Assembly (NCBI GenBank): GCA_947486375.1
Contig: CANKTP010000016.1
Span: 1 to 34,679 of the forward strand
Length of the DNA: 34,679 nt
Source: Candidatus Hydrogenedentota bacterium
GTDB lineage: Bacteria; Hydrogenedentota; Hydrogenedentia; Hydrogenedentales; GCA-2746185
Direction: 5' to 3'
A program made the translations under genes and the position numbers. The notes beneath the pieces were generated by a model. That model was given only the letters and a program-made list of their open reading frames with translations, made no database searches and had not been told where the DNA came from. Shown in pieces: positions 1 to 34,679 of the stretch (positions within the stretch are counted from its first letter, which is position 1; the number at the start of each line of letters is the position of its first letter).

Positions 1-1718
1 AGGGCCACGGCGGCGTAGTCGAAATCGAGCAGTTTTTTGAGCTCGGCCACGAGGCTTTCGTACAGCCGTCCCGCCTCGAGACTCGAGTTGATGACATTTG
101 CGATTTGGTTGATGGCGCTGATGCGCTCGGAGCGCTCGCGGGCCTCTTGCTCGAGACGAACGTTTTTCGTCACGTCCCGGAAGATGCCCTCGACCCCGAG
201 CAATTCCGCGTCGGGGGACATTACCGGGGTCCTCGATAGTTCGACGCAAATCCGCCGGTCGTCCAAACGGCGCATCCAGACCCGGGACCGCTCTCCCATT
301 TCCCCGCCGTCAAACCCCTCCGAAAACGGGCCTGTCTCGAATTCTTCCTGGAACAATTGGCGCAAGTTCTTGCCCATGGCCTCCTCGATGCTGGGGAACC
401 CCAGGATCTCGGCGCCCGCCAGGTTGATGAACGTGATGGCGCCATGCTTGTCCGTCTGGTAGATCCCATCGCGCATCGAGGTGACGAGGCTGCGGTAATT
501 CTCCTCGCTTTCCTCGAGCTGCCGAATGTTGCGCTTGAGGGCCACGGCCATCTTGTTGAAGGACGTCGCGAGTTCCTCGATCTCGTCGCCGGTGCCGATT
601 TTCAGCTTTAGATCGAAATCGCCCTGGCGGATGATCTGTGCCCCCTCATTGAGGAGAGACACGGGGCGGACGATATTGTTATGCACGTCCCTATAGGCAT
701 TCACGCAGAGAAAAGCGATGAAAACCACACACCCCAACAACCCCAGGGACGCGCCCAGGTTCAGGTCATAGTAGACTTTGTCTGTCGGTCGGTAGACGAG
801 CAGACAGACTTTTAAGTCGTCGGAACCCGCGTCCTCGATCGTGCGATACGCCATCAACACATCGACTTCGGACCCGGGACCGCGGGACCGGTAGTCGCTT
901 AACGAAAACGCCCCTCCGGGCGCGCCTGAAGCCATCTTCTCGCGGAGACGCGGGTCGACCGCGGTGACCAGGCGGATTTCCGGCGACGCTCCGTTGCTAG
1001 GCCATTCGAAATACGCGATTACGTCCGCACCGGTCGGGAGCTTGACCAAGTACTGGTAATGATCAATGCGCCGGCCCGCCTCCCCTGGTCCCCCATATTC
1101 GCCCATCGCATATCGGAGTAGCGTCGATACGCCCGACTGCAATCCCAAATATCCCACGATCTTCCCGCCGGTACCCGGCAATGTTATGGGACAAACGATC
1201 AACGAGCTGAAGCGGCTCTCGCCTATGGGGACCTGGCCAAATTCGACAATACGTGCCCGGTCAAGCGTTTCCAGCCACTCTGGGGGCAACTGGCCTCGTG
1301 CAAGCGGGGCGTCCGAGGACACCAATAGGTGCCCAGACTCGGTGTATATACTAATGACGGACGCCGCATCGCCGGGGTTCGCGCCCCGGTGGCGTAGAAG
1401 CGGAAGAAGGGTGGCGGCTTGTTCGTCCGAAATGGCCGCACGCGGCACCCCGGAGGAATCGGGTGCCATTACATCAAGAACAAGGGGGTCCGACGCCAAG
1501 TTTGAAGCCCGCTGGAGGCGTTCTTCGACCAAGAGGCGGATACCCTCGGCTGTCGTGTCGACGGAAGCGAGGAGGGTTTGTTGGACAGCCTTGGTCTGTC
1601 CGCTTCGCGCAGTGACATACCCCACGATGAACGCAACGGCCATCGGGAGAATCCCGACCCAAAGAATCGAGGTCAGGATTTTCCGTTCAATGCCCGCGCG
1701 CGACGAATTTAATCTCAT
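1..1718 (-). CDS. Membrane sensor protein, HAMP-PAS-GAF, probable histidine kinase (C-terminus cut off by window edge)
   Basis: The frame is open from an ATG at 1718 to the left edge, so about 572 residues are visible and the end is missing. A membrane segment lies near residues 16-35, followed by a large probably periplasmic sensor region (about 36-322, Cache-like in position) and a second membrane segment near 323-340. A HAMP linker follows (about 341-395, with GTGDEIEELATSFNKM), then a PAS domain (about 400-510, with ENYRSLVTSMRDGIYQTD). A helical linker leads into what looks like the start of a GAF domain (ending LLDFDYAAVA at the edge). The order TM-sensor-TM-HAMP-PAS-GAF is typical of sensor histidine kinases, but no H-box or ATPase domain is in the window, so kinase activity is inferred; a diguanylate cyclase or phosphatase output is possible. 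It starts 18 bases after the response regulator gene on the same strand, so the two are probably co-transcribed partners. Confidence 0.8.
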   Translation of the reverse strand, partial: MRLNSSRAGIERKILTSILWVGILPMAVAFIVGYVTARSGQTKAVQQTLLASVDTTAEGIRLLVEERLQRASNLASDPLVLDVMAPDSSGVPRAAISDEQAATLLPLLRHRGANPGDAASVISIYTESGHLLVSSDAPLARGQLPPEWLETLDRARIVEFGQVPIGESRFSSLIVCPITLPGTGGKIVGYLGLQSGVSTLLRYAMGEYGGPGEAGRRIDHYQYLVKLPTGADVIAYFEWPSNGASPEIRLVTAVDPRLREKMASGAPGGAFSLSDYRSRGPGSEVDVLMAYRTIEDAGSDDLKVCLLVYRPTDKVYYDLNLGASLGLLGCVVFIAFLCVNAYRDVHNNIVRPVSLLNEGAQIIRQGDFDLKLKIGTGDEIEELATSFNKMAVALKRNIRQLEESEENYRSLVTSMRDGIYQTDKHGAITFINLAGAEILGFPSIEEAMGKNLRQLFQEEFETGPFSEGFDGGEMGERSRVWMRRLDDRRICVELSRTPVMSPDAELLGVEGIFRDVTKNVRLEQEARERSERISAINQIANVINSSLEAGRLYESLVAELKKLLDFDYAAVA

Positions 1719-1736
1719 GGGATTCCTCGGCGAGGG

Positions 1737-2321
1737 CTACTCCACGGGTCTCCCCTTGCCGATCAATTCTTGCACTTTCTTTAGGAGCTGATCCACCTTG
1801 TACGGTTTCGCCAGGTACTCGTCCGCCCCGCACTCGAAAATCTTCTCGATGTCTTGTTCCTTGGTCAGGCAGGTAACAGCCATGATGGGGATACCCTGGG
1901 TCAGCTCGTTGTTGCGGAGGGCCTTTGTGACTTCAAAGCCGTTGATCTCGGGCATGAGAAAATCCAAGAGGATCAAATCGGGCACAAACTGGGCGGCCTT
2001 AAGGCCCACCTCGGTGGCACTGCTGACCTTGATCAGTTCGATTCCCTCGTCGGTCAATATCTTTTCCATCAACGCCAAGGCGTCCGGGTCATCGTCAACG
2101 ACCATCACGCGTCGTTTGGTCTCGCCTTTGTCGCGGGGGAACATATCGTATTCCTCCCGAAATTTATCAAGGTCGGCCTCGAGGATGCGGTAGTGGCCCC
2201 CTGGGGTCCGGGACGCCTTGATGAGCCCCTGTTTAATCCAATTCTTGATGCTGTGGTGGGTGACATGGCATATCTTTGCCGCTTCGAAAGTGGTGTAGGC
2301 CTTCTGTTCGCGTTCGCTCAC
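1737..2321 (-). CDS. Response regulator with N-terminal MerR/excisionase-type HTH and C-terminal receiver domain
   Basis: The 194-residue protein opens with a MerR/BldC-like helix-turn-helix (about residues 10-56; YTTFEAAKICHVTHHSIKNW followed by a TPGGHYRI wing). This is joined to a full receiver domain (about 70-190). Receiver landmarks are the acidic cluster VVDDDPDA, the phospho-acceptor aspartate in LILLDFLMPE, the threonine in MAVTCLT and the lysine in LAKPYK. Phosphorylation by the adjacent sensor probably controls DNA binding. The DNA-binding domain precedes the receiver, the reverse of the OmpR/NarL order. The GTG start at 2321 is supported by a perfect AGGAGG at 2331-2336 with a 9-base spacer. 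A consensus promoter lies about 100 bases upstream. Target genes cannot be deduced; autoregulation through palindromes at the promoter is a reasonable guess. Confidence 0.88.
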   Translation of the reverse strand: MSEREQKAYTTFEAAKICHVTHHSIKNWIKQGLIKASRTPGGHYRILEADLDKFREEYDMFPRDKGETKRRVMVVDDDPDALALMEKILTDEGIELIKVSSATEVGLKAAQFVPDLILLDFLMPEINGFEVTKALRNNELTQGIPIMAVTCLTKEQDIEKIFECGADEYLAKPYKVDQLLKKVQELIGKGRPVE

Positions 2322-2336
2322 AGGGAAATACCTCCT
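2319..2336 (-). promoter_or_regulatory. Strong ribosome binding site and GTG start of the response regulator
   Basis: The minus strand reads AGGAGG (2336-2331), nine bases, then GTG (2321-2319). This full-consensus Shine-Dalgarno fixes the start and suggests high translation. Confidence 0.8.
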
Positions 2337-2401
2337 AAAATTGTTCTATTACAGTACCGGAAACCGCAGTCGGCATCACAAGACGGAAAAGCCTGGGGCG
2401 G

Positions 2402-2417
2402 ATACTATTCTTAGTAT
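2402..2417. promoter_or_regulatory. Inverted repeat over the predicted transcription start, candidate operator
   Basis: ATACTA (2402-2407) and TAGTAT (2412-2417) are perfect inverted arms around a 4-base centre. They sit where transcription from the promoter at 2424-2452 should begin (about 2417). The overlapping 8-base palindrome AGTATACT is at 2413-2420. A repressor or the MerR-like regulator itself could bind here; this is inference from position and symmetry. Confidence 0.4.
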
Positions 2418-2423
2418 ACTTAG

Positions 2424-2452
2424 ATTATAGCCGGGAACCGGCAATTTGTCAA
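2424..2452 (-). promoter_or_regulatory. Perfect sigma70-type consensus promoter for the response regulator/sensor unit
   Basis: On the minus strand TTGACA (2452-2447) and TATAAT (2429-2424) are separated by exactly 17 bases, matching both hexamers of the vegetative consensus at optimal spacing. The spacer contains the perfect palindrome GCCGG-TTC-CCGGC (2442-2430). Just downstream, over the expected start site, is a 6-4-6 inverted repeat, ATACTA/TAGTAT (2402-2417). A promoter this strong with two palindromes suggests operator control. The rest of the 2322-2607 gap shows no gene. Confidence 0.85.
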
Positions 2453-2607
2453 CTTCGCATCGCTCAAATCCAGAACCCAGAGATGATAAATAACTTGTTT
2501 TGCCATAAGGAGTTATACTCAATTCGCAAGAACGAGCGTCCTACTCCGCGATAAATCTGGCTTCGATGAAGAGGAATTCTCGACGAACATTTTCCAAAAT
2601 AACAAAC

Positions 2608-4185
2608 TCAGGAAAGTAAGGCCAATGCCGCTTGAACTGATTCCATCTCTTCGCTAAGCAGTCCGGATGTCAAAAGCGACAATTGCCAAGGGTAGAGGCC
2701 GGTCAGAACCCGGAAACCGATAATCCAGAAACAGGAGGCGCAGATGTAAAGACCCGAAAGGACACTATAGTACCGGACCATCATCGACGCGAACGCCCGG
2801 CGATATGCAGCCCGGGCTGGCGGCAGCGTCCCGGCCATTTCTTCCGGTCGTCCCGAGCGCCGACTGGCGTCCTCCGCGCGGGTAAGTGTCAGCAGCGGGT
2901 AGATGAGGCCGAACCCGACAAGTCCCGCGATGACGGCCCTCCATGCGCCCCCAATGAGCGGCTGGTAGCTTTCCGGGGAAAGGGCACGCATCTTGGCCCC
3001 GGAATCGGCAAACAGGAGTGCCACGATACCCATCATTCCCGCCGCCATGACGATCCGCCCGACGAGACTATGGGGCAAGGTCCAAGCCGATTTCCGGAAC
3101 CCCAGTATCTTGAAGATGATAATGGCCGCGAGATGCGCGCCGCAAATCCAGGCACCGCCCATGACCAACAGGCGCATGGGGAACCGGTGAGATTCGGCAT
3201 CGGCCTCAATTCGTTCGTCACGCCCGGCCTCGAAGGCGCTAATAGCCTTGGCCGCTTGCTCGAGTCTCGTTCGTTTCTCGATTAAACCGGCCTTCCTATT
3301 TTCGTCTAGGTTTGGCGTCACCTCGATGAACGCGTTCACGGCATCAAGCTGGATGCGAATCCCCGCCATCGCGGCGATCGTACTCTGCGTCTCCGTGGCG
3401 GACGTAAGGCGTTCTCCCATGCGCTGGATATTCGTGAGCCATGACTCGACGGCCTGGGCCTGCCGGCGTTGCGAGACGCGCCGGGCCTCGTCGATTGACT
3501 CGCCGGAAAACCGATAGAGCGGGCCGCAGATTTCATCGGCGATCATCCTGCTCAACGCCGAGTATTGCCGCCCGGCCTGGGGCAGGACGCCCGGAAACCA
3601 AATCGGTCGCGGGAGGATAATCTTGTTTCCCCCGCTATTCGCTCGGGCGACCACGGCCAAGGCGTCGTCGAAGGTCGTCCCGGTGTCGCGCAGACTTGCC
3701 AAGGCCGCCGCTTCGAGATATTCAGGCAACGCGTTCTCAGGAGGGTGTAGCCCGGCCTCCCGAAACTGGATCGCCGCCCCCGCGAAATCTCCCAATCGGT
3801 ACAACTGGCAACCGTAACGGAGGCGAAAAAGAGAATTCGTCGGGTCCAACCTGACCGCTTTGTCGTATTGCGCGAGGATAACGTCGTCTTCTTCCCGCTC
3901 GGCCAAGGCTTGGCTGTACTTCGGGGTGGGTTGTTCGCGGGCCTCTTCGTCTTGTTTGACAGCGGATTTGAGCGTGGCTCGAGCGGAAGGGAACGGGAGC
4001 GTCAGAGCGCTAAGAAAAATCCGGTCGGGTCCGTCGTAGCGCAAGAAGTATTCGCTGAAGTAGAGCATAAACGTCACGAAGACGCAGGAGATGACGCACA
4101 ACCGGAACGAACGGCGGGCGCGGCGCGCCCCTGCCAAATCCCCGCCTTCCCCATAGTCGGGAAACTCGGGAACCTGACTACTCAC
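2608..4185 (-). CDS. Multi-pass membrane protein with TPR-like region, function unknown
   Basis: I do not recognise this 525-residue protein. From a GTG at 4185 it has a cytoplasmic-type N-terminus and one membrane helix near residues 31-51 (LCVISCVFVTFMLYFSEYF). A helical region resembling TPR repeats follows (about 85-165; AVRLDPTNSLFRLRYGCQLY), then a long helical, partly coiled-coil-prone stretch. The last 180 residues hold about five membrane helices. The GTG is preferred to an in-frame codon 75 bases upstream because it lies inside the last codons of pgi (GGTGAGTAG), giving an 8-base overlap typical of translational coupling. It is the last gene of the nine-gene minus-strand cluster. 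The TPR-like part hints at a scaffold or assembly role, but nothing in the neighbourhood assigns one. Confidence 0.75.
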   Translation of the reverse strand: MSSQVPEFPDYGEGGDLAGARRARRSFRLCVISCVFVTFMLYFSEYFLRYDGPDRIFLSALTLPFPSARATLKSAVKQDEEAREQPTPKYSQALAEREEDDVILAQYDKAVRLDPTNSLFRLRYGCQLYRLGDFAGAAIQFREAGLHPPENALPEYLEAAALASLRDTGTTFDDALAVVARANSGGNKIILPRPIWFPGVLPQAGRQYSALSRMIADEICGPLYRFSGESIDEARRVSQRRQAQAVESWLTNIQRMGERLTSATETQSTIAAMAGIRIQLDAVNAFIEVTPNLDENRKAGLIEKRTRLEQAAKAISAFEAGRDERIEADAESHRFPMRLLVMGGAWICGAHLAAIIIFKILGFRKSAWTLPHSLVGRIVMAAGMMGIVALLFADSGAKMRALSPESYQPLIGGAWRAVIAGLVGFGLIYPLLTLTRAEDASRRSGRPEEMAGTLPPARAAYRRAFASMMVRYYSVLSGLYICASCFWIIGFRVLTGLYPWQLSLLTSGLLSEEMESVQAALALLS

Positions 4186-5551
4186 CCTTTTGTCCCATGA
4201 ACTCGCGGGTAAGCACCTTGATGCGCTCGACGGCGGGTTGATCGAATGCGTCCACGCCAAAAAGCCGTCCCGCCATCGCCGTTTCCACCTCGAGCATGTA
4301 GAGCATCTGTGCCACGGTGTGCGCGGTGACTTTCGGGAACGAGACCGAGATGACGGGGCGCCCGGCCTCGCGCAGGGCGCCCGCCGTCGCCTTGCACTCG
4401 GCGTTCATCAATTTTGCCATGGTGCTTCCGCGCAGGTATTCCGCCCCGCCCATTTCCGGCAGGACCTTGGGGATGGGCAGGGGCTCGCGAAATTGTTTCA
4501 CGTCCATGATGGTGATTAACTTGTCGTTGGGCCCCTCGAGGTAGAGCTGGAGCTGCGAGTGCTGGTCGGTCACCCCGAGCGCCTTGACCGGCGTCTGCCC
4601 GGACTCGCTCCATGCCCGCCCGTCGAGGATTCTTTGCTTCCCGAGGCTCTCGGCCCACAATTGCCGGTACCAATCGGCGACATCGCGCAGCGCGTCCGAG
4701 TACGGCATCATCACCGAGATGGCCTTGCCCAAGCGGTTCCAGCCCACATAATGGATCGCCGCGCGGGCATAGGCGGGGTTTTCCGCCAGGGAGACGTGTT
4801 TGCAGCGGGCGTCCATCGCGGCGCAGCCCGCGATCAATCCGTCGACGTCCATCCCCAGCATGGCCGCGGGAAACAGGCCGACCGGGGTAAACACCGAAAA
4901 GCGGCCCCCCACGTTTGGCGGTACGACGAAGGCCTTGGCGTCGTAGGCACGTTGGACGAACAACAGCGGGTTGGGATCCTTGCGTCCCGTCGACGGACCG
5001 GTCGTGATGACGAGGTGGTTCTTGACCCGGGCCTTACCCACGGCGGACTCGAGCGCGTCCAAGACGAGCAACAACTGGCTCAGGGTCTCGGCTGTCCCGC
5101 CTGACTTGGATATTACGTTGAACAGGGTCTTCTCGGGCGGGCACAGCTTGAGCATCGCGGAAAAGGTGTCCGGGTCCACGTTGTCCATGACGAAAATACG
5201 CGGATGTCCGCCGCGTTGTTCGCGCGAGAGCAGATTGTAGTAGGGTGGCTTGAGCGCGGAGACCAACGCGGTCATTCCGAGGGCAGACCCGCCGATACCG
5301 AGGACGACGAGGTTCTCGAACCCGAACCGTGCGAACGATGCGGCAGTTCGCTTCACATCGGTGAGGGTGGCCTTGTCCTTGTAGAGGTCGTAAAAACCGT
5401 GGCGCTTCCGCTTACGATCCTCGGCCAAGACGCCGTGCGCGGACCCGATGAGTCGTGCGGATTCCTTAAGGTCGAGCGGGGTGACCCCGTGATCGGGACC
5501 CACCGCCGATGACTTGGCCCCGGAAATGTTGATGCGAATATCGAGGCTCAT
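4178..5551 (-). CDS. pgi: Glucose-6-phosphate isomerase
   Basis: The 457-residue protein interconverts glucose 6-phosphate and fructose 6-phosphate in the cytoplasm. Recognisable PGI segments are the sugar-phosphate-binding motif FENLVVLGIGGSALG, the SIS-type motif NVISKSGGTAETLSQ, and NVGGRFSVFTPVGLFPAAMLG. Also present are the catalytic-region stretch WAESLGKQ and the C-terminal QMLYMLEVETAMAGRLFGVDAFDQPAVE. The length fits the shorter bacterial PGI subgroup. The ATG at 5551 overlaps the stop of the helicase gene in an ATGA, and its own end overlaps the next GTG, so it is translated within a polycistron. Its position between a DNA-repair-type helicase and an unknown membrane protein says little about regulation. 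Confidence 0.96.
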   Translation of the reverse strand: MSLDIRINISGAKSSAVGPDHGVTPLDLKESARLIGSAHGVLAEDRKRKRHGFYDLYKDKATLTDVKRTAASFARFGFENLVVLGIGGSALGMTALVSALKPPYYNLLSREQRGGHPRIFVMDNVDPDTFSAMLKLCPPEKTLFNVISKSGGTAETLSQLLLVLDALESAVGKARVKNHLVITTGPSTGRKDPNPLLFVQRAYDAKAFVVPPNVGGRFSVFTPVGLFPAAMLGMDVDGLIAGCAAMDARCKHVSLAENPAYARAAIHYVGWNRLGKAISVMMPYSDALRDVADWYRQLWAESLGKQRILDGRAWSESGQTPVKALGVTDQHSQLQLYLEGPNDKLITIMDVKQFREPLPIPKVLPEMGGAEYLRGSTMAKLMNAECKATAGALREAGRPVISVSFPKVTAHTVAQMLYMLEVETAMAGRLFGVDAFDQPAVERIKVLTREFMGQKGE

Positions 5552-8151
5552 GCCGTGTCCCTCCCCGTGGTGTCATGAAAATTTCGCAGCGCCAGCAATG
5601 CGCCCTTTCGCGGCCCGGACACGACCCGCAACTTGGGCAGCGACTCGAGGAAGACTTTGCCGTAACGCTTGGTCAGTATACGCGAGTCGAGCACGACCAC
5701 GCTTCCCCGGTCGGAGCGGCGCCGAATTAAGCGGCCAAATCCTTGCCGGAATTTTATCACGGCCATGGGAACGGTGTAATCCATGAAGGCGTTTCCCCCC
5801 GAAGCCTCGATCGCCTCGGCACGCGCCTGCAAGATAGGCTCCGTGGGCACGCGGAACGGCAGCTTGGGCAGGATGACACACTGCAATGCGTCCCCCGCGA
5901 CATCGACCCCCTCCCAAAAGCTGTCGGTTGCGAAGAGACAACTCGATGCGTCGCGCCGGAACCGGTCGAGTAGGTGGGTCCGGTTCTCTCCGCCCTGGTG
6001 CAGGCAGGCAATACCCAGCGCGCGCATGACCGGCTCGATGCGCTTGACCGCGTAGTGGAGCCCCTGGAATGACGTAAACAGGACGAATGCATGTCCCTTC
6101 GTGATCTTTAGAATCTCCTCGATGCAGCCGGTACTTTCTTCCAAGAACCTTGGGCTGTCCGGGGCCGGCACATCTTCCGGCACGCACAAGATCGCCTGGC
6201 GCTCGAAGTCGAAAGGGGAATCCAATATTGCCGTGGCCACTTCGCGTCCCGAGACGCGATCCAACCCGATTCGCTCGAATAGAAAATCGAAACGCTGGCG
6301 GACGGACAGGGTCGCCGAGGTCATGACCAGGGTCTTGAGGTTTGGATAGACCCATTCGGCCAGCGGCGCGCCGACGTCGAGCGGGCAGCGAATGATCCGG
6401 ACAATGTTCGCGTTCTGCGAGTCGATCTCGATCCAGCGGACGGTGTTCTCGGCCAACGCGGGACTCGTCCCCTCGGCGAGGGCAACCGCCAACCGTTGCA
6501 GGCGTCCGTGATAGGCCTGCAACTGGGCCAGCTCCATCGACAAACTGTGCTCGGCCTGATCGGGAAGGGGCTTGATGTCGCGCAGAAGATTCACCAAGAC
6601 CGCGCAACGCCGCACAAGGTCCTCGATCTCGGCGACGGCGGGCAAGACATAGACCGAATGAATCTCGCGGAGCGGCTCGAGCGCCAGTACCTCGGGGGTC
6701 AATCTCCATTTGATCTCGCGCCCGATTTGTCCACAATACTCGCTGGCCAGGCTTCGAACCACGTCGAAGACGGTCTCGACGGCCCCGCGCGCGGACGCCA
6801 GCGCGGGCAGCACCGAGCTGGAGATGATGTCGAGGATTTTTTCCTGGACGTCCCTCGTCAGGAGGGCGGTCTCCTGGACCGTCTTGAGGCGAATCAACGG
6901 CAGGAGGCCGCGTTCCTGGGCGCGATCAAGGCGGGCGAAGCGTGAGAAGAGGGCCAACGCGCCGAGTCGTGTCGCTTCCATCCCGAAATATTCGGTGGCG
7001 GAGTCCTCGATATGGTGGGCCTCGTCGATGATCAATCGCTTGAACGCCGGAAGTACGGCCATCGAGGTGAAACTGCCCAGCTCCTTCTTGATCGATAAAT
7101 CCGAGAACAGCATGTGATGGTTGACCACGACGATGTCGGCCTTCGCAATCTCGCGTCGCGCCTTGGCCACGAAACATTCGCCCGCGCCCTGGCACTGGAA
7201 TGCCGAACAGGTGTCGCTCTCTGAACAGATCCTTTCCCAGGTTTCGCGCGACGGGACGAACGAGAGGTCCGACTTGCTCCCGTCCTTGGTCTTGCCGGCC
7301 CATTCCGCTATGGCCTTGAGCTCGTCCTGGGTTGTTTCTTCGTCGAACAACGTCGACTCGGACAAGGCGCGCTCCAAGCGGCGCGGACACACGTAGTTCT
7401 GGCGGCCCTTGACGAGCACTGCGGTAAACGTGTCTTTCAACGTGTTTTGCAGGAGGGGGATGTCCTTCAGGACGATTTGTTCCTGCAAGTTGATCGTGCG
7501 CGTGCTGATGACGACACGCTCGCGGTTGCGGACCGCCCAGAGGACGGCGGGCAACAAGTAGGCCAGGGTCTTCCCGACGCCCGTCGGGGCCTCGACCACC
7601 GCGATGCCGTCCTCGTTGAAGGCGTTGCTGACGGCGGCGATCATGGCCGCCTGTTGCGGACGGACCTCGAATTGGGGAAGCATCCGGGCGATGGGCCCAT
7701 CGGGGCGCAGCGCGCCGTCGAGCTCGCGGATGTCCAAGGCCGTGCGGTCGCGATCGAGAAAGGGTTCGATGACCACGTAGACCCGCTCGACGGCATTATC
7801 CACGATGAATACGCCGTGGCCGTTGTGGCTGTACAATCCGGCCAACTCGAGGTCGGCGTCGGAGGGTTCCAGGTTTCCGCCGGGATGATTGTGGATCACC
7901 ACGTCGCGGAGGTCGAGGGTTTCGAACAGAGCGTTCACGGCGGACATGGTGCCGCGCGCGCCGACACGGACCTTCGAAACCAGCCCCCCGGCATTGAGAC
8001 CCCCCGCGAAGAAGACTTCCCTGCCCCCGGCCTCCGAAATTTCACGCCGCATCATCGCTGCGGCGTCGGGCGCGATGCGCACCGAGGCGTCGGTGCCCAA
8101 GAAAGGCGACTGTCCTGGTCCGGGTCCTGGCCGGGCGGATTTTACGGGCAC
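5548..8151 (-). CDS. JAMM/RadC-like domain fused to a DinG/XPD-family Fe-S helicase
   Basis: The 867-residue protein joins two modules. Residues about 22-135 form a JAB1/MPN (JAMM) metalloprotease-type domain with the complete metal signature H87-x-H89, seven residues, S97-x2-D100 (HNHPGGNLEPSDAD), and a candidate catalytic glutamate E45. From about residue 160 it is a superfamily 2 DinG/XPD helicase. It has Walker A APTGVGKT (188-195), five cysteines (255, 309, 315, 320, 326) in the iron-sulfur insertion, DEAH (376-379), motif VSATLS-like MTSATLS, and motif VI QGFGRLIRR. The helicase half should unwind DNA 5' to 3', with roles in R-loop or G-quadruplex repair. DinG proteins usually lack this N-terminal domain, or carry a DnaQ-type nuclease in Gram-positives. 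The GTG start at 8151 has no clear Shine-Dalgarno and lies 10 bases after folE, so the exact start is uncertain. Confidence 0.92.
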   Translation of the reverse strand: MPVKSARPGPGPGQSPFLGTDASVRIAPDAAAMMRREISEAGGREVFFAGGLNAGGLVSKVRVGARGTMSAVNALFETLDLRDVVIHNHPGGNLEPSDADLELAGLYSHNGHGVFIVDNAVERVYVVIEPFLDRDRTALDIRELDGALRPDGPIARMLPQFEVRPQQAAMIAAVSNAFNEDGIAVVEAPTGVGKTLAYLLPAVLWAVRNRERVVISTRTINLQEQIVLKDIPLLQNTLKDTFTAVLVKGRQNYVCPRRLERALSESTLFDEETTQDELKAIAEWAGKTKDGSKSDLSFVPSRETWERICSESDTCSAFQCQGAGECFVAKARREIAKADIVVVNHHMLFSDLSIKKELGSFTSMAVLPAFKRLIIDEAHHIEDSATEYFGMEATRLGALALFSRFARLDRAQERGLLPLIRLKTVQETALLTRDVQEKILDIISSSVLPALASARGAVETVFDVVRSLASEYCGQIGREIKWRLTPEVLALEPLREIHSVYVLPAVAEIEDLVRRCAVLVNLLRDIKPLPDQAEHSLSMELAQLQAYHGRLQRLAVALAEGTSPALAENTVRWIEIDSQNANIVRIIRCPLDVGAPLAEWVYPNLKTLVMTSATLSVRQRFDFLFERIGLDRVSGREVATAILDSPFDFERQAILCVPEDVPAPDSPRFLEESTGCIEEILKITKGHAFVLFTSFQGLHYAVKRIEPVMRALGIACLHQGGENRTHLLDRFRRDASSCLFATDSFWEGVDVAGDALQCVILPKLPFRVPTEPILQARAEAIEASGGNAFMDYTVPMAVIKFRQGFGRLIRRRSDRGSVVVLDSRILTKRYGKVFLESLPKLRVVSGPRKGALLALRNFHDTTGRDTA

Positions 8152-8161
8152 GGGAAGGGAA

Positions 8162-8725
8162 TCAAACGGTGCGCGAGATTAGTTTGAGGAACTCGATGCG
8201 GGTCGCATCGTCCTTGAGGAAACTGCCGAGAACGCTCGATGTGGTCATCACAGAGTTCTGTTTTTCGACGCCGCGCATCATGCTGCACAGGTGACGGCAT
8301 TCGATGACGACCCCCACCCCTTCCGCGTCCGTCACGGACATGATTTCGTCGGCAATCTCGGCGGTCAGCCGCTCTTGGATTTGCAATCGGCGCGAGTAAC
8401 AATCCACGATCCGCGCCAGCTTGCTCAGCCCCAACACCTTCTTGTTCGCGATGTAACCGATGTGGCACCGTCCGAAGAAAGGCAACAAATGGTGCTCGCA
8501 AAGGCTGTAAATCTCGATGTCGCGCGAGATAATCATGTTGTTGTGCAGGGACTCGAAGACGGCGCCGTTCACGATCTCGCGAGGATCCGTCGTGTACCCG
8601 GACATCAAGAACTCCCAGGCATTCGCGACACGCCCGGGCGTCTTCAGCAGGCCCTGCCTATCGGGGTCTTCGCCGATCTCGCGCAAGAGCTCGCGGACAA
8701 TCCCGGCGATCCGTTCCTTGTTCAC
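8162..8725 (-). CDS. folE: GTP cyclohydrolase I
   Basis: The 187-residue cytoplasmic enzyme converts GTP to 7,8-dihydroneopterin triphosphate, the first step of folate and tetrahydropterin synthesis. The zinc ligands C76, H79 and C147 lie in [11 protein letters not shown] and [10 protein letters not shown]. The family stretches [33 protein letters not shown] and [10 protein letters not shown] are intact, and the length is typical for type I enzymes. The GTG start at 8725 overlaps the folK stop as GTGA and has GGAGG eight bases upstream inside folK. It forms a fol block with folK, folB and the FolM-like reductase. Confidence 0.97.
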
Positions 8726-9246
8726 TGGATGAACCTCCCTCGTAGTGTCTCTGTAAACAGCGCATTCGGGACCAGTTCGTCCGTCCGCATCGCGGCCACG
8801 ATCGCGGACAACGGCCCGCCCCTGTCTGGCAGGATTAAGCCGGGGGCCAACTCAAGCAATGGGGCCGCAATGAACGGGCGGTTGCGAATATCGGGATCCG
8901 GCAGCTTCAGCCGTTCCGTGTCCATCACGGTGTCTCCCCAGAGTATCACGTCCAAGTCGATACAGCGCGGGGCGAACTTGTCGTCCGAGCGCACGCGCCC
9001 GAGACGGGACTCGATGCCGCGAAGGACATCGTATTTTAGCGCATCGGGCGGGGTCGATGTGCTGATTCCCACTACTCCATTCAGATAATCGGGAAGTCCC
9101 GGATTCCCCAGCGCCCGGCTCCAGTAAAACATCGATACGGCGGCCAAGCGCAATTCCCGGGACAGTAAGTCCAGCGCGATGGAGATGTTCCGCTCGGGGT
9201 CAATGTTCGAGCCGACGGCAACGTATGCCTCGACCGGGGAAGTCAC
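8722..9246 (-). CDS. folK: 2-amino-4-hydroxy-6-hydroxymethyldihydropteridine pyrophosphokinase
   Basis: The 174-residue HPPK transfers pyrophosphate from ATP to 6-hydroxymethyl-7,8-dihydropterin. It shows the N-terminal [15 protein letters not shown], the conserved [13 protein letters not shown] (usual form GPxQPxFLN), and the metal-binding [12 protein letters not shown] (RxxDxD). The late [20 protein letters not shown] corresponds to the family's PHPRMxxRxFVLxPL block. I place the start at GTG 9246, which overlaps the folB stop (GTGA); the open frame extends further upstream, but only inside folB and out of homology. It couples to folE through another 4-base overlap. Confidence 0.95.
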
Positions 9247-9620
9247 GACGGTTCCGGGCGGCCGCGGGAAATTCGGACGGCCACGCTGCGGGCAAACCGC
9301 AAGGCCCCGGGCTTGTCGATGGTCACGTCCACTCGATTCACCCGGGGAGACTCGAGCACCACCGACGCGATACGCTCGGCGAGGGCCTCGATAAGACGGA
9401 ATTCGGACTTCTCGACCGCGGCGAGCACGCGCTTTTTCACGGTCTTGTAATCTACCGTGTCCTCGATGGCGTCCGACTTTCCAGCCTCGGCCAAATTCGC
9501 GTGCATCGCGATATTTAAGACCAAGTCTTGTACGTCGCGGCGTTCCTCGGGGTAGACCCCGATGATGCAACGGACTGCAAGGTCGCGGATATACACTCGA
9601 TCGCGGGATTCATCCGCCAT
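9243..9620 (-). CDS. folB: Dihydroneopterin aldolase
   Basis: The 125-residue enzyme cleaves 7,8-dihydroneopterin to 6-hydroxymethyldihydropterin and glycolaldehyde. Family landmarks are VYIRDLAVRCIIGVYPEER at the N-terminus, IEDTVDYKTVKKRV, the pterin-binding glutamate in RLIEALAERIASVVL, and the VDVTIDKPGAL strand with its conserved lysine. The length is normal. It begins at ATG 9620, 11 bases inside the 3' end of the reductase gene, and ends overlapping folK. The run reductase-folB-folK-folE therefore covers consecutive pterin steps, although folP is absent. Confidence 0.96.
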   Translation of the reverse strand: MADESRDRVYIRDLAVRCIIGVYPEERRDVQDLVLNIAMHANLAEAGKSDAIEDTVDYKTVKKRVLAAVEKSEFRLIEALAERIASVVLESPRVNRVDVTIDKPGALRFARSVAVRISRGRPEPS

Positions 9621-10362
9621 AAATGTTCCCCTTCATGTGGCGGCCGCCGTCCACATATATTGTTTGTCCCGTAATAAAGGGGTTCGTGAGCAGGAAGATG
9701 ACGGAATTCACGACATCTTCCTCGCGGCCGATCCGCTGGAGCGGGTTCGTGTCGGCGAGGGCGTCGAGGTAGGAAATATCCTCGCCCGCAGGCGGGAGGA
9801 TGAGGCCGGGGGCCACCGCATTCACCCGGACCTTGGGCGCGTATTCGAGGGCGGCCATCCGGGTCAATGAGTGCAACATGCGCTTGCTTAAATGATAGGA
9901 GAGGTGTTCGCTGTCGTAGTCGTGGATGCGGGCATCCAGAAGATTGACCACCGCGCCCTGGTGTCCTTGCGCCGCAAAGGCCCTCGTCAACGCCATCGGC
10001 GCCCATGCATTGACCTTTAGGTTCTCGGCGAGCCCCTCCCAAATCGCGCCGTCCAGCCGGTCCGTGGGAAAGATGGAGGCGTTGTTGACCAAGATATCCA
10101 TCCGCCCCGCAGCCGCAGCGGCGGCCTTGAACAAGGTGTCTGCTCCGTCGGGAAGGGAGAAATCCGCACGAATGGGCCACACGCGGACCCCCATTGCTCG
10201 GGCTATTTCCGCAGTCAAACTCATTTCCCGGTCGGAACCGTTGTAGTGGAGCAAGACATTGGCACCGTTTTCCGCGAGCGCCAAGGCCACCGAGCGGCCC
10301 AAACGCTTGGCCGCGCCCGTCACGAGCGCGGTCTTTCCTTCCAGTGATTTTCCGCTCGCCAC
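9610..10362 (-). CDS. FolM/PTR1-like short-chain reductase, probable dihydropteridine reductase
   Basis: The 250-residue protein is a classical short-chain dehydrogenase/reductase. It has the cofactor motif TGAAKRLGRS (15-24), NNAS (93-96) and the catalytic pair Y156/K160 in YHLSK. The dinucleotide motif reads TGxxxRxG rather than the usual TGxxxGxG. Arginine at that position is the hallmark of pteridine reductase PTR1 and dihydromonapterin reductase FolM. With folB, folK and folE directly downstream, reduction of a dihydropterin or dihydrofolate with NADPH is the likely reaction, perhaps standing in for FolA. The GTG start at 10362 lies 27 bases after the preceding gene without a strong ribosome site. 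A generic SDR role cannot be excluded from sequence alone. Confidence 0.85.
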   Translation of the reverse strand: MASGKSLEGKTALVTGAAKRLGRSVALALAENGANVLLHYNGSDREMSLTAEIARAMGVRVWPIRADFSLPDGADTLFKAAAAAAGRMDILVNNASIFPTDRLDGAIWEGLAENLKVNAWAPMALTRAFAAQGHQGAVVNLLDARIHDYDSEHLSYHLSKRMLHSLTRMAALEYAPKVRVNAVAPGLILPPAGEDISYLDALADTNPLQRIGREEDVVNSVIFLLTNPFITGQTIYVDGGRHMKGNIYGG

Positions 10363-10389
10363 GCCGCGCTCGCAGGCCGGATGGGGCCG

Positions 10390-11214
10390 CTATTCCGCCG
10401 GGGCTTTTTCGCCGAAGGGCGGGGCCTGTTGCGCCGCCTCGAGCACGTCCGCCGCCGGGAGAATAATGCCCATGACGTTGTCTTCCATCCCGCCGCCGAA
10501 CATACCCATCCCGCCGCCGCCGCTTTCCTTGATCACGCGAACAAGGAAAACACCGACCGCTTGGCCATCGAGCGTAAACGCGGGAGAGCCCATTCCCGTA
10601 TGCGTGGGATCGTTACCGGGAATGTAAAAGGTCCGCGGCTTGTCGACCACGGCGGTGATGCGTTCGACGGAGGCGGCGTGTACTCGCCGGGCGACCTTGC
10701 CGAGCCGGTTCACGGAAATGACTTGATCGAGGACCAGGGGCGCGCCAGTCTTTGTCATGTCGACGTAGGCAAACTCTTTCTCGGGCTTCCGGACCGGGCG
10801 GATGAACGCAATGTCGAGGTCTTTGTCGCGAAGGATGATCTCGGCGGGGACCTCGGTCTCGTCCTCGAGGATGATCTTGGCGTCGGTGATCTCGGTGTCC
10901 ATTTTCATGTCGTCGAACTGACCCCCGGACATCATGGCCTCCATCATCGAGGCGGGGTCGCTTTCAGACAGGGACATGATCGCGAGACCGGTCGCATCGA
11001 TGACGGTCGCGGTCATCTCGGCCTTGTTTTCGTTTTCCTGCGAATCCATTCCCGGCATGGAGAATTTCTGCTTCATGACCAACTCGACGGTCACGACCGC
11101 AGCCTTGTTCTTTTCGAGGATTTCCCGTCCCTTGTCGGCGATTTCATCTGCGCCGGCCGAAACGATCAGGGCGGTCAAACTCGCGGCAATCGTTCCCGCA
11201 ATCCGGAATCTCAT
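10390..11214 (-). CDS. Secreted trypsin-fold protein, probably catalytically inactive relative of HtrA
   Basis: The 274-residue protein has a signal peptide (MRFRIAGTIAASLTALIVSAGA, cleavage probably before DE). The body resembles the protease domain of the neighbouring HtrA-like protein: an N-terminal helix, AAVVTVELV, a DLDIAFIRP strand where HtrA has its catalytic aspartate, and MGSPAFTLDGQAVGVF where HtrA has GNSGGPLVDMNGDIIGI. The GNSGG motif is replaced and no TNxHV histidine is visible, so proteolysis is unlikely. I chose ATG 11214 because it has AAGGA upstream and begins the signal peptide; an in-frame start at 11244 would overlap htrA. A Met- and Gly-rich loop (GGGGMGMFGGGM) lies near the C-terminus. 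It sits 17 bases after the HtrA-like gene, suggesting a shared extracytoplasmic role. Confidence 0.75.
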   Translation of the reverse strand: MRFRIAGTIAASLTALIVSAGADEIADKGREILEKNKAAVVTVELVMKQKFSMPGMDSQENENKAEMTATVIDATGLAIMSLSESDPASMMEAMMSGGQFDDMKMDTEITDAKIILEDETEVPAEIILRDKDLDIAFIRPVRKPEKEFAYVDMTKTGAPLVLDQVISVNRLGKVARRVHAASVERITAVVDKPRTFYIPGNDPTHTGMGSPAFTLDGQAVGVFLVRVIKESGGGGMGMFGGGMEDNVMGIILPAADVLEAAQQAPPFGEKAPAE

Positions 11215-11231
11215 CAACGTTCCTTTCGGCG

Positions 11232-13247
11232 TCAGTTGTCCCAACGCGGTTGCAGTTCGACGTAAACGGTATAGATGCCTCGCCGGACCCGGAGCACCAC
11301 GTTTTCCGGCTTGGATTCCGACAGTCCCTTCATCGTGGCCGCGAAGGCATCGAGGTCCGTCGTGGACACGTCGCCCACGCCGAGGACCAGGTCGTTTGTG
11401 TTGAGCTCGCCGAGGGCGGCCCAGCCGCCGGGCTTAACCTCATCGACCAACACGCCGGCCTGTTCTTGCGCCCACTGCTCTTTGGCCCTGTCGAAGAAGG
11501 TGATCTCGCGTACGGTGAAGTCGAAATTATCGTCGCGATATTTGCGCATCTCGCGATCGAGCAGGGGAGCGCGGACGAGTTCGACGGCGACTTTCATGGG
11601 TTGGCCGTCGCGCACGATGCTCAACTCGGCGGAGCCGCCGACCCGATATTCGCGGATCAACGTGGGCAACTCCTCGTAGTGTTCCGGTGCGTTGGCGGTA
11701 AGGGCTTCGCCATCCACCGCCGTGACCAAGTCCCCCACTTTCAACCCGGCCTTCTCGGCCGTGCTGCCCTTGTACACTTGAATCAGCCGAAAGCCTTTCA
11801 GTTCGGCGTTGCCCATCTTTTCCGCGATGTCGCGGGTGATGACTTGGGTATCCACCGGGAGCCACGCCTTCTTTACTTCGAGCCCAGGATCGTTGAGTTC
11901 CTTGATGCCCACCTTCACCACGGTGACGTACGTGCCGGTCTTGCGCTCGAACGTCGCCAACACGGGGACAGGCTCGCTCGCGCCCTTGGAGATTTCGGAT
12001 GTTAGCGCCACCAGGGAATCGAGGTCCTTGATAGGCGTATCGTTGACCGCGATCAATACGTCTTCATTGTCGATCGACGGCTTTGCGTCGCCAGCGGGTC
12101 CACCCGGGCGCACCGACGTAATCGACACGCCGTCACGTGAGGCCCGCTTGAGTTCCTTCGACATCACGTAGGACAAGTTTCGCCCGGTGATGCCCCACTG
12201 CTTTAATTCGCGTTCCTTCGGACGGACCTTCTCGCGCTCGATGGTCGTGACCGTCAAGGTCTTTTCCTCGCCGTTGCGAAGGACGGTCATCTCGAAAGGT
12301 TGCCCGATGGGGAGCCCGGCCACGAGCCCGTTGAACTCGGGCATCTGTTCCTCGAAGCGCACGTGAACGTCCTTGCCTGCGAGCCGGACGACCAAGTCGC
12401 CCGATTGGATCCCCGCAGCCTGGGCAGGCGCGCCGTCCAACACGTCCGTTACGAGGACGCCGCGTCCGATGGACTCTTGTTGCTTCAGGAGCGGGCGCGC
12501 CCCCATGCCAATCCAACTGCGGCGCACCGTACCGTGCTCCATGAGTTCCTGGGCCACGCCCTTGGCCAGGCTCCCGGGGATCGCGCCGCCCAAGCCCACG
12601 CCAATCTCATTGATGCCGATGATGTCCCCGTTCATGTCCACGAGCGGCCCGCCGGAATTGCCGGGAAATATCACGGCGTCATGCGCGATCCACCGGACCA
12701 AGGCCCCGACATCCTCGCCGTCCATCTCCATCGCGCCGAACATCCGGCGCGGCATGATCATCTCGGCATTGCTGACGATTCCCAAGGTCACCGACTGCGA
12801 AAGCGACAAGGGCGAACCCATCGCCATGACGCTGTCGCCGACACGCACCTTGGAGGAGTCTCCGAAGGACACCGCCGGGAATTCCTGCGGCGTATCGGGC
12901 ATAAGCTTGATGATGGCGATGTCGGTCATGGGGTCCGAGCCGACCAGAACCGCGTCCACTTCCTCGCGATTCGACAGGGTGCAGGACAATCGCGTCGCAT
13001 CGCCCGCGACGTGATGGTTCGTCACCACGTGGCCTTCCTTGCTGATGATGGCACCGCTGCCGAAGGATTCATAGCGGTTCTCCCGCCCTTCGTCGTAGTA
13101 GACCGCCACAACATGGATGCGAACAAGGGCGGGCTTCACCTTGGCGACCACCCGTTCGACCGCCTCCCGGGTTCCCCCGTCCTGCGCCATCGCCGCGAAC
13201 GGGGCCAACAGGACAATACACACCCCGCGCGCAAATAAAGTCGTCAC
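11232..13247 (-). CDS. HtrA/DegP-like serine protease with multiple PDZ domains
   Basis: The 671-residue secreted protein starts with a short signal peptide (cleavage near AMA-QD). The trypsin-like domain (about 30-230) has an intact triad: H79 in TNHHV, D109 in MTDIAII and S198 in PGNSGGP. Three or four PDZ-like modules follow, at roughly 245-340, 355-450, 480-565 and 590-668, each with a GD-L/V-I/V-x-V/A-x-x-G-type core such as AGIQSGDLVVRLAGKDV and AGLKVGDLVTAVDGEAL. DegP has two PDZ domains, so this is an extended version. It should degrade or bind misfolded envelope proteins. The GTG start at 13247 has GAGGTG just upstream. It is the first gene of the nine-gene minus-strand cluster. Confidence 0.93.
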   Translation of the reverse strand: MTTLFARGVCIVLLAPFAAMAQDGGTREAVERVVAKVKPALVRIHVVAVYYDEGRENRYESFGSGAIISKEGHVVTNHHVAGDATRLSCTLSNREEVDAVLVGSDPMTDIAIIKLMPDTPQEFPAVSFGDSSKVRVGDSVMAMGSPLSLSQSVTLGIVSNAEMIMPRRMFGAMEMDGEDVGALVRWIAHDAVIFPGNSGGPLVDMNGDIIGINEIGVGLGGAIPGSLAKGVAQELMEHGTVRRSWIGMGARPLLKQQESIGRGVLVTDVLDGAPAQAAGIQSGDLVVRLAGKDVHVRFEEQMPEFNGLVAGLPIGQPFEMTVLRNGEEKTLTVTTIEREKVRPKERELKQWGITGRNLSYVMSKELKRASRDGVSITSVRPGGPAGDAKPSIDNEDVLIAVNDTPIKDLDSLVALTSEISKGASEPVPVLATFERKTGTYVTVVKVGIKELNDPGLEVKKAWLPVDTQVITRDIAEKMGNAELKGFRLIQVYKGSTAEKAGLKVGDLVTAVDGEALTANAPEHYEELPTLIREYRVGGSAELSIVRDGQPMKVAVELVRAPLLDREMRKYRDDNFDFTVREITFFDRAKEQWAQEQAGVLVDEVKPGGWAALGELNTNDLVLGVGDVSTTDLDAFAATMKGLSESKPENVVLRVRRGIYTVYVELQPRWDN

Positions 13248-13418
13248 AATTCCACCTCACAAAAGGGGTTACGGTCAAGCTCCCACTGTATCATTCCCCG
13301 GGATGCGGCGCAACGCAAGAAATGCCGCAATTTTTGAGGGGATTTAGAGCCGAATGGCCAATTTCCGGGGAATCGAACCTTTGGAAAAAGACGCCCAATG
13401 GCGGCATGCCGAGACCAC

Positions 13419-13447
13419 TTGCAAGATTTAAAAAACGGTGGTACAAT
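13419..13447 (+). promoter_or_regulatory. Candidate sigma70-type promoter for a plus-strand small RNA
   Basis: TTGCAA (13419-13424) and TACAAT (13442-13447) are separated by 17 bases on the plus strand. They match the consensus at four and five of six positions. No plus-strand gene follows, but a stable hairpin and an intrinsic terminator do, about 70-100 bases downstream. Confidence 0.5.
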
Positions 13448-13453
13448 CGGATT

Positions 13454-13561
13454 GCTGGGTTAAGCCGACCGGCCCGACATTCGCCCGTCGAACCGGTCAA
13501 TGGCTCAACCTCTGATGGTGGACATCAGGCGACCCCGACGCCTGATGTCCTTTTTGTTTTT
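13454..13561 (+). ncRNA. Candidate small RNA, about 105 nucleotides, two stem-loops
   Basis: Between the promoter at 13419-13447 and the terminator at 13520-13561 the sequence folds into a long imperfect hairpin. Pairs are 13458-13461 with 13507-13510, 13463-13466 with 13502-13505, 13467-13472 with 13493-13498, and 13475-13478 with 13487-13490. That gives 18 base pairs capped by an 8-base loop. The terminator stem follows nine bases later. The region lies between two minus-strand genes, so it is neither a leader nor a trailer of a known plus-strand gene. I do not recognise the RNA as 4.5S, tmRNA, RNase P or a known riboswitch. Function is unknown; base-pairing regulation of the flanking htrA or sigma/anti-sigma transcripts is only a possibility. 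Confidence 0.55.
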
Positions 13562-13602
13562 CGCCTCGCTCTACTACGCTATTTCGCCATGATGGTGGAC
13601 AT
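13513..13602 (+). repeat. 13-bp direct repeat flanking the terminator
   Basis: TGATGGTGGACAT occurs at 13513-13525 and again at 13590-13602. The first copy runs into the terminator stem; the second leads into the next structured element. It may be a duplicated RNA unit or a protein-binding site. Confidence 0.6.
13520..13561 (+). terminator. Strong intrinsic terminator, plus strand
   Basis: A perfect 12-bp stem (GGACATCAGGCG at 13520-13531, complement at 13539-13550) with a 7-base loop is followed directly by T5-G-T5 (13551-13561). The T-run lies only on the plus-strand side, so it stops plus-strand transcription and ends the candidate RNA. Confidence 0.9.
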
Positions 13603-13610
13603 ACGTGTTT

Positions 13611-13770
13611 CTACTTGACTCACCCCGATGTTCCGTGGTCAAGTAGTCGGGCTATCCGGGAGGCAGGCCCATGAAGCGGTACTTGGCTGCAGTTACTCTC
13701 TTGGGGAAGGAGTGACTTGAGGTAGATGGTGTACGTTGAGGTCTCCACAAGCCCGCCTCCCGGATAGCCC
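13611..13770. other. Large structured element: 9-bp hairpin plus a 16-bp long-range stem enclosing an apical hairpin
   Basis: CTACTTGAC (13611-13619) pairs with GTCAAGTAG (13638-13646), extended by CAC/GTG after a one-base bulge. Immediately after, 13649-13664 (GGGCTATCCGGGAGGC) is perfectly complementary to 13755-13770, 90 bases away. Inside lies an apical hairpin (13691-13717) with a CTT-GGGG-AAG tip and a large internal loop. The layout of closing stem, big internal loop and apical hairpin recalls 6S RNA, but it is shorter, and I do not recognise conserved 6S sequence. No convincing promoter or T-run shows the strand. It ends 30 bases before the stop of the anti-sigma gene. A small mobile element or an unrecognised RNA are the alternatives. 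Confidence 0.5.
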
Positions 13771-13800
13771 TTCAATGGTTCGAGATCGGTCTCCTCTCGC

Positions 13801-15099
13801 TCACTGCGGTTTTAGGACGACATTGAATTCGTCTTCGAATTGGGTCTCCACGCTCCCCGACGAAAAATCCGGGACAAGCTGCACAATGATGATCTGCGGA
13901 TACTCGGAGATGGCTGCGGCGTTCTGGATGACGAACGAATGCTGCGCCGGATCCTTCAGCGCGGCGCGGGGAATTCGTCCGGAAAAGAGCGGCTCTTTGT
14001 TCGTCCCCGAATACACATATACGTTGTAGGCGCATCGATCCGCCAAGGCGTCGTTTTCCTTCCATCGAAGGACGATCGAGTCGAACGGGCGCCCCTGCGT
14101 GGCCACGAAATAAGCGCCCCCCCCGGTGAGCTGGCTGGGCTGGCTATGCGCCAAGACAGCTTCCTCGAAAAGCACGCTCGCGTCCTTGTTTGCCACGATA
14201 GCCCTGGCCCAGCCCATGGTCTCCGTCACGTCGACCTGCAGCGTATTCAGCACCGCGCTACCCGGGATCACGTCCACTTGCTGGCCAGGCAACAAGCTCC
14301 GAAAAACCGAGGGAAATTCCTTGTGCTCGACCTGGACTTCCCCATCCTCGACCGTGACGACGGTGCGATTGTCTGCCAAGACTCGCACGTCGAAGACCGT
14401 GCCGAATACGCGGATATCCCCCGACGGCGTGGTCACTTCAAACGGACGTCGCGCTTTGCCCACCGATAGCTGCACTTGGCCCTTTTCCACGGCGATCCGG
14501 CGCTCGTCAATCACGACGATCCGCGTCTGTTCGTTCAGGCGTATTTCGGACGGGCCGCCGACCGACAGCATCAAGGTGGTCCCCTCACCGGTCTCGAAGC
14601 GCTGGCCAGCGTCGATAAAACTCTTCAACAAGGCAGGCGACCGTTCGCCGGTGGCCGCCGCCAAGCGATCCGCGTATTCCCCCTGACGATGCGTCACGAC
14701 GCCCAAGGCATCCGAACGCACTGCCGGATGCGGCCAAGTATAACTCAGCACCGCCGCCAGTACGACCAGTAACAGCGCTGCCGCGACCGGTACGAATTCT
14801 CCAAGTCGCCCAAGCAGTCCGTCGGGGTGCTTGGCACGCCAATTGAGTCCCGCTACGTCAATGGGCGTATGTTCCATATCGGGGAGATGGTCGATGATCG
14901 ACGGTGCCAAGTCGCGTGCAAGGCGGTACGGCGCATGGAGTTCGAACATGCGAACGTTAAATCGCTGATGCCGGCGCAATTGCATCGCACAGGTAGCGCA
15001 GTCCCCGACGTGCTGCTCGACAAGGAGCCGATCAGAACTCTTCAGTTCCCCATCGATGTATCCTTGAAGCATGCCATCTATTTGAGCGCAGGCTGCCAC
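13801..15099 (-). CDS. Membrane anti-sigma factor: zinc-finger domain, one TM helix, FecR domain
   Basis: The 432-residue protein begins with a ZAS-type anti-sigma domain: H30-x3-C34-x2-C37 in EQHVGDCATC, followed by a helix that would wrap the sigma factor. One membrane helix lies at about 103-122 (VPVAAALLLVVLAAVLSYTW). The outside part contains a FecR-like beta domain (about 140-275; GDIRVFGTVFDVRVLADNRT and VEDGEVQVEHKE) and a C-terminal beta-rich domain of unknown type. It should hold the upstream ECF sigma factor at the membrane and release it on an envelope signal. The GTG at 15099 overlaps the sigma gene by 22 bases, so the pair is translationally coupled; an ATG nine codons in is possible but would cut the domain. 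Confidence 0.9.
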   Translation of the reverse strand: MAACAQIDGMLQGYIDGELKSSDRLLVEQHVGDCATCAMQLRRHQRFNVRMFELHAPYRLARDLAPSIIDHLPDMEHTPIDVAGLNWRAKHPDGLLGRLGEFVPVAAALLLVVLAAVLSYTWPHPAVRSDALGVVTHRQGEYADRLAAATGERSPALLKSFIDAGQRFETGEGTTLMLSVGGPSEIRLNEQTRIVVIDERRIAVEKGQVQLSVGKARRPFEVTTPSGDIRVFGTVFDVRVLADNRTVVTVEDGEVQVEHKEFPSVFRSLLPGQQVDVIPGSAVLNTLQVDVTETMGWARAIVANKDASVLFEEAVLAHSQPSQLTGGGAYFVATQGRPFDSIVLRWKENDALADRCAYNVYVYSGTNKEPLFSGRIPRAALKDPAQHSFVIQNAAAISEYPQIIIVQLVPDFSSGSVETQFEDEFNVVLKPQ

Positions 15100-15674
15100 C
15101 TAGATTCTCCTTCAGACGATGAATCCAAATCCGACAATACTTCGCGCAACTGCTTCGAACCTCGCTGCAGGGCGCTCCTAACTTCTTCCCGCGAGTCTCC
15201 CGTAAAGGAGACGATTTCGTCGTAACTTAGTTCCTGCAAATATCTTAGGACAACTGTCAATCGATACCGTTCTGGTAGGGTGTCGATGGCCTGTTGGACC
15301 CGCTCGAAAACTTCCTTCTTCTCTACCTGACCTCTTGGTCCGGCACGGGCGTCCTCTATCGATAACGTGCGCCGAAAAGGAAGCGGAGTTTCGTTCTTGA
15401 GTCGCACGCCGTGACGCCGAAGCCAGTTGGCCGCCGTGCGGCAGGTAATCTCTTTCAGCCAAGGGCCGAAACTTTCGGGTTGCTTCAATTTTTGGAGGCT
15501 GCGGTAGGCAGCCATAAACGACTCTTGTGACACATCTTCCGCCGCGCCGTAGCGCCCGACGTAATAAAAAGCCGTCGCGAATACCGCAGACTGGTATTGA
15601 TTCACCAAGTCGGCATACGCATCGGTGTCGCCAGCAAGGCAACGGGCAACGAGCTGTGCGTCCTCTATACGCAT
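15078..15674 (-). CDS. ECF-type RNA polymerase sigma factor
   Basis: The 198-residue protein has sigma region 2 (about 10-75; LVNQYQSAVFATAFYYVG, then AEDVSQESFMAAYRSL). A linker leads to region 4 (about 125-180; IDTLPERYRLTVVLRYLQELSYDEIVSFTG), a helix-turn-helix for the -35 element. Regions 1 and 3 are absent, as in ECF sigmas. The overlapping zinc-finger anti-sigma gene downstream is the usual partner. ATG 15674 has AAGGAA a few bases upstream. The trailing SSSEGESRWQPALK is low-complexity and probably unstructured. The regulon cannot be read from the window, but autoregulation is common in this family. Confidence 0.95.
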   Translation of the reverse strand: MRIEDAQLVARCLAGDTDAYADLVNQYQSAVFATAFYYVGRYGAAEDVSQESFMAAYRSLQKLKQPESFGPWLKEITCRTAANWLRRHGVRLKNETPLPFRRTLSIEDARAGPRGQVEKKEVFERVQQAIDTLPERYRLTVVLRYLQELSYDEIVSFTGDSREEVRSALQRGSKQLREVLSDLDSSSEGESRWQPALK

Positions 15675-15750
15675 CCGTTCCTTCCCGTGTCAGCGTCCCG
15701 AACGCCCACGACCTACAGTCAGGTTGTTATGTGCTATATAGTGGTCAGGA

Positions 15751-15775
15751 TTAGATTTCCGACACATATCGTTCC
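15751..15775 (-). promoter_or_regulatory. Possible ECF-type promoter upstream of the sigma gene
   Basis: The minus strand has GGAAC (15775-15771), the usual ECF -35 core, then 15 bases, then TCTAA (15755-15751), close to sigmaE-type -10 elements. The spacer is about two bases shorter than the Escherichia coli sigmaE norm, so this is tentative. It would allow autoregulation. Confidence 0.3.
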
Positions 15776-15788
15776 ATAATGGATCCAT

Positions 15789-16889
15789 TTAGCATTTGGA
15801 AAGATCACTTGTCGAGGGGTCGCCGCCCAGCCGGAATATCTCCGCGTCTCCATAACCCTCTTCGCGTAATGGCCTTAGGATGTCATTCGCCAAATCGGGG
15901 ACATAATAATCGAGGTAGGTTCCCGTTCCGGAAATTTCGTAATGCGGGTGCATGCCCGGAATCAAGGCGGCAGTGCCTGGTCGAAGATTCTGCCTGCCCT
16001 GACCGGTACTAACCCACATCTCTCCGGCGACGCCAAGAAGCAAACGGAATGAGCGCCCGCCCGTCTCCCGGAGATGAGTCCCCGCCAACTCGATGCGTTC
16101 GCCGGCAAAGTAGCGGCACGCACACAATATTTGGGTCGTTGCCGTATTCCGGCGGATCGCCAATGGCTTCGCCGCCCCCATGTGCCTCGAGCGGTAGTCG
16201 ACCACGCCCAGCGATTTCTCGATATGCAATGTCCTGGGTGTTCCATCGGATTGGACGCGATCCCAATCGTGTATACGATACGTAATGTCGCTATTTTGCT
16301 GGATTTCCGACAACAATATGCCAGGGCCAATCGCATGCACTGTGCCTGCTGGAACGAACACCGATGTTCCGCTTGAAACAGGCAGGTTGACGAGTGATGA
16401 ACCCAAGGTACCGAGCCGTATCGCCGTCCTCAGCGTGGATTCATCGACCTCCGGATGCAGGCCGCAGATAAGCTGGCTTCCGGGCTCGGCCTCGAGTATA
16501 TGCCACATCTCGCTCTTGCCCACGTCCGATTCGCCGAGGCGCACCGCAGCGGCGTCGTCCGGATGTACTTGGACGGATAAAAATTCAGCGGTGTCCAGAA
16601 TCTTCAAGAGAAGCGGAAACCGCCCATGCACCGTGAGGCCGGCATAGCTCCCGAGAATCGCCCGGGCGTCTTCCTCTAACAATTCCCTAAGTGTCCGCCC
16701 GATAACATGTTCCTGGCCATTCCGGACGGTGCTTATGTGTTGCGGGTGATCGGAGACAAGCCAGGCTTCGCCGACAGGGACACTTGGGGGAATCGGTTTC
16801 CCGTAAACGGTTTCAAGTTTCCGTCCGCCCCAGATGCGCTCGGCGTAGAACTCATCGAAGGACAAGGGCCCCAAGTCTCGAATCGCCAT
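15789..16889 (-). CDS. manA: Mannose-6-phosphate isomerase, class I
   Basis: The 366-residue zinc enzyme interconverts mannose 6-phosphate and fructose 6-phosphate, feeding GDP-mannose synthesis. Zinc ligands are in SVQVHPDD, KSEMWHI and PAGTVHAIG, and the N-terminal ERIWGGRKLE and EAWLVSDHP match short bacterial ManA proteins. The catalytic-region arginine is probably in NSDITYRIHDWDR. I start it at ATG 16889, where homology begins and AAAGGG lies upstream; the open frame continues upstream only through the preceding gene in another frame. It follows the metallo-hydrolase gene by 14 bases and is the last gene of the minus-strand run that begins with trpD. Confidence 0.94.
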   Translation of the reverse strand: MAIRDLGPLSFDEFYAERIWGGRKLETVYGKPIPPSVPVGEAWLVSDHPQHISTVRNGQEHVIGRTLRELLEEDARAILGSYAGLTVHGRFPLLLKILDTAEFLSVQVHPDDAAAVRLGESDVGKSEMWHILEAEPGSQLICGLHPEVDESTLRTAIRLGTLGSSLVNLPVSSGTSVFVPAGTVHAIGPGILLSEIQQNSDITYRIHDWDRVQSDGTPRTLHIEKSLGVVDYRSRHMGAAKPLAIRRNTATTQILCACRYFAGERIELAGTHLRETGGRSFRLLLGVAGEMWVSTGQGRQNLRPGTAALIPGMHPHYEISGTGTYLDYYVPDLANDILRPLREEGYGDAEIFRLGGDPSTSDLSKC

Positions 16890-16903
16890 CGCATTCCCTT
16901 TCG

Positions 16904-17902
16904 TCAGGCACTCTTCTCGAACGAAAGAATTCCGCCGTGGTGCGCGCTGGCAAGCTGCCCTTCGACCTCGAGCAATTCGAGGTGTCCCACGGCGATGGAT
17001 AGCCCCATGTGGAGGTTGGGCAGCGGAAGGTCGGGAAACAGGCGCTTGGACACGCGGTAGGGAGTGTTCTCGCCTTCCCGAACAAGCGTGAGTACCTGTT
17101 CGGATCGCTTGTCCTGGCGGGAAAGGATACGATCGATGACCGATACATGATCGTCGAACGGCTCCCCGTGGCCGGGAAGGCAATGTCCCAAGTCAAGTTT
17201 CCGCGACTTGTGGAGCGACTCGCGATACTCGACCAGGCTCTTCGCGCGGGGCTGTTCTCCCTCGGGACGGCGGAGCAAGGGGTTGGGGTTCGTGTTGGTC
17301 AGGATGTGATCTCCGACAATACTAAAACCCCGCTGGGTATCGACGAACAGGGTGTCAGATGGAGAATGTCCGGGTACGAAATGAATGTCATACCCCAGCG
17401 CGCGCCCGCCGTCCTCGACGATTTCATCCACGACGAAGGATTCGGCAAGCATCCGGAAACGGTCATAGAGCGAATTGGCTTGGCCGGTAATCTCGTCGGG
17501 AACTCCGAACTCGAAGAGGATGTCGACGTAAAACTGTTTGCGCGAGACGCCGCTGTCAGGATCCGCTTCGCCCTGCCGGGCGACATGTGGGTGGCTGTAG
17601 GTCTTGGCGCGGGAATTCCGCTGGAGCTCGCCGAGCAGGCCCATGTGGTCGCGGTGGCCGTGGGTGACGATGATGCGCCCGAGGTCGGGGAACGCGATTC
17701 CGTGTTCGGCGAGCCGGGACTCGAGCAGCCGTTGCGACTCCTCGCTCTTCAGGCCGGTGTCCACCAAGACCGGCGGATCGCCCTTGAGCAGAAACACGTT
17801 TACCGGTCCGACCGGGAAGGGCGTGGGCAGGGGTATCAACTCGATCCCGAGGTCGCGCAGGCGATCCTGAATCGACTGGCCGGTCGCTGCGGGGGTGGAC
17901 AC
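16904..17902 (-). CDS. Metallo-beta-lactamase-fold hydrolase with C-terminal winged-helix region
   Basis: The 332-residue protein has the MBL metal motif THGHRDHMG (HxHxDH). Further ligand positions are in FVPGHSPSD, IVGDHIL and CLPGHGEPF, so a two-metal site looks complete. The N-terminal PVGPVNVFLLKGDPPVLVDTG is typical of the glyoxalase II/LACTB2-like branch. The C-terminal 70 residues (NTPYRVSKRLFP, then GLSIAVGHLELLEVEGQL) resemble the winged-helix tail of that branch. The substrate is unknown; thioesters or RNA are the known options in relatives. I chose GTG 17902, 11 bases after the prepilin peptidase stop with AGGGCGG upstream, because the upstream open frame is only the shadow of that gene. 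Confidence 0.88.
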   Translation of the reverse strand: MSTPAATGQSIQDRLRDLGIELIPLPTPFPVGPVNVFLLKGDPPVLVDTGLKSEESQRLLESRLAEHGIAFPDLGRIIVTHGHRDHMGLLGELQRNSRAKTYSHPHVARQGEADPDSGVSRKQFYVDILFEFGVPDEITGQANSLYDRFRMLAESFVVDEIVEDGGRALGYDIHFVPGHSPSDTLFVDTQRGFSIVGDHILTNTNPNPLLRRPEGEQPRAKSLVEYRESLHKSRKLDLGHCLPGHGEPFDDHVSVIDRILSRQDKRSEQVLTLVREGENTPYRVSKRLFPDLPLPNLHMGLSIAVGHLELLEVEGQLASAHHGGILSFEKSA

Positions 17903-17913
17903 GGGCGACCGCC

Positions 17914-18762
17914 CTATATCGCCGGGGTCAGGGTCGACAGATAGAGCTCGACCAACTGGGGACCGAAAAAGAGATGCAGCACCGCGCCTGCGGCAAGGTA
18001 CGGCCCGAAGGGCAGGTAGTGGCCCGCCGACTCCTCGCCCTCTTTCTTGGGTGTGAGGAGAATCATGGCGATACCGATGATGCTTCCCGCAAAACAGGCG
18101 ATGATAATGGTCACAATCACGCCCTTGTACCCGAAAAACGTCCCGACCATCGCGATGAGCTTGACGTCTCCGAAGCCCATTCCGCGTTTCCCGAGCAAGA
18201 GCAGCGCGGCCTTGTCCAGGAGATATAGGAAGGCCCCGCCCGCGAAGCCCGCAATCATGGCCTCGATGGGGCCGCCAAGAAGTAGCCCCGATTCCGGAAA
18301 ATACAGGCCCGCGACGGCAAGGGCAACGCCGATGGGGATCCCCGGAAAGGTCACCTCGTTCGGAATCGTCCAGTCGGTCAGATCCACGAAGGTGACCAGC
18401 ACCATCGAGGCGACGAAGGCCATGTAAATCGGCGTGGCCGCGACCAGTCCAAAACGCCAATAGACGGCGAGGAAAAGCGCGCCGGTAATGGCCTCGACGA
18501 GCGGATACTGCCAACTTATCGGGAGGCCGCATTTGCGGCACTTCGCCCCGAGGATGAGCCAACTGAGCATGGGAAGATTGTCGTACCACGCGATGGGCGT
18601 CTCGCATTTCGGGCACCGGGAGCGGGGCTTCACCACGGAGAGGCCCTGCGGGATACGATGAACGCAGACGTTTAGGAAGCTGCCCACCATGCTGCCAAGG
18701 ATGAAGCTGAATACCGCGAGGACCAGCCGTCCTGATTCAGTTAGTTCCACTAGCGACTCCAC
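17914..18762 (-). CDS. pilD: Type IV prepilin leader peptidase / N-methyltransferase
   Basis: The 282-residue inner-membrane aspartic protease cleaves and N-methylates prepilins or pseudopilins. The N-terminal cytoplasmic loop keeps both zinc pairs (CPKCETPI and CRKCGLPI) and the methyltransferase-linked SFLNVCVHRIP. The catalytic aspartates are in TFVDLTDWTIPN and GMGFGDVKL. About eight membrane helices are predicted. The GTG at 18762 overlaps the PaiB-like gene by 26 bases; a second in-frame GTG at 18750 is equally possible. No pilin or secretion genes are in the window, so the substrates lie elsewhere. Confidence 0.95.
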   Translation of the reverse strand: MESLVELTESGRLVLAVFSFILGSMVGSFLNVCVHRIPQGLSVVKPRSRCPKCETPIAWYDNLPMLSWLILGAKCRKCGLPISWQYPLVEAITGALFLAVYWRFGLVAATPIYMAFVASMVLVTFVDLTDWTIPNEVTFPGIPIGVALAVAGLYFPESGLLLGGPIEAMIAGFAGGAFLYLLDKAALLLLGKRGMGFGDVKLIAMVGTFFGYKGVIVTIIIACFAGSIIGIAMILLTPKKEGEESAGHYLPFGPYLAAGAVLHLFFGPQLVELYLSTLTPAI

Positions 18763-19384
18763 TCGAGGCCGGATTGGCCGGTATGGTCTCGTTTATCAGG
18801 CCGGCCAGCGCATGATCGGCCTGCGAAGACGAGGCCCGCAGGGCCTCGACTACCCGCTCACGGCGGTTGATGGAATGATTCTGTCCCAACTTCCATTTTC
18901 CTTCCAAGCGCTTTAGATCGATCTCGAAGGCGACTGTCTGATCCAGCAAGCGGTCGATGTACGCGCTTGACCAGTCGGCTGACCAAGGGTGCGCCATGCC
19001 GCCTTCGTAATAGGCCACCGTGTCTTGGACGATCCGCAGGTGATGCGCTCGATCGTTGACAACACGAAACGTCCCGTTTGCGTGGACCGCCACGTAGTTC
19101 CACGTCGGGACCACATTCGGCTCGGCGTACCAAGAGGGGGAAATATACCCGTGCGGGCCGGAGAATACCACCATCACGTCAGTTCCATCCGCCGAACGCC
19201 ATTGGCCATTCTCGCGCGCCATGTGGCCGATGAGGCGGTTTTCGTCGCGCCGGAGAAGCAGGGGAAGATGACTCCCCACCGGCCCGTTCTCATCGTTCGA
19301 TATCAGGAGCGCGAAACTGTTCGCCTCGATGAATGCGTGGAGCCGGGCCGTATCGTCGACCCGAAATGGCCCTGGGATGTACAC
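18737..19384 (-). CDS. PaiB-like FMN-binding split-barrel protein
   Basis: The 215-residue protein matches the PaiB/FMN-binding negative regulator family. It begins VYIPGPFRVDD and contains FALLISNDENGPVGSHLPLLL, IGHMARENGQWR, VFSGPHGYISPSWY and VPTWNYVAVHANG, which form the split-barrel flavin site, then a helical C-terminus with KLGQNHS. Bacillus PaiB acts as a repressor of sporulation and protease genes, but most relatives are uncharacterised, possibly flavin- or heme-linked oxidoreductases. GTG 19384 is chosen because the family begins at this YIP motif and GGGGAG lies just upstream; the upstream frame continues only through trpA. It follows trpA by 16 bases. Confidence 0.9.
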   Translation of the reverse strand: MYIPGPFRVDDTARLHAFIEANSFALLISNDENGPVGSHLPLLLRRDENRLIGHMARENGQWRSADGTDVMVVFSGPHGYISPSWYAEPNVVPTWNYVAVHANGTFRVVNDRAHHLRIVQDTVAYYEGGMAHPWSADWSSAYIDRLLDQTVAFEIDLKRLEGKWKLGQNHSINRRERVVEALRASSSQADHALAGLINETIPANPASSGVASGTN

Positions 19385-19400
19385 GGCTATTCTCCCCAGC

Positions 19401-20200
19401 CTAGCGGCCCTTGATAGCGTCGGCGAGGGTCTTGGCGAAGGCCCCGACGCGGGCGGGCATGTCGGGCGCGGCACCAAGCTCGCCGATCATCCGCACAAGC
19501 GCGCTGCCCACCACGACCCCGTCGGCGTAGGCGGCCACTTCGCGGGCCTGATCGGGCCGCGCGATTCCGAAGCCCACGGCCACCGGCAGTTTGGTGTGTT
19601 GCTGGATTCGCGTGACCATCCCGTGGACGGAGGACTCGATGGTCTCGCGCTCGCCGGTGACCCCGGTGCGCGAGACGTAGTAAACGAATCCGGTCGAGGT
19701 CCGGGCGATGAGCGCGATACGGTCCTCGGTACTGGTGGGGGCGAGCAAGAAGACCGTCGAAAGTCCCTGGCCTTGGAACGCCGTGCAATACTCGACGGCT
19801 TCCTCGGGCGGCAGGTCCACACAAAGTATTCCATCCACGCCCGAAGCCTTTGCGTCCTCGGCGAGGCGATAATGGCCGTACGCCAGCACGGGGTTGTAGT
19901 ACGTGAACAACACGATGGGAATCTCGGTCTGATTGCGAAGCCCCTTGACCAAGCCGAGGATATCGCGCAACGTCACGTTGTGAAGAAGCGCACGCTGGGC
20001 CGCTTCTTGGTTGACGACACCATCGGCCACTGGATCCGAGAACGGCACGCCCAACTCGATGACGTCGGCACCCGCCTTGGCCAACTCCAAGACGATTTGC
20101 CCCGTCAACTCGAGGGTCGGGTCCCCGGCGGTGATGAAGGGGATGAAGGCGCGTTCGCCCTTCTCGCGTAAGCCGGCAAATCGCTGTTCAATCCGGTTCA

Positions 20201-20201
<1 letters not shown>
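19401..20201 (-). CDS. trpA: Tryptophan synthase alpha subunit
   Basis: The 266-residue subunit cleaves indole-3-glycerol phosphate to indole and glyceraldehyde 3-phosphate, passing indole to TrpB. Catalytic E49 and D60 are in VIELGVPFSDPVADG. Other landmarks are IPFITAGDP, FVYYVSRTGVTG and VAVGFGI followed by a phosphate-binding GVVVGSALV. The ATG at 20201 shares one base with the trpB stop (TGATG); an in-frame TTG one codon upstream is possible. It ends the trp part of the operon. Confidence 0.97.
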
Positions 20202-21436
<1,235 letters not shown>

Positions 21437-21996
21437 GATCTTTCTTTCCCGGTGCGGATTCCACACCGCTTGCTGTGTCCACTCCGTGGGGCCGGACGCA
21501 GCGGATCGCCTCGGCCACGTTCTCGGGGGTCAGGCCCCCGGCGAGAACGATGGGCCGGCCTGTCTCCACGGCCCTTCGCGCCAGTTCCCAGTCGCCAGTC
21601 TGCCCTGTCCCGCCGCGCGCTCCCGGCACCGACGCATCGAGCAGATAGGCCGACGCCCGATACGCGAGCATCGATTCCGGCGCAAAGCCCGCTCCAACGC
21701 GAAAGGCCTTGATGGGCCGTTTCGATAACGCCGCGCAAAGTTCGGGGCCTTCCTCGCCGTGCAATTGTACCGTGTCCACGAACCGGAGATATTCCTCGAG
21801 CCGCGCAAGCGCCTCGTTGACCGTCACCGCCACGGTGGCGACGAAGGGCGGCAATTGCTCGATGATCTTCATCGCGGCATCGGGATCAATATATCGATTG
21901 CGTGCGCGGGCCTCGGCGGCGAAATTAAACCCGAGCGCGTCCGCGCCCGCATCGCAGGCCGCGAGCGCATCGCCAAGGGACGTGATTCCGCAGAGT

Positions 21997-22779
21997 TTAA
22001 CTTTCATCCTTGCCCAACAGTTCGCGAACTTTCGCCGCGATGTTCTTGCTCGTCACCAGGGCTTCGCCGACAAGTATTCCGTCGATCCCCCCATCCTCGA
22101 GCCGCCGGACGTCGTCCCGGGTGCGGATGGCGCTCTCGCTGACAAGGACGTTTCCGCCCGAGACGATTTTCCGCAGTTCCATCGTGGTATTGAGGTCTTC
22201 CTTGAAAGTCGCGAGGTCGCGATTGTTTATCCCGATGATATGCGCGCCGGCCCTGAGCGCCCGCTCGATTTCCGGCGCATCGTGCGTCTCGACCAGCGAG
22301 GCCATGCCGAGGGCCTGCGCGATCTGCAAATAGTCCTTGATTTGTTCATCCGACAATATGCGCACTATCAGGAGGATCGCATCGGCCTCGGCGGCGCGGG
22401 CCTCGAATATCTGGTATTCGTCGATGATGAATTCCTTGCGGAGGCAGGGCACTCGGACATGCTGGTGTACCGTGGTCAAGTCCGAGAGGCTTCCCTTGAA
22501 GTATTCCTGATCCGTCAGGATTGAAATGGCGCGCGCGCCGGATTGCTCGTAGAGCGCGCCCAGCGCGACGGGATCCATGTCCTCGAGAAAAACGCCCTTG
22601 CTCGGCGAGGCCCGCTTAATCTCGGCGATGAGGCTGATGCCTTCCTCGCGCAACGCCTGGCGAAAGTCCCTCGGCGGACGAACCTGTTGGATTCGCTCCT
22701 CGAGGTGGGCCGAAGGAACAGTCTGCTTGGCATGGTCGACTTCAATCCGCTTGGTCGCGCAAATAGTATCCAGAATCAT
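21997..22779 (-). CDS. trpC: Indole-3-glycerol phosphate synthase
   Basis: The 260-residue TIM-barrel enzyme closes the indole ring. The active-site stretch LIAEIKRASPSKG contains E53 and K55. The catalytic lysine of LRKEFIIDEYQIFEARAAEA, the INNRDL motif and the late VSESAIRTRDDV and DGILVGEALV phosphate site are all present. It is separate from TrpF, unlike the Escherichia coli fusion. It starts in an ATGA overlap with trpD. Confidence 0.97.
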   Translation of the reverse strand: MILDTICATKRIEVDHAKQTVPSAHLEERIQQVRPPRDFRQALREEGISLIAEIKRASPSKGVFLEDMDPVALGALYEQSGARAISILTDQEYFKGSLSDLTTVHQHVRVPCLRKEFIIDEYQIFEARAAEADAILLIVRILSDEQIKDYLQIAQALGMASLVETHDAPEIERALRAGAHIIGINNRDLATFKEDLNTTMELRKIVSGGNVLVSESAIRTRDDVRRLEDGGIDGILVGEALVTSKNIAAKVRELLGKDES

Positions 22780-23807
22780 TCCGGTCGCGTGGCCCTTCCG
22801 TTGGTCAGGGCAATCAAGTTGTCGAGTTTCTTCGTGGCCGCCCCGCTATCGATCGATTCCGCCGCCTGCGCCACCGCTTCCTTCCAATCCGTGGCGGCGT
22901 CGCCAGCCAAGAGCGCAGCTGCGGCGTTGAATAGCACGATGTCGCGCTTGGGGCCTTTTTCCGCTAACAGCACCGCGCGCAGGATTCGCGCGTTCTCGTC
23001 CGCCGCCCCGCCTGCCAGTTCCTCGTGCGCCGCGCCCGGTAGCCCCACTTCTTCCGGCGTGATCTCGTACTCGTGGATCGCGCCGTTCCGCGCCTCGGCC
23101 ACGAGCGTCGGGCCGCAGAGGGTAAATTCGTCCAAGCCATCGGCCCCCGCAACGACGTAGGCCCGCCGCGTGCCGAGGTTTAGCAGCACTTGCGCCATTG
23201 GCTTGATGCGCCGGTAGTCATAAACCCCGAGCACTTGGCCATCGGCCCCGGCGGGATTCGTCAAGGGACCAAGGAGATTGAATACCGTCCGGGTCTTGAG
23301 TTCCCCGCGCACGGGCGCGACATGCTTCATCGCCCCGTGGAGGGTCCGTGCAAACAAGAAACCAATGCCCAACTGGTCGATGCACTGTCCCATCAACTCC
23401 GGCGATGCATCGAGGTTGACGCCCAGGGCCTCGAGGACATCGGCGCTGCCGCATTTGCTCGATGCGTTGCGGTTGCCGTGCTTGGCCACCGCGACGCCGG
23501 CCCCGGCCACGACGAACGCGGCGGTCGTCGAGATGTTGAAGGTCCCGGAATGGTCGCCTCCCGTGCCGCAGGTGTCCACCAAGGGGCGGCGGCGCGTCAC
23601 GACGGGGGTCGCCATGGCCCGCATGGTCTCGGCAAACCCGGTAATCTCGTCCACCGTCTCCCCCTTCATGCGCAGGGCGATGAGGAGCGCGGCGATCTGG
23701 GCGGGGGTCCCCTCCCCTTTCATGAGCTGGGACATCAATTCCGAGGCTTCGACGCATGTGAGATTGCCGAAATCGGCCAATTGCGCTATCGCGTCGGGGA
23801 TGGTCAT
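22776..23807 (-). CDS. trpD: Anthranilate phosphoribosyltransferase
   Basis: The 343-residue enzyme joins anthranilate to PRPP. It has the PRPP motif CGTGGD (residues 80-85), followed by HSGTFNIST, and the anthranilate-site stretches KHGNRNASSKCGSADVLEALG and NLLGPLTNPAG. It is the stand-alone form, without the TrpG fusion. It is the first gene of a D-C-F-B-A cluster; trpE and trpG are not in the window. ATG 23807 lacks a good Shine-Dalgarno. A promoter-like pair lies about 55 bases upstream. Confidence 0.97.
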   Translation of the reverse strand: MTIPDAIAQLADFGNLTCVEASELMSQLMKGEGTPAQIAALLIALRMKGETVDEITGFAETMRAMATPVVTRRRPLVDTCGTGGDHSGTFNISTTAAFVVAGAGVAVAKHGNRNASSKCGSADVLEALGVNLDASPELMGQCIDQLGIGFLFARTLHGAMKHVAPVRGELKTRTVFNLLGPLTNPAGADGQVLGVYDYRRIKPMAQVLLNLGTRRAYVVAGADGLDEFTLCGPTLVAEARNGAIHEYEITPEEVGLPGAAHEELAGGAADENARILRAVLLAEKGPKRDIVLFNAAAALLAGDAATDWKEAVAQAAESIDSGAATKKLDNLIALTNGRATRPE

Positions 23808-23862
23808 CGGGGGATCACGGGGAACGGGTTAAGGTATTGAGGATAAAATAGTTAACATCCGA

Positions 23863-23891
23863 ACTGTATCAACTGCATGGGTTGAAGTCAA
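23863..23891 (-). promoter_or_regulatory. Likely promoter of the trp cluster
   Basis: The minus strand reads TTGACT (23891-23886), 17 bases, TACAGT (23868-23863). The start site would be about 50 bases before trpD. The short leader has no Trp-rich peptide and no attenuator-like hairpin with a T-run, so classical attenuation is not evident. Confidence 0.55.
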
Positions 23892-23976
23892 GAGGGACTG
23901 AGCAAAATGCGACACTCCCCGCCTTGAACTCCGAGCCGTGCTTTGACATGGTGTCTCCCATGAACGAGGAACCTCA

Positions 23977-24540
23977 ATGCCCGACATAGCCCCAGTGTGC
24001 CCGGTTTGCGGAAGCCCCCTCAGCGGGGGCCCGGCGAAGCCCTGCCCCGGCTGCGGGTTCGTATCGAACCCGCTCGACGATGGACGCATGGGGAACTTGT
24101 TCGCACCCGCCCCGGCGCATTCGCAGCCAAAGGCGAGCCCGATCGCGAAGACACCGCGCGATGTGCTCTTCGAGTCGTTGCGCTGGGGGTTGGGGGCGGC
24201 CGTCGTGGGGGCATTGGTACTTTCGCTGGCTGGCCTGGCAATTTGCCTTGGGTTCGGCTTCGACCTGGCGCGCGGATTGCAAGCCGGGGCCCATTTCGGG
24301 GCCATCCTCGGCGCCGTCTTCGGGCTCGTGTGGGGCGCCCTCGATTCCCTCGATAGACCGCTGTTGTGGGGCCCCGGAATCGGGGCGGTCGCTTCCGCGC
24401 CCATCGGCCTCCTCAACCACGCATTCCTCAAATCGACAACCTTCATGCCCGAAGTGACCCTGTTCGAGTCGATTGTCGTGTGCGTCATGGCCGGCACCAT
24501 AGGTGGCTTCGCCATCGCCATCTTCAAGCCCGAGGAGTGA
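23977..24540 (+). CDS. Zinc-ribbon membrane protein, function unknown
   Basis: The 187-residue protein starts with a zinc ribbon made of CPVCGSPL and CPGCGFVSNP. A proline/alanine-rich linker follows, then three or four Gly/Ala-rich membrane helices (about residues 70-95, 100-123, 128-146 and 160-182). The ribbon faces the cytoplasm if the first helix runs inside-to-out. ATG 23977 has GAGGA six bases upstream. It reads away from the trp cluster and precedes the STAS gene by 75 bases. No function is assigned. Confidence 0.8.
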   Translation: MPDIAPVCPVCGSPLSGGPAKPCPGCGFVSNPLDDGRMGNLFAPAPAHSQPKASPIAKTPRDVLFESLRWGLGAAVVGALVLSLAGLAICLGFGFDLARGLQAGAHFGAILGAVFGLVWGALDSLDRPLLWGPGIGAVASAPIGLLNHAFLKSTTFMPEVTLFESIVVCVMAGTIGGFAIAIFKPEE

Positions 24541-24615
24541 AACTTCACGCCGCGCGTGCCCATGTGATATCGTCACGCGAGCGCGACCACCTTGCCGGGA
24601 GACACGGAGCCAAAC

Positions 24616-25041
24616 ATGGCCGACCGCGAAAAAAAATCGCTTAAGTTCGAGAAATTCGACCCCGTCGTCGTAAGCACCGTGCGCGGCTCGTCGATGATGG
24701 ACGCCGCCGCCGTCGACGATTTCGGCGATCAAATGATCGCCTACGTCAAGGCAAATCCTGCCGTGTTCTTGATGCTCAACTTCAACCGCGTCGAGTATCT
24801 CTCAAGCGCCGCAATCTCGCAACTCATCCGGATCAACGAGGCTGTCAATGCGTCAAATGGAATTCTCCGGCTGTGCGGCCTGTCCAAGCGGATTTACGAA
24901 GTCTTCAAGATGACCAACATGCACGAATTCTTCAAGGTCAACCAAGACGAATCGGCCGAGGAGGCCGTCTCAAGGTTCCAACGCACCGCCAAGCGCGACC
25001 AGGAAGAGAAGGCCTGGTCCAAGCGAATGGAAAAGAAGTAG
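24616..25041 (+). CDS. STAS-domain anti-sigma factor antagonist
   Basis: The 141-residue protein is a single STAS domain with FLMLNFNRVEYLSSAAISQL, where one serine of the SSA motif corresponds to the phosphorylation site of SpoIIAA/RsbV, and ILRLCGLSKRIYEVFKMTNM. It has a lysine-rich tail. It is clearly paralogous to the STAS protein at 29518-29931: LxLNFxxVxYxSSAA, RLCGLSK and VFxxTN are shared. It probably competes for the same or a related HATPase. I take ATG 24616 with GGAG eight bases upstream; a TTG at 24592 would add eight unconserved residues. Confidence 0.9.
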   Translation: MADREKKSLKFEKFDPVVVSTVRGSSMMDAAAVDDFGDQMIAYVKANPAVFLMLNFNRVEYLSSAAISQLIRINEAVNASNGILRLCGLSKRIYEVFKMTNMHEFFKVNQDESAEEAVSRFQRTAKRDQEEKAWSKRMEKK

Positions 25042-25054
25042 TCGCCAGCCCGTA

Positions 25055-26050
25055 CTACCGCTCGGTCGCCTCCAACGATTCGTTCCCCCCTACCCCCGCC
25101 GTTCGCGAACTCCACGCGGCCACGCCCAGCGCGATCAACACGAGCAGCGAACTCGCGATGAAGGCCGCGCCCGGCAGATGGATCGGCGCACGCGCCGACG
25201 TGAAGTACCCGAACAATTGGGTCGCGAGGATCGGCCCGAGAATCGCCCCATCACGGCTTGGACGCTCATCAACGCCCCCTGCACGCCGCCTTGTTCGTCT
25301 GCGGGCACATTCTGCGTAATGAGGGCTTGGAGACTCGGCCCGGCGATGCCCCCGAGGCCCGAGATCACGATGATCGCGTAGATCATCCACCCCTGTGTCG
25401 CGAGGCCGTACATCATGTACGTCGCCGAGACGATGGTCAGGCCGACGAACAACGACTTGCGTTCGCCCCACATGCCGACGATGCGTCCCGTCAGGCCGCC
25501 CTGCACCACGGCGAACACGATCCCCACCAGCGCGAGCGACAGGCCAATGTCGAGCTCCGTCCACTGGAACCGGTACGTGGCGTAAAGCACCCAGGTCCCC
25601 GGCAAGGCGTCGTGCGCGAGCCGATCGAAGGCCATCACGACCGTCAGGCCCAGCACGGCCGGATATTTGCCCAAGACCCCGAGCGCTGAAAGCGGGTTCG
25701 CCCGCGCCCACTCGAAGCGCCGCCGCCGTTCCTTCGGGTGCGACTCCGGCAACACGAAATAGCCGTACAGCGCGTTGCACAACGTCAACACCGCCGCGGC
25801 CATGAACGGCGCCCGCAGGTCCCAATGCCCCAGCAGGCCGCCAATCACCGGCCCGAGGATGAACCCAATGCCGAAACACGCCCCGATGATCCCGAAGTTC
25901 TTCGCCCGGTCCTCCGGCGGGCTGACGTCCGCGATGTAGGCGTTCACCGCCGTGATGTTCGCCCCGGTGATGCTGGCGATTACCCGGCCCAGAAACAACA
26001 ACCCAAGCGTCGGCGCGAAGGACATCAACACATAATCGAGACCGAAATCA
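25055..26050 (-). pseudogene. Decayed MFS transporter, TetA-like: N-terminus missing and one frameshift
   Basis: Reading leftward from about 26050, the frame gives FGLDYVLMSFAPTLGLLFLG and then the middle of an MFS drug-efflux-type transporter. Landmarks are ADVSPPEDRAKNFG, FGIGFILGPVIGG and GERKSLFVGLTI. The first 70 or so residues, including the first two membrane helices, are absent: upstream the frame meets a stop and then an unrelated gene. Near 25237-25240 (a run of four C on the plus strand) one base is missing. After ALMSVQAVMG the protein continues in another frame as AILGPILATQLFGYFTSARA down to a stop at 25055. The frameshift might be a sequencing error in a homopolymer, but the lost N-terminus is independent evidence of decay. 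It converges on the STAS gene, 13 bases away. Confidence 0.8.
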
Positions 26051-26082
26051 TCGTCTGCTGGGAGGCGGACTACCCGAAGGTG

Positions 26083-26277
26083 TCAACGATCGCTTCGGGA
26101 GCCATTTCTATCGACACCCAAGAGCGCCCGGCAGTGCGGGCAGAATTGAACAGCGGTCGGCGAAGAAAGGAGTCCTCCTTTCAGTCGTTGCCAGATGTAG
26201 GTCAATTCCTGTCTACAGTGCGGGCAGATTGGAAAGACGTCATCCGGGGCATCCAACACCTTGAATTTCTCAGCCAT
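26083..26277 (-). CDS. Small zinc-ribbon protein with two CPHC motifs
   Basis: The 64-residue protein carries ICPHCRQEL and FCPHCRALLGV, 29 residues apart, which together can bind one zinc. Similar small proteins starting MAExFKVLDAPxDVFPICPHC occur in diverse bacteria without known function. ATG 26277 has GAGGTGG four bases upstream, supporting real translation. It sits just where the missing N-terminal part of the MFS gene should be, so it may mark the rearrangement that damaged the transporter. Confidence 0.75.
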   Translation of the reverse strand: MAEKFKVLDAPDDVFPICPHCRQELTYIWQRLKGGLLSSPTAVQFCPHCRALLGVDRNGSRSDR

Positions 26278-26472
26278 GGCGCCACCTCAAGTAGATCCAA
26301 CTGACTTCGACAGCATTACAATAGGCATGGGGCGGCCGCAAACACAAACTTGATGTCCTCGCGCGAGAAGGCAACTCCTGTCTCGATATCGCCGCGAAAT
26401 TGGCCGAGAATTACCCGCGTCCCCTGCGACATGCGCGGCGCGCCGATACCATGTACAATAGCCCGATAGGCC

Positions 26473-27231
26473 ATGGATTCCACGATGAGCGGTAGTTCCC
26501 GAGAGTTCGATTTCCAATTCGCCCACGAGCGATTGACGTGGGCGGTGCATACGCTCATCCTCATCAACGTGCTGGCGCTCGCGGCCCAACTCGTCCTCGA
26601 CGTCCCCTTCGGGGGCCGCGGCATCCTCGGCGGGCAAGTCGCCGGTTGGTTGGCGTTTTCGCCCTCGGGGTTTGTTCACGGGGCCGTCTGGACCGCGTTC
26701 ACCTACATGTTCCTGCATTCGGGCCTGATGCACCTGTTTTTCAACATGTTGTCGCTATACTTTTTCGGCCCGGACGTCGAGCGGGCGCTGGGGACGCACC
26801 AGTTCTACCGATACTTCGTGCTATGCGGGGCCGGCGGCGTGTTGCTGAATATTCTCCAGTTGTTCTCGGACCCCCACACGCCCATCATCGGCGCGAGCGG
26901 GGCGACCCTGGGCGTGTTGGTGGCGTTCGCCATGATCGCGCCGGAACGGCAGATTTTCCTGTTCCCGATCCCGGTGCCCATCAACGCCCGCGCGCTGGTC
27001 CTGATCATTGTGGTCATGAATTTCGTCGCGGCGCTTGGGGGGGACTCGGGCACGTCTTGGCTGACGCATTTCGGGGGCATGGGCGTTGGGTATCTCTATA
27101 TGAAGTACCGGCCGAAATTCACGGCGTGGCAGGACAGCCGCCGCAAGGCGGCGGGGCCGAGCAAGAAGGACATGGACAAGCTCGGCGAAGAAATTAATAA
27201 CATCCTGAAGTTCCACAACAAAGAACACTAG
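26473..27231 (+). CDS. Rhomboid-family intramembrane serine protease
   Basis: The 252-residue membrane protein has the rhomboid catalytic pair S142 in IIGASGATLG and H199 in LTHFGGMGVGYLY. It also has the oxyanion-site HLFFN motif (H87-x3-N91), preceded by AFTYMFLHSGLMH. Six membrane helices are expected. The C-terminal 40 residues are charged and cytosolic. It should cut single-pass membrane proteins within or near their helix. The ATG at 26473 has only a weak ribosome site. The gene is followed after 21 bases by a TatA-like/J-domain gene, which is suggestive because a Providencia rhomboid is known to process TatA. Confidence 0.93.
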   Translation: MDSTMSGSSREFDFQFAHERLTWAVHTLILINVLALAAQLVLDVPFGGRGILGGQVAGWLAFSPSGFVHGAVWTAFTYMFLHSGLMHLFFNMLSLYFFGPDVERALGTHQFYRYFVLCGAGGVLLNILQLFSDPHTPIIGASGATLGVLVAFAMIAPERQIFLFPIPVPINARALVLIIVVMNFVAALGGDSGTSWLTHFGGMGVGYLYMKYRPKFTAWQDSRRKAAGPSKKDMDKLGEEINNILKFHNKEH

Positions 27232-27252
27232 TAGGACAACCGACTCCCCCCC

Positions 27253-27585
27253 ATGTTCGGACTCCCCGGCCCACAAGAGTTCATGCTCGTAGTCGCCATC
27301 ATCGCCGTACTGACGATGACGGGACTGTGGCCGCGCATCATCCACGGCTTGCGCGAGTTGCGGGGGGACAACGTCGGGCCGGCCCCGGGGCAATCGCCTG
27401 CCATGCCGGACACGGAGTTGTGTTACAAGTTGCTGGGCGTGGCGCCTTCGGCGCCTTGGGCGGAAATCGAGAAGGCCTACAAGACGAAGGCCAAGAAACA
27501 TCATCCGGACCTGGGCGGCGACGAGGACGCAATGCGGGCGTTGAATGACGCCTACGCCCTTCTCAAGCGGATGCGGAGACCGTAG
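27253..27585 (+). CDS. TatA-like membrane anchor fused to a C-terminal J domain
   Basis: The 110-residue protein has two parts. Residues 1-38 (MFGLPGPQEFMLVVAIIAVL, then an amphipathic WPRIIHGLRELRG) have the layout of a TatA/TatB N-terminus: a short out-facing start, one helix, a hinge and an amphipathic helix. The usual FG before the hinge reads TG here. After a proline-rich linker, residues about 53-108 form a compact J domain with the diagnostic HPD (84-86) in KAKKHHPDLGGDEDAM and the NDAYALL helix. It should recruit an Hsp70 to the membrane. The MFG start is typical of TatA although no strong Shine-Dalgarno is close. The 3' end overlaps the convergent phosphatase gene by 23 bases. Confidence 0.85.
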   Translation: MFGLPGPQEFMLVVAIIAVLTMTGLWPRIIHGLRELRGDNVGPAPGQSPAMPDTELCYKLLGVAPSAPWAEIEKAYKTKAKKHHPDLGGDEDAMRALNDAYALLKRMRRP

Positions 27586-29518
27586 CCGCCGCGGCGGCCG
27601 GGGCGGCGCGGACGGCGACGATGGTCATGTCGTCGAAGGCGTCCTTGCCGTTCATGTGACGCTCGGCATCGCGCTGGAGTTCGGCGAGGATGAGGTCGAT
27701 CGGGTCGCGGTGCAAGCGCTTGAGCAACTCGAGGATTCGGTCCTCGCCGTAAAGCTCCCGTTGGAAATTCTGGGCGTCGGTCAGCCCGTCGCTATAGCCG
27801 ACGATGGTGTCGCCCGGATCGAGCTGGATCTCGAATTCGGTGTACTCGAAATCCTCGACGATGCCGAGCGGATAGCCGGCGGCACATTCGAGAAACCGCG
27901 CCTCGCCGTTTCGCCCGCTGAGCAACACGGCGGGAGGATGCCCCGCCGAGGCAATTCGGACCGTGTTCTCGCCCGCATCGAAGACCATCGCCAACAACGT
28001 GACGAATTTGTGGCTCGCCGCGACGCGCTTGTAGAACTCCGCGTTCGTGCGCCGGAGCAACTCGGCCGGGCCGTGTATCTCGCTGCCGAGCGTGCGCAGG
28101 ATGCTCGCGCACTCCGTCGTCAACAGGGCCGCGGGCAACCCCTTGCCCGTCGCGTCGCCAATGGCCACGGCGATGCGCCCGTCCCCCATCGGGATATAGT
28201 CGAAGAAATCGCCCCCCACCTCGCGGCTCGGCTTGCTCATCCCCGCGAAGCCAAGCCCGGAGATTTCGGGCGCATTTTTCGGCAGGAGCGACTGCTGCAC
28301 CTCCGACGCAATCCGCATCTCGCTCTCGAGCCGCCCGCGGTGCGTCGTCTCCCGCTCGAGGTCGTGCATGTACTCCTGCAGGGATATCGCCATCGTGTTG
28401 TAGGCTTGGGCCAGCCGCTGGAACTCGTCCTTGCGCTTGACGTACAGCCGGTAGTTCAAGTTGCCCTTGGCGAATTCCTGCGCCCCTACCAATAGCGCCA
28501 TGAGCGGCTTGGACAGGCCGCGGCTGATGAACATGCTCACCACCACGCCAAAAAGCAGCATGATGACCCCCACGAGAACGACGATGACCAATTGGCCCAA
28601 TATGTCCTGGACATTCTCCGACGTGCGGTGCTGGATAAAGAGCGCATACGGTTCCCCCGTCAATCCGTTGCGAAGCCGCGACACCACCCCCCGGTCCGGC
28701 AGCAACCCCATCGTCGAGGTGTCTTGGTCTCCCCGCAGGAACTCCGCGCAAAACCGTACGATGCGCGCCCGAATCTCGTCGTCGTCCGGCCGGTCGTCCT
28801 CCCCCACTTCGGCCACCACCATCCCCTCCGTGTTCACCAGCATCAAGCGGCGGAAGTTTTCCAACTGAAAACGTTCAATCAGCGCCTGGAGATCGAAATT
28901 GCGCGTGATCAGGCCAAGCGTGTCCGCGCTGGCGCCCACCAGCACAATCCGCCGACTGTCGGTCCCCGGCACGCCCACGTATTTGTACGGCCGGCCATCG
29001 AGATCGCGCGGCCGGATTTCCTGGACGATCGGTTCCGCCCCGGCCTCGAGCAGCGGCATGAACGCGCTCGATTGCCCCGTGCCCTCGGGGTCGGCCTTGA
29101 ACGTAAATCCGATTCCCGAGGTCCCGATATACACCGTCCCGGCCGCATCCGTCACCCACACATCGTCGATCAGCGGGACTTCTTTCCGCCGGCGAGCTTC
29201 GTCAACGAGGTGCGCAAGCTTCGAGGAAATCTCCTCCGGCGTGTCGCCGGCGCGCTCTGCGTCGGAGACAATCTCCGACACCATGAGCGCATGGATCACC
29301 ATCTGCTCGTCGATGTGGCGCACCACCGTCTTTGGGATCGCGATGCCGAACTCGATATTGCGCCCGGAGAGGTCCGCGAGGACACGGCTTGTGTCCTCGT
29401 ACTGGCTGACGAGGTTCGTGGCGAGCAACCCCACGAGCACGATCGTCATGGCGGCAACCGTGAGGAAGACCAGGTAACTAATCGTGAGGCTGAGCCGCAT
29501 CCGGAACCGAAGGGCCAT
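27563..29518 (-). CDS. Membrane-bound SpoIIE/PP2C-family serine phosphatase with HAMP domain
   Basis: The 651-residue protein has a membrane helix near residues 9-33 (LSLTISYLVFLTVAAMTIVL) and a large outside sensor region to about 315. A second helix follows at about 325-347 (VIVVLVGVIMLLFGVVVSMF), then HAMP (about 348-400), a short coiled coil with SEVQQSLLPK, and a PP2C-type phosphatase domain. Metal-binding aspartates are in REVGGDFFDYIP, IGDATGKGLPAALL, GYSDGLTDA and FDDMTIV. It should dephosphorylate the STAS protein encoded just upstream in response to an extracytoplasmic signal. The ATG at 29518 overlaps the STAS stop (TGATG); the open frame upstream is only the shadow of that gene. 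The tail is Ala-rich. Confidence 0.95.
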   Translation of the reverse strand: MALRFRMRLSLTISYLVFLTVAAMTIVLVGLLATNLVSQYEDTSRVLADLSGRNIEFGIAIPKTVVRHIDEQMVIHALMVSEIVSDAERAGDTPEEISSKLAHLVDEARRRKEVPLIDDVWVTDAAGTVYIGTSGIGFTFKADPEGTGQSSAFMPLLEAGAEPIVQEIRPRDLDGRPYKYVGVPGTDSRRIVLVGASADTLGLITRNFDLQALIERFQLENFRRLMLVNTEGMVVAEVGEDDRPDDDEIRARIVRFCAEFLRGDQDTSTMGLLPDRGVVSRLRNGLTGEPYALFIQHRTSENVQDILGQLVIVVLVGVIMLLFGVVVSMFISRGLSKPLMALLVGAQEFAKGNLNYRLYVKRKDEFQRLAQAYNTMAISLQEYMHDLERETTHRGRLESEMRIASEVQQSLLPKNAPEISGLGFAGMSKPSREVGGDFFDYIPMGDGRIAVAIGDATGKGLPAALLTTECASILRTLGSEIHGPAELLRRTNAEFYKRVAASHKFVTLLAMVFDAGENTVRIASAGHPPAVLLSGRNGEARFLECAAGYPLGIVEDFEYTEFEIQLDPGDTIVGYSDGLTDAQNFQRELYGEDRILELLKRLHRDPIDLILAELQRDAERHMNGKDAFDDMTIVAVRAAPAAAAATVSASA

Positions 29519-29931
29519 CAGGGCGTCGCCCAGGCATCGTCCTCGGCGGCAAGGGCGAGCGCCCGCTCGAATCGTTTGGTCGCCGCCGCGGCGGTGTCGC
29601 CGTCGTGGATGACGAAGAGTTTCTCGAGGTTGGTGATCTGGAAGACCTTGCGGATGTCCTTGGACAAGCCGCACAGGCGCACCGATCCTTCGCCCTTACG
29701 GACCGCGTCATTGACGCGGAGCAACTCCGTCAACGCCGCGCTGGACATATAGTCCACATGCTCGAAATTCAGCAACAAATTCAATCGGGCCTTGGGCTGC
29801 ACGTACGCCATCACCTGGTTGCCGAAATCCGCCACGTTCATCGCATCCAACATGTTCGCATCGAACACGGTGCCGACGGCAATCTGGCCCACGGTCTCGA
29901 ATTTGATTGTCAATTTCGGCGCGCTCATCAT
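29518..29931 (-). CDS. STAS-domain anti-sigma factor antagonist of the partner-switching cluster
   Basis: The 137-residue STAS protein has LLLNFEHVDYMSSAALTELL, containing the phosphorylatable serine of RsbV-like antagonists, and SVRLCGLSKDIRKVFQITNL. When dephosphorylated by the adjacent SpoIIE phosphatase it should bind the adjacent HATPase and free that kinase's target. The first of two adjacent ATGs (29931) is chosen because GAGGTG lies eight bases upstream. It follows the HATPase gene by two bases and overlaps the phosphatase start. It is a paralogue of the STAS protein at 24616-25041. Confidence 0.93.
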   Translation of the reverse strand: MMSAPKLTIKFETVGQIAVGTVFDANMLDAMNVADFGNQVMAYVQPKARLNLLLNFEHVDYMSSAALTELLRVNDAVRKGEGSVRLCGLSKDIRKVFQITNLEKLFVIHDGDTAAAATKRFERALALAAEDDAWATP

Positions 29932-29933
29932 CG

Positions 29934-30353
29934 CTATGACACCTCACAGGCAAAGGTGTTCCGGCTAAACCGCATTTCGAGGCATTTCCCCGCAATGTCG
30001 AACGAAACGTCATCCATGTAATGCTTGATTAGGCACACCCCGCGGCCTCCGAGCGTCTCGCAATCGGGCATCGAGACCCCCGTCGGATCGAAGCCCTCCC
30101 CCTCGTCCCGAATCCGGATCACGCACCGGCCGTCTTCCTCGGAAATCCCCACGTTCACCATCCTCGCCGGATCGCTCTTGTTCCCGTGCTGCACCGCGTT
30201 GACCAGGGCCTCCTCGATGCACAGACGCACGCAGAAACTATGCTCCGCCGTGAACCAATTGTCCTTGACCAAGGCATCGAGCGCCTCGGAAAGAGTACCC
30301 CCGATGGCCTGGACTGTGCTTGGAAAATCCTTGGTATATAACGTCCGTGTCAT
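29934..30353 (-). CDS. RsbW-like HATPase, anti-sigma/serine kinase
   Basis: The 139-residue GHKL ATPase has the N box CIEEALVNAVQHGN, the G1 box RIRDEGEGFDP and the lid/G2 region GGRGVCLIKHYMDDV. The size matches RsbW/SpoIIAB. It should phosphorylate the STAS protein encoded next and bind a sigma factor or another target. No sigma gene adjoins it, so the target is elsewhere; the ECF sigma at 15 kb has its own zinc-finger anti-sigma. It is the first gene of a three-gene unit: HATPase, STAS, phosphatase. Confidence 0.93.
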   Translation of the reverse strand: MTRTLYTKDFPSTVQAIGGTLSEALDALVKDNWFTAEHSFCVRLCIEEALVNAVQHGNKSDPARMVNVGISEEDGRCVIRIRDEGEGFDPTGVSMPDCETLGGRGVCLIKHYMDDVSFDIAGKCLEMRFSRNTFACEVS

Positions 30354-30390
30354 GTGAAGCGGACACTCCCGGGCGACCTATTCCGAATAG

Positions 30391-30419
30391 AGAATACCAT
30401 AGACGCCCCGGTCCGGCAA
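30391..30419 (-). promoter_or_regulatory. Candidate promoter of the partner-switching operon
   Basis: The minus strand shows TTGCCG (30419-30414), 17 bases, TATTCT (30396-30391), with a predicted start about 30 bases before the HATPase ATG. Both hexamers match four of six consensus bases, so support is moderate. Confidence 0.4.
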
Positions 30420-30491
30420 GCGATCGGGAGGGACGCCAGCGGGAGCGGTTCGGACATTGGGCGGGCAACATCGCCGCCGCTGGAGTCAGCC

Positions 30492-30510
30492 CATGGGCGA
30501 GACGCCCATG
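30492..30510. repeat. Short GC-rich perfect palindrome, REP-like
   Basis: CATGGGCG (30492-30499) and CGCCCATG (30503-30510) flank a 3-base loop. It lies 19 bases beyond the stop of the minus-strand membrane protein, but no T-run follows on either strand, so it is not a classical terminator. Confidence 0.5.
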
Positions 30511-30528
30511 CCACGGGTTGAAGGAATA

Positions 30529-31119
30529 TCACGTCCCGGGCGTATTCCGTTTCCGGGGCAAGGCCACGAGAGCCGCTATGACGCCGTTCCCAAGGGCGAT
30601 ATAGACCGGGTAGATGGCAATGCGTGCCTCCCAGCGCTCGATGGCGAGCAGATTTATCGCCCCTGCAAACGCAGCAAGAACCCAAGCCAAGCCGTCCTCG
30701 CCGCGGGGTTCACGATACGACTTCCGAAGGGTCGGGAGCAGGCCGGCAAAATCGATGCAGAGAAAGCACAATAACGCGGCAAAGGGTGACGACAATGCAC
30801 TCCAAACAACGGCCCCCAATAGAGCGACCGCGATGCAGTAGCGGTCGAGGCGGGTCCAGCCGCCTTCGCCGTATCGCAACGACACGAGCGCGACTGCGAG
30901 TGGCCCGATGACATACGACACGGGGACCCACATCGTGTGCCGGGCGCCGGACTCGTAATAACTCGCGGCGACCAGGCCGCCCACGAGCGTCAGGATCCAC
31001 CAGGTCGCCCGGTTGGGGCGGGTGCCGCCGCGGAGTATGGCGACGAGGTAGCGCGCGGTGGAGACAAAGGAAACCGCCCCGGCAAGCCAGCCGGCCAATT
31101 GGGTCATCTGCATCGTCAT
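30529..31119 (-). CDS. Small multi-pass membrane protein, possible PQ-loop-like, function unknown
   Basis: The 196-residue protein has about six or seven membrane helices in two similar halves. Each half carries a segment of the form (L/F)-x-x-x-R-x-x-x-x followed by a Trp-containing helix: STARYLVAILRG with TWWILTLVGG, and GLLPTLRKSY with LAWVLAAFAGAINLLA. This internal duplication recalls PQ-loop or SemiSWEET-type small transporters, but I cannot assign it firmly. ATG 31119 is preferred because AGGA lies nine bases upstream and the first helix starts soon after; nearby in-frame ATGs at 31113 and 31107 are alternatives. It is divergent from the TMEM175-type gene. Confidence 0.75.
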   Translation of the reverse strand: MTMQMTQLAGWLAGAVSFVSTARYLVAILRGGTRPNRATWWILTLVGGLVAASYYESGARHTMWVPVSYVIGPLAVALVSLRYGEGGWTRLDRYCIAVALLGAVVWSALSSPFAALLCFLCIDFAGLLPTLRKSYREPRGEDGLAWVLAAFAGAINLLAIERWEARIAIYPVYIALGNGVIAALVALPRKRNTPGT

Positions 31120-31156
31120 CGCCCCTGTTCCTTGCTCCGTCGGTAAGGCTCGCCCC

Positions 31157-31194
31157 ACTCGTTCGAGGCCGCGCCAGTATAGCGGACTCGTTCG
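31157..31194. repeat. 9-bp direct repeat in the divergent intergenic region
   Basis: ACTCGTTCG occurs at 31157-31165 and 31186-31194, 29 bases apart, both followed closely by GGCCGC. The pair lies between two divergent genes, a place where a regulator could bind. No clear promoter hexamers were identified. Confidence 0.35.
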
Positions 31195-31237
31195 GCCGCC
31201 ATTGCGAAGCCCGCGTCATTTCGCTACGATCCCCATT

Positions 31238-31831
31238 ATGCAGAAAAATCGCCTCGAAGCCTTTAGCGACGGCGTCATCGCCATCATCATCACCATCATG
31301 GTCCTCGAAATGAAGGCGCCGCAAGGCACGGACCTCGCCGCGCTGGGATCGATCCTCCCGGTGTTCTTGAGCTACGTGTTGAGCTTCGTCTACGTCGGGA
31401 TCTACTGGAACAATCACCACCATCTTCTCCACGCGACCCACCGGGTGAATGGCGCGATCATGTGGGCCAACCTGCACCTGCTCTTCTGGCAATCGCTCAT
31501 TCCCTTCACCACGGCATGGATGGGCGAAAACCATTTTGCCCCGGTGCCGACCGCGCTCTACGGCGCCGTGCTCTTCATGGCCGCCATCGCGTATACGATG
31601 CTGCAGTCCGCCATCGTCGCGAGCCAGGGACGCGACTCGATGTTGGCCGGCGCGCTTGGCCGTGACCTCAAGGGGAAGTCCTCGTTGGCGCTTTATCTTG
31701 CGGGCATCGGCATGGCCTTCGTGAACCAGTGGCTGGCCGCGGCCATCTACATCTTCGTGGCCCTGATGTGGTTGGTGCCCGACCGGCGCATCGAGCGCAT
31801 TTCAAAGGGCGAGCGAAACATTCAGAAGTGA
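31238..31831 (+). CDS. TMEM175-family (DUF1211) membrane protein, probable potassium channel
   Basis: The 197-residue protein begins RLEAFSDGVIAIIITIMVLE, containing the FSDG signature of the TMEM175 family. About six membrane helices follow, with WNNHHHLLHATHRV, a His-rich stretch typical of bacterial members. Bacterial homologues form tetrameric potassium-permeable channels with a pore lined by the first helix. The frame is open upstream, but ATG 31238 matches the family start; no strong ribosome site is seen. The gene stands alone between a divergent membrane protein and a symporter. Confidence 0.9.
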   Translation: MQKNRLEAFSDGVIAIIITIMVLEMKAPQGTDLAALGSILPVFLSYVLSFVYVGIYWNNHHHLLHATHRVNGAIMWANLHLLFWQSLIPFTTAWMGENHFAPVPTALYGAVLFMAAIAYTMLQSAIVASQGRDSMLAGALGRDLKGKSSLALYLAGIGMAFVNQWLAAAIYIFVALMWLVPDRRIERISKGERNIQK

Positions 31832-31954
31832 TTGCTGTCGGTCGTGTATCCGAACTGTAAGACCCGCGTGCTCCCCCCGCGTTCAATCGTTGTACCCGCC
31901 CCCCGCGTGCATGGTAGGCTCTAGCCTCGTTGATCCTGTCCGCGAGGAAGTTCG

Positions 31955-33379
31955 ATGAACTTGGTTTTTCTGGGCGTGATGGCCTATGTCGCGTTGCAAC
32001 TGGCGGTTGGATTCCTCGTCACTCCACGGGTCAAGGACGAGGAAGACTACCTGCTGGCCGGCCGCCGCCTCGGGCTGGGCATCGGAACGATGACAGTCTT
32101 CGCGACATGGTTCGGGGCCGAGACCTGCATCGGGGCGGCGGGCGCGGTCTATACCGACGGCTTGTCCGGCAGCCGCGCCGATCCCTTCGGCTACGCGCTG
32201 TGCATCCTCTGCATGGGCGTGTTCTTCGCTGCCGCCTTCTGGCGGATGAAGCTCACCACGCCGGGCGATTTCTTCCGCGAGCGCTACGGCGTCGTCGTCG
32301 AGAAGATGGCCGTCTTCTTGATGGTCCCGACGTCACTGCTCTGGGGCGCGGCCCAAATTCGCGCCTTCGGCCAGGTCATCGCCGCGACCTCGGAATTTAA
32401 CGTGGAGTTCGGCATCGTCATCGCCGCGTTGGTCGTCGTGACCTATACCTGCATGGGCGGGCTTTGGGCGGACTCGATCACGGACGTCATCCAAGGCATC
32501 GTGTTGATCGCCGGGCTCCTTATCATCGGCGTGGCCGTCGGGATAGACCATGCGGGCGATCCGGGCATACGCGACGCGTTCACCGCCGAACGCCTGAGCT
32601 TGTCCGCGCCGGGAGAGCCCTGGTTTGCGCGGCTCGAGGCCTGGTCGATCCCCATCATGGGCTCGCTGGTCGCCCAAGAGTTGATATCGCGCATGCTCGC
32701 ATCGAAGAGTCCATCCGTGGCGCGAAACGCCTGTTTCGCCGCGTCGGGACTGTATCTGGCGATCGGGTTGATTCCCGTAGTCCTTGGATTGATGGGCCCG
32801 GCCTTGGTCCCCAACCTCGAAGACCCGGAACATCTGCTGCCCGCGCTCGCGGAGAAATATCTTTCGCCCTTCCTCTACGTCATTTTCGCCGGGGGCCTCA
32901 TCTCCGCCATCTTGTCCACGGTCGACAGCAATCTCCTCGCCAGCGCGTCGCTGGTCTCGCACAATGTCATTGTCCCGCTGGCGAAGAATCCGACGGAAAA
33001 GTACCGGGTGCGCGCGGCCCGCATCATGGTCGTCATATTCGGAGGTATCGCATACATCATGGCCACCCGGGCCGAGTCGGTCTATGGATTGGTCGAGGAA
33101 GCCTCCGCCTTCGGGAGCTCGGGTTTGTTTGTCTCGGTGGCCTTCGGGATCTTTCTCAATCGCGGGGGTGCCTATGCGGCCGGGGCGTCGTTGCTCGCGG
33201 GTGTCGGAACCTATGTGACGGTCAGCATCCTCCTCGAAGGTCCCTATCCGTTCCTGTGTTCGCTCGCGGCCTCGGCCATCGCGTTCCTGGCCGTCGCGGC
33301 CTTCGAGGAGCCATCCGAATCCGCGCGACGCTTGTTGGTGGCATGCCGACAAACGGGACCCGTTGCGCAGCAAAGTTGA
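31955..33379 (+). CDS. Sodium:solute symporter family protein
   Basis: The 474-residue protein belongs to the SSS family. It has about 12 or 13 membrane helices, with KDEEDYLLAGRRLGLGIGTM after the first helix, FATWFGAETCIGAAGAVY (sodium-site region), TYTCMGGLWADSITDVIQG (the family signature), and ILSTVDSNLLASASLVSHNV late in the protein. The substrate cannot be told; relatives carry sugars, amino acids, pantothenate or acetate. ATG 31955 follows GAGGAAG by four bases. The next gene, a secreted lipid or sugar hydrolase relative, might supply a substrate, but the intervening palindrome suggests separate transcription. Confidence 0.93.
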   Translation: MNLVFLGVMAYVALQLAVGFLVTPRVKDEEDYLLAGRRLGLGIGTMTVFATWFGAETCIGAAGAVYTDGLSGSRADPFGYALCILCMGVFFAAAFWRMKLTTPGDFFRERYGVVVEKMAVFLMVPTSLLWGAAQIRAFGQVIAATSEFNVEFGIVIAALVVVTYTCMGGLWADSITDVIQGIVLIAGLLIIGVAVGIDHAGDPGIRDAFTAERLSLSAPGEPWFARLEAWSIPIMGSLVAQELISRMLASKSPSVARNACFAASGLYLAIGLIPVVLGLMGPALVPNLEDPEHLLPALAEKYLSPFLYVIFAGGLISAILSTVDSNLLASASLVSHNVIVPLAKNPTEKYRVRAARIMVVIFGGIAYIMATRAESVYGLVEEASAFGSSGLFVSVAFGIFLNRGGAYAAGASLLAGVGTYVTVSILLEGPYPFLCSLAASAIAFLAVAAFEEPSESARRLLVACRQTGPVAQQS

Positions 33380-33390
33380 TCGTAGACTGA

Positions 33391-33446
33391 GGGGACTGCC
33401 TCCGCCCATTGCGCGGCGGTTTGCGCAATGGGCGGTGGCAGTCCCC
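33391..33446. repeat. Long inverted repeat, 24-bp arms, REP/MITE-like
   Basis: GGGGACTGCC at 33391-33400 pairs with 33437-33446, and 33402-33414 pairs with 33423-33435. They are separated by a single T/T mismatch, with an 8-base loop. It lies 11 bases after the symporter stop and 82 before the next start. No T-run follows on either strand, so it is better explained as a dispersed palindrome of the kind moved by REP-associated transposases, though it could still stabilise the symporter transcript. Confidence 0.65.
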
Positions 33447-33528
33447 GATCTTCACGTCCCCTTGGCGCGATGCTGGCTCGAATTTTCGAAGCAGGTATAC
33501 TCGACGTTTAATCCACGGAGGTAGTCCC

Positions 33529-34679
33529 ATGAACATTCGAACCTCGTTGGGCCGGCTGGGCGCGTTGTGCGTCCTCGCGGGCTTCACGGCAATCACGGCA
33601 TGGAGCGCGGACATGAAAGCAGGCGTGGCGAAGGGTCCCATCACGAACGACAAGCCGCTCGTCACCGTGAACGGGCCGGTGTCGACCGGTGTCGAAAAAG
33701 ACATCATGGCCCGGGTGTTGGTCCTGAACGACGGCGACAATCGTCTCGTGGTCGTGACCTACGACCTGAACTGTCTTGATGTCGCGACCCCATTATTACG
33801 CAAGCGCGTGGAGAAAGAACTGGGAATAGACAAATCCCACCTCATCCTCCTCGCCACGCACAACCACAACGCGCCCATCCAGATTAACCCGGACAACTTC
33901 GAGTTCGGCCACTGGCTCGCCGACCGCATCTTCGGGCTTATCCAGAAGGCCATCGCGAACGAGCGCGGCCCCGCGAAGGTCGAGCTCGGCTCGGGCAACG
34001 GGTACTTCATCTTTAGCCGCGGCAACGCGCCCACCGACTACGAAATCCAGATGCTCCGCGTCATGCACGGCGACAAACCCATCGCGTTGCTGTTCAGCCA
34101 CGGCACGCACCCCGCCCAATCCTCGGAAGCCAAGATCGGCCCCGGCCATCCGGGATATGCGATGGACGAAGTCGAGGCGGCAATGCCCGGCGTGCAGGCG
34201 ATGTATCACATGGCCTCGGGGGGCAATCAATTCGTGAAACGCGACAAAACCCTCGATCCGAAACTCCGCGAGGCGCGCAAGAAGGATCAAGACGCCGTGG
34301 ACGCGGTACTCGAGGAAGCGGCCAAGGCAACGGGTCACGAACTCGCCGAGGCGGCGCTGGCGATCGCCAAGGGCCCCTTCGTCGACGTCACCGGCCCGAT
34401 CACGAGCTCGATGGAGACGCTCTCGCTGCCCCTGGCGCCGCCGATCTCGAAACAGGAAGCCCTTGAATTGGCCAAGAAGTTTCCCGCCGACCTCGGGTTT
34501 GTGGATTATCCCCACGACGATCGCGGGACGAATTGGGTGCGAATGCTGCTCCGCTACTACGAGAAGGACCTTCCCTTCCCGACGAAAACCACAGACATGG
34601 TCTGTTCCGACGATACCTACTTGATTCACAACGAAGACAAGGAATTCCTCAAGCGCTACGACAATGCCATCGACGACAC
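33529..34679 (+). CDS. Secreted neutral/alkaline ceramidase-family protein (C-terminus cut off by window edge)
   Basis: About 383 residues are visible from ATG 33529 to the right edge. A signal peptide covers about residues 1-27 (LGALCVLAGFTAITAWSA-D). The mature part resembles the neutral ceramidase N-terminal domain. It has an early MKAGVAKGPIT strand, MARVLVLNDGDNRLVVVTYDLNCL, the metal-binding-type LLATHNHNAP (family form THTHSGP), and LLFSHGTHPAQSS. The THNHNAP variant and the truncated view leave the substrate open: many environmental homologues act on unknown amides or glycan-linked lipids. GGAGG lies seven bases before the ATG. It may be exported to the periplasm or outside the cell. 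Confidence 0.87.
   Translation, partial: MNIRTSLGRLGALCVLAGFTAITAWSADMKAGVAKGPITNDKPLVTVNGPVSTGVEKDIMARVLVLNDGDNRLVVVTYDLNCLDVATPLLRKRVEKELGIDKSHLILLATHNHNAPIQINPDNFEFGHWLADRIFGLIQKAIANERGPAKVELGSGNGYFIFSRGNAPTDYEIQMLRVMHGDKPIALLFSHGTHPAQSSEAKIGPGHPGYAMDEVEAAMPGVQAMYHMASGGNQFVKRDKTLDPKLREARKKDQDAVDAVLEEAAKATGHELAEAALAIAKGPFVDVTGPITSSMETLSLPLAPPISKQEALELAKKFPADLGFVDYPHDDRGTNWVRMLLRYYEKDLPFPTKTTDMVCSDDTYLIHNEDKEFLKRYDNAIDD

Follow-up and report, generated by a model that had tools for sequence, protein, structure and literature searches.

A phylum-wide pairing of a rhomboid protease with a J-domain protein in Hydrogenedentota, with a TatA-like membrane anchor on the J protein

A gene for a rhomboid intramembrane protease and a gene for a small membrane-anchored J-domain protein form an operon in genomes across the phylum Hydrogenedentota. 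The window, that is the whole stretch of 34,679 nucleotides that was analysed and contig C16 of its genome, contains one example, with the rhomboid gene at 26473-27231 and the J-protein gene at 27253-27585, both on the plus strand. The J protein was found in single copy in 59 of 68 Hydrogenedentota genomes (one genome shows two overlapping pieces), with its gene at a contig edge in two of the 59. Both genes lie on one contig in 57 genomes, and in all 57 the rhomboid gene is upstream and on the same strand. Adjacency of the two genes is therefore established, and conservation of this extent (59/68 and 57/57) excludes a chance pairing. The gap between them, measurable in 55 loci, has a median of 39 nt, does not exceed 100 nt in 49 and ranges from 3 to 214 nt in 54; the single outlier, of 2,438 nt, accommodates a further frame of 731 codons in the same orientation between the two genes (L110:5438-7875), and in the other two of the 57 loci stretches of N interrupt the genes or the space between them. 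The J protein is missing from nine genomes: five of these lack the rhomboid as well, in two the rhomboid gene sits at the end of a contig, and two (G006 and G030) possess only a distant rhomboid paralogue. These genomes are draft assemblies, so absent genes may be assembly gaps.

Conservation is much lower for other neighbours: the phosphatase gene downstream of the pair in the window, for example, is near the pair in only 5 of 57 loci. No J protein of this kind was found in viral contigs, nor was the full-length family found outside the phylum among the best 12 candidates from each of 318 genomes; partial J-domain matches in two outside genomes (G163 and G179) belonged to other proteins and were rejected. 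Likewise, none of the 20 nearest rhomboid loci of other phyla has a J gene nearby, implying that rhomboids of this type generally do not need one. The sequence-only reading, made on the window, had proposed linkage to rhomboid genes as a check on the pairing, and the check bore it out: homologues of the J protein occur phylum-wide beside a rhomboid gene, with the TatA-like part in nearly all.

The upstream open reading frame matches the rhomboid family (PF01694) with E=2.6e-30 and 105.9 bits, above the cut-off, in agreement with the complete rhomboid gene described earlier. It encodes 252 residues; the start conserved in the alignment of paired orthologues is Met5, so the real start is probably at position 26485. 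The catalytic serine, Ser142 within GASG (26896-26898, plus strand), and His199 (27067-27069, plus strand), which make up the dyad of the GxSG serine and the histidine of the sixth transmembrane helix, are each kept in 98% of the paired rhomboids. A GlpG-like fold was recovered by Foldseek (2xow, E=8.7e-06, TM-score by target 0.75) from an AlphaFold model of the rhomboid and J-protein frames fused, a model used for fold only, as its artificial linker spans opposite sides of the membrane and both tail and linker have low confidence. By family match, dyad and fold, the protein is a predicted active rhomboid protease.

The J protein, encoded 21 nt past the rhomboid stop, has 110 residues and matches a single Pfam family, PF00226, at residues 57-106 (E=1.8e-10); the match recurs in 47 of 47 aligned relatives. 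Its J domain (27406-27576, plus strand) consists of helices 52-61, 69-83 and 91-108, and its HPD motif (27502-27510, plus strand) is invariant in the 47 relatives. The first description, of a 110-residue J protein with HPD 21 bases behind the rhomboid, is thus confirmed. Zinc-finger and DnaJ C-terminal domains are absent from the Pfam matches across the 110 residues, and the protein would fit class C of the J-domain proteins, with a J domain bearing HPD and no other DnaJ domains. Because a client-binding domain is absent, the choice of client must come from the location of the protein. Two full-length Hsp70 genes are encoded in the window genome; they lie at loci L267 and L268, on contigs C15 and C40 of genome G000, with a DnaJ-domain match close to the C15 copy.

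The location would be set by the N-terminal part. AlphaFold (mean pLDDT 84) gives a transmembrane helix at residues 7-23 (27271-27321, plus strand), in which Glu9 is nearly invariant (43/47), a kink at Gly24 and a second helix at residues 25-37 (LWPRIIHGLRELR), followed by the three helices of the J domain. The Gly24 hinge and second helix (27322-27363, plus strand) are TatA-like: Gly24 is present in 47 of 47 members, and the helix is amphipathic, with a mean hydrophobic moment of 0.64 against 0.37 for shuffled sequences. Transmembrane helix, kink and amphipathic helix are retained in nearly all homologues. In 46 of 47 members the residues after the transmembrane helix carry a net positive charge, which predicts, by charge only, an N-terminus outside and a J domain in the cytosol. 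A short transmembrane helix, a hinge, an amphipathic helix and an outward N-terminus (again as judged by charge) are together the layout of TatA, TatB and TatE.

The likeness to TatA was also found in profile-profile comparison. The N-terminal 42 residues matched a profile of 18 Hydrogenedentota TatA sequences with a probability of 96 and a score of 41 over 32 columns only, and the probability was still 93 once the first residues had been removed. Controls reached a probability of at most 14% and a score of at most 17.3: the scores of 40 column shuffles and of windows over the transmembrane segments of the rhomboid alignment did not exceed about 17.2, and that of YajC, another family with a single transmembrane helix from the same phylum, was 14. 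The Pfam TatA_B_E model (PF02416) found no match in the window J protein in a search of its own genome with E up to 10, and among the 47 members it matched one, at E=2.3, without reaching the cut-off. The FG (or GP) hinge motif is also absent, residues 23-24 being TG, with T, A, S or K preceding the glycine among members. The "TatA-type" N-terminus of the sequence-only reading thus stands as TatA-like, by layout and profile probability, but not as TatA: membership of the family was rejected, since the Pfam model is blind to this N-terminus and the hinge lacks phenylalanine. The N-terminus resembles TatA in layout, and possibly by descent also.

The rhomboid, in turn, carries a C-terminal tail, which in GlpG topology lies in the cytosol, as would the J domain. 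The tail has the motif GEEINNILKF in the window (27184-27213, plus strand; consensus GEAVDNIFKF); of 56 paired rhomboids, 49 match a loose pattern for it, and it was not seen in the 17 unpaired rhomboid paralogues of the phylum that were read. At least one of the seven paired rhomboids missed by the pattern keeps a variant (L073, DPDNIFEF). A pattern search gave one match in each of 36 genomes, most of them in the rhomboid tail; about six lay outside it, as judged by position, three of the six having been read. A role for the tail in docking is tempting, but pairing cannot depend on it: the pair persists without the motif in five genomes, of which G027-G029 belong to one genus and G018 and G019 to a second. 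In G018 and G019 (loci L074 and L075) the rhomboid match crosses a stop codon near the C-terminus, and the tail may have been lost recently. Nor is the motif an invention of Hydrogenedentota, an idea that was rejected, as rhomboids of other phyla (L244-L263) have a longer DUF6576 tail (VDxILDKI...SLTxxE) at the equivalent place, of which the Hydrogenedentota tail is the first part only, the second half being gone and the J gene following.

The wider gene context adds a link to protein export. Of 50 loci with more than 700 nt of upstream sequence, counted among L060-L119, 36 have a signal peptidase I gene as the immediate upstream neighbour of the rhomboid gene, in the same orientation; a representative matches PF10502 at 8.6e-38. 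In most of these, signal peptidase I is preceded by a gene for a secreted-looking TPR protein, with a glgC-like gene further up in some. The window itself has neither signal peptidase I nor the TPR gene adjoining the pair, and the best signal peptidase match of its genome is on contig C1. The rhomboid-J pair is therefore the core, with signal peptidase I and TPR genes as frequent, looser surroundings; the link to signal peptidase I suggests a site where exported and membrane proteins mature. In the window, a STAS-domain protein is encoded upstream of the pair (24592-25041, plus strand) and a HAMP-SpoIIE phosphatase downstream (27563-30353, minus strand), followed by genes that by eye resemble those for another STAS protein and an anti-sigma kinase; these genes around the pair look, partly by eye, like a partner-switching cluster. 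An MFS transporter frame (25055-26031, minus strand) aligns with its Pfam model only from position 79 onwards and overlaps another frame, and this gene may be frameshifted or truncated.

The most economical reading is that the J protein serves to recruit DnaK for the rhomboid, because it lacks a client-binding part and its fixed partner is the rhomboid. The J protein may thus bring DnaK to the site of the rhomboid or of export for membrane-protein processing or quality control, a reading to which we give slightly less than an even chance; domains, adjacency, the order of the genes, the shared tail and the predicted topology are what the analysis shows, and contact, DnaK recruitment and client handling are what we infer. 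Acting from the periplasm, the rhomboid would cut, or hold, membrane segments that are unstable or have failed to assemble. In the same membrane the J protein, with its N-terminus outside, would be anchored in TatA fashion by the short transmembrane helix and the amphipathic helix, displaying the J domain on the cytosolic face, where DnaK would be recruited and its ATP hydrolysis triggered. DnaK could then grip cytosolic parts of rhomboid clients or of cleavage products, which would be kept soluble, pulled out or passed on. A more specific proposal, which we hold more tentatively, is a rhomboid-DnaK machine, in which the TatA-like-anchored J protein would couple intramembrane proteolysis to pulling by Hsp70; it would be a bacterial counterpart of the rhomboid processing of Mgm1, which is driven by the import motor, and of derlin-linked extraction.

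A shared operon could also reflect co-regulation only. Signal peptidase I, rhomboid and J protein might be co-expressed for export and membrane maturation without forming a complex, DnaK being recruited near the inner membrane generally. The order TPR, signal peptidase I, rhomboid and J protein in many genomes agrees with such an envelope-biogenesis operon, as does the seemingly unrelated glgC-like gene further upstream in some; against it, signal peptidase I and TPR genes lie outside the operon in several lineages, including that of the window, whereas rhomboid and J protein remain together in 57 of 57 loci, and we consider this explanation rather unlikely. A tether at the Tat translocon, in which the TatA-like part would dock on TatC or co-assemble with TatA and bring DnaK to folded Tat substrates, appears improbable. 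It would account for the resemblance, in profile, to the phylum's own TatA, and TatA, TatB and TatC are all encoded in the window genome. However, 46 of 47 J proteins escape the Pfam TatA model, TG takes the place of the FG hinge, the amphipathic helix has 13 residues only, and TatA or TatB matches are absent from the contig of the pair in every genome. The earlier suggestion of Hsp70 tethering divides accordingly: placement at the membrane is a natural inference from the invariant HPD, the charge pattern (N-terminus out, C-terminus in) and the missing client-binding domain, while the Tat translocon as the site is unsupported, the genome having its own TatA, TatB and TatC elsewhere and the commonest further neighbour of the pair being signal peptidase I and no tat gene.

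Least probable, in our judgement, is the switch put forward in the sequence-only reading, by which the rhomboid cuts the transmembrane helix of the J protein and so releases or alters the J domain. A single-pass protein with its N-terminus out and C-terminus in does have the topology of a rhomboid substrate, and the transmembrane helix of TatA is a known one: in Providencia, TatA bears eight extra residues that are removed by the rhomboid AarA (PMC3712462). The J protein, on the other hand, has no N-terminal extension, most members beginning at most about 9 residues from the transmembrane helix. The recognition motif is not conserved either, a loose simplification of the published motif (PMC2941825) occurring in 26 of the 47 members where shuffled N-termini give an expectation of 33, and no small P1 residue is conserved near the outer end of the helix in the 47 members. 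Gly24 lies at the cytosolic end, away from the active site, which faces the periplasm. Instability of the transmembrane helix also counts for some rhomboid substrates (PMC2941825). Overall, cleavage of the J protein by the rhomboid is not favoured by these sequence features, and the proposed release found no support in the absent extension or in the motif count.

Both domains, membrane J proteins and quality control by rhomboids are already known. Three features are new as far as the open-licence literature goes: the constant partnership of rhomboid and J protein, a J protein anchored in TatA-like fashion, and the association with signal peptidase I. No published operon of a rhomboid with a J-domain protein or DnaJ was found in that literature, in line with the earlier statement that no description of the pairing was known, and DnaJ and Hsp70 are both absent from the text of a 2025 rhomboid review. 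The operon partner of the rhomboid, present in single copy across the phylum and equipped with a domain for recruiting Hsp70, points to a specific link from intramembrane proteolysis to DnaK, an undescribed connection of membrane proteolysis with chaperones in a poorly known phylum. A TatA-like membrane anchor would here be reused for placing a chaperone, and the signal peptidase I link would place the rhomboid-J pair at protein export.

Several known systems share parts of this arrangement. Tim14/Pam18 of the mitochondrial import motor, which works with a membrane translocation machine, likewise has an N-terminal transmembrane helix and a J domain at the extreme C-terminus, and Tim14 (2guz) is among the Foldseek matches of the J protein. 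The likeness is one of layout, orthology not being indicated by sequence search: the listed PDB sequence matches do not include Tim14, the best being Sis1, T antigens and DnaJ. In E. coli, the class C proteins DjlA and, tail-anchored, DjlB and DjlC also tie a J domain to the inner membrane and place Hsp70 there (PMC8215388); the window J protein differs in having an N-terminal TatA-like transmembrane helix with an amphipathic helix, a C-terminal J domain and a fixed operon with a rhomboid. The AarA-TatA pair of Providencia stuartii has in common a rhomboid with a TatA-type N-terminus that faces outward, whereas in the window protein a J domain replaces the TatA tail, and extension, conserved motif and Pfam TatA match are missing. 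The nearest relatives found outside the phylum are the rhomboids with DUF6576 tails, whose VDxILDKI-type motif is in an equivalent position; in Hydrogenedentota the tail is shorter and the J gene comes next, while in the outgroup loci it is nearby in 0 of 20. Among quality-control systems, B. subtilis YqgP is an adaptor that presents clients to the ATP-driven FtsH (PMC7231995), and the Shigella rhomboids GlpG and Rhom7 initiate the clearance of orphan membrane proteins (PMC7232013); the main texts of these two papers do not mention DnaK. With both systems the proposed function shares the initiation of membrane-protein turnover by a rhomboid, and with YqgP also partnership with an ATP-driven machine, the difference being that here the partner would be DnaK, recruited through a dedicated J protein.
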